From Treponema sp. (GTDB taxonomy: Bacteria > Spirochaetota > Spirochaetia > Treponematales > Breznakiellaceae): 52,841 nucleotides of DNA. Below are positions 1 through 52,841 of the stretch, one piece after another. The stretch lies in NCBI GenBank assembly GCA_031278815.1, contig JAITJS010000026.1, forward strand, positions 1 to 52,841. Direction: 5' to 3'. The notes below the pieces were generated by a model. The model worked only from the letters and a program-made list of their open reading frames with translations. It searched no databases and had not been told where the DNA came from. The translations under genes were made by a program, and so were the position numbers. Position 1 is the stretch's first letter; each line of letters starts with the position of its first letter.

Positions 1-40
1 GGGGGTATGTTCGGTATTCACCTATTCGGTAAAAAGTCAT
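1..40 (-). CDS. 5' end of an unidentified divergent gene (partial)
   Basis: An ATG on the minus strand at 40-38 is preceded by a perfect AGGAGG (50-45) four bases upstream and by a near-consensus sigma-70 promoter. The frame stays open to the window edge and encodes MTFYRIGEYRTYP before running off. Thirteen residues are too few to recognise a family. The control region it shares with the HTH gene suggests that it is that regulator's target. Such pairs are often toxin, phage or defence modules, but nothing here shows which. Confidence 0.6.
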   Translation of the reverse strand, partial: MTFYRIGEYRTYP

Positions 41-51
41 AAAACCTCCTG

Positions 52-130
52 ACTACTAAAATTAGTAGTTTAATTTATCATACTACTGATTTTAGTATAT
101 GTCAAGCGAAAAACTACCAAATTCAGTATT
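52..130. promoter_or_regulatory. Three operator-like dyads for the HTH regulator
   Basis: Three copies of an 8+2+8 inverted repeat lie 30 and 31 bp apart. Copy 1 (52-69) is perfect: ACTACTAA-AA-TTAGTAGT. Copy 2 (82-99) is ACTACTGA-TT-TTAGTATA. Copy 3 (113-130) is ACTACCAA-AT-TCAGTATT. The spacing is close to three helical turns, so bound dimers would lie on one face of the helix. Copy 2 fills the spacer of the minus-strand promoter, copy 1 covers its transcription start, and copy 3 ends 20 bp before the HTH start codon. The layout suits autoregulation plus repression of the divergent gene. Confidence 0.75.
77..105 (-). promoter_or_regulatory. Sigma-70 promoter of the divergent minus-strand gene
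   Basis: Read on the minus strand, TTGACA (105-100) and TATGAT (82-77) are separated by exactly 17 bp. Transcription should begin near position 70, about 30 bases before the start codon at 40. The spacer is occupied by operator-like dyad 2, so binding there should block RNA polymerase. Confidence 0.75.
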
Positions 131-150
131 TTTTTTCCGAAAATTAGAAT

Positions 151-510
151 ATGGACTTTTGGGATAGAGTGGATATGCTGATAAAACTGGAAAAGACTAG
201 TTATGCCTATATAGCGCAAAAACTAGGAAAACGAGAATCAACCATTTCTGGCTGGCATAGAGGTATTAAACGGAAAATACCAGAAGCGCATTTTGCCGTT
301 AGTATAGCAAAAATTCTTCATACCACTGTTGAATATCTTGTAACCGGTGAGGAGGTTATAGTCCCCGGTCTATCTCCGGAAGCCCTGGAAATTGCCAGGG
401 CCGCCGATAAGCTGAACGCCGAGGGGAAGCGGATAATTCTCTTCCAAACCAAAACCCTAGAACAGATGTACCCTTTAGGAATTTCAGAATCTGTCATAAC
501 GGCGATTTAA
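151..510 (+). CDS. Small HTH transcriptional regulator (Cro/CI-like)
   Basis: A 119-residue protein whose first ~70 residues form a lambda-repressor-like HTH: an N-terminal helix (MDFWDRVDMLI), a turn and recognition helix around YIAQKLGKRESTISGWHRG (about 20-39), then a third helical part ending TVEYLVTGEE. The C-terminal third is a short helical tail with no peptidase or ligand domain, so this is a compact DNA-binding repressor. The start was chosen because MDFW matches a common N-terminus of small treponemal regulators, although the ribosome-binding site is weak. Three dyads upstream suggest autoregulation and control of the divergent gene. The specific target is inferred. Confidence 0.75.
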   Translation: MDFWDRVDMLIKLEKTSYAYIAQKLGKRESTISGWHRGIKRKIPEAHFAVSIAKILHTTVEYLVTGEEVIVPGLSPEALEIARAADKLNAEGKRIILFQTKTLEQMYPLGISESVITAI

Positions 511-568
511 TACCCTACTGTCAAGCAAATTCACTTGACAAGTTCTCCCATAGCAGGTACATTCCAAT

Positions 569-715
569 ATGGCAAGGAAAAAAGACCCTTCGCAACCGAA
601 AAGCAAAGAAAAGGAGGGAAATATCGCCACATGGGTTGTGGCTATTTCCGGTCTTATCGCCGCCCTTGCCGCCTTGATTTCCGCTATCGCCACCCTGATA
701 CTGGCGATGAAGTGA
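569..715 (+). CDS. 48-residue single-pass membrane peptide
   Basis: A short frame starting MARKKDPSQPKSKEKEGN and then one hydrophobic helix of about 25 residues (IATWVVAISGLIAALAALIS onward), ending LILAMK. The very basic N-terminus followed by one Ala/Leu/Ile-rich span predicts an inner-membrane peptide with its N-terminus in the cytoplasm. No strong Shine-Dalgarno is visible. It lies just downstream of the HTH gene and just before a second membrane peptide. A type-I-toxin-like or phage-encoded peptide is possible but unproven; the family was not recognised. Confidence 0.45.
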   Translation: MARKKDPSQPKSKEKEGNIATWVVAISGLIAALAALISAIATLILAMK

Positions 716-723
716 GGTATATT

Positions 724-816
724 ATGACTATTTCTAGAAATACGCTCCTTAATTTTGCCCTGGGGTGTTTTATTTTTTCCACCCTGGTATTTGCTGTCCT
801 GTTTTTTTTGAAATAA
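724..816 (+). CDS. 30-residue membrane peptide
   Basis: The frame MTISRNTLLNFALGCF continues into a single hydrophobic segment ending FFLK. It starts eight bases after the previous stop, with GTGAGG (712-717) as a plausible ribosome-binding site. A longer frame in the same phase starts at 535, but its upstream part has no sensible composition and overlaps the 569 gene, so the ATG at 724 is preferred. Both peptides could be translated from one message. The function is unknown. Confidence 0.35.
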   Translation: MTISRNTLLNFALGCFIFSTLVFAVLFFLK

Positions 817-859
817 AGGTAATCCTGGTCAGGAGGATTTAGGGGAGAGATAACACAGA

Positions 860-1315
860 TTGATTCAGCAGTTTATTGTCAGTCTACTTGATGCTCTTAG
901 TAGCAAAATAGTGGATGCTGTTTTTCCTGTTTTCAAGGGACTGCTATATAAGCTATCGTGGCGTATGATACTTGTCTTAGTATGTATACCAATAATCATA
1001 GTGGTTATTAAGAAGGGTCTCCTCACCAGGCTCGTTAAAGCGCTCACACAAGCAGAGCCTCCTGCGTGGATACATTATACTAATATGCCATATAAGGGCT
1101 ACATCATCGAATGGGATTATCAGGTTGTTCCTCTTGTCTTGAGCGTTTTATGTCCTGCCTGTCGCTGTATAGTATCACAAAAGCCTGGGTCGGGGTATAC
1201 CTATTGCCCAAAGTGCGATACCTATTTTCCTGAGCGTTTATATGAACAAGATTTTGAAGATATACGAAAAATTATTGAAAGAAATATAAGAATGGGAGAC
1301 TACCCCAAGGGCTAG
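860..1315 (+). CDS. Membrane-anchored zinc-ribbon protein
   Basis: A 151-residue protein read from a TTG start with a purine-rich site (AGGGGAGAG, 841-849) ten bases upstream. Residues ~1-35 form an amphipathic region. Residues ~36-52 (MILVLVCIPIIIVVI) are a membrane helix. The C-terminal half carries CPAC and, 17 residues later, CPKC, the four-cysteine pattern of a zinc ribbon. The ribbon probably faces the cytoplasm and binds nucleic acid or protein. An ATG at 965 is an alternative start but would cut into the helix. It sits between the small membrane peptides and the coiled-coil nuclease-like gene. The family was not recognised. Confidence 0.6.
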   Translation: MIQQFIVSLLDALSSKIVDAVFPVFKGLLYKLSWRMILVLVCIPIIIVVIKKGLLTRLVKALTQAEPPAWIHYTNMPYKGYIIEWDYQVVPLVLSVLCPACRCIVSQKPGSGYTYCPKCDTYFPERLYEQDFEDIRKIIERNIRMGDYPKG

Positions 1316-1372
1316 GAAGCTTGTCTGGAAGCAGATCCAGAGCATGACCTTGTATAGGTGCGTAGATTAAGC

Positions 1373-2008
1373 ATGGAGGACACCGTGGAGGAACTAATAC
1401 AACCACAAATGGGCTTGAATTTCGAGCAGGTCTGGGCGGCGTTTATGGAGACCCGCCAACAACTAAAGGAGACAGACCGACTCTTTCGGGAATCAAAGGC
1501 AGAAACGAACCGGCTTATCCGAGAACTGCGGGATGATCGCAAGGAGACCGACCGGCAAATAAAGGAACTCCAGAAAAGTATGGGCTATCTGAGTAACCGC
1601 TTCGGGAAACTGGCAGAACACCTGGTCTTACCCAATATCGTCCAAAAGTTCAATGCCCTGCACTATCAGTTTCACGATATTGCCAAAGAACGCAAGTTCG
1701 TTAATCCCGAGACGGGCCGGGTAGCAGCGGAGTTTGACATACTCCTTGAGAATGACGCCTACAGCATCGGCGTAGAAGTAAAGGCAAAACCCGCTGAAAA
1801 GGATGTGACGGATCATATCAGCCGCCTTGAGTTTTTGAGGAGGCATAAAGATAAGCTGGGAGACAAACGGGCAATCCGGGGAGCCATAGCCGGTGCGATT
1901 ATGAGTGAAGCGGTGAGGCTTGAGGCTTTACGGCTGGGATTGTATGTGATAGAGCAAGCCGGGGATACGGTGAGGATAGAGGAGCCAAACCAGCTACGCA
2001 GTTGGTGA
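1373..2008 (+). CDS. Coiled-coil protein with PD-(D/E)XK nuclease-like fold
   Basis: About 211 residues. After a short head, residues ~25-75 are a charged coiled coil with repeated ETDR/KELQ heptads. The C-terminal ~120 residues contain AEFDILL, and eleven residues later GVEVK: the acid...E-x-K spacing of the PD-(D/E)XK superfamily. Similar coiled-coil plus nuclease-like proteins (DUF3782-type) are frequent in treponemes and cyanobacteria and mostly uncharacterised. The ATG at 1373 is preferred over a GTG at 1358 on composition, though neither has a strong ribosome-binding site. Whether it cuts DNA cannot be judged. It is the last gene of the accessory block, followed by a terminator. Confidence 0.65.
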   Translation: MEDTVEELIQPQMGLNFEQVWAAFMETRQQLKETDRLFRESKAETNRLIRELRDDRKETDRQIKELQKSMGYLSNRFGKLAEHLVLPNIVQKFNALHYQFHDIAKERKFVNPETGRVAAEFDILLENDAYSIGVEVKAKPAEKDVTDHISRLEFLRRHKDKLGDKRAIRGAIAGAIMSEAVRLEALRLGLYVIEQAGDTVRIEEPNQLRSW

Positions 2009-2094
2009 GGGATACGGCCGGCTGAGCTGCGACAGATTACCGCCCTTGGTCTGGAGTAGGAGGCCAAGCCCGGAGTAGACTGTTCTGTGGACTT

Positions 2095-2126
2095 GCCGCG
2101 TCCTATGTAGGCGTGTGGATTGAAAC
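2095..2126 (+). repeat. Solitary CRISPR-repeat-like sequence (type I-C style)
   Basis: These 32 bases end in GTGTGGATTGAAAC, the typical 3' end of type I-C repeats. They begin GCCGCGTCCTA and contain a short dyad (CCTA-TG-TAGG). No second copy occurs within 150 bp on either side and no cas gene is in the window, so this is not an array. It may be a relic or a chance resemblance. Confidence 0.35.
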
Positions 2127-2149
2127 AAACAGATAAACAAACAACTGGG

Positions 2150-2179
2150 GCACGATCCACCGGATCGTGCATTTATTTT
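2150..2179 (+). terminator. Rho-independent terminator after the accessory block
   Basis: A perfect nine-base stem, GCACGATCC / GGATCGTGC with loop ACC, is followed by ATTTATTTT. It closes transcription from the coiled-coil nuclease-like gene. Confidence 0.75.
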
Positions 2180-2259
2180 GAAACTATTGTAATTTCTTCT
2201 AAAATCACCTATAATTAGGTAATTAGTTGTCATACCAGAAGTTACATAATCGTATAACA

Positions 2260-2306
2260 GCTGCCTTTTAAGCAGCAGGTAGGGGGTTCGAGTCCCTCGG
2301 GTCGCG
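2260..2306 (+). other. 3' half of a tRNA-Lys(UUU): probable attachment-site scar
   Basis: The sequence folds as an anticodon arm (stem GCTGC/GCAGC, loop CTTTTAA with anticodon TTT), a five-base variable loop, a T arm (GGGGG-TTCGAGT-CCCTC) and the 3' acceptor strand GGGTCGC plus one base. The preceding bases contain no matching 5' acceptor strand and no D arm, so this is not a functional tRNA. A tRNA fragment running from the anticodon loop to the 3' end is the usual core of integrase attachment sites. It lies at the boundary between the accessory block and core genes. Confidence 0.7.
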
Positions 2307-2346
2307 AAAGGAGTAAGCAGAGGGAATGAAAGGAAATAGGTGCGGT

Positions 2347-2379
2347 AGGATGGAATCCTGTCCATCCTCTATTTATACT
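2347..2379 (+). promoter_or_regulatory. Hairpin/dyad plus -10 box upstream of the FKBP gene
   Basis: An AGGATGG / CCATCCT dyad with an eight-base loop (2347-2368) is followed by CTATT and TATACT (2374-2379), a good -10 sequence. The same arrangement, GGATGG-N5-CCATCCTCTAT then TATAAT, occurs upstream of potD. There is no T run, so an operator or a regulated promoter is more likely than a terminator. Confidence 0.45.
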
Positions 2380-2409
2380 TGTATTATCTTGTTTAGTAAG
2401 GAAAGCAGC

Positions 2410-3165
2410 ATGATGAAGAAAATCGTAGGTATCTTGTTGGTAATGGGTGTTCTGACCTGGGGGGCCTATGCCGAGGGAGTACCTGAAGTGTCCAGCCAGG
2501 TATCAAAAGAAGTGGATACCAGTTATGCCTTTGGGATGGTTATTGGTTCGGACTTAAAACAAACGGGCTTAGTCTTTAATTACAATGCCTTTGTCCGGGG
2601 GCTTAAAGAAAGCATGGAGGATAAAGAGACCCGGTTTACCATGGACGATGCGGTCCTCAAGGTACAAACTGCTTTTATGGCAGCTATGGCAAAGCGGGCT
2701 GAAGAAAACCGGCAAAAAGAAGCGGCCTTTCTGGAGCAAAACAGCAAGAAGCCAGGGATCCTCCTCACCTCCAGCGGGCTTCAGTATGAAGTCATCATTG
2801 AGGGAAGCGGTCAAAAGCCTGAGGGAAGCGATATGGTGCAGGTGAATTATAAGGGCACCTTAACAGACGGCACGGTCTTCGACAGTTCTTATTCCCGGGG
2901 AGAGCCTGCGGAATTCCCGTTAGATGCGGTCATTCCCGGCTGGACCGAAGGGATCCAACTGATGAGTGAAGGCGCCTTCTACCGCTTGTATGTACCTTCG
3001 AAATTAGCCTATGGCGAACAAGGCGCGGGTTCAGTAATCCCTCCTTATTCGACCCTGATCTTCGAAGTAGAACTCCTTTCGATTCTGGAAGATCCTGAAG
3101 TGGGGCTTGAGGAAACCGAACCCGGCGAGGAAGCCCCAGAAGAACCGGTGGAGGAAGCGGAATAA
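2410..3165 (+). CDS. Exported FKBP-type peptidyl-prolyl isomerase
   Basis: 251 residues. The start MMKKIVGILLVMGV begins a signal peptide that ends near YAEG, giving a periplasmic (possibly outer-membrane-associated) protein. Residues ~28-110 are an FKBP N-terminal dimerisation domain (SYAFGMVIGSDLKQTG). Residues ~120-230 are the FKBP catalytic domain (VNYKGTLTDGTVFDSSY, GWTEGIQLMSEG, LAYGEQGAG, IPPYSTLIFEVELL). A Glu/Pro-rich acidic tail follows. It should catalyse proline isomerisation during folding of exported proteins, as Mip and FkpA do. The ATG at 2410 is preferred over an in-frame one at 2326 because it starts a proper signal peptide and follows AAGGAAAG. Confidence 0.9.
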   Translation: MMKKIVGILLVMGVLTWGAYAEGVPEVSSQVSKEVDTSYAFGMVIGSDLKQTGLVFNYNAFVRGLKESMEDKETRFTMDDAVLKVQTAFMAAMAKRAEENRQKEAAFLEQNSKKPGILLTSSGLQYEVIIEGSGQKPEGSDMVQVNYKGTLTDGTVFDSSYSRGEPAEFPLDAVIPGWTEGIQLMSEGAFYRLYVPSKLAYGEQGAGSVIPPYSTLIFEVELLSILEDPEVGLEETEPGEEAPEEPVEEAE

Positions 3166-3213
3166 AGAGCGCCTCTGCCGGGAGCGATCCGTGTATCTAC
3201 CGGTGAAGTGTGT

Positions 3214-3254
3214 ACCGCCTCGTAATCCTGGGCTACAGCGGGAGGCGGTGTTTC
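3214..3254 (+). terminator. Probable terminator after the FKBP gene
   Basis: An eight-base stem, ACCGCCTC (3214-3221) / GAGGCGGT (3242-3249), has a 20-base loop followed by GTTTCCCCC. The long loop and short T run make it a modest candidate. Confidence 0.4.
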
Positions 3255-3376
3255 CCCCTTGCCCCAAGTAAAAGTCTTTTAGTATCTTACATCCAGATAG
3301 TTTTACTTTAAAACCGCTTACACCATAGTACGAGTGGTAAGTAGTTTAATATCCTGTATCTAAAAGGAGCCTCATC

Positions 3377-5248
3377 ATGGCACAACACCAGTTTCAAACC
3401 GAAGTAAGTCAGCTCTTGTACCTGATTATCCATTCCCTTTATTCCAATCGGGAGATTTTCCTCCGGGAGCTGGTATCCAATGCCTCCGATGCCCTGGATA
3501 AGCTCAAGTACCTCACCGTGGCAGAAGAGGCGTATAAAAGCATCAGCTTGGATCCCCGAATTGCTATTTCCTTTAATAAGGACGCAAAAACCCTCACCAT
3601 CGCGGATAACGGGATCGGGATGAATGAGTCGGATCTGATTGAGTCCTTGGGGACCATAGCCCGGTCAGGAACTAAGACGTTTCTGGAAAAACTTACGGAA
3701 GACATAAAAAAAGATTCCAATCTCATCGGCCAATTCGGGGTGGGATTTTATTCGGCCTTCATGGTTGCCGAAACCATTGAGGTGATAAGCCGTAAAGCCG
3801 GGGAAGGGGAAGTCTGGAAATGGACCAGTGATGGCAAGGCAGGCTACACCATAGAAAGCGCCCCCCCAGAAGCCTTGGGTACTCCCCAAGGAACTCAGGT
3901 AACTCTGTACTTAAATGAAGAAGGAACCGAGTATACCAACCGCTGGTCTATTGAAGATATCATCAAACGGTATTCCAACCATGTGGCCTTTCCCATCTAC
4001 TTGACCTATGACGAGAAGGAGTATGATGATAAAGGCAAGGAAAAGGCTTCCAAACCCAAAACCGAGCGGATCAACTCCGGTACTGCCCTCTGGCGGCGGG
4101 CAAAATCAGAACTCCAAGAAACGGATTATACGGAATTTTATAAACAGATCAGCCACGATACCGAGGAGCCCTTGTTTTATATTCACACCAAGGCCGAAGG
4201 AACCCTGGAATATATCACCCTCTTTTACATTCCAAAAAAAGCCCCCTTTGACCTGTACCAGGTGGACTATAAGCCGGGGGTAAAGCTCTATGTGAAGCGG
4301 GTCTTCATCACCGATGATGATAAAGAACTCATGCCCACCTGGCTTCGATTTGTTCGGGGGGTCATTGATTCAGAGGATCTCCCCCTGAACGTGAGCCGGG
4401 AAATACTCCAGCAGAACAAGATCCTCCTGAACATCAAGAACGCCTCGGTCAAAAAACTCCTCGCGGAGTTCAAGACCCTGTCAGAGAACCACAAAGAAAA
4501 ATGGGAGACCTTTATTTCCCAGTTTAACCGGCCCCTCAAGGAAGGGTTGTACCAGGATTTTGCCAACCGGGAGGCTATTTTGGAACTGGTCCGGTTTAAG
4601 AGTACCACCGTAGAAGGATGGACGAGTCTTGCAGATTATGCTTCCCGGATGAAATCAGACCAAAAGTACCTCTACTACATCACGGGCGGGGATGAAAAGA
4701 CCCTCAAGGCCTCTCCTCTGCTGGAAGCCTATACAGACAAGGGTATTGAAGTACTCATCATGGACGATGAGATCGACGACATTGTCATTCCTACGATAGG
4801 TAAGTACAAGGAATGGGAACTCAAGGGGGTGAATCGTTCCGGTGCGGACGAGGAGCTAGGAGAAAAACGAGACAAACAGGCGGAGAAGGAGAACAAGCCG
4901 GTGATTGAAAAGATCAAAAAGGCCCTGGGAGACCGGGTCAAAGAGGTGAAGCTCTCTCGCCGCCTGCATGATTCCCCTTCTTGCATTGTAGCGGATGAAC
5001 ATGATCCCTCAATCCAGATGGCCGCGATGCTCAAGGCGATGGGACAGACCGAAATGCCTGATATTAAGCCCATTCTGGAGGTCAACGGTGAGCATCCCAT
5101 TGTGGCGGCCCTAAAAACCATTGAGGATGAACAGCGGATTGCCGATACCGCCGGGGTACTGCTGGATCAGGCCCTATTGGTTGAAGGAGTCAAGCTCAAG
5201 GACCCCGCGGACTTTGTGAAGCGCCTCAACCGGCTTTTGGTGTCATAA
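3377..5248 (+). CDS. htpG: Molecular chaperone HtpG (Hsp90)
   Basis: 623 residues, nearly the same length as the E. coli protein. The N-terminal GHKL ATPase domain shows FLRELVSNASDALDKL (conserved Glu and Asn), the ATP-binding DNGIGM and the lid GQFGVGFYSAF. The middle domain carries LPLNVSREILQQN, with the catalytic-loop Arg. The C-terminal dimerisation domain is complete and there is no MEEVD tail, as expected for bacteria. It is a cytoplasmic ATP-dependent chaperone for stress and client maturation. AAAAGGAG sits seven bases before the ATG. An imperfect inverted repeat upstream (TTACACC...GAGTGGTAA, 3318-3340) slightly resembles CIRCE. Confidence 0.97.
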   Translation: MAQHQFQTEVSQLLYLIIHSLYSNREIFLRELVSNASDALDKLKYLTVAEEAYKSISLDPRIAISFNKDAKTLTIADNGIGMNESDLIESLGTIARSGTKTFLEKLTEDIKKDSNLIGQFGVGFYSAFMVAETIEVISRKAGEGEVWKWTSDGKAGYTIESAPPEALGTPQGTQVTLYLNEEGTEYTNRWSIEDIIKRYSNHVAFPIYLTYDEKEYDDKGKEKASKPKTERINSGTALWRRAKSELQETDYTEFYKQISHDTEEPLFYIHTKAEGTLEYITLFYIPKKAPFDLYQVDYKPGVKLYVKRVFITDDDKELMPTWLRFVRGVIDSEDLPLNVSREILQQNKILLNIKNASVKKLLAEFKTLSENHKEKWETFISQFNRPLKEGLYQDFANREAILELVRFKSTTVEGWTSLADYASRMKSDQKYLYYITGGDEKTLKASPLLEAYTDKGIEVLIMDDEIDDIVIPTIGKYKEWELKGVNRSGADEELGEKRDKQAEKENKPVIEKIKKALGDRVKEVKLSRRLHDSPSCIVADEHDPSIQMAAMLKAMGQTEMPDIKPILEVNGEHPIVAALKTIEDEQRIADTAGVLLDQALLVEGVKLKDPADFVKRLNRLLVS

Positions 5249-5273
5249 AGGATTATATGAAGGAGGAGTTGCT

Positions 5274-5621
5274 ATGATTCGGTATCGAAAAGACATGCTG
5301 GTCGAATACAAGGAGCGTATGCGGGAAGGAACCGGGACCGTGCGGGTAACCCATTTAGCGGACGAAAGTACACAGCCCCATGTCCGACTCTTGGCGGAAC
5401 TCCATTTACCTCCGGGGGCTTCCATAGGCCTCCACCGGCACGATGGAGAGACCGAATACTTTTTTATCCTTTCCGGGACTGCTGTGGTCAACGACGACGG
5501 TAAAGAGCTGCAGCTTGGACCCGGAGATACGGTGATTACTGGAAACGGCGCGGCTCATAGCATTATGAACCCCGGTACCGTTCCCTTGGTGCTTCATGGG
5601 GTCATTATTACCCAAGCCTAA
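5274..5621 (+). CDS. Small cupin-domain protein
   Basis: 115 residues forming a single cupin barrel. Motif 1 is GLHRHDGETEYFFILSG (two His and a Glu as metal ligands) and motif 2 is GDTVITGNGAAHSIMN (the fourth ligand, His). It probably binds a divalent metal and may be an isomerase, a small-molecule sensor or a dioxygenase-like enzyme; the substrate is not evident. A strong AAGGAGGAG precedes the ATG, and it starts only 25 bases after htpG, so it may be co-transcribed with it. A good terminator follows. Confidence 0.8.
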   Translation: MIRYRKDMLVEYKERMREGTGTVRVTHLADESTQPHVRLLAELHLPPGASIGLHRHDGETEYFFILSGTAVVNDDGKELQLGPGDTVITGNGAAHSIMNPGTVPLVLHGVIITQA

Positions 5622-5637
5622 TAGGGGCTGGGTATAG

Positions 5638-5667
5638 AAAAGGGGGAAGAGTTTCCCCCTTTTTTTG
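5638..5667 (+). terminator. Rho-independent terminator after the cupin gene
   Basis: A nine-base stem, AAGGGGGAA / TTCCCCCTT, has a four-base loop (GAGT) and runs straight into a T-rich tract (5660-5666). Confidence 0.85.
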
Positions 5668-5799
5668 TAAAATCTGTAAAAATGGATGGGTACAAACGGT
5701 GTGCTTGTTGAAGCCAGATGTACTGTCATGGGGGATCATAGCTCCTTACCTGGTAGCCCTCTCGAAAACTTCCATAAATAAATCAAACGTAGGTATAGT

Positions 5800-6324
5800 A
5801 TGTTTATGGATGTGGAAGAAAAGCTATCCATTCTCGCAGGGGCGGCACAATATGACGCCTCTTGTGTATCCGGCGGGAGCGGCCCGCCTCAGGCAAGCAG
5901 CCATGGGAAGACCGGTTCCAGAGCTTTTGGAGTGAGGAATCCCAGTGGACTCTACAAGAGCTGGACCGGGGATGGTCGCTGCATCAGCCTCTTGAAGGTC
6001 CTCTATTCCACGGCAAAGCAACTGCGGACCGAAGCAGGGTATGGCGGCTATATGCATCTTAAAATCATCCCCAGGGTTGGGGACGCCCTGCTCAGGGTAC
6101 CTGGTATTGGAGCGACTGCAGGTCGGCGTATCATTGCGGCGAGACGTTCCCGGTCCCTTTCCTTCGATAGTCTCCGCAGTCTGGGGGTCCTCCTCAAGCG
6201 GGCTCGCTACTTTATCACCCTGGCGGAGGTCTTCCTGGAGCGGCCCGACGACCCCAATAGGCTCAGGTCTCTGCTTTCGGATCCTGATGACCGGGGATTA
6301 CAACTCCCGCTTTTTGATTTTTAG
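5800..6324 (+). pseudogene. Internally deleted radical-SAM DNA modification/repair-type protein
   Basis: The 174-residue frame matches the two ends of the roughly 400-residue 'putative DNA modification/repair radical SAM protein' family as I know it. The head is EEKLSILAGAAQYDASC and GDGRCISLLKVLY. A middle scrap, LRTEAGYGGYMHLKIIP, is followed by the tail LLRVPGIGATAGRRIIAARR, a helix-hairpin-helix, and LKRARYFITL. The radical-SAM CxxxCxxC cluster motif, expected just after the head, is absent, as is most of the barrel. Two in-frame internal deletions would explain it. The product cannot carry the iron-sulfur cluster and is probably a decaying gene, though the frame is intact and the helix-hairpin-helix could still bind DNA. 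Confidence 0.7.
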
Positions 6325-6366
6325 GTTTTACTGTTCTGGTAGTGGTATCTTTATCCAAAATTCTAT

Positions 6367-6396
6367 TTGACATCCCTATAAGGGGTATGATAAAAT
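6367..6396 (+). promoter_or_regulatory. Promoter of the TRAP transporter operon
   Basis: TTGACA (6367-6372) and TAAAAT (6391-6396) are 18 bp apart, about 40 bp before the dctP start. A TATGAT lies at 6386 but would give only a 13-bp spacer. Confidence 0.55.
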
Positions 6397-6438
6397 GTTT
6401 ATAAAATAAATAATTATTCAATAAATACGGAGGAATGT

Positions 6439-7485
6439 ATGAAAATGGTAAAGTACGCAGTATGCGTGGCTTTAGGAATGGCCCTTGCGGTAGGTAGTGT
6501 ATTTGCAGGGGGCGGTAAGCAGCAAGAGAGCGGAGGCGGTAGTCAATCCCAGAGTGGAGGGGCTCAGACGGCAGCGAAGATTAAGGTTATTTTCGCAGGA
6601 ACCGAAGCCGCTACCACCGGTCAAAGCCGCATGATGCAGGAAGTGGCGGACAAGCTGAATGCGAGTGGCCGCTTTGAGGCGGATGTCCAGGTCAACGGTG
6701 CCCTTTCCGGTGACACCGATAATCTGGTAACCCAGGCGAAAACCGGAGTACCCCTGGTGGTTCCTTCCGACCCTGGTAGGTTGGCGAGCCAATTCAACAT
6801 CCCAGATCTCAATATTCTGATGGCCCCTTATGTGCTGACGGATATAGCGGTTTTGCAGAAACTGCCCGACACCCCGATCTTCAAAGAGTGGCAGGCAAAA
6901 CTTGAAGCTCAGGGAATTACCTTTGTGGCGGATATGTACAACGGCTTCCGTAGCTTCTACACTACCACCCCGGTTACGACCCCGGCTGACCTCAGTGGTT
7001 TACGGATCCGCGGCTTTGGTAACAACATCGGTAATGCCCTGGCCAAGTATCTGGGCTTTGCGAATATCGGTATATCCTGGGGCGAAGTGCTCCCCGGTAT
7101 CCAGCAGAAAACCCTGGATGGTTGTGAGGTCCAAGTCGCCACTGCCTATGGCTCGGCCATCTACGAAGTTGCCAAGAATTTGGCTTTGACCAAGCACTAC
7201 ATGCTTCAGTCATCCTTTGTGTGCTCGACCAACCTGCTCAACGGCATGCCGGAGGCGGACAGGAGACTGTTCCTGGACACCATTCGGGAAGCTTCTCGGA
7301 AATACAGCGGGATTATCGCAACAGAAGAAGACGGCTACTATCAGCAGATGAAAGACAAGGGCGTTACCATCACCGAAGTCGATCTGCAGGTATTCCAGGA
7401 TGCCCTAGCTCCGCTATACAGTAACAATGATCTGGGCTTCTCCCCGGGTCTCAAAGATCGCTTGTTTAACGAATTGGGTCTCTAA
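6439..7485 (+). CDS. dctP: TRAP transporter substrate-binding protein (DctP)
   Basis: 348 residues. An N-terminal signal peptide (KYAVCVALGMALAVGSVFA) is followed by a Gly/Ser-rich linker beginning GGGKQ, so the mature protein is periplasmic. The body follows the DctP family plan, including PDLNILMAPYVLTD, the LSGLRIRG segment (family Arg that binds ligand carboxylates) and GISWGEVLPGIQQKTLDG. The ligand is probably an organic acid. AGGAGG lies before the ATG. It heads the dctPQM operon, and a hairpin terminator between dctP and dctQ probably keeps the binding protein in excess. Its middle section is duplicated as a degenerate copy at 11454-11671. Confidence 0.93.
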   Translation: MKMVKYAVCVALGMALAVGSVFAGGGKQQESGGGSQSQSGGAQTAAKIKVIFAGTEAATTGQSRMMQEVADKLNASGRFEADVQVNGALSGDTDNLVTQAKTGVPLVVPSDPGRLASQFNIPDLNILMAPYVLTDIAVLQKLPDTPIFKEWQAKLEAQGITFVADMYNGFRSFYTTTPVTTPADLSGLRIRGFGNNIGNALAKYLGFANIGISWGEVLPGIQQKTLDGCEVQVATAYGSAIYEVAKNLALTKHYMLQSSFVCSTNLLNGMPEADRRLFLDTIREASRKYSGIIATEEDGYYQQMKDKGVTITEVDLQVFQDALAPLYSNNDLGFSPGLKDRLFNELGL

Positions 7486-7494
7486 TCCCTACAA

Positions 7495-7528
7495 AGCCGG
7501 GGCGTTGTTCCCGGCTATTTTTTCTTTT
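7495..7528 (+). terminator. Partial terminator between dctP and dctQ
   Basis: A seven-base stem, AGCCGGG (7495-7501) / CCCGGCT (7510-7516), is followed by ATTTTTTCTTTT. It lies inside the operon just upstream of dctQ, so it probably attenuates transcription rather than ends it completely. Confidence 0.75.
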
Positions 7529-7539
7529 AGAGCATACTT

Positions 7540-8022
7540 ATGAGAAATCTATATCGGAGCCTATGCAAGGCAGAAATGGTTATCTGCGGGGTCGGGTTTA
7601 TATTCCTAGTGGCCTTCGTTTTTATGTCCGCTATCCTGCGGTTTTTTCGGATTTCCATGTCCTGGAACATTGATTTGGCGATGTTTCTGCTCGCCTGGAC
7701 GGCTTTCTTAGGTGCAGATATTGCCTGGCGAAGCGGTCAACTAGTGGGCGTTGACCTCATCACCCGTAATCTTCCCCAGGGACTGCAAAAGATTATAGAA
7801 ATCTTACTTTATGGCGTTATCTTTTGCGCCCTGGTACTCATCATCATTTTCGGCATTAAGCTGGCGATCACCGAACGGATCCGGACCTATCAGTCCATCC
7901 CTATTCCTTATTCCTTGGTTACCCTAAGCATTGTAGTTGCCGGCTCGTCGATGGCCTTTTCGACCATCCTTAAAATACGGCGTTCCATTATCAACTTTAA
8001 CAAGAAAGGAGCCTCGGCATGA
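7540..8022 (+). CDS. dctQ: TRAP transporter small permease (DctQ)
   Basis: 160 residues with four hydrophobic helices, at about 15-37, 48-68, 88-110 and 126-146. FLLAWTAFLGADIAWRSGQL matches the DctQ family pattern (aromatic-rich helix 2 with a loop containing R-x-G). DctQ is an essential partner of the large permease in the inner membrane. The gene overlaps dctM by four bases (ATGA), showing translational coupling. Its start lies directly after the attenuator's T run and no strong ribosome-binding site is visible. Confidence 0.9.
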   Translation: MRNLYRSLCKAEMVICGVGFIFLVAFVFMSAILRFFRISMSWNIDLAMFLLAWTAFLGADIAWRSGQLVGVDLITRNLPQGLQKIIEILLYGVIFCALVLIIIFGIKLAITERIRTYQSIPIPYSLVTLSIVVAGSSMAFSTILKIRRSIINFNKKGASA

Positions 8023-9305
8023 CCTTATTGATCCTTTGTTTTGTCCTTTTTCTTGTGATGGGTATGCCCATAGCCTTTGTAATCGGCATTGCGGGGTTCG
8101 CGTATTTTGCTTCCGTGCCTTATCTCAACTTCCAGATCGCCACTCAGATGATCGTCTCCCAGAGCCAATCTTTCGCCTTTCTTGCGGTGCCTTTCTTCAT
8201 TTTCGCGGGGAATCTGATGAACGTGTCGGGGATCACCAGCCGGCTCCTCAGTCTGGCCCGGCTCCTTACCCGGCGCATGTACGGCGGCACCGCCCAGATC
8301 AGCGTGGTGATGAGCACCCTCATGGGAGGGGTCTCAGGATCGGCCACTGCGGACGCCGCTATGGAAACCCGGATACTGGGGCCAGAGATGATGCGGATCG
8401 GCTACAACAAGGGCTATATCTGCTCGGTGAACTGCCTTACTGCGCTTATTACCGCCACCATTCCCCCGAGCCTGGGGCTTATTATCTTCGGTTTTGTAGG
8501 AGAGGTTTCCATAGGCCGCCTCTTTGCCGCGGGGCTTATCCCCGGCATCCTGATGATGTGCTTTTTAATGGCGACCACCTCCATCACTTCCCGGATCAAA
8601 AAATTCGATCCCCCCAGACCTGAGGCGCCGAAACTCAGCATAACGGAACTGTTGGCTAACCTCAAGGAATCCATCTGGGCGCTCTTGTTCCCGGTTATCC
8701 TGATCGTTGGAATCCGTTTCGGGGTGTTCACCCCTTCGGAATCCGGGGCCTTCGCAGTGGTCTATGCGATCCTCATCGGGAGATTTGTCTACAAGGAACT
8801 GACCTGGACGAATTTCAGAGACGCCCTGATCACCACCCTGAAGGACAACGGCGCCATCATGCTGATCATCGCCATGTCCGGGCCTTTCAGCTATGCCATC
8901 ACCTGGGTAAAAGCGCCGGTAGTTTTGAGTAACCTGATCTTCGGCATTACCCAAAACCCCCAGATTCTGGTACTCATCATGATTGGCTTCCTGTTCATCA
9001 CCGGCATGTTCGTGGACAGTAACGTGAACTTTCTCCTCTTAACGCCGATTTTCCTGCCTATGGTAAAGAGCGTGGGCATCGACCCGGTTCACTTCGGTGT
9101 GCTCATGGCTACGGTGGTTACCCTAGGGGTAATGACCCCGCCGATTGGATCCGCCCTATACACGGTCTGCGGCATCATTGATTGTCCGGTGGAGGACTAC
9201 ACTAAGGAGAGCCTCCCATTCCTGGCTGCGGTGCTACTGGAACTGGCGATTTTGGTATTTCTTCCTGATGTGGTGCTCTGGATACCCAACATGGTTTTCG
9301 GTTGA
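8019..9305 (+). CDS. dctM: TRAP transporter large permease (DctM)
   Basis: 428 residues with about 12 membrane segments, typical of the DctM/SiaM family. Recognisable elements are FLAVPFFIFAGNLM, the ISVVMSTLMGGVSGSATADA segment with its conserved GxSGSxxAD, IPPSLGLIIFG and GVMTPPIGSALY. It should couple uptake of the DctP ligand to the sodium gradient. AGGAG lies near the end of dctQ. No catalytic or structural element appears to be missing. Confidence 0.95.
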   Translation: MTLLILCFVLFLVMGMPIAFVIGIAGFAYFASVPYLNFQIATQMIVSQSQSFAFLAVPFFIFAGNLMNVSGITSRLLSLARLLTRRMYGGTAQISVVMSTLMGGVSGSATADAAMETRILGPEMMRIGYNKGYICSVNCLTALITATIPPSLGLIIFGFVGEVSIGRLFAAGLIPGILMMCFLMATTSITSRIKKFDPPRPEAPKLSITELLANLKESIWALLFPVILIVGIRFGVFTPSESGAFAVVYAILIGRFVYKELTWTNFRDALITTLKDNGAIMLIIAMSGPFSYAITWVKAPVVLSNLIFGITQNPQILVLIMIGFLFITGMFVDSNVNFLLLTPIFLPMVKSVGIDPVHFGVLMATVVTLGVMTPPIGSALYTVCGIIDCPVEDYTKESLPFLAAVLLELAILVFLPDVVLWIPNMVFG

Positions 9306-9386
9306 GGTTTGTCTGTTTTTCTGGGAGTACGCTTCCCCGTAGCTTAGGGGTTTTGAGTAACAGAAAGGCTACATTAAGGAGTATCC

Positions 9387-10934
9387 ATGGAATTCGAAGC
9401 AGCGCAAGTCAGTTTTTTATCAATTATTCCACCGGTTATGGCTATAGCCTTGGCCCTGATTACCAAAGAAGTGATCTTTTCTTTGTTGTTGGGGATCATG
9501 GCGGGAGTGGGGATCTATAGCTTTGCGATGGGGCTCGGGTTCACCGGTATCTTCAGTACCACCATAGACCTGATGATTACCCAGGTGGGGAATAACGCCT
9601 CCATGGTGATCTTCCTTGCCATGCTCGGCGCTTTGGTGGCCCTCATCACCCGTGCAGGAGGTTCCAGGGCCTATGGTAACTGGGCATCCCGGAAATTAAA
9701 GTCCCCTCAGAGTGTAAGTCTTATTACAGCCCTCTTGGGAATCATCATCTTCATAGACGACTATTTTAACTGCCTCACCGTAGGAACGGTTATGAAACCG
9801 GTTACCGATAGGTATAAGATTTCCCGGGAGAAACTGGCCTACATTATTGATGCGACTGCAGCGCCGGTCTGTATCATCGCCCCTATTTCTTCCTGGGCCG
9901 CATCGGTTATCTCCTATTATCCTACCGAAACCGGAATTACCGGGATGCAGGCATTCGTGGGTTCTATTCCGATGAACCTCTATGTGGTATTAACCCTGAT
10001 CATGGTCATGGTCTTAAGTTTTCGTAAAAATGGGGACTTTGGCCCCATGGCTGTAGCCCAACAACGGGCCCGGCAGAACAGGAGTACAACCGTAGAGCAA
10101 GTCGGGGCAGCGGAGGATGACCTTGCCCAGCTTCAGGTCTCTGACCGGGGCAAGGTCGGGGATCTGCTTATTCCCGTACTTTTTCTGGTCTGTTTTTCCA
10201 TTCTCGCGATGCTCTTCTACGGCGGTTATTGGGATGGCAGCGGGAAGACCCTTATCGCTGCCTTTGGGGATACGGATGCAGGGGCTGCCCTTTCCTTAGG
10301 AGGCTTTGCCGCTCTTTTTATCGCCTTTTTGCTCTTTGTTCCCCGGAAACTGATAAGCTTCAAAGAATTCTTTACCACCCTGATGATGGGAATTAAGTCT
10401 ATGGTAGGGGCACTCATCATCCTCACCTTGGCATGGACCATTAGCGCAGTCTGTCGGGAATTCTTGTTAACCGGCCACTATGTGGCAGGACTGGTAGAAC
10501 AGTCTCAGTTACCGGTAGCTTTTATTCCGGCCCTCATGTTCCTCTTCGCCGCAGGGCTCTCCTTCGCCACGGGGACTGCCTGGGGAACCTTTGGTATCCT
10601 CATCCCCATTACCATCAATGTATGCGATATTGTAGCCCCCCATCTTTCAATAACCTCCCTATCCGCAGTGCTGGCAGGGTCTGTGTTCGGAGACCATTGT
10701 TCACCCATTTCAGATACCACCATTCTTTCCTCCACCGGGGCCGGCTGTAATCATATTAACCATGTGGACACTCAGATTCCCTATGCCCTTACCGTAGCGG
10801 TGATTTGTTTCATCGGGTATATTATTGCAGGCTTTACCGCGGGCTTGGGCTTCAGTCTAAGCGTGGCCATTACCCTCCCGGTTTGTCTGATATTGCTTGT
10901 GGCGGCGCTGCTCCTGTTGCCCGTCTTATTGTAA
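9387..10934 (+). CDS. NhaC-family Na+/H+ antiporter-like protein
   Basis: 515 residues with roughly 11-12 hydrophobic helices. FIDDYFNCLTVGTVMKPVTD, AAPVCIIAPISSWAASVISY and GSVFGDHCSPISDTTILSST are signatures of the NhaC superfamily. Residues ~215-260 form a charged cytoplasmic loop. It probably exchanges sodium for protons or a metabolite. Its place 80 bases behind a sodium-driven TRAP system suggests that it recycles sodium or handles a related substrate. AAGGAG precedes the ATG, and a hairpin terminator follows. Confidence 0.9.
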   Translation: MEFEAAQVSFLSIIPPVMAIALALITKEVIFSLLLGIMAGVGIYSFAMGLGFTGIFSTTIDLMITQVGNNASMVIFLAMLGALVALITRAGGSRAYGNWASRKLKSPQSVSLITALLGIIIFIDDYFNCLTVGTVMKPVTDRYKISREKLAYIIDATAAPVCIIAPISSWAASVISYYPTETGITGMQAFVGSIPMNLYVVLTLIMVMVLSFRKNGDFGPMAVAQQRARQNRSTTVEQVGAAEDDLAQLQVSDRGKVGDLLIPVLFLVCFSILAMLFYGGYWDGSGKTLIAAFGDTDAGAALSLGGFAALFIAFLLFVPRKLISFKEFFTTLMMGIKSMVGALIILTLAWTISAVCREFLLTGHYVAGLVEQSQLPVAFIPALMFLFAAGLSFATGTAWGTFGILIPITINVCDIVAPHLSITSLSAVLAGSVFGDHCSPISDTTILSSTGAGCNHINHVDTQIPYALTVAVICFIGYIIAGFTAGLGFSLSVAITLPVCLILLVAALLLLPVLL

Positions 10935-10978
10935 TAGAACGAAGCGGGCAATTTCCGGGGCAGGGAGAAGGGAAGCAG

Positions 10979-11015
10979 CCCAGGGACGGTCAGTACCTGG
11001 GTCTTGTCATTTTTA
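10979..11015 (+). terminator. Terminator after the antiporter gene
   Basis: The stem CCCAGG (10979-10984) / CCTGGG (10996-11001) is followed by TCTTGTCATTTTTA. The stem is only six bases, but its place 45 bases after the stop codon fits. Confidence 0.5.
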
Positions 11016-11055
11016 TAGCTTCAGTAAAAAAAGCCTGCCCCCAGAGGCGGGGAGA

Positions 11056-11267
11056 TTGACGTTAGGGGGCCCGGTGTACTATAGTGTTTCATAGAAACGA
11101 TGAGCCTGGCAGGAAGCCGGGTTTTAGGAGCTGCCTAAAGGCCCCTCCAGGAGGTATGTGTATGATTTATTCCGTATACCCCCCACTTGTAATATATAGT
11201 TTTTCTTTCTCTTTCCCCGATAAAGAGCAGCGTTTATGCCGACAGCGTTGCGGATCGGCAGTTTTTC
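11056..11267 (+). ncRNA. Orphan transcription unit / structured leader (candidate)
   Basis: TTGACG (11056-11061) and TATAGT (11080-11085) are 18 bp apart. About 15 bases after the expected start come hairpin CCTGGC-AGGAA-GCCGGG and hairpin TTTAGG-AGCTG-CCTAAA, then CCTCC directly beside AGGAGGT, a strong ribosome-binding site that the CCTCC could mask. An ATG at 11156 opens a 61-residue frame (to 11341) of no recognisable family. A TGCCGA/TCGGCA stem with five T's (11237-11266) could end the RNA. It could be a small RNA or an orphaned regulatory leader. Apart from this unit, 11016-11055 and 11268-11453 hold nothing I can name. Confidence 0.35.
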
Positions 11268-11453
11268 TACCGCTTATTTTTGTATCCTATAAAGCATCTC
11301 CGCTGTATATCGGCGCTTCCGACACGAAGCCGGAACAATGAAGGTGGTAACGCCGCGTCGCGGCTGCCATATAGATGGAAACGCCCCAGGTTGCCCCTTG
11401 CCTTGCCCACGTCGGGTAATCTCGAGGCTTTCCCTGTACACGTTTTTTACTTT

Positions 11454-11671
11454 ATCCCGGACCTCAATATTCTGATGGCCCCGTATGTTCCTGACGGATA
11501 TAGCGGTTTTGCAGAAACTGCCCGACACCCCGATCTTCAAAGAGTGGCAGGCAAAACTTGAAGCTCAGGGAATTACCTTTGTGGCGGATATGTATAACGG
11601 CTTCCGTAGCTTCTACACTACCACCCCGGTTACGACCCCGGCTAACCTCAGTGGTTTACGGATCCGTGGCT
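11454..11671 (+). pseudogene. Degenerate internal copy of dctP
   Basis: 218 bases align with 6799-7015 of dctP at roughly 96 percent identity by eye. There are several substitutions and one inserted base (GTTCCTGACGG against GTGCTGACGG) that shifts the frame. Both ends of the gene are missing and the copy stops in a TGA shortly after LRIRG. It has no promoter or start codon of its own. It is in the same orientation as dctP, 4.6 kb away. A partial duplication by recombination, or the remnant of a deleted paralogue, is the likely origin. Confidence 0.9.
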
Positions 11672-11695
11672 CCTGAACGCCTCACCGCCGGCCTG

Positions 11696-11733
11696 GTGTG
11701 AGCCTCCTACACGGCTTAGGAGGAGCCTCACAC
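11696..11733. repeat. Long inverted repeat between converging units
   Basis: GTGTGAG-CCTCCTA pairs with TAGGAGG-(AGC)-CTCACAC around a seven-base loop, giving 14 base pairs with one bulge. It lies between the dctP fragment and the 3' end of the minus-strand SNF2 gene. There is no T run on either side. It could be a processing site, a bidirectional transcription block or the end of a lost element. Confidence 0.6.
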
Positions 11734-11783
11734 TCGCTCTGGTGGGAACCTCACTCTCGAGCTAAAGGGCTTTTTGATCCGCC

Positions 11784-14700
11784 TCATCTATCAAAGAGGG
11801 CTTTGAGTTCCTCGTGGCTCATCCGGGCGAGCCAGGACTCCCCAGAGGATAGGGTCATATCTGCCAGTTCCCGCTTGCTCGTCAACATGGCGTCAATCTT
11901 CTCCTCAAAGCTGCCCCGGGTAATGAACCGGTGAACAAAGACATTTCTGGTTTGACCGATGCGGAAAGCCCGGTCAGTAGCCTGGTTTTCCACTGCCGGG
12001 TTGTACCATAAATCATAGTGGATCACCCGGCTTGCCGCGGTAAGATTGAGGCCAAGCCCGCCGGCTTTGAGGCTCACCAAGAGAATCCGGGCACTGGAAT
12101 CCTTCTGAAATTGGTCGATTACCTGGCTTCGTTTCTTTTGCGCCATACCGCCGTGATAGAGTAAGGTCATCTCCCCCAATTCATTCCGAATAATGGTTTC
12201 CAGGCAGTTCAAGGCTTCGACATACTGGCTGAAAATCAGCACTTTTTCGCGATTGCCCAAGATTGCTTCCAACAGGGTGAGGAGTAACTGGGCCTTACCG
12301 GAGAGTTTTGAGACAGCAGCGCTTTCTTTATCGTATACCCGAGGATGATCACAGACTTGTTTCAAGGCCGTGAGCAAACTCAAGACCAAGGCAGAGCGCT
12401 CCTTGGGCTCTGCCAGCTCTGCGGACTTGTCCATAGTCTCGGTAACAATACTTTCGTAAAGCGCGGCCTGTCCCTTTTCCAATACCGCATATTCGTTACT
12501 GGTGATCTTCTCAGGCAGATCCGCAATGATGTTCTTGTCGGTTTTAAGCCTGCGTAACAAGAAAGGAGCGGTAATTTTTTTCAAGACCTGGGACTTCTCT
12601 TTTTGACGCATCACCTCAATGGGAAACCGGTACTCCTCTTTAAACTGGGAAGGGGTTCCCAGATAGCCGGGTAGGATGAAATCAAAGAGCGAACGCATAT
12701 CCTCAAGACGGTTCTCCACCGGGGTTCCTGAAAGGGCAATCCGGTACTGGGATCGGAGCTGTTTGACGGTCTTAGCTCCCTGGGTGTCGGCATTTTTCAT
12801 CAGATGAGCCTCATCTGCGATTACAAGAGAAAAAGGATGATCCCGGAGCTTAGGGCTGTCCCGCACCACAGTCTGGTAAGTGGTGAGGAATACATCATGC
12901 TCATTGTCTAGGCTCCGCTTGGTCCCGTGATACCGGGACACCGAAAGGGAAGGGGCGAAGTTACTCAGTTCCCGTTCCCAGTTTTCAAGCAACGCTGCCG
13001 GCGCGATGATGAGACTATGATCCGATAAGAACCCTGCCTCTTTGAGCCACAGCAGCACCGTGATAGATTGGATCGTCTTCCCCAGGCCCATGTCGTCCGC
13101 CAGGATACATCCAAACCCTGCCAGTATGAGGGAACACATCCAGTTATAGCCCCGCTCTTGGTAGTGCCGAAGCTGTGCATTAAGCCCCTGGGGAATCGGG
13201 AAACTCTGCTCCGCTAAAAGCTGCTTCAGGATTTGTTCTGCATCAAAGGAAAGGATGCTGTCCCCGGCGAAATAGGCTTTGAGGAAATCCTGTGGCTGAG
13301 GATGCCCTGCAAGTTGAGCCTTCTTGAGCAGTCGAGCAAGCTCATCAGGATCCAGGTGGATAAAGGTATTCCTAAATTTAACCAGCCCCTTTTTCTGCTT
13401 CACCAGGGCCTTAAACTCCTCTTGGGTGAGCACCTTATCCCCAATGGCCACCTGCCATTGCCAGTCCAACAGGGAATCCAGCCCCAGGTAACTCACCAGG
13501 GCCCCCGCTGATTTAGCTGCAGTTTGTAGCATCAGCCGGGGCTTTAATTCCCGGTGCAGGTTCTTGGGGAACACCACATCGATCCCTAAACGGGACAGGA
13601 GCAGGGAGGCATGGTCGAGAAAGGCGAGGAGCCGCTCTCCGGTAAGCCCTACCCATGCCTTAGCGGTAAGGCTTCCCAATTCCGGGAGGTAATGGGAAAG
13701 CGACATAGGGGCTTTGAGCACCTCAATGGTTCCGGTCTTCTCCGCCGCATGTTTGAGGGGAATCTTTTCCAGTCCTTGGGGACCTTCAAGGAGTACCTCC
13801 ATGGAAAGCTTAAAGTTTTCTGCGGATTCATCCTTGGGGGAAGCCTCTTTGAGACTAAGCCGATACTGCCACGCGGAGAAATCAACGTACAGTACCGAAA
13901 GCCAGCGGTCTATGGTCAGGGGTAGGCTCCGTAGCCCCGGGGAGGACACCTCCATAGGGTGGCCTTGAAAAAAGAGGTCTAACAGCTCCCGATAATCCGC
14001 GCTCCCCTTTTGATAGGTATTGGGGAGAAAAAAATAGTGCTCCTTCACCCATGTACCGAGAACTGCGGAAGCGAGCAGGTTCACCACACTACGGCCACTG
14101 GCAAAGGTTTTTCCCTTGAGCTTAGTACGCTTTAAGGTAGGAGATTGTACCCTGACCGTATCCAGGGGCAGCATCCGATCCTCATAGGTAGCGAGCAGAT
14201 TCAGGGTCTGGTTGATGAGGGGTAAGCTATCAAAGGGCTTCCAGATAATCTGGAGGAAGCTGGAAGGAACCCGGGATTTCCCGGTTTTCTGGGAGACTGT
14301 TTCTCTGAACACCCCAGGGATAAAGGCCCCGGCAGCGCACAGGAGGTTGAGAAACTTGAAAAGATAAAACAGAAAGGTATAGGAAGGGGTCCCGTCATCG
14401 GAGGAAAAGGATCGAAAACGCTGAAATGCCTCATAAAGGGCATGAGGGTGTTGCTCCCCGGAAAAGGTTTCCTGCACCAGGGTGATTTCTGCCCCTGGCC
14501 GGGGATCCCTACTGGTAATGGTCCAGTGGGAACGGGAGAAGGCATGTTCCTCCTCAGGGCTTGCCTCTTTCGCATCTTCCCAGGACCTCAATCGGGCCAT
14601 GAGGTGGTAGAATTCCGCCAGTACCAGGGTAAAGTCCCGGTTAGAGAATGACGGGGCCGGAGGCAGCAGGGAAAGGATCAGGTCCGTGCACTGGGGAAGC

Positions 14701-15299
14701 TCTGGAAGCTCAGGGGCTTGGGAAGGAAGGTTTCTTGGACTGGAATCTATCTCTACCGTGAAAGGAGGGAGCAGCTCTCGATCCAGGGAAGCGCCGAAGG
14801 GTTCTGCCATAGCATGGAGGTCGATACCGCGGAGCCGAAAAAGAATGCACGGGTCCGCATCAATTTCCCGGGCAATGATATAGTAAAGAGCCGCCATGTG
14901 CTTGCAGGGATCCCCATAGTCAGGGCAATTGCAAGACCGTTTCATTTCTTTCCAGCGTTTAGGGATGAGCAGGATCCCTTCTTTTTTGAGGGTTATGAGC
15001 AATTCTTCAGGCAGTTCCCCCGCAGCAAGCAGGGCAAGTAGACGGGGGTTTTCCTGGATAAGCTGCAGGACCCGTTCCTTTTCTTTTAATTCAGGAAAGG
15101 TAATTTCCACCCGGTAGAAAGGCTGATAATGCCCCTGGACCTTGGCACTTACGTGCTTGTCGGTAATATCTAGGGAGAGGACCTTCCCGGTATTGGCATA
15201 GCTCCGACCCCGGTCAAGCCGAGCTCCCATCTGGTAACTATCCAATACCTCGATAAACCACTTACCCCAGGGGGTAATCCCATAGCCCTGTTTAGCCAT
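11784..15299 (-). CDS. SWIM zinc-finger SNF2-family helicase
   Basis: 1171 residues. A SWIM finger (CNCPDYGDPCKHMAALY) lies at about 123-139. A long middle domain of unclear fold follows. The C-terminal ~450 residues are a complete SWI2/SNF2 motor: LADDMGLGKTIQS (Walker A, ~733), LVIADEAHLMKN (DEAH box, ~828), ALSGTPVENRLEDM, LIFSQYVEALN, SLKAGGLGLNLTAASRVIHY and DRAFRIGQTRNV. It is an ATP-dependent translocase on double-stranded DNA or DNA-protein complexes, with repair or transcription-recycling roles in known bacterial relatives. The ATG follows AAGGGAG on the minus strand. The next gene upstream, the PHP protein, may be co-transcribed. Confidence 0.92.
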   Translation of the reverse strand: MAKQGYGITPWGKWFIEVLDSYQMGARLDRGRSYANTGKVLSLDITDKHVSAKVQGHYQPFYRVEITFPELKEKERVLQLIQENPRLLALLAAGELPEELLITLKKEGILLIPKRWKEMKRSCNCPDYGDPCKHMAALYYIIAREIDADPCILFRLRGIDLHAMAEPFGASLDRELLPPFTVEIDSSPRNLPSQAPELPELPQCTDLILSLLPPAPSFSNRDFTLVLAEFYHLMARLRSWEDAKEASPEEEHAFSRSHWTITSRDPRPGAEITLVQETFSGEQHPHALYEAFQRFRSFSSDDGTPSYTFLFYLFKFLNLLCAAGAFIPGVFRETVSQKTGKSRVPSSFLQIIWKPFDSLPLINQTLNLLATYEDRMLPLDTVRVQSPTLKRTKLKGKTFASGRSVVNLLASAVLGTWVKEHYFFLPNTYQKGSADYRELLDLFFQGHPMEVSSPGLRSLPLTIDRWLSVLYVDFSAWQYRLSLKEASPKDESAENFKLSMEVLLEGPQGLEKIPLKHAAEKTGTIEVLKAPMSLSHYLPELGSLTAKAWVGLTGERLLAFLDHASLLLSRLGIDVVFPKNLHRELKPRLMLQTAAKSAGALVSYLGLDSLLDWQWQVAIGDKVLTQEEFKALVKQKKGLVKFRNTFIHLDPDELARLLKKAQLAGHPQPQDFLKAYFAGDSILSFDAEQILKQLLAEQSFPIPQGLNAQLRHYQERGYNWMCSLILAGFGCILADDMGLGKTIQSITVLLWLKEAGFLSDHSLIIAPAALLENWERELSNFAPSLSVSRYHGTKRSLDNEHDVFLTTYQTVVRDSPKLRDHPFSLVIADEAHLMKNADTQGAKTVKQLRSQYRIALSGTPVENRLEDMRSLFDFILPGYLGTPSQFKEEYRFPIEVMRQKEKSQVLKKITAPFLLRRLKTDKNIIADLPEKITSNEYAVLEKGQAALYESIVTETMDKSAELAEPKERSALVLSLLTALKQVCDHPRVYDKESAAVSKLSGKAQLLLTLLEAILGNREKVLIFSQYVEALNCLETIIRNELGEMTLLYHGGMAQKKRSQVIDQFQKDSSARILLVSLKAGGLGLNLTAASRVIHYDLWYNPAVENQATDRAFRIGQTRNVFVHRFITRGSFEEKIDAMLTSKRELADMTLSSGESWLARMSHEELKALFDR

Positions 15300-15354
15300 C
15301 GCTCTCCCTTAATTGGAATCCTTCCCTAACGACCCGATAAACCATTGGGGAGCC

Positions 15355-16263
15355 TCAAGGGTCTGGATCCCCCTTTCTCAAACCTAGGTCCTCCAAGGCG
15401 GCTTCCTTCCACTGAGGAACCCCGTTTTTCTTACCCTCGAATAAAACCGTATGGGTGTACCCTGCCTGAAGCAGGATTTTCCGGGCTTCATCATAATGAC
15501 CGTCCACGTCTTCCGCGCGATGAGCATCCGCGGTAATGATAACCGGTACCTGTTTTGCCTGTAAGAGGCGTAACAAAGTACCGGAAGGATAGGCATCCGG
15601 GAGTTTATAGCGAGTAAGTCCCCCGGTATTTACTTCTACCACCACTGGAGAAGCCCCAATAGTATCGGCAATGCCCTTTATGCGGCGCTGATACTCAGGA
15701 CTTTCCAAGGAAAACCACCTTTTTCTCTGATCCGGAGCGTTGTTTTTTTTGATCAAATCCGTATGACCCAGGATATCAAAACCGCCGGTACGGATCATCC
15801 TTTCCACCGTGTCCCAATAGGTTTCTACTAAGGCTTCCGGGTCATGAGCAAACCCTTCCTGGATGCCTTTTTCAAATACTTCTGCACTATCATCCACGGT
15901 AAAAGGGGCGCCCCGAGGAGGAATCACATAATGCACTGAGCCGATACAATAATCCAAACCTAAGTCTTGATAGTCCCGGTCTCCCGGTCCCATGAGCCCT
16001 GAGATATAATCAATTTCCAGGCCGAGAAAGACCCGAATCTTCCCTTCCCACTGCCGACGAGCCGCTCTCACCCTATCCAAGTACGCCTCTAAGCGATCTT
16101 CTTGAATATGCCAGTCAGTACGGAACCCGGTCTTGCGGTATATGGGGGCATGGGAACTGAACCCAATAGCCACCAACCCCTTTTCATAGGCCCTACGGCA
16201 CAAGGTTTCAATGGTATCTTGGCCATCGCAGAAGATGGAATGGGTATGAAGGCAGGAATACAC
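15355..16263 (-). CDS. PHP-domain phosphatase (histidinol-phosphatase-like)
   Basis: 302 residues forming a full PHP domain. Metal ligands are visible in order: HTHSIFCDG near the N-terminus, GFSSHAP, GLEIDY, GSVHY, the ILGHTDLIK motif, and TADAHRAEDV near the C-terminus. This arrangement matches HisJ/HisK-type histidinol-phosphate phosphatases. No other his gene is nearby, so the substrate may be another phosphate monoester. It lies between the FGE-domain gene and the helicase gene, all on the minus strand with short gaps, so an operon is possible. Catalytic residues look complete. Confidence 0.85.
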   Translation of the reverse strand: MYSCLHTHSIFCDGQDTIETLCRRAYEKGLVAIGFSSHAPIYRKTGFRTDWHIQEDRLEAYLDRVRAARRQWEGKIRVFLGLEIDYISGLMGPGDRDYQDLGLDYCIGSVHYVIPPRGAPFTVDDSAEVFEKGIQEGFAHDPEALVETYWDTVERMIRTGGFDILGHTDLIKKNNAPDQRKRWFSLESPEYQRRIKGIADTIGASPVVVEVNTGGLTRYKLPDAYPSGTLLRLLQAKQVPVIITADAHRAEDVDGHYDEARKILLQAGYTHTVLFEGKKNGVPQWKEAALEDLGLRKGDPDP

Positions 16264-16272
16264 GCCCCGTCC

Positions 16273-17955
16273 CTAGTCAGCGTTCCGTACCACCCGGAAT
16301 CCTAAGTAACTGGTCTTAGTATAAGGGGACATGCGAACCCGGTTAGCGGAACGCAGGTATTGGGGGGCGCTGTACCAACCTCCACCTCGAACTATCCGGC
16401 GGTTTGGAACCCAATCATCAGAACCATAGGCCGCATATCCGTCCCAGCACCACTCATACACATTCCCGTGCATATCATAGAGTCCCCAAGGATTCGCAGG
16501 AAAGCTTCCTATAGCCGTTGTCTGCTGCCGGTATATTCCCAAGGAGCTACGAGCATAGGTATAGGTTCCATCATAATTACTCTGGTTCGTATGTATGGTA
16601 TCTCCCACATTAAAGGCACTGTTCGTACCTGCCCGGCAGGCATATTCCCATTCTGTCTCTGTGGGTAAACGGTACCCATTGCCTTTTTGGTTCCAGATTA
16701 CCTGGTCCCCGTCGATAGCATACACAGGACGTAACCCTTCCTTGATACTCCGGGTATTGCAGTACTCTACCGCGTCAAACCAGGTTACCCGCTCTACCGG
16801 GAAGGTATCCCCTTTGAAATAACTGGGATTAGTCCCCATCACCGCCTCATATTCCTGCTGACTTACCTCATATTTCCCTATATAAAAACTAGCTAGTTTG
16901 ACCCAATGGGATACTTCATCCGTATCCCGGGCAATTTCTGATGGAGGACTTCCCAATACCCCGATTCCTTCGGGTACGAGCGCCAATGACTCAAGGGAAA
17001 GCTTCTGATCTTTCACGATACCAGGGGCTTCCGGTTTTATCGGTTCCAGAATCTCAAGGGGGGGTGTTTCCTGCAACCTTGTTCCGGTGAGGGATGCTAC
17101 TAGTTCAGCCAGTGAGGGTACATCCCCACGGCTATATTCTATGTCTCCTCCGGCGACCAGGTTTGCACCTTCCGTATCCACGATAGAAGCCATGAACAGA
17201 TTGGTTCTTCCCAGGTTGAGCACATCTCCGGCGAGGATATAGGGGATATGGGTTATGATACCGATGGTTTTGGTACGATCAGGATCGATGATACCGAAAT
17301 AAGGGATGCTTAAGTCCCGAATCCAGGTTTCAATGTGTAAGGCCCAGGGAAACACCGCATACTTGTTGCTATTTGCTAATTCAATCGTGAGCAATTGTAC
17401 TAATATATCCCCTTCCCAGGATTCTACTCCTTCACTAGGGGTATAAAAGGACAAAACCGTTAACGGTGGTACCGGATTAGGGAGGTTCTGAGCAGTCTGT
17501 ATCAACGTGGCGGCTATATCCGGTACAAAAGCACGAAACTCGCTGAGATTACGATAGTGCCGATATTCCCCGCCGAGTTGACGGAGGGTTTTCATCTCTA
17601 CCAGGGAGATAAGGGCCAGGTTAGCGGTTCCTATCTTTTCAGTGCGGACTATCACGGTAAAATCTGCGTTAAGCTGACCCTGTAGTACCGCAATAATATC
17701 CTCCTGGCTGTTTACCGAATCAGGAAAGACGGTTTCTTCGGTAATATCCTTAAAATTGCCGGTACACGGGACCACCATAAAAGTAGTACGGATATCCCCT
17801 TGATTCGCCAATAATAAGGTGATGATTTCCTCCTCTCCCCCCATCGTACCAGTAAAAGGCAGGATAGTGAGAGTCGGCTTGGCTTGTGCTTCAAGCGTAA
17901 GGGATATGAAGATACCCCACAGGCATATACAAGCTAATTTCAACGCTCTTTTCAT
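16273..17955 (-). CDS. Exported protein with C-terminal FGE/SUMF1 domain
   Basis: 560 residues. A signal peptide (LKLACICLWGIFISLTLEAQ) is cleaved around AKP. Residues ~30-290 form an exported domain of unknown function that resembles TolB-like surveyors of several treponemal proteins (TLTILPFTG at its start). Residues ~340-560 are a formylglycine-generating-enzyme fold: FYIGKYEVSQQEYEAVMG, FPVERVTWFDAVEYCNTRS, RLPTETEWEYACRAG, MHGNVYEWCWDGY and a terminal LGFRVVR. Most bacterial relatives are not proven sulfatase activators. AAAGGAGCAAT precedes the ATG. The function is probably periplasmic and is otherwise open. Confidence 0.85.
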   Translation of the reverse strand: MKRALKLACICLWGIFISLTLEAQAKPTLTILPFTGTMGGEEEIITLLLANQGDIRTTFMVVPCTGNFKDITEETVFPDSVNSQEDIIAVLQGQLNADFTVIVRTEKIGTANLALISLVEMKTLRQLGGEYRHYRNLSEFRAFVPDIAATLIQTAQNLPNPVPPLTVLSFYTPSEGVESWEGDILVQLLTIELANSNKYAVFPWALHIETWIRDLSIPYFGIIDPDRTKTIGIITHIPYILAGDVLNLGRTNLFMASIVDTEGANLVAGGDIEYSRGDVPSLAELVASLTGTRLQETPPLEILEPIKPEAPGIVKDQKLSLESLALVPEGIGVLGSPPSEIARDTDEVSHWVKLASFYIGKYEVSQQEYEAVMGTNPSYFKGDTFPVERVTWFDAVEYCNTRSIKEGLRPVYAIDGDQVIWNQKGNGYRLPTETEWEYACRAGTNSAFNVGDTIHTNQSNYDGTYTYARSSLGIYRQQTTAIGSFPANPWGLYDMHGNVYEWCWDGYAAYGSDDWVPNRRIVRGGGWYSAPQYLRSANRVRMSPYTKTSYLGFRVVRNAD

Positions 17956-18008
17956 AGTACCATTGCTCCTTTAGTGATCTACGGTCATAGTTTCGTTTTT
18001 GTATATGA

Positions 18009-18041
18009 GGCTGTTTCAAAAGGTCTGCTTTTGAAACAGCC
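18009..18041. repeat. 14-bp perfect inverted repeat upstream of thrC
   Basis: GGCTGTTTCAAAAG pairs with CTTTTGAAACAGCC around the loop GTCTG. A weaker relative (CCTTTCAAAA...TTTTTGAAAAAGG) lies about 55 bp downstream. Both are in the 295-bp gap between the divergent FGE and thrC genes, which otherwise shows no convincing gene. It may be a dispersed hairpin repeat or a relic of a small element. Confidence 0.6.
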
Positions 18042-18250
18042 ATATTAGATTAAGAGAAAAAGCGGTCTATAACCCACTTTTTCCAAAGCCCCTTTCAAAA
18101 TAACCGCTTTTTGAAAAAGGTTCAAATTGTATATAATTTTCGTCATATTTTAGGTATTTCTTGAGTATTCGTTCTCCTGTACAAACAAGGCTCCCGCCCT
18201 GATCCAGAGGAAATTGACTTTTCCCCAAACCACCGCTATGATAAGCATCC

Positions 18251-19459
18251 ATGAACATACCGAGTTGTATTACTGCCCTTGTTTGCCCAAAATGCGAGCA
18301 ATCCTACGATCACCGGGAGATCCGGCATCTTTGTCGGTGCGGATCCCCGCTGTTGGTTCACTATGATCTGGAACGGGCAGCTCGCATCGTGGATACCGGG
18401 ACCATCAAAAACCGCCCGGCCACGCTGTGGCGTTACCAGGAGGTGCTGCCGGTTCTGGATGACCGGAATATCCTTTCCTTGGGAGAGGGATGTACGCCTC
18501 TCACGCCCTTATCTACAATCGCCAAAAAATATGCCTTTGGGAAATTGTATATGAAGGACGAGGGTGTTATTCCCACAGGCACCTTCAAAGCCCGAGGTGC
18601 GGCGGTGGGAGTATCCAAGGCAAAAGAACTGGGGGTTCGGGACGTGGCTATGCCTACCAATGGTAATGCCGGCGCTGCCTGGGCCGCCTATGCCGCCCGA
18701 GCCGGTATAGCGGCTCATATCCTTATGCCTGAGGATGCGCCCCGCATCACGCGGAACGAAAGCGTGGCCGCTGGAGCGCAGGTTCACCTTGTCCGGGGGC
18801 TTATAAGCGACTGTGGGAAAATCCTCGCCCGCTCCATCCCGATCCACGACTGGTACGATGTTAGTACCTTAAAGGAGCCGTATCGCATTGAAGGCAAAAA
18901 AACCATGGGTTACGAAATCGCGGAGCAGCTCGGCTGGCAGGTCCCGGATGTTATTGCCTACCCCACGGGTGGCGGTGTGGGGATTATTGGGATTTACAAG
19001 GCCCTCAAGGAAATGCGCCGCTTGGGCTGGATCGGGGACAAGCTCCCCCGGCTTGTGGCGGTTCAGGCTGAAGGCTGTGCTCCCATTGTAGAGGCTTACC
19101 GGAAAAAAGCCAAGGAGAGTGAGGCCTTCCCCCATTCCCAGACCATCGCCTTCGGTATCAATGTTCCCAAGGCCCTGGGTGATTTTCTGGTCCTGGAAGC
19201 GGTCTATCAGACTGAGGGCTGCGCGGTGGCGGTGAGTGAAAAGGAGATTATAGAGGCCCTTCTGGAACTGGCATCCCTAGAAGGAACCTTTGTCTGCCCT
19301 GAAGGAGCCGCGGTCCTGGGGGGCCTGAAAAAATTGCGGGATGCAGACTGGATCAAGGCTGGGGAAACCGTGGTTCTGCTCAATACCGGTGCGGGTATCA
19401 AATACCCGGATACCCTGCAATACAATCTGCCCTACTGTCCGGTTGATGGGACGGTATAG
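18251..19459 (+). CDS. thrC: Threonine synthase
   Basis: 402 residues. An N-terminal zinc-ribbon (LVCPKCEQSYD and LCRCGSP) is followed by the fold-type II pyridoxal-phosphate domain. GTFKARGAAVG contains the Lys that forms the Schiff base, MPTNGNAGAAWAAYAARAG is the substrate loop, and PTGGGVGIIGIYKAL is the phosphate-binding Gly-rich loop. It converts O-phosphohomoserine to threonine and completes the threonine branch of the aspartate pathway, which also starts from the LysC encoded at 34294. No strong Shine-Dalgarno is visible. A GGAGC-TTAC-GCTCC hairpin about 35 bases after the stop may end the transcript. Confidence 0.92.
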   Translation: MNIPSCITALVCPKCEQSYDHREIRHLCRCGSPLLVHYDLERAARIVDTGTIKNRPATLWRYQEVLPVLDDRNILSLGEGCTPLTPLSTIAKKYAFGKLYMKDEGVIPTGTFKARGAAVGVSKAKELGVRDVAMPTNGNAGAAWAAYAARAGIAAHILMPEDAPRITRNESVAAGAQVHLVRGLISDCGKILARSIPIHDWYDVSTLKEPYRIEGKKTMGYEIAEQLGWQVPDVIAYPTGGGVGIIGIYKALKEMRRLGWIGDKLPRLVAVQAEGCAPIVEAYRKKAKESEAFPHSQTIAFGINVPKALGDFLVLEAVYQTEGCAVAVSEKEIIEALLELASLEGTFVCPEGAAVLGGLKKLRDADWIKAGETVVLLNTGAGIKYPDTLQYNLPYCPVDGTV

Positions 19460-19810
19460 CTCGGTTCCCATAGCTTACAAAGCAGGAAATACCGCGGAGC
19501 TTACGCTCCGGTTGTTTATGTAACCCTTCATTCTGCGTAAATCCTTCTTGCTGTCCACGGCGAAGAATTGCATTATGGTAAGGGCGGTGGTATATTTTTA
19601 CGGCATTACCTCAAGCGCCCTGCGTCGGTTTCGCCGTGGCGACGCGTGGGCTTACTGTGGAAGCGCCCGCCGCGAAGAACGAGGCCCCGTACACGCCGGT
19701 GATTTCCGCCCCTTATGCTCGGTTCTTCTATCGGCAACGCTCTGGGAGATATTGCCTCTCCTGGTCTTTAGGAGTATGCTAAACTTAACGTCATCTAAAA
19801 GGAGTTCAAT
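19460..19810. other. Intergenic region, 351 bp, no gene supported
   Basis: After a GGAGC-TTAC-GCTCC hairpin near 19494-19507, the stretch 19600-19750 is GC-rich and locally open in one frame (APYTPVISAPYARFF), which could be a scrap of a lost gene. There is no start with a ribosome-binding site and I recognise no family. The last 20 bases hold the AAAAGGAG of the next gene. Confidence 0.5.
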
Positions 19811-20035
19811 ATGCCTGAACCAGCAAAACGGGATCCCCAGGCCCCAAAATTTCTTGACATTACCATAAAAGATAATAATGGTAAGGTATGGTCTACTATT
19901 TATGCTCAAGCAAAGGATTTTTCTACCGGTTCAGTGGGTTATTACGCTTCTGATAAGACTACCAATCCGGAAAGCGCTGAACGATACCAATGTAGTTTAG
20001 CTTTTACCCTTATAGGCTCGAAGCCAGGGAAATAA
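19811..20035 (+). CDS. Small conserved hypothetical protein
   Basis: 74 residues with a strong AAAAGGAG six bases before the ATG. The sequence looks like a compact beta protein: KFLDITIKDNNGKVWSTIYA, then AKDFSTGSVGYYASDK, then RYQCSLAFTLIGSK. There is no signal peptide and no helix-turn-helix. It resembles small treponemal proteins of unknown function that I cannot name; a single-strand-binding or PC4-like fold is possible because of its strand pattern, but this is a guess. It precedes dapL by about 100 bases. Confidence 0.7.
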   Translation: MPEPAKRDPQAPKFLDITIKDNNGKVWSTIYAQAKDFSTGSVGYYASDKTTNPESAERYQCSLAFTLIGSKPGK

Positions 20036-20139
20036 TCCATGAATCGCCATCCACGAAGCTCATTCAGGGTTTGAGGATTCCTTCCCCAGGCACGCGAAAT
20101 TGCTTCATGGGTGGCATCGCAAACGAGAGGAGCATCAGC

Positions 20140-21348
20140 ATGATAAACAGGAATTCCTGTATTGCCAACATACAAGCGGGGTATCTTTTTCCAGAAATCG
20201 CCAAACGGCGAAGGGCATTTGCCGCAGCCCACCCAGAGGCGAAGATCATAAGCCTCGGGGTGGGAAACACCACTGAGCCTATCCTCCCTCATATCAACCG
20301 TGGACTGGTGGAGGGCGCTCGGCAATTGGGTACGGTAGCGGGATATTCAGGTTACAGCGACGAGGGGCTCCGATCCCTCCGGGAACGGATCAGCCAGGTG
20401 TTTTATGGAGGCCAGTTCACGGTAGATGAAATCTTCATCTCCGATGGTGCCAAATGCGACATAGGCCGGCTCCAGCTTCTCTTCGGTTCGGGTACTCCGG
20501 TGGCAGTGCAGGACCCTTCCTACCCGGTATACGTGGACGGTTCGGTCCTCATAGGCGCTGCTGGACCCTGGGCCGGAACCGGGTACCAGGGGATCCGCTA
20601 CCTTCCCTGTACTGCAGAGAATAGGTGTTTCCCGGATATTTCCCTGCTTCCTGCTCATGGACTTTTCTATTTTTGTTCTCCTAACAATCCCACCGGGGCT
20701 ACTGCCACCCGGGAGCAGCTCAGCGCCTTGGTCAATGCTGCCCTACAAAAAGGGACGCTCATTGTTTTTGATGCTGCCTATAGTGCATACATCCGGGATC
20801 CGGCATTGCCCAAAAGCATTTTCGAGATACCCGAGGCCAGAACCTGTGCTATTGAAGTGAATTCCTTTTCCAAGTCCGCAGGGTTCACCGGGGTGCGGCT
20901 CGGCTGGACCGTGGTTCCCCAGGACTTGGTGTATGCCGAGGGTGAAAAGGTCAATGCAGACTGGAGCCGGATTTGCGGCACCATCTTCAACGGAGCATCG
21001 AACATCGCCCAAGCAGGGGGATTAGCCGCCCTGGAACCGGAAGGACTCAAGGAGATTCGGGAATTGACGGATTTCTACTTGGGTAATGCGAAACTCATCC
21101 GTGCCACCTTGCAGCAGCAGGGAATTGCCTGCGTTGGTGGGGACCAGTCCCCCTACATCTGGGCTCATTTCCCGGGCCGGGATAGTTGGGAAGTGTTTTC
21201 GGAGATCCTGGAAATTTGTCAGGTCCTGACCACCCCTGGTTCAGGTTTCGGCCCTGCAGGGCAGCATTTTATACGGTTTTCGGCCTTTGGGCACCGGCCA
21301 GACGTGGAGGCAGCTTGTGGGCGTTTGGGAAGGCTGGCTAAGGGTTAA
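20140..21348 (+). CDS. dapL: LL-diaminopimelate aminotransferase
   Basis: 402 residues. The start at 20140 is chosen because MINRNSCIANIQAGYLFPEI matches the DapL N-terminus and GAGAGGAG lies seven bases upstream; an in-frame ATG at 20071 lacks this. Family features are IISLGVGNTTEP, YSGYSDEGLRSLRERI, FYFCSPNNPTGATATREQL and the pyridoxal-phosphate Lys in SFSKSAGFTGVRLGW. It transfers an amino group to tetrahydrodipicolinate to give LL-diaminopimelate in one step, bypassing the succinylase route. With lysC, dapA and dapB at 31-34 kb it supplies diaminopimelate for lysine and peptidoglycan. Confidence 0.92.
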   Translation: MINRNSCIANIQAGYLFPEIAKRRRAFAAAHPEAKIISLGVGNTTEPILPHINRGLVEGARQLGTVAGYSGYSDEGLRSLRERISQVFYGGQFTVDEIFISDGAKCDIGRLQLLFGSGTPVAVQDPSYPVYVDGSVLIGAAGPWAGTGYQGIRYLPCTAENRCFPDISLLPAHGLFYFCSPNNPTGATATREQLSALVNAALQKGTLIVFDAAYSAYIRDPALPKSIFEIPEARTCAIEVNSFSKSAGFTGVRLGWTVVPQDLVYAEGEKVNADWSRICGTIFNGASNIAQAGGLAALEPEGLKEIRELTDFYLGNAKLIRATLQQQGIACVGGDQSPYIWAHFPGRDSWEVFSEILEICQVLTTPGSGFGPAGQHFIRFSAFGHRPDVEAACGRLGRLAKG

Positions 21349-21488
21349 GTCCACAAAAGCCAGTACATCCTGGGGGCATACCTTTTTTGCGGCCTCAGAT
21401 ATTTTTCTTGACAATTCGGCAAGATCGTTCCATCATAGTAGATTAAAGACAAGATAGTACTAACGATTGCACTACAAGGAGCGCTTCC

Positions 21489-23570
21489 ATGAGTCATAGG
21501 ACGGATCTGATCAAAAATGTTTCTATAGCCGGTCACGGCGGGACTGGTAAAACAAGTTTATTTGAACATCTGTTGTTTGCCGCAGGGGTCATCCCCAAGG
21601 CTGAAACCGTAGAATCCGGTAAAACCATCGCTGATTCAAGCCCTGAAGAAATTGAACGGAAGATATCGATCCATGCTGCTATGGCACATATTGAACGGAA
21701 TGGTAAAAAGATCAATATGTTTGATAGCCCCGGTTCTTCTGATTTTGTAGGAGATGTTATTTTGACCTTTCGGGCTTCGGAATTTGTCCTCCTTACCGTG
21801 GATGGCCGCTCTGGGGTCCAGATTGGAACCATCAAACTCTGGCGAGACCTTCAAAGCCGCGCAAAGCCGAGAGGTGTTTTTATCACCAAAATGGATGATG
21901 AACGGGCGGATTTTACCAAAGCCCTGGAGGATATAAAAGAAAAATGCCAGGTTGAGCCGGTGGCCTTTACCCTGCCTATGGGATATGGTCCTCAGTATAC
22001 TGGGGTGATCGATGTCTTACATGAGAAAGCCTATATTGCCCAGGGAGAGGCTGTAGAAAATGAGGGGCCCATCCCTCCAGCGTATCAGGATGTCCTTGCG
22101 GCGGCTAGGGAACGGATCATCGAAGCTGCTGCCGAAGGGAATGACGATCTCATGGAGCAGTACCTGGAGACCGGTACCCTGGATGCAGCAGGAATACACC
22201 AGGGACTTATGGAAGCCTTGGCAGCAAACAAGATCCTCCCTGCCTTTGCCGGGGTTGCCCTTAAGAATTCCGGGCTTATTCCTTTCCTCGAATTTATGAC
22301 AGACCTCGCGCCGGGCCCACAAACCGTTCAAGACACGATTCTTGATGGAGCAGGGGTACCGCAGCAGATCCCCATCGATCCTGATAAGCCTCTGGCTGCT
22401 TTGGTTATCAAGACCAGCTATGATCAATTCTCAGGAAAGCTCTCCTGGTTAAAGATCATCCAAGGTAAGCTTTCCGCAGATTCGGAAGCCTTCAATGTTT
22501 CGGAAAATAAGAAGGAACGGATCGGCAAGCTCTATACCTGCCTGGGCAAAAAACTTGAGGAAGTCCGGGAATTCTATGCAGGGGATGTGGGAATCGTGGC
22601 AAAATTAGGGACCCTCAAGACCAATGATACCCTTACCGCAGGGGATGGTTCCTTCAAATTCATGCCCCTGCACCTCCCTGAGCCGGTGCATTCGGTAGCG
22701 GTTAATGCGATCGCTAAAAAAGACGATGACAAACTCGGGGAGTTCCTCCTCAGAGTCACGGAAGAAGACAAAACCTTCCGGTATGCCTTTAATAGCGAAA
22801 CCAAGGAAACGGTCATCTCTGGCATGGGTGAACTCCACGTCAATATCATACTGGATAAGATCAAACAGAATCAAAAAATTGATGTAGAAACCCGCATACC
22901 CCGGGTCCCCTACCGAGAAACGATCACGAAAAAAGCCAGTGCAGAGTACACCCACAAGAAGCAGACCGGTGGACACGGTCAGTACGGTCGGGTGGTCCTG
23001 GAAATCGCCCCGCTGCCGCGGGGTGAACAGTACAAATTTATCAATGCTATCTTCGGCGGCGCTGTGTCTAAGAGCTATATTCCTGGAGTTGAGAAAGGGG
23101 TCTTGGAAGGTATGGCCGCAGGAACCATGGCAGGGTACCCGGTGGTGGACGTGGAAGTGAAGATCGTGGATGGTAAAGAACATCCGGTGGATTCCTCTGA
23201 ATTGGCCTTTAAACTGGCTGCCCGTAATGCCTTCCGGGCAGCTATGCGGCAGGCATCTCCTACCCTGCTGGAACCGATTATGAACCTCACGGTCTTTGTG
23301 GAACATAAATACCTAGGGGACGTGATGAGCGATCTTTCCGGGAAACGGGGCAAGATCCTGGGACAGAATTCCGCAGGGGGTATTGAGGAGATCCGTGCCC
23401 AAGTGCCCCAGGCGGAACTCTTACGGTATTCCATAGACCTGCGTTCTATTACCAGCGGTACCGGTTCTTTTAGTGTCGAATTCGACCACTACGCCCCAAT
23501 TTCAGGTAAGATATCCGATGAAGTCATTAAGGCTGCTCAGGCATTCCGGGTGCAGGAAACCGAAGAATGA
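21489..23570 (+). CDS. EF-G-like translational GTPase
   Basis: 693 residues with the five-domain EF-G layout. G1 is GHGGTGKTS, switch I is EEIERKISIHAA, G3 is DSPGSSDF and G4 is TKMD. Domain IV contains HKKQTGGHGQYGRV, and the C-terminus has EIRAQVPQAELLRYSIDLRS. The usual catalytic His of G3 (DTPGHVDF in EF-G) is Ser here, which fits the divergent 'EF-G-like' clade rather than FusA itself. It may act in a specialised translation step and is unlikely to be the housekeeping EF-G. AAGGAG lies before the ATG, and a strong terminator follows. Confidence 0.9.
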   Translation: MSHRTDLIKNVSIAGHGGTGKTSLFEHLLFAAGVIPKAETVESGKTIADSSPEEIERKISIHAAMAHIERNGKKINMFDSPGSSDFVGDVILTFRASEFVLLTVDGRSGVQIGTIKLWRDLQSRAKPRGVFITKMDDERADFTKALEDIKEKCQVEPVAFTLPMGYGPQYTGVIDVLHEKAYIAQGEAVENEGPIPPAYQDVLAAARERIIEAAAEGNDDLMEQYLETGTLDAAGIHQGLMEALAANKILPAFAGVALKNSGLIPFLEFMTDLAPGPQTVQDTILDGAGVPQQIPIDPDKPLAALVIKTSYDQFSGKLSWLKIIQGKLSADSEAFNVSENKKERIGKLYTCLGKKLEEVREFYAGDVGIVAKLGTLKTNDTLTAGDGSFKFMPLHLPEPVHSVAVNAIAKKDDDKLGEFLLRVTEEDKTFRYAFNSETKETVISGMGELHVNIILDKIKQNQKIDVETRIPRVPYRETITKKASAEYTHKKQTGGHGQYGRVVLEIAPLPRGEQYKFINAIFGGAVSKSYIPGVEKGVLEGMAAGTMAGYPVVDVEVKIVDGKEHPVDSSELAFKLAARNAFRAAMRQASPTLLEPIMNLTVFVEHKYLGDVMSDLSGKRGKILGQNSAGGIEEIRAQVPQAELLRYSIDLRSITSGTGSFSVEFDHYAPISGKISDEVIKAAQAFRVQETEE

Positions 23571-23642
23571 GGTACAGCCTTCTTTAGTTTGTATCACCAG
23601 CTTGTTCTAGGCATAGGTAAAAATGCCCCAAACAAGGAGGTT

Positions 23643-23674
23643 GCCGTCCGGGAATTACTCTGGACGGCTTTTTT
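23643..23674 (+). terminator. Rho-independent terminator after the EF-G-like gene
   Basis: Stem GCCGTCC (23643-23649) / GGACGGC (23662-23668) with a 12-base loop and six T's. Confidence 0.9.
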
Positions 23675-23740
23675 ATATCTGGGGAAACGGTATCTTGTCC
23701 GACAGTTCTATTGGTCGCTGACACAGCCACGGTTTTGGGC

Positions 23741-23770
23741 TTGACCAAATCCCTCCTTTATGATTATGTT
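23741..23770 (+). promoter_or_regulatory. Probable tmRNA promoter
   Basis: TTGACC (23741-23746) and TATGTT (23765-23770) are 18 bp apart, 15 bases before the mature 5' end of tmRNA. A second TATGTT at 23774 could set a start exactly at 23786. Confidence 0.5.
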
Positions 23771-23785
23771 ATGTATGTTATCTTT

Positions 23786-24132
23786 GGGGGTGCACCGGTT
23801 TCGACTGGTACGGTTCGGGGTGCAGGTTGCAGGTGGAGTGCCGAGCTCCTAATATTCGGCAGCAATTTAATTGCCGATTACGACAATTACGCTCTCGCTG
23901 CGTAAACAGCAGAACGCGGAAATCGACCCCGCCGCCTTGAGGGATCGCCTTTCCGTCGCAACCAAGGCTGGTCAAACGTTGTTTCTGGACGGCGTGCGAC
24001 AAGACCACTCCAGAATAAGGATGAGCCGCATGCCGCGAAGCCAAGCCCATCCCGACAATCGGATCCGCGGCTAAACCTGTAGTAGCCTGTATTTCGCGTA
24101 GTAGGACGCGGGTTCGACTCCCGCCACCTCCA
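23786..24132 (+). ncRNA. ssrA: Transfer-messenger RNA (tmRNA)
   Basis: About 347 bases. The 5' end GGGGGTG pairs with CACCTCC at the 3' end, followed by a discriminator A; CCA is not encoded. The tRNA-like part has the conserved CCGGTTTCGACTGG-type 5' region and a T arm (CGGGTTCGACTCCCG). The resume codon is probably GCC at 23873, and the tag reads ADYDNYALAA before TAA at 23903-23905, ending in the ALAA degradation signal. It rescues ribosomes stalled on broken mRNAs. Downstream, the convergent HD-GYP gene ends 10 bp away. Confidence 0.97.
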
Positions 24133-24141
24133 TAGTAGGCA

Positions 24142-25209
24142 TTATTGATTCTGCTGGCTTATATCTTGAAAGACATCCTTAAGGAGGAGTACTGCATCGG
24201 TGAGCAGGGGATCAAATTGGGTTCCCCGGCCTTCATTGATTACCCGGTACGCCTCAGCATAAGGGAAAGCGATCTTATACACCCGAGGACATACCAACGC
24301 ATCGTAGACATCAACCAGGGAAACGATCCGGGCGGACAGGGGTATATCATAGCCCTTAATGCCCCGAGGATAGCCTTTCCCGTCAAAGCGCTCGTGGTGG
24401 CAGTAACAAATATCTCGGCAATGCTTTAAATAGATGGTATCTGTATGGGTTAAGATCGATTCGATAATATTTTTACCGATGATCGTATGGGTCTTCATGA
24501 TCTCGAATTCTTCAGTAGTGAATCTATCCGGTTTGAGGAGGATCTTATCGGGAATGCCGATTTTGCCTATATCGTGGAGGGCCACGGATTTGACGATGAT
24601 ATCCGGTTCAAGACGCAGCAGTTCCTGTGCATACACCGAAGAGGATTCGAGAAGATAGTCGATCAAGGCTTTAGAAAAAAACTGGGTCCGCTTGACATGG
24701 TTGCCCGACTCGAGGTTACGATATTCAATGATATTGGCCATGGCCTGGAGCATATTATCCAGGGTTGCCGTAACCTCCGCGGTCTTTTCCTGGACCATGA
24801 CTTCCAACTTGTCGCTGTAGTTCTTTAATTCGATCTGGTTCTTCACCCTGAGTTTCACGATCTCAGGAAGGAAGGGTTTAGAAATGAAATCCACGGCCCC
24901 TGCGGATAAGGCTTCACTTTCCGAGTCTGAGGTGGTAATGAAAATCACCGGTATTCGCTTGAGGGTCTTATCAGCCTTCATAACTTCCAGCATCTGGTAG
25001 CCGTTCATTTCCGGCATAAATACATCCAGGAGGATGATCTTGGGAAGCACCGGGGTACGGTGCAGTACCTCAAGCGCCTCTAAGCCGTTTCCCGCGGTAA
25101 GGACGGTATAATCATCGTTCAATATCTCTTCCAGGATCAGCACATTCATGTCTACATCATCTACCACCAAAACCGTAGGAACTGGACTGTTTTTCCTGTA
25201 CTTACCCAT
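24142..25209 (-). CDS. Response regulator with HD-GYP phosphodiesterase domain
   Basis: 355 residues. Residues ~8-125 are a receiver domain: VLVVDDVD, the phosphorylation Asp in IILLDVFMPEMNG, and the Lys in FISKPF. A coiled coil links to an HD-GYP domain with HDIGKIGIPDKILLKP, HTIIGKNI, CHHERFDGKGYPRG and SLVDVYDAL, all metal-site residues present. It should hydrolyse cyclic di-GMP in response to phosphorylation, acting on motility or surface behaviour. The start is the ATG at 25209, which overlaps the Hpt stop by eight bases (ATGGGTAA) and gives MGKYRKN; an upstream start at 25230 lies inside the Hpt gene. Confidence 0.92.
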   Translation of the reverse strand: MGKYRKNSPVPTVLVVDDVDMNVLILEEILNDDYTVLTAGNGLEALEVLHRTPVLPKIILLDVFMPEMNGYQMLEVMKADKTLKRIPVIFITTSDSESEALSAGAVDFISKPFLPEIVKLRVKNQIELKNYSDKLEVMVQEKTAEVTATLDNMLQAMANIIEYRNLESGNHVKRTQFFSKALIDYLLESSSVYAQELLRLEPDIIVKSVALHDIGKIGIPDKILLKPDRFTTEEFEIMKTHTIIGKNIIESILTHTDTIYLKHCRDICYCHHERFDGKGYPRGIKGYDIPLSARIVSLVDVYDALVCPRVYKIAFPYAEAYRVINEGRGTQFDPLLTDAVLLLKDVFQDISQQNQ

Positions 25210-25570
25210 ACTGCTCAAGGACCTTATCAATACTTATGAGGGTTTGCTCATAACAGCGGGTAATGCTTTCCAGAGAATCATCCGCTAGGATGCGGTTTTT
25301 AAGATGCCCTTCCAATTGCAATGCCTGGGTAAAGAGTGCCGTTAAAGATAAGTTCGCAGCCATGCCTTTGATGGCATGAGCCGCAGTCTGAGCACTCTCG
25401 TAATCTTTAACCTGGAGCGCAGCGGTAAGATCCATAAAATGGGTATCCTCTTTCAGCTTATGCAGCAGTTTAACATAGAGCGTTTTATTGTGCATCACCC
25501 GTTTCAGCCCTTCTTCGACGTTAATATAGACAATCCCCTTTTCATTGATTTCCTTAATCGTGTCTGCCAT
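25202..25570 (-). CDS. Hpt (histidine phosphotransfer) domain protein
   Basis: 122 residues forming a single Hpt four-helix bundle. AAHAIKGMAANLSL contains the phosphorylatable His. It should relay phosphate from a hybrid histidine kinase elsewhere to the receiver of the overlapping HD-GYP gene. The start at 25570 (MADTIKE) is preferred because a TATAAT at 25595-25590 places transcription start near 25583, downstream of the longer candidate start at 25600. Translational overlap with the next gene suggests fixed stoichiometry. No kinase is nearby. Confidence 0.85.
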   Translation of the reverse strand: MADTIKEINEKGIVYINVEEGLKRVMHNKTLYVKLLHKLKEDTHFMDLTAALQVKDYESAQTAAHAIKGMAANLSLTALFTQALQLEGHLKNRILADDSLESITRCYEQTLISIDKVLEQYG

Positions 25571-25589
25571 TGTATTATCCCCCATACAA

Positions 25590-25595
25590 ATTATA
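25590..25595 (-). promoter_or_regulatory. -10 box for the Hpt/HD-GYP operon
   Basis: A consensus TATAAT on the minus strand, 20 bases before the Hpt ATG at 25570. The matching -35 region is poor, which may mean activator dependence. Confidence 0.5.
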
Positions 25596-25733
25596 ATCAA
25601 GACATTGAAAATGTACTGTTTTTTTTATTCTAAACGGTTCTATACGATGATTGCTTGTACTATAGTGTACGATCTTCCTGCGGACCCGTCTACACACCTG
25701 CAAGCTGCCTTGTGAAGTAGCGCCCCAGGATAA

Positions 25734-25762
25734 TTGACGAGAGCAGTATAGTCTAGTATCCT
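25734..25762 (+). promoter_or_regulatory. Probable promoter of hemB-hemL
   Basis: TTGACG (25734-25739) and TATCCT (25757-25762) are 17 bp apart, about 30 bp before the hemB start. Confidence 0.5.
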
Positions 25763-25794
25763 AGGTTCCTAAACAGAGATTGAGGTGTTAAATA

Positions 25795-26781
25795 ATGGCG
25801 GAAATGTACTATAGGGCAAGACGGCTACGGGGGAGCGATACCCTGCGCAGGATGGTCCGGGAAACCCGACTCTCCCAGGATGCCTTGATTTATCCGGTGT
25901 TTGTCAAAGCAGGAAACAATATCCAAGAACCAATTCCTGCTATGGAAGGCCAGTACCGGTATAGTGTGGACCGCTTGGGTTTTCTCTATGACCAACTCCT
26001 TGAGCGGGGGCTTAGGAAGGTACTTTTCTTCGGCCTACCGGAGCAAAAAGACCCCCATGGAAGCGGCGCCTACCAAGCGGAGGGGATCATCCAGTCGGCA
26101 TTACAGTACACCGCTGCCCAGTATCCTGAAATCTTCCGCATTACCGATGTGTGTATGTGTGCATATACCAGCCACGGTCATTGTGGAATCCTTGAGGGGG
26201 ACCAGGTTGACAATGACAAGACCCTCCCGTATTTGGCAAAGATCGCCCTTTCCCATGCAGAAGCAGGAGCCCAGATGCTGGCCCCTTCAGATATGATGGA
26301 TGGACGGGTGGGGGTCATCCGGCGGGCCTTGGATAGCAAAGGCTACCCTGCCTTGCCGATCCTGTCGTATGCAGTCAAATACAGTTCCTCCTTCTACGGC
26401 CCTTTCAGGGCTGCCGCGGATTCTACGCCGGCCTTTGGGGATAGGAAGACCTATCAAATGGACTACCATAACCAGAAAGAAGGGATCAGGACGGCCTTGA
26501 AGGACATTGAGGAGGGAGCGGACATGGTCATGGTGAAGCCGGCCCTGGCCTATTTAGACGTGATTCAACGGGTGGCTGACCGGGTTATGGTACCGGTGGC
26601 AGCCTACAGCGTGAGTGGGGAATATGCCATGATAAAGGCCGCAGCCCAAGCCGGGTATATGGACGAGGCCCAGATGGTCTGTGAAAGCGCGGTGAGCATA
26701 TTCAGGGCCGGGGCCCAAATATTGATAAGCTATTTTGCCCGGGAAATTGCCCAGTGGATTGCCCAGGGGAGGATAGGTTAA
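25795..26781 (+). CDS. hemB: Porphobilinogen synthase (delta-aminolevulinate dehydratase)
   Basis: 328 residues, the usual HemB length. Metal ligands are in VCMCAYTSHGHCG (zinc-type cysteines). The two active-site lysines are in VKYSSSFYGPFR and DMVMVKPALAYLD. It condenses two aminolevulinates to porphobilinogen. The stop overlaps the hemL start by one base (TAATG), so the two tetrapyrrole enzymes are translationally coupled. Together they feed heme, siroheme or cobalamin; the siroheme-synthase-like gene at 38227 shows at least one use in this genome. Confidence 0.95.
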   Translation: MAEMYYRARRLRGSDTLRRMVRETRLSQDALIYPVFVKAGNNIQEPIPAMEGQYRYSVDRLGFLYDQLLERGLRKVLFFGLPEQKDPHGSGAYQAEGIIQSALQYTAAQYPEIFRITDVCMCAYTSHGHCGILEGDQVDNDKTLPYLAKIALSHAEAGAQMLAPSDMMDGRVGVIRRALDSKGYPALPILSYAVKYSSSFYGPFRAAADSTPAFGDRKTYQMDYHNQKEGIRTALKDIEEGADMVMVKPALAYLDVIQRVADRVMVPVAAYSVSGEYAMIKAAAQAGYMDEAQMVCESAVSIFRAGAQILISYFAREIAQWIAQGRIG

Positions 26782-28085
26782 TGAGCGCACCCCAAGCCTT
26801 GCGTCGTTCTGCAGCCCTCTTTGCCCAGGCAAAGGAACTTATCCCCGGAGGGGTGAACAGCCCGGTCCGGGCATTTCGGGGGGTAAACCGGGATCCCATC
26901 TTCATGGATCACGGAGAAGGGGCCTTCATCTACGATGTAGATGGGAATCGCTATATTGATTACATTGGTTCCTGGGGCCCTTTGATCCTGGGGCATAATC
27001 ACCCTGACGTCTGCAAGGCAGTGCTTGCCGCAGCGGTTAAGGGCCTGTCCTTTGGTGCGGTTACCGAGGGGGAGGTCCGCATGGCTCGGCTTATGACCAG
27101 TCTAGTGCCTTCCTTGGAAATGGTCCGTATGGTCAACTCCGGTACCGAAGCGACTATGAGCGCCCTCAGAGCAGCCCGGGGTTACACCGGGCGGGAGAAG
27201 ATCCTCAAATTCGCAGGTTGCTACCACGGTCATAGCGATGCCTTGCTGGTCAAGGCCGGTTCAGGACTCTTAAGCGAAGCGATGCCAGACAGCGCAGGGG
27301 TCCCTGGGGCTTGTACTGCGGATACCCTGGTTGCCTCCTTCAATGATCTGGATAGCGTGGAGCAGCTCTTTGCCCATCACCCCAAACAGATTGCAGCCCT
27401 TATCGTGGAACCGGTAGCAGCCAATATGGGGGTGGTACTCCCGGAGGCGGGGTTTCTTAAGGGGCTGCGGGAGTTATGCTCACGGGAGGGGACACTCCTT
27501 ATCTTTGACGAGGTGATTACCGGTTTCCGATTGGGTCTTGCAGGCGCCCAGGGCTCCTATGGGGTAGAGCCGGATCTCACGGCTTTTGGGAAGATCATCG
27601 GCGGCGGAATGCCGGTAGGCGCTTATGGGGGGAGACGGGAAGTGATGGAGCTGGTATCCCCCTGCGGACCGGTGTATCAAGCGGGTACCCTTTCGGGGAA
27701 CCCGGTGGCTATGGCCGCAGGACTATGCCAGCTCAAGTACCTACAGGAACACTCAGCGGTGTACGAGCATATCAATCACCTGGGGGATATGCTCTTTAAC
27801 GGCCTGAGGGAGATAAGTAGCCGGGCGGGTGCGCCCTGTTCGGTAAACCATATCGGTTCACTGGGTTCCCTGTTTTTCACTGCTGAAAAGGTCCGGGACT
27901 TCAAAACTGCGAAGACCGCGGATACTACGCAGTATGCCCGGTATTTTACCCATCTCATTGAGCAGGGCGTATACCAGGCGCCAGCTCAGTTTGAAGCTTT
28001 GTTTGTTTCCTATGCCCATACTGAGGCAGAAATACACAAGACCCTGGAAATCGCCGAAGATTTTTTCCGTACCTCCTTGAGGTAA
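26781..28085 (+). CDS. hemL: Glutamate-1-semialdehyde 2,1-aminomutase
   Basis: 434 residues. The N-terminus IPGGVNSPVRAFRGV is characteristic, VNSGTEATMSALRAARG is the cofactor phosphate region, LIFDEVITGFR holds the Asp that contacts the pyridine nitrogen, and AFGKIIGGGMPVGAYGG contains the pyridoxal-phosphate Lys. It makes 5-aminolevulinate from glutamate semialdehyde (C5 pathway). It is coupled to hemB by TAATG. Its 3' end abuts a degenerate insertion sequence only ~15 bases after the stop, but the coding sequence appears whole. Confidence 0.95.
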   Translation: MSAPQALRRSAALFAQAKELIPGGVNSPVRAFRGVNRDPIFMDHGEGAFIYDVDGNRYIDYIGSWGPLILGHNHPDVCKAVLAAAVKGLSFGAVTEGEVRMARLMTSLVPSLEMVRMVNSGTEATMSALRAARGYTGREKILKFAGCYHGHSDALLVKAGSGLLSEAMPDSAGVPGACTADTLVASFNDLDSVEQLFAHHPKQIAALIVEPVAANMGVVLPEAGFLKGLRELCSREGTLLIFDEVITGFRLGLAGAQGSYGVEPDLTAFGKIIGGGMPVGAYGGRREVMELVSPCGPVYQAGTLSGNPVAMAAGLCQLKYLQEHSAVYEHINHLGDMLFNGLREISSRAGAPCSVNHIGSLGSLFFTAEKVRDFKTAKTADTTQYARYFTHLIEQGVYQAPAQFEALFVSYAHTEAEIHKTLEIAEDFFRTSLR

Positions 28086-28099
28086 TGTGGTATAGTCAA

Positions 28100-28551
28100 T
28101 AAAATACTTGTAAATAGCGGTTTGAAGCAAACCGTAAATTGGGGCGGCATCGCGTAAATTACGTTTCATATTCACCCATGTTTTTATCGGGTTGAAATCA
28201 GGAGAATACGGAGGCAGAAACAACGATCCGGCTTTTGTTTCTTTGTATGTTTTTTTCAAGTTCTTTTTTACGGTGGAAACTCACGTTGTCCATAATTATT
28301 ACGCTCTCTTTCTCAATACTTTTTAGCAAACAGGTCTTCAACCATGCCTCAAAACTTTCACCGTTCATAGAACCGTGATAACCCATAGGAGCAATATCCC
28401 GCGACAACATTAACACGATGAAATTTACGCCCACGCTTTGTATCTTCGACTTTTACTCCCGCAATGCCCGTCTGTATTCACGTTTAAGATGCTCTTTTAT
28501 GCCGCATTCATCCCCATATACACGCCTTCTAAATTTCTTGTCGTATGCCAT
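28100..28551 (-). mobile_element. Degenerate IS630-family transposase
   Basis: On the minus strand the remnant starts ATG (28551) MAYDKKFRRRV, then jumps directly to YGDECGIKEHLKREY, so the N-terminal HTH region is deleted. A frameshift follows RALRE: the continuation GVKVEDTKRGRKFHR is in another frame. Further shifts occur before SVIIMDNVSFHRKK (second catalytic Asp) and before FLPPYSPDFNPIKTWVNMKR. The normal NPIE glutamate codon seems to be missing. The element cannot be active. It sits at the left edge of the AT-rich MBOAT/SGNH insert, immediately after hemL. Confidence 0.85.
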
Positions 28552-28627
28552 GCCTTAAGCAATAGCATATATATTAATTGTTGTAAAGTAGAACTACTAT
28601 ACACCACTCAAGGCGGTTAGGGGGATA

Positions 28628-30125
28628 TTAAAACTGAAAATAGATAAACGGATTCGTTCCAGTATAGGCAAGTCCCATAATCGTCCCTATAACGATAAAG
28701 AAGATAACCAGATGCCAAAATGTGGATAGATCAAGTATCGGATAAAACCCATCTATAGTGGTTGCTGTATCAGATCCATTGAGTCTAAGACGATGCTTTA
28801 TGAGTGCCGATAGAGTTGCTATAAAAACAATTGGTACAGCTACTATAACCCATACATAGATTTGGGTGATACCATTTTGCCATGTAATCATACGTATAAT
28901 AAGATTACTTGCAGTTGAAAAGCTATCTGCTCTAAAAATATCCAGAAAAAACAGACAAATATATTGGTTAAGCAATTGCTTGCTAAAAAACAAAACCCCT
29001 TAAACCATTTCGGGGGGGGGAGTAAGGCAATAGGCACTTATTTATTTTTATAAAAAGGTTTCGGTACAATTTATGGATACATAAAGCAATACCATGAACG
29101 CCTCCCCAAGCAACAAATGTCCAATCTGCACCGTGCCATAATCCACCTAATAACATAGTAAGCATATTATTGATATAGGTTCGAACAACACCCTTTCTGT
29201 TTCCTCCCATAGGAATATATACATATTCTTTTAACCAGGAAGATAAGCTGATATGCCACCGTCTCCAAAATTCGCTTATGTTTCTTGAAATATAGGGCAT
29301 ATTAAAATTGCGTACAAAATCATAACCCAGGCATTTGGCACACCCAATTGCCATATCGGAATAACCGGAGAAATCAAAATATATTTGAATGGAGTATGCT
29401 ATAACCGCTAAAAGTATACTTATAGCATGAAACGCATGAGGTGTGCTAAAGACATCGTCTACAAATACTGATAACCAATCAGCAATGACCACTTTCTTGA
29501 ATAAGCCGAATATACCTATCTGAATACCTATTTTGAAATTATGTAAACTAACATTTCTATGTTCTTCAAGCTGAGGTAAGAAATCCGAAGCTCTCACGAT
29601 AGGGCCTGCTACTAATTGAGGGAAAAATGCGATATATAAGGCCAATTTCAAAAAATCTTTTTCAGCGACTACTTTTTTGCGGTATACATCAATCGTATAA
29701 CTTAAGGATTGAAAGGTATAAAAAGATATACCTACCGGTAATATAATCGGTAGAGAACCAACACGCTCAATTCTCCACATAGCCATAAAAGAAGTAATGA
29801 AAAAATTAGCATATTTAAATATGCCTAATATCAAGAGGGGAACACTCACCCCCATAATGATATACAGGGGATGAGGTTTCTGGTTTTCTAGGTGTATTGC
29901 TGCGCTATAGGTAACGATGGTCAAAAGCAACATGAGAAGACAAAATCGCCAATCCCACCACCCATAGAATATATAACTGGCGATCAACAGTAAGCTATGC
30001 TGTACTCTGCGAAGATGTGGTTCTTTTAAGCCTAAATAGTGAGCAAAAACAGGTATTTTAATGATAGTCATTACCACCAGTACTATCGTAAAAAAAACAA
30101 AAAAAGGTATACTTGAAAAAGTCAT
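28628..30125 (-). pseudogene. MBOAT O-acyltransferase, reading frame broken at a C9 tract
   Basis: Codons 30125 to 28983 encode 380 residues of an AlgI/DltB-type membrane-bound O-acyltransferase: YSIQIYFDFSGYSDMAIG, NISEFWRRWHISLSSWLKEY, and LGGLWHGADWTFVAWGGVHG with the catalytic His. The frame then meets nine C's (29020-29012) and ends about 11 codons later. The missing C-terminal part (IFRADSFSTASNLI, two helices) continues in another frame from 28993 to 28628. With ten C's the frame reads on as PKWFKG, but a second shift in the T/G runs at 28985-28999 is then needed. It is a decayed or switchable gene for acylating an exported polysaccharide. Confidence 0.8.
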
Positions 30126-30149
30126 TATATGAAACTACCTTTTGCTATG

Positions 30150-31181
30150 TTATATATCTGAGAATTTTTCACCACTTGCATTTTGAAAAAGCCTTATCTG
30201 TCTAAATAATGCATTGGCAATCATGCTATGGCCGTTTTTATTTAAATGACCGACACCAACCGCCGTATTAGTAAATCCATGGGGCAAGATATGATAATTT
30301 CTATAGGCATCCAAAAAAATATCCGTCATATCAACAAAATAGATCCCATAGTCAGTACAAGCTTGCTTAAATAAAGCAATATCTTCCCCATTGGTTTCTG
30401 CAGAAGCATCACCATCTCTCGTAAGAAGTAAATGGGGATGATAAAAAATGAGGATGTTAACCCGGTAATCGATCCTTAGGTGCTGTAATTTGTTCATTAC
30501 CCTATTCAATATTTCCAAATATACTTCCTTGCTGGCCATATCAGGGGATACGGCAATGCTTTCTTGAGTCTTAGTACCCACAAAAGATTTATACTGGCTA
30601 TAGAGTAATCGCAAAGAGGGTATTTTTTGTAAATAAAACAGTATCTTGCTACCATAAGATGGTATTCGCTGCATTCGTGCAGTAAGTGCATCTTCAAGCG
30701 ACGGTATATCAAACCGTAATGAACCTGTTTCAATGATCACATATTCCTGAGGAGCATAGTATTGAATGGCCCTTTCTATATTATTAACTATATGGGGAAA
30801 ATCATGACCAGAAATACCTATATTATAGGCGTATTTTGATGTATCAAATAAAGTATTCAATAATGCAACGGCTGTTTTATGTTGCACCACATTAGTACCT
30901 TCCATTTGGGAGGATCCCATTACTAAGAGGTCAACCCTTTGTCCATGATAGTCTGCAAGATTGTTAAATCCTTCATTATTCATCTTTCCATATCCAAAAC
31001 CCTCAGTCATCTTACTATAATAGGCATGTTTTTCCCATACATAATCAGTTGTCCCGGTCTTCGAGGAACTATGTACGGGAAGATTATAATAAGCAAAACA
31101 GCAGAGGGTTAAAACTAAAAAAGCGATACTCCCTGCGGTAATAACCTTTATAAAAGTATGGATACCTCTATGCTTTGCCAT
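30150..31181 (-). CDS. Membrane-anchored SGNH-hydrolase-like protein
   Basis: 343 residues. One N-terminal membrane helix (AGSIAFLVLTLCCFAYY) anchors a periplasmic domain. DLLVMGSSQMEG resembles block I of SGNH/AlgX-like acetyltransfer proteins, IGISGHDF may be a second block, and GVGHLNKNGHSMIA near the C-terminus supplies the His of block V. Such proteins accept acyl groups from an MBOAT partner and move them onto a glycan; the MBOAT gene lies 24 bases downstream. GGAGGG precedes the ATG. The composition is clearly more AT-rich than the lys genes around it, suggesting transfer. Confidence 0.7.
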   Translation of the reverse strand: MAKHRGIHTFIKVITAGSIAFLVLTLCCFAYYNLPVHSSSKTGTTDYVWEKHAYYSKMTEGFGYGKMNNEGFNNLADYHGQRVDLLVMGSSQMEGTNVVQHKTAVALLNTLFDTSKYAYNIGISGHDFPHIVNNIERAIQYYAPQEYVIIETGSLRFDIPSLEDALTARMQRIPSYGSKILFYLQKIPSLRLLYSQYKSFVGTKTQESIAVSPDMASKEVYLEILNRVMNKLQHLRIDYRVNILIFYHPHLLLTRDGDASAETNGEDIALFKQACTDYGIYFVDMTDIFLDAYRNYHILPHGFTNTAVGVGHLNKNGHSMIANALFRQIRLFQNASGEKFSDI

Positions 31182-31234
31182 ATACCCTCCATCTTATAAC
31201 CCCTAGGAACCGCACCGTTTCTCCCAAGGCTCCC

Positions 31235-32134
31235 TTATGCCTGTTCTACCGAAGCGATGGCTCCCTTGAGCGCCTCTTCGCTGCTCTGGGACAGCGGCCC
31301 CAGGGGAAGCCGGGTGGGCCCACCGGGAAGCCCCGCCCAGGTCATGGCCGCCTTTATGGGAATGGGATTGGTCTCGATAAACGCCGCCTTGATAAAGGGC
31401 AACAATTCGTAGTGCAATCGTCGGGCTTCTTCCCCATTGCCCGTAAGACCGGCCTTTACCAGGGCAGCGACCTTACCGGGGAACAAGTTCGCAATAACCG
31501 AAATTACCCCGTCTCCCCCCAGTGCCAGCAAGGGCAGGGTCAGTGCATCTTCCCCGGATAAAACCGTAAAGGGCTTCCCCCCCGCCTGTCCTTTGCACTT
31601 ACGGATGATATCCCCCATCTGGTTAATATCCCCGGAGGATTCCTTTACCCCGATGATTTCAGGAATCTGGGCAAGCCGTTCCATGAGTTCTGCACTGATA
31701 TTCCTCCCGGTCCGGGAGGCGATATTGTAGACGATGAGGGGAAGCCCTTCCCCAGCTTTAGCCACCGCCTCAAAGTGCCGAATAAGTCCCTGGTCGTTGG
31801 GTTTGTTGTAATAGGGAGTTACCACCAAAGCCGCATCTACCCCCAAGGCTTTAGCCCGTTGGGTGTAGTGTACCGCCGTGGCAGTGGCATTAGAGCCGGT
31901 CCCAATGATGAGGGGGACTCGTCCTTTAACTTCCGCCACCGCAATGCGAATCAGCTTTTCCTCTTCATCCTCTTCCAAGGTGGGGCTTTCCCCGGTGGTT
32001 CCTAAAGGTACCAGGCCGTCAATACCCCCCTCAATCTGGAACTGGATGAGCCGCCGAAATCCGTCATAGTCTACGGCACCGTTTTCTTTCATGGGGGTGA
32101 TGAGCGCCGTAAAGGCCCCCTGTACTAGATCCAT
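31235..32134 (-). CDS. dapA: 4-hydroxy-tetrahydrodipicolinate synthase
   Basis: 299 residues, a TIM-barrel NAL-family enzyme. GTTGESPTLEEDEE holds the Thr pair of the active site, LIVYNIASRTG holds the catalytic Tyr, and IIGVKESSGD holds the Schiff-base Lys. It condenses pyruvate with aspartate semialdehyde. It lies 10 bases after dapB, with AAGGGAG before its ATG, in a lysC-dapB-dapA operon. The SGNH gene follows 53 bases downstream on the same strand, so some read-through into the insert is possible. Confidence 0.95.
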   Translation of the reverse strand: MDLVQGAFTALITPMKENGAVDYDGFRRLIQFQIEGGIDGLVPLGTTGESPTLEEDEEEKLIRIAVAEVKGRVPLIIGTGSNATATAVHYTQRAKALGVDAALVVTPYYNKPNDQGLIRHFEAVAKAGEGLPLIVYNIASRTGRNISAELMERLAQIPEIIGVKESSGDINQMGDIIRKCKGQAGGKPFTVLSGEDALTLPLLALGGDGVISVIANLFPGKVAALVKAGLTGNGEEARRLHYELLPFIKAAFIETNPIPIKAAMTWAGLPGGPTRLPLGPLSQSSEEALKGAIASVEQA

Positions 32135-32144
32135 AAAAACTCCC

Positions 32145-32951
32145 TTATACGCCTAAAAGGTCTTTCAATACATAATCCAGGGTGAAAACCCCCGGCCGCG
32201 GGGTCCCTGCAGGTTTGCCGGGACCAGGACAGCCTACCAGCCACTCGGCAGCGAGTAAAGCACCGGAAGCCAAACCCTCCCGGTTGCGGGCAGTATGGGT
32301 AATCTCAATGGTGTCTGCAGGACTATCAAAAATCACGGTATGGATCCCCGGCATAGAACCCACCCGGAGACTCTGGTAGTGGATCTCCTCTGGAGCCGGG
32401 GGTCTATGCAAGGTTTCCCATACTGGGGTCTTCTTACGCTCCATACTCGAAAGGATCCAATCAATCAAGGTCTGGGCGGTTCCTGAGGGACTGTCTGCCT
32501 TTTGGTTGTGGTGAGCCTCCCAGCCTCCTACATCGTATTCTGGGAAAGAATCCATAAGGTGAGCTGCAAAGGCCGCTATCCGGTAGAAGAGGTTCACCCC
32601 AAGAGAAAAATTGGAAGCCCAGAGTAACGAAGCCCCAGAAGCCTCTAGGATCTGCGTAACCTCAGCAAGCCTATCCGTCCAGCCGGTGGTACCCACCAGG
32701 AGGGGGATCTTCTGTTCCGCCAGAATCTTGATGTTCTCAACCGCCGTATCAGGCCGGGTAAATTCAATGGCCACATCCGCTTTGCCAAGGTTTCCCCCTT
32801 CCTGTAGGCTCTTAAAAACCAGCGCCCCTGTGGGGGTTTTGCATTCCGTGGCAAAAGGATCCACTATGGCGGTGATGTGATGATTGCGTCTTAGGGCGTG
32901 GGCTTCTATCAGTCTTCCCATTTTCCCATAGCCGATGATAGCTATATGCAT
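32145..32951 (-). CDS. dapB: 4-hydroxy-tetrahydrodipicolinate reductase
   Basis: 268 residues. [14 protein letters not shown] is the NAD(P)-binding Gly-rich loop and WEAHHNQKADSPSGTAQTL is the DapB catalytic signature (His pair and Lys). It reduces the DapA product to tetrahydrodipicolinate, the substrate of DapL encoded at 20140. The start overlaps the lysC end by 10 bases. All signature residues are present. Confidence 0.95.
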   Translation of the reverse strand: MHIAIIGYGKMGRLIEAHALRRNHHITAIVDPFATECKTPTGALVFKSLQEGGNLGKADVAIEFTRPDTAVENIKILAEQKIPLLVGTTGWTDRLAEVTQILEASGASLLWASNFSLGVNLFYRIAAFAAHLMDSFPEYDVGGWEAHHNQKADSPSGTAQTLIDWILSSMERKKTPVWETLHRPPAPEEIHYQSLRVGSMPGIHTVIFDSPADTIEITHTARNREGLASGALLAAEWLVGCPGPGKPAGTPRPGVFTLDYVLKDLLGV

Positions 32952-34294
32952 GTTGTCCTTCCTTCAAGAATAGGTGCACCGAAGAAGTGCTTATGTAAAC
33001 CCTGGACCACTTCCACGCTCTGGGTATCGTTTACAATAAAACTGATATTCACCTTGCTTGCCCCATGGGAAACCATCTGTACCGGAATACCCAGGGCGGC
33101 ACAAACCCCAAAAGCCTGCTGGAGGATCTCTGAAGATTTGTCCACATCCCCGATAATGGTAACAATGGCTTTGCCGGCTTTGATTTCCACATCCGCAATC
33201 CGGCTCAAGTCCTTTTTAAGGAGATCCAAGTCATAGGCCGCATCCAGGGTGAGGGAGACCGAAACTTCGCTGGTAGCCACCATATCCACGGAAATGCCGT
33301 ATTTGGCAAAGTCTGCAAAGAGTTCTGCCAGGAACCCCGGCTGTCCGAGCATCCTGGTGGATACGATGTCCACCAAGGTTATCTGGTTTCGGGAAGTAAT
33401 CCCCAAGACGGGTCTCTTTTTTTCCAACCTAGCCACGATCTGGGTTCCCCGAGCCTGGGGGTTGTAGGAATTTTTGATCCATACCGGGGTCTTGGTTCTC
33501 ATGCAGGGTTGCATGGCCCGGGGGTGCAGGACCTGGGCGCCGAAATAGGCTAACTCTGCGGCTTCCTCGTAGGTAACCGCTTCCACAGGCCAGGCCTCGG
33601 GTACGATGCGGGGGTCGGCAGTGAGAATACCGTCCACATCCTTCCAAATCTGGACTTCTTCGGCCTTGCATGCTGCGGCAATCATCGTGGCGGATAGGTC
33701 TGAGCCGCCACGTCCCAGGGTGGTGATAGCCCCCTGGCGGTCCTGGGCAATGAAACCGGTCAGCACCGGTAGGATCCCCGCATCAATCAGGGGCAGGATC
33801 TTTGCAGGGATTAAGTCCCAGCTTTCCGGTACGAGCTCTGCGGCGGTGAAATGGGAATCCGAAACAAAGCCTCCCTCCCAAGCATCCAGGGCCGTGGCCT
33901 CAATGCCGGCAGACTGGCAATAGGCCGCGACGATTCGCGCGGCAAGCCGTTCCCCGAAGGATACCAGGTAGTCTTTGGTTTTACCGGTTAATTCCTTAAC
34001 CAAGGATATACCCACCAGGAGTATCTGTAATTCCGCAAGGAGGGGCATAATTTTGGGTACATCTATATTTAGTTCCTGTATCGTATGCTTGTGTAGTGCT
34101 GTTATCCCCTCAATTGATACGATACCCGTTTCCAGGGCCGTGACAGCCGCTTCCAAGAGATGATCCGTGGTGTCTCCCAGAGCAGATACCACCAAAACCG
34201 GCTTTCGGGGAAGTTCCGGCTTAACAAGTTCCGCCACATGACGAATTCGCGCTTCATTGGCCAGGGAACTACCCCCGAATTTCATCACAATCAT
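32942..34294 (-). CDS. lysC: Aspartate kinase
   Basis: 450 residues, monofunctional class. [13 protein letters not shown] is the N-terminal ATP-site motif. [20 protein letters not shown] and [11 protein letters not shown] are family signatures, and the C-terminal ~150 residues contain two ACT domains ([19 protein letters not shown] and [10 protein letters not shown]), which bind feedback inhibitors. It phosphorylates aspartate, the first step toward lysine, diaminopimelate, threonine and methionine. GAGGAAG precedes the ATG at 34294. It heads the minus-strand operon lysC-dapB-dapA. Confidence 0.95.
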
Positions 34295-34366
34295 AGTACT
34301 TCCTCAACTAGATGCTCTCCCATAAGGCATAGAGCAAGCCTACCAAAGGATACCTACTTATGCAAT

Positions 34367-34468
34367 AGGTTTGTATCCGCGTTTATCATTGCGATGATTG
34401 GGTGCCTGATGCTGATAACCTATATACCCCAAATTGCAATGTTCCTGCCGAATTTATTGATCCGGTAA
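34367..34468 (+). pseudogene. Orphan C-terminus of a TRAP large permease
   Basis: The frame RFVSAFIIAMIGCLMLITY continues to FLPNLLIR and a TAA, which looks like the last helix and tail of a DctM-type permease. It differs from the tail of the intact dctM at 8019, so it comes from another paralogue. Everything upstream is missing: the frame meets the divergent lysC promoter region. It lies 23 bases before the 2-hydroxyacid dehydrogenase, a common neighbour of TRAP genes. Confidence 0.6.
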
Positions 34469-34491
34469 GCTCAAACGTGGATGATTATGTT

Positions 34492-35430
34492 ATGAGTACT
34501 TATACTATTTTAGTAACGGCCCGTTCTTTTGCCAAAGCAAACCCATTACCTCTTACCCTGCTTGAGGAGGCTGGCTGCGGGGTAATCCGTCCCCGGGATG
34601 AAGAAGAACGGCGAAAACTGCTGTCCGAAGCGGATGGTATAATTGCTGGTCTTGAACCATACGGCGTGGATATGCTGGATGTGTGCAAAAAACTCAAAGT
34701 CATTTCACGCTATGGGGTGGGCTGCGACGCCATTGACCTGGACGCGGCCCGGGAAAAAGGCATACAAGTGGCGTATACGCCGGGGGCAAACAGCGATTCT
34801 GTGGCCGATTTGGCCGTGGCCCTCATGCTTGCCGCAGCGCGTCATGTCCCCTACATGGACGCCGCCATAAAAAAGCGCGCCCAGGAACGGCCTTTGGGCA
34901 TGGAAATGTGGCGGAAAACCCTCGGCGTGATTGGTACCGGACGGATCGGAAAAAGGGTCATGAAACGGGCTTCGGGCTTTGAGATGCGGCTGCTTTGTTA
35001 TGACACCTTTAAGGACGAAGCCTATGTTTCAGGTTTGGGCGGCGCGTATACGGATTTGAACACCCTGTACGCGGGGTCGGACTTTATCACCATTCATGTG
35101 CCCTTAACCGGCGAAACCCGAGGGATGATTGCAGGGGCGGAATTCAAAAAAATGAAAAAAACGGCGGTAATTATAAATACCGCGCGGGGGGGCATCATAG
35201 ACGAATCTGCCCTTTACGAAGCCCTGAAAAACGGTGAAATTTTCGCCGCCAGCCTTGACGCGACCGTGGACGAACCGCCCTACGGCAGCCATCTTTGTAC
35301 GTTGCCCAACTGCATACTTACCCCCCACGCCGGAGCCGCAACCATTGAGGCGTCTCATACCATGGGTATGATGGCGGCGGAAAATCTGCTTCAAGTACTC
35401 AAAACCGGAACATGCCCGTATTTGGCGTAA
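34492..35430 (+). CDS. D-2-hydroxyacid dehydrogenase (SerA-like)
   Basis: 312 residues. ADLAVALMLAAARHVP precedes the Rossmann motif LGVIGTGRIGKRVM; INTARGGIIDESALYEAL carries the substrate-site Arg, and LTPHAGAATIEA the catalytic His. It is an NAD-dependent dehydrogenase of the phosphoglycerate/hydroxypyruvate group; the substrate is unknown. The start at 34492 is chosen by homology; the in-frame start at 34402 lies inside the permease scrap. Codon use (many GCG, GCC and AAA-rich stretches) differs from its neighbours, and with the scrap of dctM it suggests that the gene arrived with a TRAP operon. Confidence 0.85.
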   Translation: MSTYTILVTARSFAKANPLPLTLLEEAGCGVIRPRDEEERRKLLSEADGIIAGLEPYGVDMLDVCKKLKVISRYGVGCDAIDLDAAREKGIQVAYTPGANSDSVADLAVALMLAAARHVPYMDAAIKKRAQERPLGMEMWRKTLGVIGTGRIGKRVMKRASGFEMRLLCYDTFKDEAYVSGLGGAYTDLNTLYAGSDFITIHVPLTGETRGMIAGAEFKKMKKTAVIINTARGGIIDESALYEALKNGEIFAASLDATVDEPPYGSHLCTLPNCILTPHAGAATIEASHTMGMMAAENLLQVLKTGTCPYLA

Positions 35431-35553
35431 AATCCCACCCTGCGGCAAGGCCCTTTCATGTTTTGGGCCCATCTAACCATGAGGCTCAGCAAAAAAATCT
35501 ACCCATATAGAAGCAGGGAACAGGATAAGGCCCTAGTATATCGAGGGCTAGTG

Positions 35554-37179
35554 ATGTACGTGATGGCTTATGCCCCCTATGGGGCAGAGGGTATTATTAT
35601 CCGGGTTGAAGCGGATATACGCCGGGGTATCCCTGGGATCGATATTACCGGACTGGCAGAAGGGGCTGTCCGGGAGGCCCGAGAACGGGTTATGGCAGCC
35701 TTTCGCAATTCAGGCTATACCTTTCCGCCGGATCGGATATTGATTAACCTCGCCCCTGCAGGGGTAAGAAAAGACGGTACCTATTTGGATCTCCCCATAG
35801 CTCTTGCCGTGATGGCGGCGGCAAAGATGGTTCCGGTTCCGGATAATCTCATGGTGATGGGAGAACTGGAGCTTTCCGGTAAGCTGCGACCGGTTCGAGG
35901 GGTCCTGGCCGCCACGGTGGCAGGATTGAAGGCGGGAATCCAGGAATTTATCGTCCCTGCGGACAATGCCAGGGAAGCAGCCATCCTAGCAGGGGAACAT
36001 TTCTCCGGGGCCGCTACCTTAGGTGAAGCGGTTCATGCCCTACGGATCCGGGCGGAAACCGGTTCTTTGCCGGTCTGTGAAGAATCCTCCTTTCCCCCGC
36101 TCAGAGGCGGGGACCAGGGGCGAGAAAAAGATGCAGAAGCTTTGGGGGGAGATTTTGCAGAGGTCCGGGGGCAAGGGCAGTATAAGCGGGCCTTGGAAAT
36201 TGCCGCTGCCGGAGGGCATAACCTGCTGGTCTTTGGGCCTCCTGGAGCGGGAAAAACCATGCTTGCCCGGCGTATGCCTTCGATCATGGCGCCTCTGAAC
36301 ACCGATGAGGCGGTGGAGGTAACTCGGCTCTACAGCCTGGCAGGGCAGTTGGCCAAGGGTCTTGCCGCGGACCATGAAGGGCTCATCACCCAGCCGCCCT
36401 TCCGATCGCCGCACCATTCGGCGAGTGCCGAAGGTATCCTGGGGGGCGGTAAGACTGTGCGGCCCGGGGAGATCAGCCTCGCCCATTGGGGAGTGTTGTT
36501 TCTGGATGAAGCCCCTGAATTCCGTTCCCATGTGCTCCAATCCCTGCGAGAACCTCTAGAAGATCGGGTGATAAGCATCTCCCGGGCAGAGGGGCCGGTA
36601 CGGCTTCCTGCGGATTTTCAGCTTTTTTTGGCGGCCAATCCCTGTCCCTGTGGAAGGCTGGGGATGCACATTCCCGCAGAGACCGGGGCAAGCCCTCGGG
36701 GAACCGAGGTAAGCTGTTTCTGTAGCCCTGAAGAGATTCGCCGGTATTGGCGCAAGTTGGGGGCAGCCCTACTGGACCGGATGGAACTGCGGGTCGGAGT
36801 CCATACCCCGAAGATCCAGGCTTTACGGCAACAGGGAGAAGAAACCAGCCACACGATCCGTCAGCGGGTCATCAGAGCCGTGGCAATACAACAGGAACGG
36901 TTCAAGCATACCACGGTACGCCGTAACGGTCGGATGGCTCCCGGGATGATCGAGCGGTACTGTATATTAACCGCTGAAGCTGAAAGGGCGTTCCGGGTAG
37001 CGGCTACGAGGCTCGGGCTTTCAGGGAGGGCCTTTCATGGGGTATTGCGGGTTGCCCGGACTATAGCCGACTTGGAGGAAACCGAGCCGATCCTGCCGAT
37101 TCATATCTTGGAGGCCCTCCAGCATCGCCGCCTAGGGGATGATCCTTATGACATCTTAACCGTAGATAAGCTCGTATAG
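35554..37179 (+). CDS. YifB/ComM-family Mg-chelatase-like AAA+ ATPase
   Basis: 541 residues. The N-terminal ~180 residues match the YifB/ComM domain (VEADIRRGIPGIDITGLAEG). The AAA+ core has FGPPGAGKTM (Walker A), LFLDEAPEF (Walker B; family members usually read DELPEF) and ANPCPCG followed by CFCSPEEIRRY, the cysteine-rich insert. The C-terminal Mg_chelatase_C domain is present. Relatives act as helicases in natural transformation (ComM). An in-frame ATG at 35458 exists, but the one at 35554 follows GAGGG and fits the family N-terminus. The dehydrogenase ends about 120 bases upstream. Confidence 0.9.
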   Translation: MYVMAYAPYGAEGIIIRVEADIRRGIPGIDITGLAEGAVREARERVMAAFRNSGYTFPPDRILINLAPAGVRKDGTYLDLPIALAVMAAAKMVPVPDNLMVMGELELSGKLRPVRGVLAATVAGLKAGIQEFIVPADNAREAAILAGEHFSGAATLGEAVHALRIRAETGSLPVCEESSFPPLRGGDQGREKDAEALGGDFAEVRGQGQYKRALEIAAAGGHNLLVFGPPGAGKTMLARRMPSIMAPLNTDEAVEVTRLYSLAGQLAKGLAADHEGLITQPPFRSPHHSASAEGILGGGKTVRPGEISLAHWGVLFLDEAPEFRSHVLQSLREPLEDRVISISRAEGPVRLPADFQLFLAANPCPCGRLGMHIPAETGASPRGTEVSCFCSPEEIRRYWRKLGAALLDRMELRVGVHTPKIQALRQQGEETSHTIRQRVIRAVAIQQERFKHTTVRRNGRMAPGMIERYCILTAEAERAFRVAATRLGLSGRAFHGVLRVARTIADLEETEPILPIHILEALQHRRLGDDPYDILTVDKLV

Positions 37180-37233
37180 AACGCCTATAATGGCTTATCG
37201 CCTCGTGGCGTGCTTTACGGTAAGGAGGATTAT

Positions 37234-37467
37234 ATGCCGGATATCACCTTTGATATACTGACCCATTACGGTGACCTTGGAGAGGGCAGAGGAGGCTGGA
37301 AAAAAGAAATCAACCTGGTCTCCTGGAATGGCCGGAGTCCCAAGTTCGATATTCGTGAATGGGCTCCGGACCATCAGAAAATGGGGAAAGGCATCACCTT
37401 GACGTGGGAAGAAGCAGTGAAACTGAGGGAAATCTTGTCCCGTTTCTTAGCACAGGATCAAGCCTGA
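37234..37467 (+). CDS. PC4/YdbC-like single-strand nucleic-acid-binding protein
   Basis: 77 residues with AAGGAGGA before the ATG. WKKEINLVSWNGRSPKFDIR and REWAPDHQKMGKGITLTWEE match the YdbC/PC4 fold, in which a curved beta sheet grips single-stranded DNA or RNA. The protein is probably a dimer. The reading frame could begin at 37210, but the ribosome-binding site favours 37234. Whether it acts in transcription or repair is open. Confidence 0.8.
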   Translation: MPDITFDILTHYGDLGEGRGGWKKEINLVSWNGRSPKFDIREWAPDHQKMGKGITLTWEEAVKLREILSRFLAQDQA

Positions 37468-37608
37468 AGCCTGTACCTGCTCCCTTGCAGCCTTGAGTCG
37501 ATGTAGCATCCTATGAGCGTAAGAGGCTTGTCAAAAACAGGGGAAACCGGTACATCTTAGTATTATAAAAATAAAGAGAAAAATTGCTTGTATGAGGTTA
37601 TTGCGAAC

Positions 37609-37827
37609 ATGTCGATGCGTATTACTGCAAATGGAAAACCCCTTGAACTGCCTGGCGAGCTTTCCGTAACCCAATTGCTTACTGAAGTGCGGGTAGAGAT
37701 GCCGGACTATGTAAGCGTCCAAATCAACGATGAGATGATACTCCGAGCTGATTTTGACAAGACCCTGGTAAAAGAAGGGGCTGTGGTGGAATTCCTCTAT
37801 TTCATGGGAGGCGGTTCCCTATGGTGA
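37609..37827 (+). CDS. ThiS/MoaD-like sulfur-carrier protein with C-terminal cap
   Basis: 72 residues of ubiquitin-like fold: SMRITANGKPLELPGELSV at the start, INDEMILRADF in the middle and VVEFLYFMGGGSLW at the end. In mature sulfur carriers the chain ends in GG. Here four residues follow the first GG (residues 67-68), so a protease must remove them before thiocarboxylation. The stop overlaps the start of a JAMM protease gene by seven bases (ATGGTGA), the arrangement of CysO/Mec and HcyS/HcyD-type pairs. GAGGT lies ten bases before the ATG. An ATG at 37615 is a possible alternative start. Confidence 0.85.
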   Translation: MSMRITANGKPLELPGELSVTQLLTEVRVEMPDYVSVQINDEMILRADFDKTLVKEGAVVEFLYFMGGGSLW

Positions 37828-38225
37828 AGCTTGCTGCGGAACATCGGGCTGCTCTCCTGGCCCATGCCCGGCAAGGGCTTCCTAACGAAGCCTGCGGCCT
37901 CTTGGCCGGGGAAGTGCAGGGGGATGCAAAGGTGATCAAGAAGGTGTACTGCCTCACCAACGTTGACCACAGTCCGGAGCATTTTTCCATGGCCCCAGAG
38001 GAGCAGTTCAAGGCAGTGGCAGACCTACGCAAAAACGGTTTGGTCCTGCTGGGAAACTTCCACAGCCACCCTGCAAGTCCTGCTCGTCCCTCGGAAGAAG
38101 ACATTCGGCTCGCCTTTGACCCTACCTTGAGTTACCTGATTATTTCATTGCAAACCGGGGAGCCGGTTTTGAAAAGTTTCTTGATTCGGAAAGGTACCGT
38201 ATCAGAAGAAGCCCTACAGGTGTAA
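37821..38225 (+). CDS. JAMM/Mov34 metalloprotease partner of the sulfur carrier
   Basis: 134 residues. The zinc-site pattern is complete: Glu23 in PNEACGLL, His81 and His83 in FHSHPASPARPSEED, Ser91 and Asp94 (H-x-H-x7-S-x2-D). Family members cut the C-terminal extension of a sulfur-carrier protein, or release an amino acid attached to it. The start overlaps the carrier gene and the siroheme-type gene starts two bases after its stop, so the three genes form one tight operon. It is cytoplasmic and has no signal peptide. Confidence 0.9.
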   Translation: MVKLAAEHRAALLAHARQGLPNEACGLLAGEVQGDAKVIKKVYCLTNVDHSPEHFSMAPEEQFKAVADLRKNGLVLLGNFHSHPASPARPSEEDIRLAFDPTLSYLIISLQTGEPVLKSFLIRKGTVSEEALQV

Positions 38226-38226
38226 G

Positions 38227-38784
38227 GTGCCCTATTTTCCCCTGTTTGTGGATCTGACTGGAAAGGACTGCCTTATCGTGGGAGGCGGGGCCGTCGCCGT
38301 GCGAAAAGCCCGATCCCTCCTCAATTTTGGCGCTAAGTTGAGGGTGGTGGATCCAGAACCCTCAGCATCCATTAAGGTCCTTTCCCTTACCTTGCTGTCC
38401 CGTCCTTACAGAAGTCCGGAGGATGTTACCGGGGCGGCGATGGTTATTGCGGCCACTGATAAGCAGGAACTGAATAGGATGGTTGCCCAAGATGCTCGGG
38501 CTGCGGGAATCCCGGTAAATGTGGTAGATGATCCACAAGGGTGTACCTTTTTTTTCCCTGCCTTGGTACAACGAGGTGAGTTGGTAGCAGGTATTTCTAC
38601 TGCCGGTTTATGTCCCCGATTTTCCGCACTGCTCCGTGAATATCTGGACGGAGCCTTACCTCCGAATCTGGGAGAAGTTCTGGAATTGCTCAGTCGAGAA
38701 CGGCAGCGCTTGTCAGGCTCTGAACGGATACAGCGGCTTGATAGTCTAATTGTGCCCCTCCTTACCGGAATTTTTGTTCCATAG
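38227..38784 (+). CDS. Precorrin-2 dehydrogenase / sirohydrochlorin ferrochelatase-type protein
   Basis: 185 residues from a GTG start. LFVDLTGKDCLIVGGGAVAV is the NAD-binding start of the CysG-N/Met8 family, VIAATDKQELNRMV is a second conserved stretch and VDDPQGCTFFFPALVQRG is the family active-site segment (Asp). It converts precorrin-2 to sirohydrochlorin and may insert iron to make siroheme for sulfite or nitrite reductase. Its place behind the sulfur-carrier and JAMM genes links the operon to sulfide supply or use. No separate uroporphyrinogen methyltransferase domain is fused to it. Confidence 0.88.
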   Translation: MPYFPLFVDLTGKDCLIVGGGAVAVRKARSLLNFGAKLRVVDPEPSASIKVLSLTLLSRPYRSPEDVTGAAMVIAATDKQELNRMVAQDARAAGIPVNVVDDPQGCTFFFPALVQRGELVAGISTAGLCPRFSALLREYLDGALPPNLGEVLELLSRERQRLSGSERIQRLDSLIVPLLTGIFVP

Positions 38785-38891
38785 TATCGGTAGTCCCTTG
38801 TACCGTAGAGAAATACGTATTATAATCTTTGTGATAGATTAATGAGGTATCCTAGTGTCCTTCATTATTACTACTTACATTGAGGTTGAGT

Positions 38892-39338
38892 ATGAAGCGG
38901 ATTTTTTTAAGTATCGTTTTCTGTATTGCTGTGGTAACGGTTATGCCGATCATGGCGCAGGATGAGTCTGGTGGTGGGACACCCTACTATTACGTTAATG
39001 TGCCTGTGGAACGGGTCTATGCGTATAAAAAAGGCTACGTGATAGCCTATCGGACGGGTGTTGTGGCTCCTGGTGTGGCTCATCTGTATCTTCCCATCGA
39101 ATGGTTTGAAGATGGTCCCCGGGCTGTAGATGAGGCGCCTCCTAAAGGAGAAGTTATCCTCTTGGGGCCTGGAAATTCATGGCCTTATCTGACCATATAT
39201 TACAAAGAGGGGGAATTTAGCCATGTCCGTCTCTATGTACGTCGGGAACGGGCCCATGAGAGCTGGGGTGGTATTCCTTTAACCGTCAATATTGATGATC
39301 GATTTGAGGGTGTGGAAGACGTAAAGCTCATCTATTAA
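38892..39338 (+). CDS. Exported hypothetical protein
   Basis: 148 residues. A signal peptide (MKRIFLSIVFCIAVVTVMPI) is cleaved near MAQDE. The mature part is beta-rich with many Tyr and Val residues (YYYVNVPVERVYAYKKGYVI; LYLPIEWF), but no domain could be recognised. It probably stays in the periplasm. GAGGTTGAG precedes the ATG at 38892; an earlier start at 38880 would shift the signal peptide. Its stop overlaps the start of the M24 peptidase by one base (TAATG). Confidence 0.75.
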   Translation: MKRIFLSIVFCIAVVTVMPIMAQDESGGGTPYYYVNVPVERVYAYKKGYVIAYRTGVVAPGVAHLYLPIEWFEDGPRAVDEAPPKGEVILLGPGNSWPYLTIYYKEGEFSHVRLYVRRERAHESWGGIPLTVNIDDRFEGVEDVKLIY

Positions 39339-40504
39339 TGAGCCCTGAGGAACTGCAAACTATCCAAGAAGCGATTCGTACCGAAGGACTCGACGGGTGG
39401 ATCTTTTCTAATTTTCATCACCGGGATAGACTTTCTGATACAATTCTTCATATTGTGCCGGAAACCACCAATTCCCGGTTGTGGGTATATGCGGTTCCTG
39501 TCCAGGGGGAGCCTATCAAAATAGTCCATGCCATTGAAGCAGGGCTGCTTGAGGAGCTTCCGGGTAGGACCCGGGTATATCTTAACCGGGATGATTTTGT
39601 TACTGCCTTGGATCCCCTCATCCATAAGTGTTGGGGGGCTCATTTTTCTGAAACCCTCCCTGCTATTTCTTATCTTGATGCCGGAACCGCAGGCTTGTTT
39701 AGAAAAGCCGGTATGGAATTGGTCTCTGCAGCAGGCTTGATCCAGCGGTTTAAAGGGATACTTGATACTCAGGGTATACAGGCCCATGAACAGGCGGCAG
39801 CAGCCCTTTATGATATTGTAGCCATTGCCTGGGAAGCGGTGCGAGATGCCTATACCCATCAGCGGCTCATCACCGAAGGGGAAATCCGCAGTATCATGGT
39901 GGAGGAGTTTCACCGGCGGAAGCTCGTAACCGATCATCCTCCCCTGGTCGCAACGGGGGTACATTCGGGAAACCCTCATTACGATTTTTCTGGTTCTGGC
40001 GCTCCCCTTCAAAGAGGAGATGTGGTGCAATTTGACCTATGGGCCAAGGAAAGTGGCCCCAGGGGTATATACGCCGATATTTCCTGGGTAGGGATCTTTG
40101 GGGGTTCTGCCCGGGAAGAGATTAAACGGGCCTTCAGCGATTTAGTTGCGGTCCGGGAAGGGGCGTATCGGTTTATTGCAGCGGAACTTCAGGCTGGGCG
40201 GTCAGTATCAGGGGCTATGGTGGATACCAAGACCAGGGCTCTCTTGATTGGTTTGGGATACCAAGGAGCCATTAAACACCGGACCGGCCACGGTATAGAT
40301 ACGGAATGTCATGGATCCGGGGTCAATATGGATTCGGTTGAATTTCCCGATTCCCGACTTATCCTAGAAGGTTCCTGTTTTTCCTTGGAGCCGGGGATTT
40401 ATTTTCCACACTTTGGTCTGAGGACCGAAATTAATGTCTATATTGCCCAAGGAAAACCGCTCATTTCGGGGAAAGACCGCCAATTTACCGTACTCACCTG
40501 TTAA
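39338..40504 (+). CDS. M24-family metallopeptidase (Xaa-Pro aminopeptidase-like)
   Basis: 388 residues. An N-terminal ~160-residue domain resembles the creatinase non-catalytic domain. The C-terminal pita-bread fold shows the five metal ligands: two Asp in VVQFDLWAKESGPRGIYADI, His in HGIDTECHGSG, Glu in LEPGIYFP and Glu in RTEINV. It probably removes N-terminal residues next to proline or cleaves dipeptides. It is coupled to the exported protein by TAATG, though the enzyme itself lacks a signal peptide. Confidence 0.9.
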   Translation: MSPEELQTIQEAIRTEGLDGWIFSNFHHRDRLSDTILHIVPETTNSRLWVYAVPVQGEPIKIVHAIEAGLLEELPGRTRVYLNRDDFVTALDPLIHKCWGAHFSETLPAISYLDAGTAGLFRKAGMELVSAAGLIQRFKGILDTQGIQAHEQAAAALYDIVAIAWEAVRDAYTHQRLITEGEIRSIMVEEFHRRKLVTDHPPLVATGVHSGNPHYDFSGSGAPLQRGDVVQFDLWAKESGPRGIYADISWVGIFGGSAREEIKRAFSDLVAVREGAYRFIAAELQAGRSVSGAMVDTKTRALLIGLGYQGAIKHRTGHGIDTECHGSGVNMDSVEFPDSRLILEGSCFSLEPGIYFPHFGLRTEINVYIAQGKPLISGKDRQFTVLTC

Positions 40505-40579
40505 TACCGGTAGGGGCGCCTGTTATGTGCCTCTCCAATACCCTTATATAGTATGTAGGAAATTAAAGAGGAAATACCT

Positions 40580-41584
40580 ATGGCACATCCCGTACCTGTT
40601 CCCCCAGCACTGCTTGATTTTATTAAAAGGGGAAAAAAATTTCTGGTAGTAGGGCATAAAGAGCCTGACGGCGACTGTATAGGCAGCCAACTTGCGTTGA
40701 GCAGTGTATTACGGCGGCTTGGGAAAGAGGCTATTCCCTGTTCTGCCGGCCCCTTTAAGCGGTCTGAAGTACTACCCTATAAGGAGCGCTGTACCCTGCA
40801 CATCAGTGCACAAGAACGGGAAGGAGCCTGGGTCCTCGTGATGGATTGTTCGACCAGTTACCGTACCGGGGCTCTGGCCGTTGCCTTGGAAGGGCTTCCT
40901 ACGGCGATCATCGATCATCATGCCTTAGGGGACTATGCCCAGGGAGCCTCAGAGGGAATCCTCTATCTTGATCCGACGGCGCCGTCAGTAACCTTTATGA
41001 CCTTGGGGATCATTGAAGCCTTGGGTTTGAGCCCCACCAAAGAAGAAGCGGAACTGCTCCTCTTTGGACTGTGTACTGACACGGGCTTCTTCCGTCATAT
41101 TGATGAGCAGGGTGCAGCAACCTTTGAATACGCTGCCCGGATGATCCGTGGGGGTGCCAGTCCTAAGCAGGCATTCCAGCGCATCCACGGGGGGAAAAGT
41201 CTGAATTCCCGGATCCTTATGGGAATCATGCTTTCCCGGGTCCAAGCCTACTTTGGGGGAAGCCTCCTCCTCACCACCGAAGCCTATGAAGAAACCCAGC
41301 GTTTCGGCCTGGAGGGTAGGGATTCGGATACCTTGTATCAAGTGCTTCAGGCCGTTAGGGGGGTAGAGGCCATCGTGATCATCCGACAAGAGACCCCGGA
41401 AAACTGTACTGTAGGCTTACGTTCTCGGGATAGGGTTAACGTAGCGGAAATTGCCGCTCAGTTTGGAGGAGGGGGACATAAAAATGCCGCGGGGTGCAGC
41501 ATCCCCGGGACCATTGAGGCAATCCGTCCGCAGATCCTTAAAGCCTTTGCGGGTAAGGTAGCCGCCTGGGGACTTACTCCCTAA
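40580..41584 (+). CDS. DHH/DHHA1 phosphoesterase (NrnA-like)
   Basis: 334 residues. DHH-domain motifs in order are VGHKEPDGDCIGSQLAL, LVMDCST, IIDHHALGDYA and LCTDTGFFRH, all metal residues present. The C-terminal DHHA1 domain has the GGGGHKNAAGC glycine-rich motif. It is a cytoplasmic nanoRNase or pAp phosphatase that clears short RNA and 3'-phosphoadenosine phosphate, a by-product of sulfate assimilation. The pAp role would fit the sulfur operon nearby but is inferred. AAAGAGGAA lies before the ATG. Confidence 0.92.
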   Translation: MAHPVPVPPALLDFIKRGKKFLVVGHKEPDGDCIGSQLALSSVLRRLGKEAIPCSAGPFKRSEVLPYKERCTLHISAQEREGAWVLVMDCSTSYRTGALAVALEGLPTAIIDHHALGDYAQGASEGILYLDPTAPSVTFMTLGIIEALGLSPTKEEAELLLFGLCTDTGFFRHIDEQGAATFEYAARMIRGGASPKQAFQRIHGGKSLNSRILMGIMLSRVQAYFGGSLLLTTEAYEETQRFGLEGRDSDTLYQVLQAVRGVEAIVIIRQETPENCTVGLRSRDRVNVAEIAAQFGGGGHKNAAGCSIPGTIEAIRPQILKAFAGKVAAWGLTP

Positions 41585-41602
41585 GGGTATGGAGCAAGCT
41601 AT

Positions 41603-41618
41603 AGACCGGTACCGGTCT
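41603..41618. repeat. 16-bp perfect palindrome
   Basis: AGACCGGTACCGGTCT reads the same on both strands and is followed by TTCT. As RNA it would form a six-base stem with a GTAC loop, a weak terminator for the DHH gene; as DNA it could bind a dimeric protein. It lies 19 bases after the stop codon. Confidence 0.55.
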
Positions 41619-41776
41619 TTCTGCCCTGGTGGTTGCGCAGTTGTAAGGGTACCAGATGTTCAGCCTTTTGGTTTATGGCCTTGTTTTTTATCTTTAATTT
41701 TATATTTTCTCTTGACATATTCCTTAAAGTTAGGTAGCCTATACAATGTTAATTTAATTTAACTTAGGAGGTACTT

Positions 41777-43326
41777 ATGGTATCAAAAGTCGTTGGATAT
41801 GCCCTGCCGCTGGTATGCGGGGTATTTTTGTTTGCCGGATGTACCACGTACAATAACGAGTATGGGGGGGGCCAGGGGTGATAATACCCAATCCGAACTT
41901 ACCCAACCCGACCTTACGGTAAGGGAGGCTTTCTTCCCTATAGTGGACGCCCTTTCCAGTGCGAGTATTCTACGGGTGAATTCTCACACTATGGCGTATG
42001 TGGGGGAACGGATCGGGAGCAGCTATAAGCTGAACAAGGTAGATTTGGATAATCCCACTACAAAAGTCAGCCTGGATATTGGGGGTAATGTGGCGGTTAT
42101 CACTGCCGGAGGCGGCAAAATTGGCCTTATCCAGGCAGTAGAGCAAGGGTACGAGGCATTTGCCGGGTCGTATACCAAAATATACGATGCCGAAACCCTA
42201 AAGTTGTTAAAAAACATCCCCTTAGCCCCGCCAGCGGCTGAGGGTCGTATCGTGGAACCCCTACACCACCGGGACCCCAGTTTGGCAATCACCGATAAAT
42301 ACGCGGTGGTTCTTACGGAAGACGACGGGTTTTTTAGCAGCGGCGGAGCCCAGCAGTATGTCAGCGTCTACGACATAGCCGGAAGTAAAGGCGCGTCCCA
42401 TACCAATGCGTTCAGCAGCGGCAATGCTGGCGCCAGAGGGGATCCCAATCCCGCGCTGGGCGTTGGCACATTGATGGGCGCGGTCGTGCACGGGGACTAC
42501 ATCATCCTGGGAGGCCCCCCCGGCTGGAAGCAACGCGACAGGGACTGCGGTATTGAAGATCGACGACAGCGGCGATACCCTCACCATTACCAAAGAGACC
42601 CAGGCTACCACCGATTCCGCAGCCAACCACTGGTTCAAGGACAACGGCACGTATGTGCTTGAGTCCAAGAGCAATGGGAAGGTCCAGGTGTGGAAATGGA
42701 ACGGTGCAGACCCACCCACGGTAGTTGGCGAGGTTGATGTAAACGGGAATAACACCGGGAGCATTCAGGCCCTCTGTTTTGACCCGGATGATCCGGCAAA
42801 GGCGTATTTTTATCAAAAAGCCGGCACCGATGCCGGCAACGTGTACAGTGTTGATCTGAGGAGCCCCTCATTGACGAAGACCACACTGTTCAAATTTGAC
42901 CATTGGGTATTTAGCATAACTCCCCGAGGAGGGACGGCTACTTGGTATAATGGCACCTTAACAAGCGGTCTATGGACTATCGAGAAGCAGAGCGATGGTA
43001 CGGATAATTACTTTGTATTCTCCGGCAGCTATAGCTATACGCCATCCGGTGGTACCGCAACCACGGTCGGCGCCGTCTTCACGGTCAAAAACCCGGCAAG
43101 CACCGATTCTTTCGGCGGTACAGTTACTGGGGGCACTGCTGATACTGGCACTATGGATGCTACCGGCAAAGTAAGTGTTGAGACCTTCAACGCCCCCTGG
43201 GGTACCGCGGTACGGACCCTGAAGACCTTCAAGAGTACGTCCGGGGATGTCTACTTCGCGGCCAAAAACTATACCGCCAATGGAGCAGCCTCCAATTACA
43301 AAATGGTGCTTAAGAAGCTGAACTAA
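41777..43326 (+). pseudogene. Lipoprotein gene interrupted at G8 and C7 tracts
   Basis: AGGAGG precedes an ATG starting MVSKVVGYALPL and a lipobox LFAGC, so the product is exported as a lipoprotein. At eight G's (41864-41871) the frame changes; the body ARGDNTQSELTQPDLTVREA is one base off. It continues as a beta-propeller-like domain until seven C's (42515-42521), where the frame changes again to AGSNATGTAVLKIDDSG and runs to the stop at 43324-43326. Removing one base at each tract gives a single 515-residue protein. It could be a true pseudogene, a phase-variable surface lipoprotein or a sequencing artefact. No named family was recognised; a strong terminator follows. Confidence 0.8.
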
Positions 43327-43357
43327 GACCCTCCTCACGAAGAAAAGGACGTGAGCC

Positions 43358-43408
43358 AAGAACAGGGAACCCCCTTTGCCGTAAAGGGATAGTTCCCTGT
43401 TCTTTCTG
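43358..43408 (+). terminator. Strong terminator after the lipoprotein gene
   Basis: A 12-base stem, AAGAACAGGGAA (43358-43369) / TTCCCTGTTCTT (43393-43404), is followed by TCTG. Confidence 0.8.
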
Positions 43409-43559
43409 TTTCCTGCACCGTGGAGGAAATTAAAAATCATCGAAAATGTATCGGAAACCAATTGACAACATCCTTTAAAATCCGCATTGTTCCATTAGTA
43501 TTAAAGATAGGCACAAGGCCTATGCACGTTCATGTTGAAGGGAGGTTGAAAGAGCGCTA

Positions 43560-44690
43560 TTGAAAGGGAGCGATGTAAGCATCAAGGAGATTGCCAAATC
43601 CTTCGGTGACTTTACGGTTTTACATAACATTGAACTAGGGATTAAAAAGGGAGAGTTTTTTTCCCTCCTAGGGCCTTCAGGATGCGGCAAAACGACCCTC
43701 CTTAGGATCATTGCGGGTTTTGAAAGTCCCGATGTGGGAAGCCTCGAGTTTGACGGAGTGGATATCTTAGACCTGCCCCCTAATCAGCGGCAGGCAAATA
43801 CGGTTTTTCAGAACTACGCCCTCTTTCCCCATCTTTCGGTATTTGAAAATGTGGCCTTCCCCTTGCGGATCCGCAAGATCCCTAGGACCCGCATCGCCGC
43901 TCAAGTCAATGAATACCTCCAACTGACCCAGATGGAAGGGCATGCCCATAAGAAACCGAACCAGCTTTCCGGGGGCCAGAAACAGCGGGTCGCCATAGCT
44001 CGGGCCCTCATCAACGAGCCCCGGGTACTCCTCCTGGACGAGCCCCTCTCCGCCCTGGACGCCAAGTTGCGCCAGCACATGCTCATCGAACTGGACCAGA
44101 TCCACGATAAGATTGGCATCACCTTTATCTACGTTACCCATGATCAGCAAGAGGCCCTCTCGGTGTCGGACCGGATCGCGGTGATGAACCAGGGGGATGT
44201 GTTACAGGTGGGAACCCCCCACGAAATCTACGAAAGTCCGGCCACGGACTTCGTGGCCCGGTTCATTGGGGAGACCAACCTCTTCGACGGGGTGGTGGCC
44301 TCTGCGGTGTACCTGGATAAACCGGATCCGGAATATATGGCGGAGCTGGATATACCGGAATTGGGCAGGATCAAGGTTACCACGGTGGATGCGGTGCAGG
44401 TCGGGCAGCAGGTGAGTTTTACCATTCGGCCTGAGAAGATCCTCATTTCCAAGGAAAAACCCGTTACTAAACGGGAGGATATAAACCTCTTCCAGGGTAC
44501 GGTAGATGAGCCTATCTATTCGGGGTTCCAGACCAAATTCTACGTGAAGGTCAGGGATAATGCGCTTATCCGGGTAATGAAGCAGCATGCCAAGTATTCC
44601 GACGAAGGCCCTGACATCCTGTGGCGGGATGAGGTGTTCCTTTCCTGGAGCGCCAATGACGGCTATATCGTCGAGGTAAAAGTATCGTGA
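43560..44690 (+). CDS. potA: Spermidine/putrescine ABC transporter ATP-binding protein
   Basis: 376 residues from a TTG start with GGGAGG about 12 bases upstream. GPSGCGKTT (Walker A, 38-46), [15 protein letters not shown] (signature), [15 protein letters not shown] (Walker B and D-loop) and [13 protein letters not shown] (H-loop) are complete. A C-terminal TOBE domain (~280-370) marks the PotA/CysA class. It powers polyamine uptake with PotB, PotC and PotD. It overlaps potB by four bases. A TTGACA at 43462 with a weak CATTGT 17 bases later may be the promoter. Confidence 0.93.
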
Positions 44691-45565
44691 GCGGTCCGGG
44701 TAAACGGAATTACGGCCCCCTCTATTCGGCACCCATGACCGTGTGGTTCACCCTCTTCTTCCTCACCCCCCTGGTGATCATCGTGGTCTATAGCTTCCTC
44801 AAGAAAGGACTCTACGGCGGGGTGGTGGGAGAATTCTCCCTGGAGGCCTACGGGAGCCTCTCCAACCCCAGCCTGGTCTCTACTACGGTCCGGACGATCC
44901 TCACCTCCATAGTCGCCACGGTGTTGACCATCCTCATTGCCCTACCCTGCGGCTATTTCATGGCCAGGAGCCGGAATCAGACGGTGCTCTTGCTCCTGAT
45001 CATCATCCCCTTTTGGACCAATTTCCTCATCCGGGTTTTTGCCTGGATGAACATCCTGGGGAACAACGGCTTCCTGAACGAATTGTTGCTGCGCCTGGGG
45101 CTGCTGGACGACTATATCCACTTCCTGTACAACCAAAAGACCGTGGTTTTAGTCTTGGTCTATATGTACCTGCCCTACGCGATCCTTCCCCTGTTTGCCA
45201 CCATCGACAAATTCGACTTTTCCCTCTTGGAAGCGGCCCGGGACCTGGGGGCCACCCAGATTGAAGCTATGCTTAAGGTGTTGCTTCCCAACATCAGGAG
45301 CGGTATCTATACCGCGGTGCTCTTCACTTTCATCCCCATTTTCGGCGCCTATGCGGTACCCCTCCTGGTAGGAGGCAAGGATTCTTACATGCTGGGGAAC
45401 GTCATCGCGGATCAGCTCACCAAGTCCCGGAATTGGCCCTTGGCCGCGGCCATCTCCATGGTCCTCACCCTCATTACTACCGTGGGAGTGCTGCTCATGA
45501 CGACCTTGCAGCGGAAGGATGCGGCCCGGAACGAGATATCCAAAGGCAAGGAGGTGCAGCAGTGA
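44687..45565 (+). CDS. potB: Spermidine/putrescine ABC transporter permease (PotB)
   Basis: 292 residues from a GTG start overlapping potA (GTGA). Six membrane helices are visible (MTVWFTLFFLTPLVIIVVY is the first). The EAA loop, EAARDLGATQIEAMLKVLLP, contacts the ATPase. Periplasmic and membrane parts appear complete, and it pairs with PotC. It is very similar in layout to the PotC gene that follows. Confidence 0.93.
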   Translation: MSGPGKRNYGPLYSAPMTVWFTLFFLTPLVIIVVYSFLKKGLYGGVVGEFSLEAYGSLSNPSLVSTTVRTILTSIVATVLTILIALPCGYFMARSRNQTVLLLLIIIPFWTNFLIRVFAWMNILGNNGFLNELLLRLGLLDDYIHFLYNQKTVVLVLVYMYLPYAILPLFATIDKFDFSLLEAARDLGATQIEAMLKVLLPNIRSGIYTAVLFTFIPIFGAYAVPLLVGGKDSYMLGNVIADQLTKSRNWPLAAAISMVLTLITTVGVLLMTTLQRKDAARNEISKGKEVQQ

Positions 45566-46431
45566 GTCTCAAAAGGATCATTCACTACATCGTAACCTCC
45601 TTAAAGCCTGGCGGTTCTCTGGGGGAAGCTGCCCGTCATGCCAAGCGGTCCTATCGGAGCCGGTTCTCCTTTTCCCAAGCGGTTTTTATTGCCACCATTG
45701 GGTTTCTCTTTCTGCCCTTGGTGGCGCTGGTCTTGTACTCCTTTAACGCATCCAAAGGCATGCACTGGACGGGGTTCTCCTTGGTATGGTATGAACAGCT
45801 CTTTTTTCATTCCCGGGATCTGTGGCGATCTTTTTGGAACAGCATGCTCATCGCGGTGAGTTCCGCTGCAAGCGCCACAGTCATCGGTACCCTGGGGGCC
45901 ATAGGGGTAAACTGGTACCGGTTCAAGCTGCGTAACTATGTGCAGATCGTGTCCTTCCTCCCCATGATCCTCCCGGAGATCATCATCGGGGTCTCCCTTT
46001 CCATCTTTTTTGCCGGGATCAAGATGCGCCTGGGACTTTTGACCATCTTCATCGCCCATACCACCTTCAACCTGCCCTTTGTGTTTCTCATGGTCATGGC
46101 CCGATTGGACGAATTCGATTTTTCGATTATCGAGGCTGCCCATGACCTGGGAGCCAACGAGGGGCAGACCCTCTTAAAGGTAACCATCCCTATCTGTATG
46201 CCTGGTATTGTATCGGGTTTCTTAACGGCCATCACCATTTCCCTGGAGGATTTTGTGATCACCTACTTTGTGGCAGGTCCCGGATCCTCAACCCTGCCCT
46301 TGTATATTTACTCGGCCATCCGTTTTGGGGTCTCTCCGGTGATCAACGCCCTATCGGTAGTGATGATCCTGGGTACGGTGTTCCTCACCTATCTTTTGAG
46401 GAATTTCCTCAAATATATCGCCGCTAAATAG
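45562..46431 (+). CDS. potC: Spermidine/putrescine ABC transporter permease (PotC)
   Basis: 289 residues. The start is the GTG at 45562, overlapping the potB stop (GTGA), with AAGGAGG eight bases upstream; a longer frame from 45433 lies inside potB and is not used. Six helices are predicted (FIATIGFLFLPLVALVLYSF is the first), with the EAA loop IEAAHDLGANEGQTLLKVTI. It completes the membrane channel with PotB. A 140-bp gap with its own promoter-like element separates it from potD. Confidence 0.92.
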   Translation: MSLKRIIHYIVTSLKPGGSLGEAARHAKRSYRSRFSFSQAVFIATIGFLFLPLVALVLYSFNASKGMHWTGFSLVWYEQLFFHSRDLWRSFWNSMLIAVSSAASATVIGTLGAIGVNWYRFKLRNYVQIVSFLPMILPEIIIGVSLSIFFAGIKMRLGLLTIFIAHTTFNLPFVFLMVMARLDEFDFSIIEAAHDLGANEGQTLLKVTIPICMPGIVSGFLTAITISLEDFVITYFVAGPGSSTLPLYIYSAIRFGVSPVINALSVVMILGTVFLTYLLRNFLKYIAAK

Positions 46432-46496
46432 AGCGGGCCTCGTGCTTATGCCGTTTCCGCCTGAGGGGTCGTGTTATCCTCAAGGCGATACGGGAG

Positions 46497-46523
46497 GGAT
46501 GGGAATACCATCCTCTATATAAT
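46497..46523 (+). promoter_or_regulatory. Dyad plus -10 box upstream of potD
   Basis: GGATGG (46497-46502), five bases, CCATCC (46508-46513), then TCTA and TATAAT (46518-46523). The block CCATCCTCTAT is identical to that upstream of the FKBP gene. It suggests separate, regulated transcription of potD. Confidence 0.5.
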
Positions 46524-46571
46524 TGTTCTGGTGAAGGCAATGTCTATACGCCTTTACCATAGGAGGAAAAG

Positions 46572-47675
46572 ATGAAGAAAATACCTGTAAGAAGCGCAGT
46601 CCTGCTTCGCACGGGGCCAGGGCTGCTGGGAATAGTGGCCCTTATGTCCCTATTCAGTACCGCCAGCCTCTGGGCCGGGGGAGGCAAGCAAGCGACGAGT
46701 ACATCGAATCGGCTCTATATCTACAACTGGACCTATTATACCCCGCCGTCGATCATCGAGAAGTTTGAAAAGGAATACGGCGTTACGGTCATCTACGATG
46801 AGTTCGCCTCTAACGAGGATATGTATGCCAAGATCCAAGCCGGAGGCAGTGGTTACGATATCATCTTCCCCTCCGGGGATTATGTGTCCATCATGAGCCG
46901 CCAGGGTATGTTCGAGAAGATCGACCGGTCTAAGCTTTCCAATCTGAAGAATATCGATCCCCTGGTCTTACAAAAAGCCACCTATGATCCCGTAATGGAA
47001 TACAGCGTGCCCTATTATTGGGGGGCTGCAGGAGTCGCGGTGAATATTGCCAAGGTGCCAAACTTTGAAAAGAACTGGTCCATTTTTAGCCGCCAGGATC
47101 TGCAGGGCAGGATGACCATGCTTGATGACATGCGGGAAGTCATGGGAGATGCCTTGGTGCATCTGGGATATTCGGTAAACACCAAGAACCCTGCAGAGAT
47201 TGAGGCGGCTAAGAACCTTATCAATCAGGAATGGAAGCCGAATCTGGTTAAGTTTGATGCAGAGGCTTTCGGCAAGGGCTATGCCAACGGGGATTTCTGG
47301 GTGGTCCAGGGCTATGCGGAGGTGGTATACGAGGAGATCGCGGATAACGAGCAATTACGCCGGGATACGGTCTTTTTCATACCCAGCCAAGGGGGGCCCG
47401 CCTACATCGACAGTATGTGCATCTTGAAAGGCTCGAAAAATATCGACTTGGCCCATAAATTTATCGACTTCATCCACCGGCCGGAGATTTATGCGGAGTT
47501 TGCCGACTATTTCGGATTTCCCGCTACCGCCAACATTCCCGCCCGGCAATACCAGAAGGTTACCCCCTATTACCGGACCGAAGACCTGGCTGCCACGGAA
47601 CTGAAAGACGACCTGGGAGCCGCGTTGGATCTCTATAACAACGCTTGGTTTAATTCGATCCGCATCGGGGATTAG
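46572..47675 (+). CDS. potD: Spermidine/putrescine-binding protein (PotD)
   Basis: 367 residues. A signal peptide ends near SLWAGGGKQ. The mature chain begins with the PotD fold: LYIYNWTYYTPPSIIEKFEK, then YDIIFPSGDYVSIMSRQGMF, then YSVPYYWGAAGVAVNI. It is the periplasmic receptor for spermidine or putrescine. GGAGGAAAA precedes the ATG. Its distance from potC and the upstream dyad promoter suggest independent control. A hairpin terminator follows. Confidence 0.93.
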   Translation: MKKIPVRSAVLLRTGPGLLGIVALMSLFSTASLWAGGGKQATSTSNRLYIYNWTYYTPPSIIEKFEKEYGVTVIYDEFASNEDMYAKIQAGGSGYDIIFPSGDYVSIMSRQGMFEKIDRSKLSNLKNIDPLVLQKATYDPVMEYSVPYYWGAAGVAVNIAKVPNFEKNWSIFSRQDLQGRMTMLDDMREVMGDALVHLGYSVNTKNPAEIEAAKNLINQEWKPNLVKFDAEAFGKGYANGDFWVVQGYAEVVYEEIADNEQLRRDTVFFIPSQGGPAYIDSMCILKGSKNIDLAHKFIDFIHRPEIYAEFADYFGFPATANIPARQYQKVTPYYRTEDLAATELKDDLGAALDLYNNAWFNSIRIGD

Positions 47676-47704
47676 CAACAGCCTCAAGGGACACCGTAGG
47701 AAGT

Positions 47705-47734
47705 ATGGGGGCCTTGCCCCCATGCATCTCTTTT
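47705..47734. terminator. Terminator between potD and the DJ-1 gene
   Basis: ATGGGGGC-CTT-GCCCCCAT, an eight-base stem, is followed by GCATCTCTTTT. It lies between two converging genes and may serve both strands. Confidence 0.7.
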
Positions 47735-48311
47735 AGAGTAATACCGCAGACGCTATCTTTTGGGCAGTATCCGGATCCGTCAAGTATGCAATAATCGCCG
47801 TGGCCCAGACGCCTGCGGTTCCTGCCCCACGACTGGTGATGATGTTTCCGTCCCGGACCACCTTTTCTTCCACCCACTGAGCCCCGGAAACCGTGGTTTC
47901 CATGCCGGGAAAGCAGGTAAAACGGCGGTCTTGTAAGAGCCCCAAGGGAAAGAGCACCACCGCCGGGGACGCGCAGATAGCAGCCACGAGTTTTCCCGCC
48001 GCAGCCATATCCTTTACCAGCGTGATTACGGTTTCAGATGCAGCGAGATGGGATGCTCCGGGCATACCGCCGGGAAGAAGCACCCCATCCCAGAAAGCTG
48101 CGGATCCCTGTCCCGCGTTCGCCAATGCTTCAAGGGTGGAATCTGCCAGGATCCATAAGCCGTGGGCTCCCTGCACCTGCAAACCCGCGTCCCCAGAAGC
48201 AATGGAGACCACCTTTACCTCAATCCCCGCCCGGCGAAGGTAATCTATGGGGGTGATGGCTTCCACCTCCTCAAAACCTTCAGCCAAGAGTACCAGTACC
48301 TTTTTCGACAT
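47733..48311 (-). CDS. DJ-1/PfpI-family protein
   Basis: 192 residues of the DJ-1/ThiJ type. VLVLLAEGFEEVEAITPID holds the conserved Glu, and VAAICASPAVVLFPLGLL holds the nucleophilic Cys on the elbow. Members act as glyoxalases, deglycases or stress chaperones, and the exact role is open. AAGGAG precedes the ATG on the minus strand. It is monocistronic, with potD converging and the phosphofructokinase gene diverging. Confidence 0.9.
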   Translation of the reverse strand: MSKKVLVLLAEGFEEVEAITPIDYLRRAGIEVKVVSIASGDAGLQVQGAHGLWILADSTLEALANAGQGSAAFWDGVLLPGGMPGASHLAASETVITLVKDMAAAGKLVAAICASPAVVLFPLGLLQDRRFTCFPGMETTVSGAQWVEEKVVRDGNIITSRGAGTAGVWATAIIAYLTDPDTAQKIASAVLL

Positions 48312-48537
48312 ACCTAACTCCTTGTAATATAACGTGAGTTTGACAGCATCTCGCGCCCGTATACGCGGTAGGTATAACGGGTAACGCTATAAGCCTGATC
48401 CCTGGCGGTGTCCAGGCGCGTCTTGTTCCCGCCGAACTCGCGTTACTATATTTTCCTTATGGCCCTCCTAGGGAGAGCTCGTTTTCTCCTGGGTCGTGTC
48501 ATACTTTCCTATAACGCTGCACTATAAAACGATAGCC
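48312..48537. other. Intergenic region between divergent DJ-1 and pfk genes
   Basis: About 230 bases of mixed composition without a supported gene. The left part holds the DJ-1 ribosome-binding site. A CTCC-TAGG-GGAG-like dyad lies near 48466-48478. Nothing else is recognisable. Confidence 0.5.
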
Positions 48538-48582
48538 TTGTGTATTCATCAAAAGTCCATATAATACTATATATTATATAGT
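48538..48582 (+). promoter_or_regulatory. pfk promoter with an overlapping dyad
   Basis: TTGTGT (48538-48543) and TATAAT (48560-48565) are 16 bp apart. Directly after the -10, ACTATATA-T-TATATAGT (48566-48582) is a perfect 8+1+8 inverted repeat placed over the expected transcription start, as an operator would be. Confidence 0.5.
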
Positions 48583-48638
48583 AGAAATACTCCTATTATA
48601 CCAGCTATCTACAAACTAAGCAAAAGAGAGGGCTACCC

Positions 48639-49988
48639 ATGAATGAAACCTTTGATTTTACCATTGAGGAATTGGGAAAACGTAATATCAAATCCCCTAT
48701 TATGATGTCGAATGTGAAGGGCGATTTTATCGCTAATTATGTTACCGACGATCAATTTATCCGGCTCAGCGCCGATGTGGCCTTGGGAGACCAAGTACGG
48801 ATTGAACGAAGAGAGGTTTTTGAGTGTGCAGGGCCCCGGGAGATGATCTATTTCATGCCTGCCCATGTGCACGCAGGCATCGTCAGTTGTGGCGGTCTAT
48901 GTCCGGGGATCAACGATGTGATCCGGGCTATTGTCCGGTGTCTGTGGTTCCGATATGGGGTACATCGGATTACCGGAATCCGTTACGGGTACAAGGGGTT
49001 CCTCCCGGAGTACCAGTATCCGATCCGGGAATTGAATCCTGAGAATGTGGATAATATCCATAAGCTGGGGGGAACCTATTTGGGAAGCGCCCGGGGCGGG
49101 GGCAAAGAGGTAAGTAAAATCGTTGATGCCATGGAGCAGCTTAACCTCAATATGCTGTTTACTATAGGTGGAGACGGAACCCAGCGGGGTTCCCTGGACA
49201 TTGCCGAGGAAATAAGCAAGCGCAAACTGAAGATCGCCATAGTGGGCATACCCAAGACCGTAGACAATGACTTTGCCTTTATACAAAAGTCCTTTGGCTT
49301 TGATACCGCAGTGGCTAAGGCAGTGGACGTAGTAGCTGCGGCCCACATGGAGGCCAATTCTCAGATTAACGGTATCGGCTTAGTCAAACTCATGGGGAGG
49401 GAGTCGGGGTTCATTGCCGCGCATACCGCCCTGGCGAGCCATGAGGTGAATTTTGTGCTTATTCCCGAAGTGCCTTTCAACCTGGAGGGGTATAATGGCT
49501 TTTTGCACCACTTGGAAGAACGGCTTAGAAAACGCAAGCATGCAGTGGTGGTGGTGGCTGAGGGGGCCATGCAAGATCAGTTGGTTAAGGATGTGAAAAC
49601 CGATGCCGGGGGTAATCTCAAAATGGCTGATGTAGGTACCTATCTACGGGACCGGATCCAAAGTCATTTTGACGAGAAAAAGATGGAGATCAACTTAAAG
49701 TACATCGATCCCAGTTATATCATTCGGTCCGCTCCTGCAGAGCCAGGGGATTCCATTTACTGTGAGCGCTTGGGGAATGCCGCGGCTCATGCGGCTATGG
49801 CAGGAAAAACCAAGGTCATCATCGGCTTGGTGAACAACGAATTCGTGCACCTGCCTATGTCCGCGGTTATTTCCCACCGCAGCCACGTGGATCCTGAGGG
49901 CAATCTCTGGCGGGACACCCTGGATGCTACCCATCAGCCGATCCTCATGGTAAATCAATTCAATGACAAACCGGTGATTAGTGACTAA
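48639..49988 (+). CDS. 6-phosphofructokinase (cluster X type)
   Basis: 449 residues. [33 protein letters not shown] and [19 protein letters not shown] are family signatures. The Gly in GGDGT favours ATP as donor, as in the longer trypanosome/spirochaete group; pyrophosphate enzymes usually have GGDD. It phosphorylates fructose 6-phosphate in glycolysis. AAAGAGAGG precedes the ATG. The stop lies ten bases before the best start of the LarA-like gene, so the two are probably co-translated. The phosphoryl donor is inferred from sequence only. Confidence 0.88.
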
Positions 49989-49998
49989 GGGGATGGAA

Positions 49999-51342
49999 AT
50001 GATCTATGTTGCTCAAGGAGCAGTGCAGGAGGATATACCAGACCAGAGGCTCGAGGAGCTTTTTTCCCAGGCTCTCGCTAAGGCGCTTGAAGATTTAGGT
50101 GCTGCAGGACCGGTGCTCATCCTGCCTCCCGATATAACCCGCTTCCATTCTCGGGCAGGGTATTTTACCGACCTCGCCTGTCGGGAACTGGCAAGCAATG
50201 GAAAGACCCCCTTAGGAGGGGTCATGCCTGCTTTGGGGACCCATATAGCCATGACCAAGGCGGAACTGAGCCGTATGTTCCCCGGAACCTCCCCTGATAA
50301 ATTCATCTCCCATGATTGGCGGCAAGATGTGGTAGAGTTGGGCCGGCTGGAAGCGGACTGGATCGCCGAAGTTTCACAAGGGGCAGTCCATTACGATTGG
50401 CCGGTCCAGGTAAATAAGTTGCTGCGGGACGGAGGCTTTTCTCTGATCCTTTCTATTGGCCAAGTGGTACCCCATGAGGTAGTGGGTATGGCCAATCATG
50501 CAAAGAATATTTTTGTGGGAACCGGCGGCAAAGAAGCCATTGACAAGAGCCATTTTGTAGGAGCTTCCTATGGGATGGAGCGGATGATGGGCCGAACCGA
50601 TACCCCGGTTCGGGCCATGTTTGACGAGGGAATTCGCCGTTTTAGCAAGTACTTGCCTCCCATCCTCTGGATTTTGACCGTAGTGGGCGCCCGGACTGAT
50701 GCAGAAGCCACGGCCGCAGGTAAGCCGCGGGGCTCTTTGGCGGTTCGGGGGTTGTATATCGGATTTGGCCGGGACTGTTTTGAAGCGGCTGCTACGCTTG
50801 CCCGGGAGGTAAACGTGGATATTCTGGAGGAGCCTATCCAGAAAGCCGTGGTATACCTAGACCCTGAAGAATTCCGCAGTACCTGGCTGGGAAACAAGGG
50901 GATTTACCGGACTCGTATGGCTATGGCCGATGGCGGGGAGCTCTTGATTCTGGCTCCAGGGCTTGAACGGTTCGGGGAAGATCCGGGGAATGACCTGCTT
51001 ATTCGTAAGCATGGGTACCGGCCCGGAAAGGTCATCCAGGAGCGGGTGAGCCAAGACCCTGAGCTTGCCGGGAGCCTTTCTGCGGCAGCCCATCTCATTC
51101 ACGGTTCCAGTGAAGGCCGGTTTACCGTACGCTACTGTCCTGGTCCGGGCCTATCCCAGGCAGAGGTTGAAGGAGTGGGCTACGAGTGGGGGGATCTGGC
51201 AGAAGGCTTGTCCCGGTATGCTCCCAAGACCTTGGGCTTGGGCTGGAATATCCTGCCCGATGGGGAACAGATCTTCTTTGTACCCAATCCGGCCCTGGGG
51301 CTTTGGGCAGAGCAAAGCCGGTTTTATCCACAGTCGTCTTAA
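49999..51342 (+). CDS. LarA/DUF2088-family protein (lactate-racemase-like)
   Basis: About 447 residues. ILPPDITRFHSRAGYF, ALGTHIAMTKAELSRMFPG and VVPHEVVGMANHAKNIFVG match the nickel-pincer racemase family (LarA), including the His residues seen in such motifs. The substrate is a 2-hydroxyacid by analogy; true lactate racemase is not shown. AAGGGG lies six bases before the ATG at 49999; a GTG at 49981 and an ATG at 49993 are in frame, and the GTG overlaps the pfk end by eight bases. No larB, larC or larE is in the window. Confidence 0.8.
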   Translation: MIYVAQGAVQEDIPDQRLEELFSQALAKALEDLGAAGPVLILPPDITRFHSRAGYFTDLACRELASNGKTPLGGVMPALGTHIAMTKAELSRMFPGTSPDKFISHDWRQDVVELGRLEADWIAEVSQGAVHYDWPVQVNKLLRDGGFSLILSIGQVVPHEVVGMANHAKNIFVGTGGKEAIDKSHFVGASYGMERMMGRTDTPVRAMFDEGIRRFSKYLPPILWILTVVGARTDAEATAAGKPRGSLAVRGLYIGFGRDCFEAAATLAREVNVDILEEPIQKAVVYLDPEEFRSTWLGNKGIYRTRMAMADGGELLILAPGLERFGEDPGNDLLIRKHGYRPGKVIQERVSQDPELAGSLSAAAHLIHGSSEGRFTVRYCPGPGLSQAEVEGVGYEWGDLAEGLSRYAPKTLGLGWNILPDGEQIFFVPNPALGLWAEQSRFYPQSS

Positions 51343-51467
51343 GGAAGGCAGTACTTCTTAGGGCTTGAGCGAAGTGCCCCAGTATATACTAACCTTTGGG
51401 TAGCTTGACCTACAGGTTGCCGCGTGTTTATAGACGAATCAGCTTGTATCCGGTATACTAAGCCCTA

Positions 51468-52241
51468 ATGGTTGGATTTCTACTTAAGAAGACGTTTTTT
51501 GATCTCTGGGATAATCTGTTCCGAGTTGCCTTGCTGAACCTAGGATTCCTTGCTTCTGTGGCAGTTCCCCTTTTTATTCCTCCCCTCTTACCATCCCTTC
51601 CCGTGCTGGGAATGCTCGTCTTAGGTGTGGGTATCCTCTGGTGTTTTGTGTATCTGGCCGCCACTGCCTTATCCCTTAAAGCCATATCCGATTACGGTTC
51701 CTTTGGTTTTGGGGATTTTTTTATGCAGGTGCAGCACGCATGGCCGAGCGGTATCGTCATGGGGGGCTTTGTCTTCCTAGGAGGGATCCTCCTTCGTGTG
51801 GTCATTCCCTTCTATCTGGGTCTAGGCTCGGTGATAGGCTTGCTAGTGGCCGCAATGATCTTCTGGACCCTGGTACTGGGAAGCCTGTCCTTGCAATTCT
51901 TCCTGGCAATCCGGGCACGGCTGGATACGAAACTAAGCAAAATCATTAAAAAATGCCTGCTTATTTTCTTTGATAATCCCCTGTTCTGTATTTTTTCTTG
52001 TGTGTATTGCCTCCTTACCTTGGGACTCTCGATATTCTTGGGCTTTCTCTTTCCGGGGCCTGCGGGTGTCCTCCTCTATCTTGACGAGGCTTTGCGCCTG
52101 CGGCTGCTTAAGTACGATTGGCTTGAAGTAAACGCCGATGCGAACCGCCGCAAGATCCCCTGGGAGGTGCTCTTGATTGAGGAACGGGAAAAAACCGGAA
52201 CCCGGTCGTTTAAGAGTTTTATATTTCCTTGGAAGGATTAG
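51468..52241 (+). CDS. Multi-pass membrane protein of unknown function
   Basis: 257 residues with five or six hydrophobic spans at about 20-45, 50-72, 98-122, 124-146, 168-190 and 192-208. The C-terminal ~40 residues are polar and charged (RRKIPWEVLLIEEREKTGTR). No signature motif was recognised; the layout resembles DUF624-like spirochaetal proteins. It begins about 125 bases after the LarA-like gene with no strong ribosome-binding site, so its regulation is unclear. Confidence 0.7.
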   Translation: MVGFLLKKTFFDLWDNLFRVALLNLGFLASVAVPLFIPPLLPSLPVLGMLVLGVGILWCFVYLAATALSLKAISDYGSFGFGDFFMQVQHAWPSGIVMGGFVFLGGILLRVVIPFYLGLGSVIGLLVAAMIFWTLVLGSLSLQFFLAIRARLDTKLSKIIKKCLLIFFDNPLFCIFSCVYCLLTLGLSIFLGFLFPGPAGVLLYLDEALRLRLLKYDWLEVNADANRRKIPWEVLLIEEREKTGTRSFKSFIFPWKD

Positions 52242-52740
52242 GATAAATCAGGTGAGTTTGATGAGCCGTTTCACCGGAAGCGCTTCACAAACCTGGGGAA
52301 GCAGCCCCTCTCCAAACGTACTCATCCGTGGATCATCAATGTTAGGTGAGTTTAGTGGGCTTGCGTTCGGCATGATTAAGGGTAATTCCAAGCCAATACG
52401 CTGTAAAAAGGGGTGATCCCTAAGTAATGGTTTTACTTTGAGCGGCGCTCCATTCGCTGCATCGCTTGGTCTACACCGGCTTTCGGTATGAAGTATTGGC
52501 AACCTTGATGCTGAAATCAATATCTTTTCAAGAGAGATTGATGCTTGGAAGTTTAGGAATCTGTACTTGATTTGCATTTGAATATGGCGGTGTCGGTATC
52601 AGCTCGGACACATCGGTTTTCGCCGTTGAATCAAGTGAGAAAATGGTGGTATGCGCAAGGATAGGAGAGTTATACCGCAGTCGATGAAGAGTTAGTATAT
52701 ACAATAGTATACATCAAAGGAACCTAGTGTTCTGTCCAAA
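52242..52740. other. Gap of 499 bp with no supported gene
   Basis: The minus strand is open for 109 codons (52577-52248), with stretches such as GLELPLIMPNASPLNSPN, but no start with a ribosome-binding site and no family I know. GTATATACAATAGTATAC (52696-52713) is an imperfect dyad. The last ~60 bases before 52741 probably belong to the end of the IS630-type element. Confidence 0.45.
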
Positions 52741-52841
52741 TCAATTTGAATAAGCATCTTTTGCTTTCTTTATGCTTCCGATGATTTCACCGGCTGATTT
52801 TGTCCACGTAAAGGGTTTGCTGTCCTTATTCCAGGTTTTAA
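52741..52841 (-). mobile_element. 3' end of an IS630-family transposase (partial)
   Basis: On the minus strand the frame enters from the window edge as KTWNKDSKPFTWTKSAGEII and ends SIKKAKDAYSN with TGA at 52743-52741. The tail W-x5-PF-x-WTK-x-A-x-EI-x-x-SI is typical of IS630-type DDE transposases. Only 32 codons are visible, so intactness cannot be judged. It is a different subtype from the remnant at 28100-28551. Confidence 0.75.

Follow-up and report, generated by a model that had tools for sequence, protein, structure and literature searches.

A carrier, JAMM protease and Met8 gene trio of uncultured treponemes as a probable part of a dispersed sulfite-to-protein-thiocarboxylate system

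Protein thiocarboxylates as sulfur donors

Krishnamoorthy and Begley are said to have described, in 2011, a methionine pathway of Wolinella succinogenes composed of HcyS, HcyD, HcyF and MetY. A separate article cites Krishnamoorthy and Begley (2011) for a protein-thiocarboxylate pathway established in W. succinogenes (PMC5764234), and according to another report the MetY of this bacterium is supplied with sulfur by a protein thiocarboxylate, not by sulfide (PMC6271081). Operons of sulfur metabolism genes of this cluster type form row 4e in Table 1 of Iyer et al. (2006), who predicted that sulfite-derived sulfur is passed to the carrier (PMC1779556); the Wolinella member of that row corresponds to the HcyS-HcyD route, in which the link to sulfite reduction already exists.

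The stretch of DNA analyzed here (the window) comprises 52,841 nucleotides of a Treponema sp. contig (GenBank assembly GCA_031278815.1, JAITJS010000026.1) and carries consecutive genes for a ThiS-like sulfur carrier, a JAMM protease and a Met8-like siroheme enzyme. We consider it likely that this trio belongs, as one block, to a dispersed system leading from sulfite to a protein thiocarboxylate. The initial annotation had likened the trio to the CysO-Mec and HcyS-HcyD routes, noting its union with siroheme formation and the lack of a described treponemal pathway of this kind. Literature searches of partial coverage indeed found no published account of the system in spirochaetes, but the link to sulfite reduction was known, both from row 4e and from the Wolinella HcyS route. 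The likeness itself holds for the pathway class, given that E1, TusA and sulfite reductase genes occur in the same genome and are operon-linked to the carrier and JAMM genes in related spirochaetes and many Clostridia, whereas its CysO-Mec half better fits a second cluster, on contig C25 of this genome.

The carrier, JAMM and Met8-like genes

The carrier gene (37609..37827, + strand) encodes an HcyS-like protein of 72 residues that matches TIGR01683 (1.6e-13) and PF02597 (6.7e-9) and whose C-terminal residues are VEFLYFMGGGSLW. The GGGSLW terminus annotated at the outset is thus confirmed as MGGG-SLW and shows the HcyS-type feature of residues beyond the di- or tri-glycine. Among 84 carriers gathered from relatives of the window carrier, 83 have MGGG followed by a variable tail of 1–28 residues with no common sequence, and none of the 84 ends exactly at the glycines. 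The sole exception (L151) has a carrier frame that runs on into the JAMM gene; a self-processing carrier-JAMM fusion was considered for this locus and rejected, as MGGG is destroyed at the junction and a one-base indel is the likely cause. In spirochaete carriers the final W or C is a consequence of the bases shared with the start of the JAMM gene (e.g., ATGGTGA). A conserved MGGG with an unconstrained tail is the pattern expected if the tail is a pro-peptide removed in every case, so the predicted need for tail removal is strongly supported at the sequence level, and the JAMM protein is the candidate remover.

The best PDB match of the carrier (2K5P/3CWI, 5.7e-17) consists of structural-genomics entries named ThiS, which we take to come from Geobacter metallireducens, presumably also a row 4e species in the table of Iyer et al. 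2006. NCBIfam likewise names the carrier ThiS, and read literally this would make it a plain thiamine-pathway ThiS whose JAMM neighbor is unrelated. We regard this as scarcely credible: a JAMM partner is present in all related loci, a tail follows MGGG, the E1 is linked to the sulfite reductase, and a thiamine role was rejected because ThiG in the 90%-complete genome amounts to a 20-bit partial match.

The JAMM/JAB metalloprotease gene (HcyD/Mec-like; 37821..38225, + strand; 134 residues, PF14464 1.7e-25) shares its first 7 bases (ATGGTGA) with the end of the carrier gene, and an alignment of 20 relatives shows no variation at E23, H81-S-H83, S91 and D94. The overlap and the complete active site of the earlier reading were therefore both recovered, and an intact JAMM encoded with its carrier is again an HcyS-type feature. 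The AlphaFold2 model of the protein (pLDDT 96) has as its best fold match 2KKS (TM 0.89, 63% identical in the fold alignment), a structural-genomics entry for D. hafniense DSY2949 that is also its PDB match by sequence (4e-50); Desulfitobacterium hafniense (Dhaf) itself is in the species list of row 4e. The next fold matches are P. furiosus JAMM1 bound to SAMP2 and also deubiquitinases, and the best NCBIfam model, desampylase, scores below threshold. These resemblances would suit ubiquitin-like conjugation, in which the carrier is attached to proteins and the JAMM protein detaches it, as for archaeal SAMPs. We consider such a role very improbable, since inspection recognized no E2-like gene beside the trio or its orthologues, the nearest structure is 2KKS, and the genes are tightly linked to sulfite reductase, TusA and sulfate assimilation.

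The third gene (38227..38784, + strand) begins with GTG 1 base past the JAMM stop—not two, as first described—and encodes a precorrin-2 dehydrogenase/sirohydrochlorin ferrochelatase of the Met8/CysG N-terminal type (185 residues, TIGR01470 4.5e-42), which bears out the siroheme-type assignment. Its best structural match is CysG (1PJQ, 8e-25), and it resembles the CysG N-terminal domain, SirC and Met8p in sequence, with the NAD-binding motif GGGxVAxRKA and the motif NVVDDP, which holds the VDDP catalytic Asp region. In contrast to CysG, it has no C-terminal methyltransferase; the gene for that activity is a HemC::CobA::HemD fusion, which lies with HemA on contig C29 of the same genome. Two further genes, for HemB (porphobilinogen synthase; 25795..26781, + strand; NF006762 1e-136, PF00490) and HemL (glutamate-1-semialdehyde aminomutase; 26754..28085, + strand; TIGR00713 2e-180), lie on the contig of the trio but outside its operon. 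With HemL, HemB and Met8 in the window and HemA and HemC::CobA::HemD on C29, the siroheme route from glutamyl-tRNA is complete in this genome. The Met8-like enzyme would supply siroheme to the sulfite reductase and could serve cobalamin synthesis too; sulfite reductase of any type and Met8 co-occur with two-by-two counts of 10/3/2/44 over 59 genomes, mostly congeners.

Several gene fusions and variants were observed around siroheme metabolism. The triple fusion HemC::CobA::HemD (L245, 1943-4375) is 810 residues long, with equal-sized frames in most congeners and in G028. An EamA-type transporter at L040 (1780-3213) is apparently fused to a Met8-like domain, and a second short siroheme reductase-like protein of 228 residues without ferredoxin motifs occurs in several genomes, at L090 (3487-4173) and also at L216, L217, L218, L219 and L224.

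All three trio genes are under purifying selection, with dN/dS values against seven congeners of 0.08–0.20 for the carrier, 0.11–0.19 for JAMM and 0.15–0.22 for Met8. The carrier-JAMM-Met8 order is kept in all eight congeneric genomes that have the JAMM gene (this one and seven further), and with the low dN/dS this shows that the arrangement is not due to chance. A close JAMM was found outside the genus in only three of the 59 genomes. JAMM and Met8 are directly adjacent in 13 of 29 spirochaete loci, and within the 80-locus set described below only spirochaetes have the carrier gene immediately before JAMM. No Rfam match (riboswitch) was found near the trio, sulfite reductase, E1, MetY or CysDNH loci, the matches in the window being a tmRNA and a tRNA only. 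Elsewhere in the window, an apparently broken gene (41793-43326) has two overlapping frames that correspond to one intact protein of 496 residues in L034 (2546-4036).

Partner genes in the same genome and in other organisms

The E1-like adenylating enzyme called for by the initial annotation was found outside the window in the same genome, at C133:2420-3253, beside accD/accA-like genes. It has a ThiF domain only, with GxGxxG and two CxxC motifs, and thus lacks the rhodanese domain, as in HcyS-type systems. The segment C98:1305-2416 encodes a siroheme/4Fe-4S sulfite reductase and, after it, TusA; the reductase (C98:1553-2416) carries the CX5C...CX3C signature and two 4Fe-4S (ferredoxin) motifs, and the neighboring TusA retains its Cys. 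A siroheme sulfite reductase gene is also an HcyS-type feature, and this one would be the sulfur supplier. The genome as a whole consequently holds the row 4e set (a ThiS/MoaD-like carrier, JAB, E1 without rhodanese, SirA and sulfite reductase), which is contiguous in relatives of the family.

Contiguity takes several forms among these spirochaetes. G034 has sulfite reductase, TusA, E1, carrier and JAMM in one run, and G028 has a fused SiR::TusA followed by carrier, E1 and JAMM; this fusion (L040, 7376-8494) lies within a cluster of otherwise clostridial order. Five congeners have linked sulfite reductase and E1 genes, with TusA in between where called, and E1 lies apart from sulfite reductase in the window organism and in G003, G007 and G008. 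The scattering of genes that had been named as evidence against the initial reading is therefore seen in part: the trio stays together, but E1, sulfite reductase and TusA are elsewhere. Across the 59 genomes, JAMM co-occurs with E1 (10/1/2/46, p=1e-8) and E1 with sulfite reductase (11/1/0/47, p=4e-11), Fisher p values that overstate independence because most of the genomes are congeners of shared descent. Two genomes hold partial sets: G016 (95% complete) has TusA-E1-JAMM with no sulfite reductase found and no carrier found beside it, and G008 (98% complete; L098, L102) has SiR-TusA and an intact E1 gene (275 residues) with neither a window-type JAMM nor Met8. Of the 14 spirochaete E1s in the E1 tree, 13 fall together in a clade (98/95) placed among those of Bacillota. 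The E1 of G028 groups with Clostridia instead, in a cluster that keeps the clostridial gene order, and was for these reasons probably acquired separately.

A single scan of 84,980 genomes yielded 80 loci, 29 from spirochaetes and 51 from others, the latter chiefly from Bacillota and in smaller numbers from Fibrobacterota, Synergistota and Planctomycetes. Alongside JAMM, these 51 loci contain a carrier (49), E1 (49), TusA (45) and sulfite reductase (44); about 40 have all five genes, at least 38 of them as a single run within 400 bases, the rest with a larger gap. The main orders are carrier-E1-JAMM-SiR-TusA (19 of 51) and SiR-TusA-carrier-E1-JAMM (18 of 51, plus one with an additional gene). 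Recurrent neighbor families, obtained by clustering with identities read from sequence, are CysD, CysN, AprA/AprB, sulfate-type ABC transporters, MetY and Met8, as well as CobA/HemD, HemA, HemC, HemB and HemL.

From this gene content, the following relay can be proposed. The JAMM protease would first cut the carrier after its glycines, removing SLW, and the rhodanese-less E1 of C133 would adenylate the exposed glycine carboxylate. Sulfur from the C98 sulfite reductase, delivered directly or via the neighboring TusA, would then turn the adenylate into a thiocarboxylate. In the least certain step, a PLP enzyme, with an O-acylhomoserine sulfhydrylase as the likeliest candidate, would put the sulfur on an amino-acid backbone, after which JAMM would free homocysteine (or cysteine) and the carrier would be recycled.

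The same genome has a second carrier system on C25 (L007, G000:C25, 6474-12756; also L229, L230 and L231), in which a CysM-like enzyme, a JAMM protein, a SAMP1/MoaD-like carrier and an E1 with rhodanese (48% identical to the C133 E1) are accompanied by a family 2A encapsulin shell, a cysteine-desulfurase cargo and a serine acetyltransferase. This cluster resembles CysO-Mec-CysM (rows 4c/4d of Iyer et al.), to which CysO-Mec-like cysteine synthesis is better assigned than to the window trio. A trio of the CysO-Mec type, with the carrier feeding cysteine synthase, might draw on the several CysK/CysM-like enzymes of the genome, and CysM-type genes do lie near 7 of the 51 non-spirochaete clusters; yet cysteine synthase stands beside the trio in none of the eight congeneric genomes, and the CysM-JAMM-carrier-E1(rhodanese) cluster is a separate set, so we judge this reading unlikely. 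With the cysteine branch occupied by the C25 system, homocysteine is favored as the product of the window system, by exclusion only. In G034, and at two sites in the genome of the window organism, cysteine synthase genes were also observed beside nitrogenase-component-1-like genes (L252, 2227-6082; also L254 and L258), and a similar operon has been mentioned for another termite spirochaete (PMC13067680).

As for the source of the sulfite, PF01507 matches (CysD, CysH) occur in six congeners, as pairs in G003 and G007, and a CysN-CysD-CysH operon is present in four (G001, G006, G008 and G010). Family searches, on which all absence calls for the window genome depend, found no PF01507 match in its 90%-complete assembly, and the organism may therefore use sulfite, or the sulfate genes may be absent from the assembly.

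The sulfur acceptor and comparison with described pathways

Twenty-two non-spirochaete loci have a MetY gene linked to the cluster, and the encoded enzymes form one clade (100/99) separate from all spirochaete MetYs (100/99). The W. succinogenes MetY (PDB 3RI6), which has a long branch, groups with them at a support of only 78/66. A stretch of about 10 residues that reads PNPSYHG in others is missing from 3RI6 and from each of the 22 linked MetYs, and every spirochaete MetY examined, that of the window organism included, keeps this loop or has a longer insertion. The gap may admit the carrier tail, and its presence is a candidate marker of thiocarboxylate use. By this loop test, treponemes have no recognizable thiocarboxylate-type MetY; no loop-less enzyme was present among the spirochaete MetYs examined, and the thiocarboxylate-dependent sulfhydrylase anticipated in the initial annotation was accordingly not found.

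The MetY of the window genome is canonical and split over C81 and C120 with a 25-residue overlap; it is fused to an N-terminal 4Fe-4S domain, the domains having been read from the unbroken G005 homologue. Such a MetY occurs in four genomes of the family, with an N-terminal domain of about 270 residues that carries a 4Fe-4S motif (L090 3-1691 with L220 7-531; L215 5697-7799; L222 6746-8896; L112 455-2557). The fusion was rejected as a dedicated acceptor for want of specificity, as it also occurs in G017 and G025 without a window-type JAMM. A second MetY paralogue group (G001, G009, G011, G021) was examined for loop-less enzymes, but its members carry a longer insertion.

A full HcyS pathway, in which this canonical MetY would use the carrier thiocarboxylate for homocysteine as in Wolinella, deserves serious attention in view of the 22 cluster-linked MetYs, the presence of both MetY and MetA in the genome, and the carrier, JAMM and E1 that the cysteine branch has of its own on C25. 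The enzyme nevertheless falls in the other clade and keeps the PNPSYH loop, MetY is common in genomes without JAMM and so shows no specific link, and G034, which has the whole operon, has no MetY above the family cut-off; we hold the full pathway to be plausible, if short of probable. More speculatively still, the treponeme thiocarboxylate might pass to an acceptor enzyme outside all described protein-thiocarboxylate amino-acid pathways, the loop-less MetY of the Bacillota and Wolinella clusters having been lost or replaced, which would give a known relay a new end-point beside a second, encapsulin-linked one. Our preferred reading, a sulfite-to-thiocarboxylate relay, is least certain at the acceptor step. 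With no loop-less MetY among the spirochaete enzymes examined, a pathway that had seemed solved poses the concrete question of where the sulfur goes, and the MetY loop may offer a simple sequence test for the likely use of carrier-bound sulfur in homocysteine synthesis.

Measured against the described systems, the window organism shares with CysO-Mec-CysM of Mycobacterium tuberculosis the logic of a carrier with a JAMM protease, but has no cysteine synthase with the trio and keeps the resembling set on C25. With the HcyS pathway of W. succinogenes it shares a tailed carrier, JAMM, E1 and sulfite reductase in one genome; in contrast to that pathway, there is no loop-less MetY, the genes are dispersed, and the system is described at the level of its genes. 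By the MetY test it thus appears to fall outside the HcyS pathway proper, and a likeness up to the thiocarboxylate is the best reading of the sequences. Row 4e of Iyer et al. (2006) has the carrier, JAB, E1 without rhodanese, SirA/TusA and sulfite reductase in common with this genome, but includes no spirochaete and no siroheme gene, whereas here the blocks are split and the carrier directly precedes JAMM and then Met8. What is new is the occurrence in treponemes, the dispersal into blocks, the missing loop-less MetY and the joining of carrier and JAMM to siroheme synthesis, and protein-thiocarboxylate sulfur assimilation would thereby be extended to uncultured treponemes.
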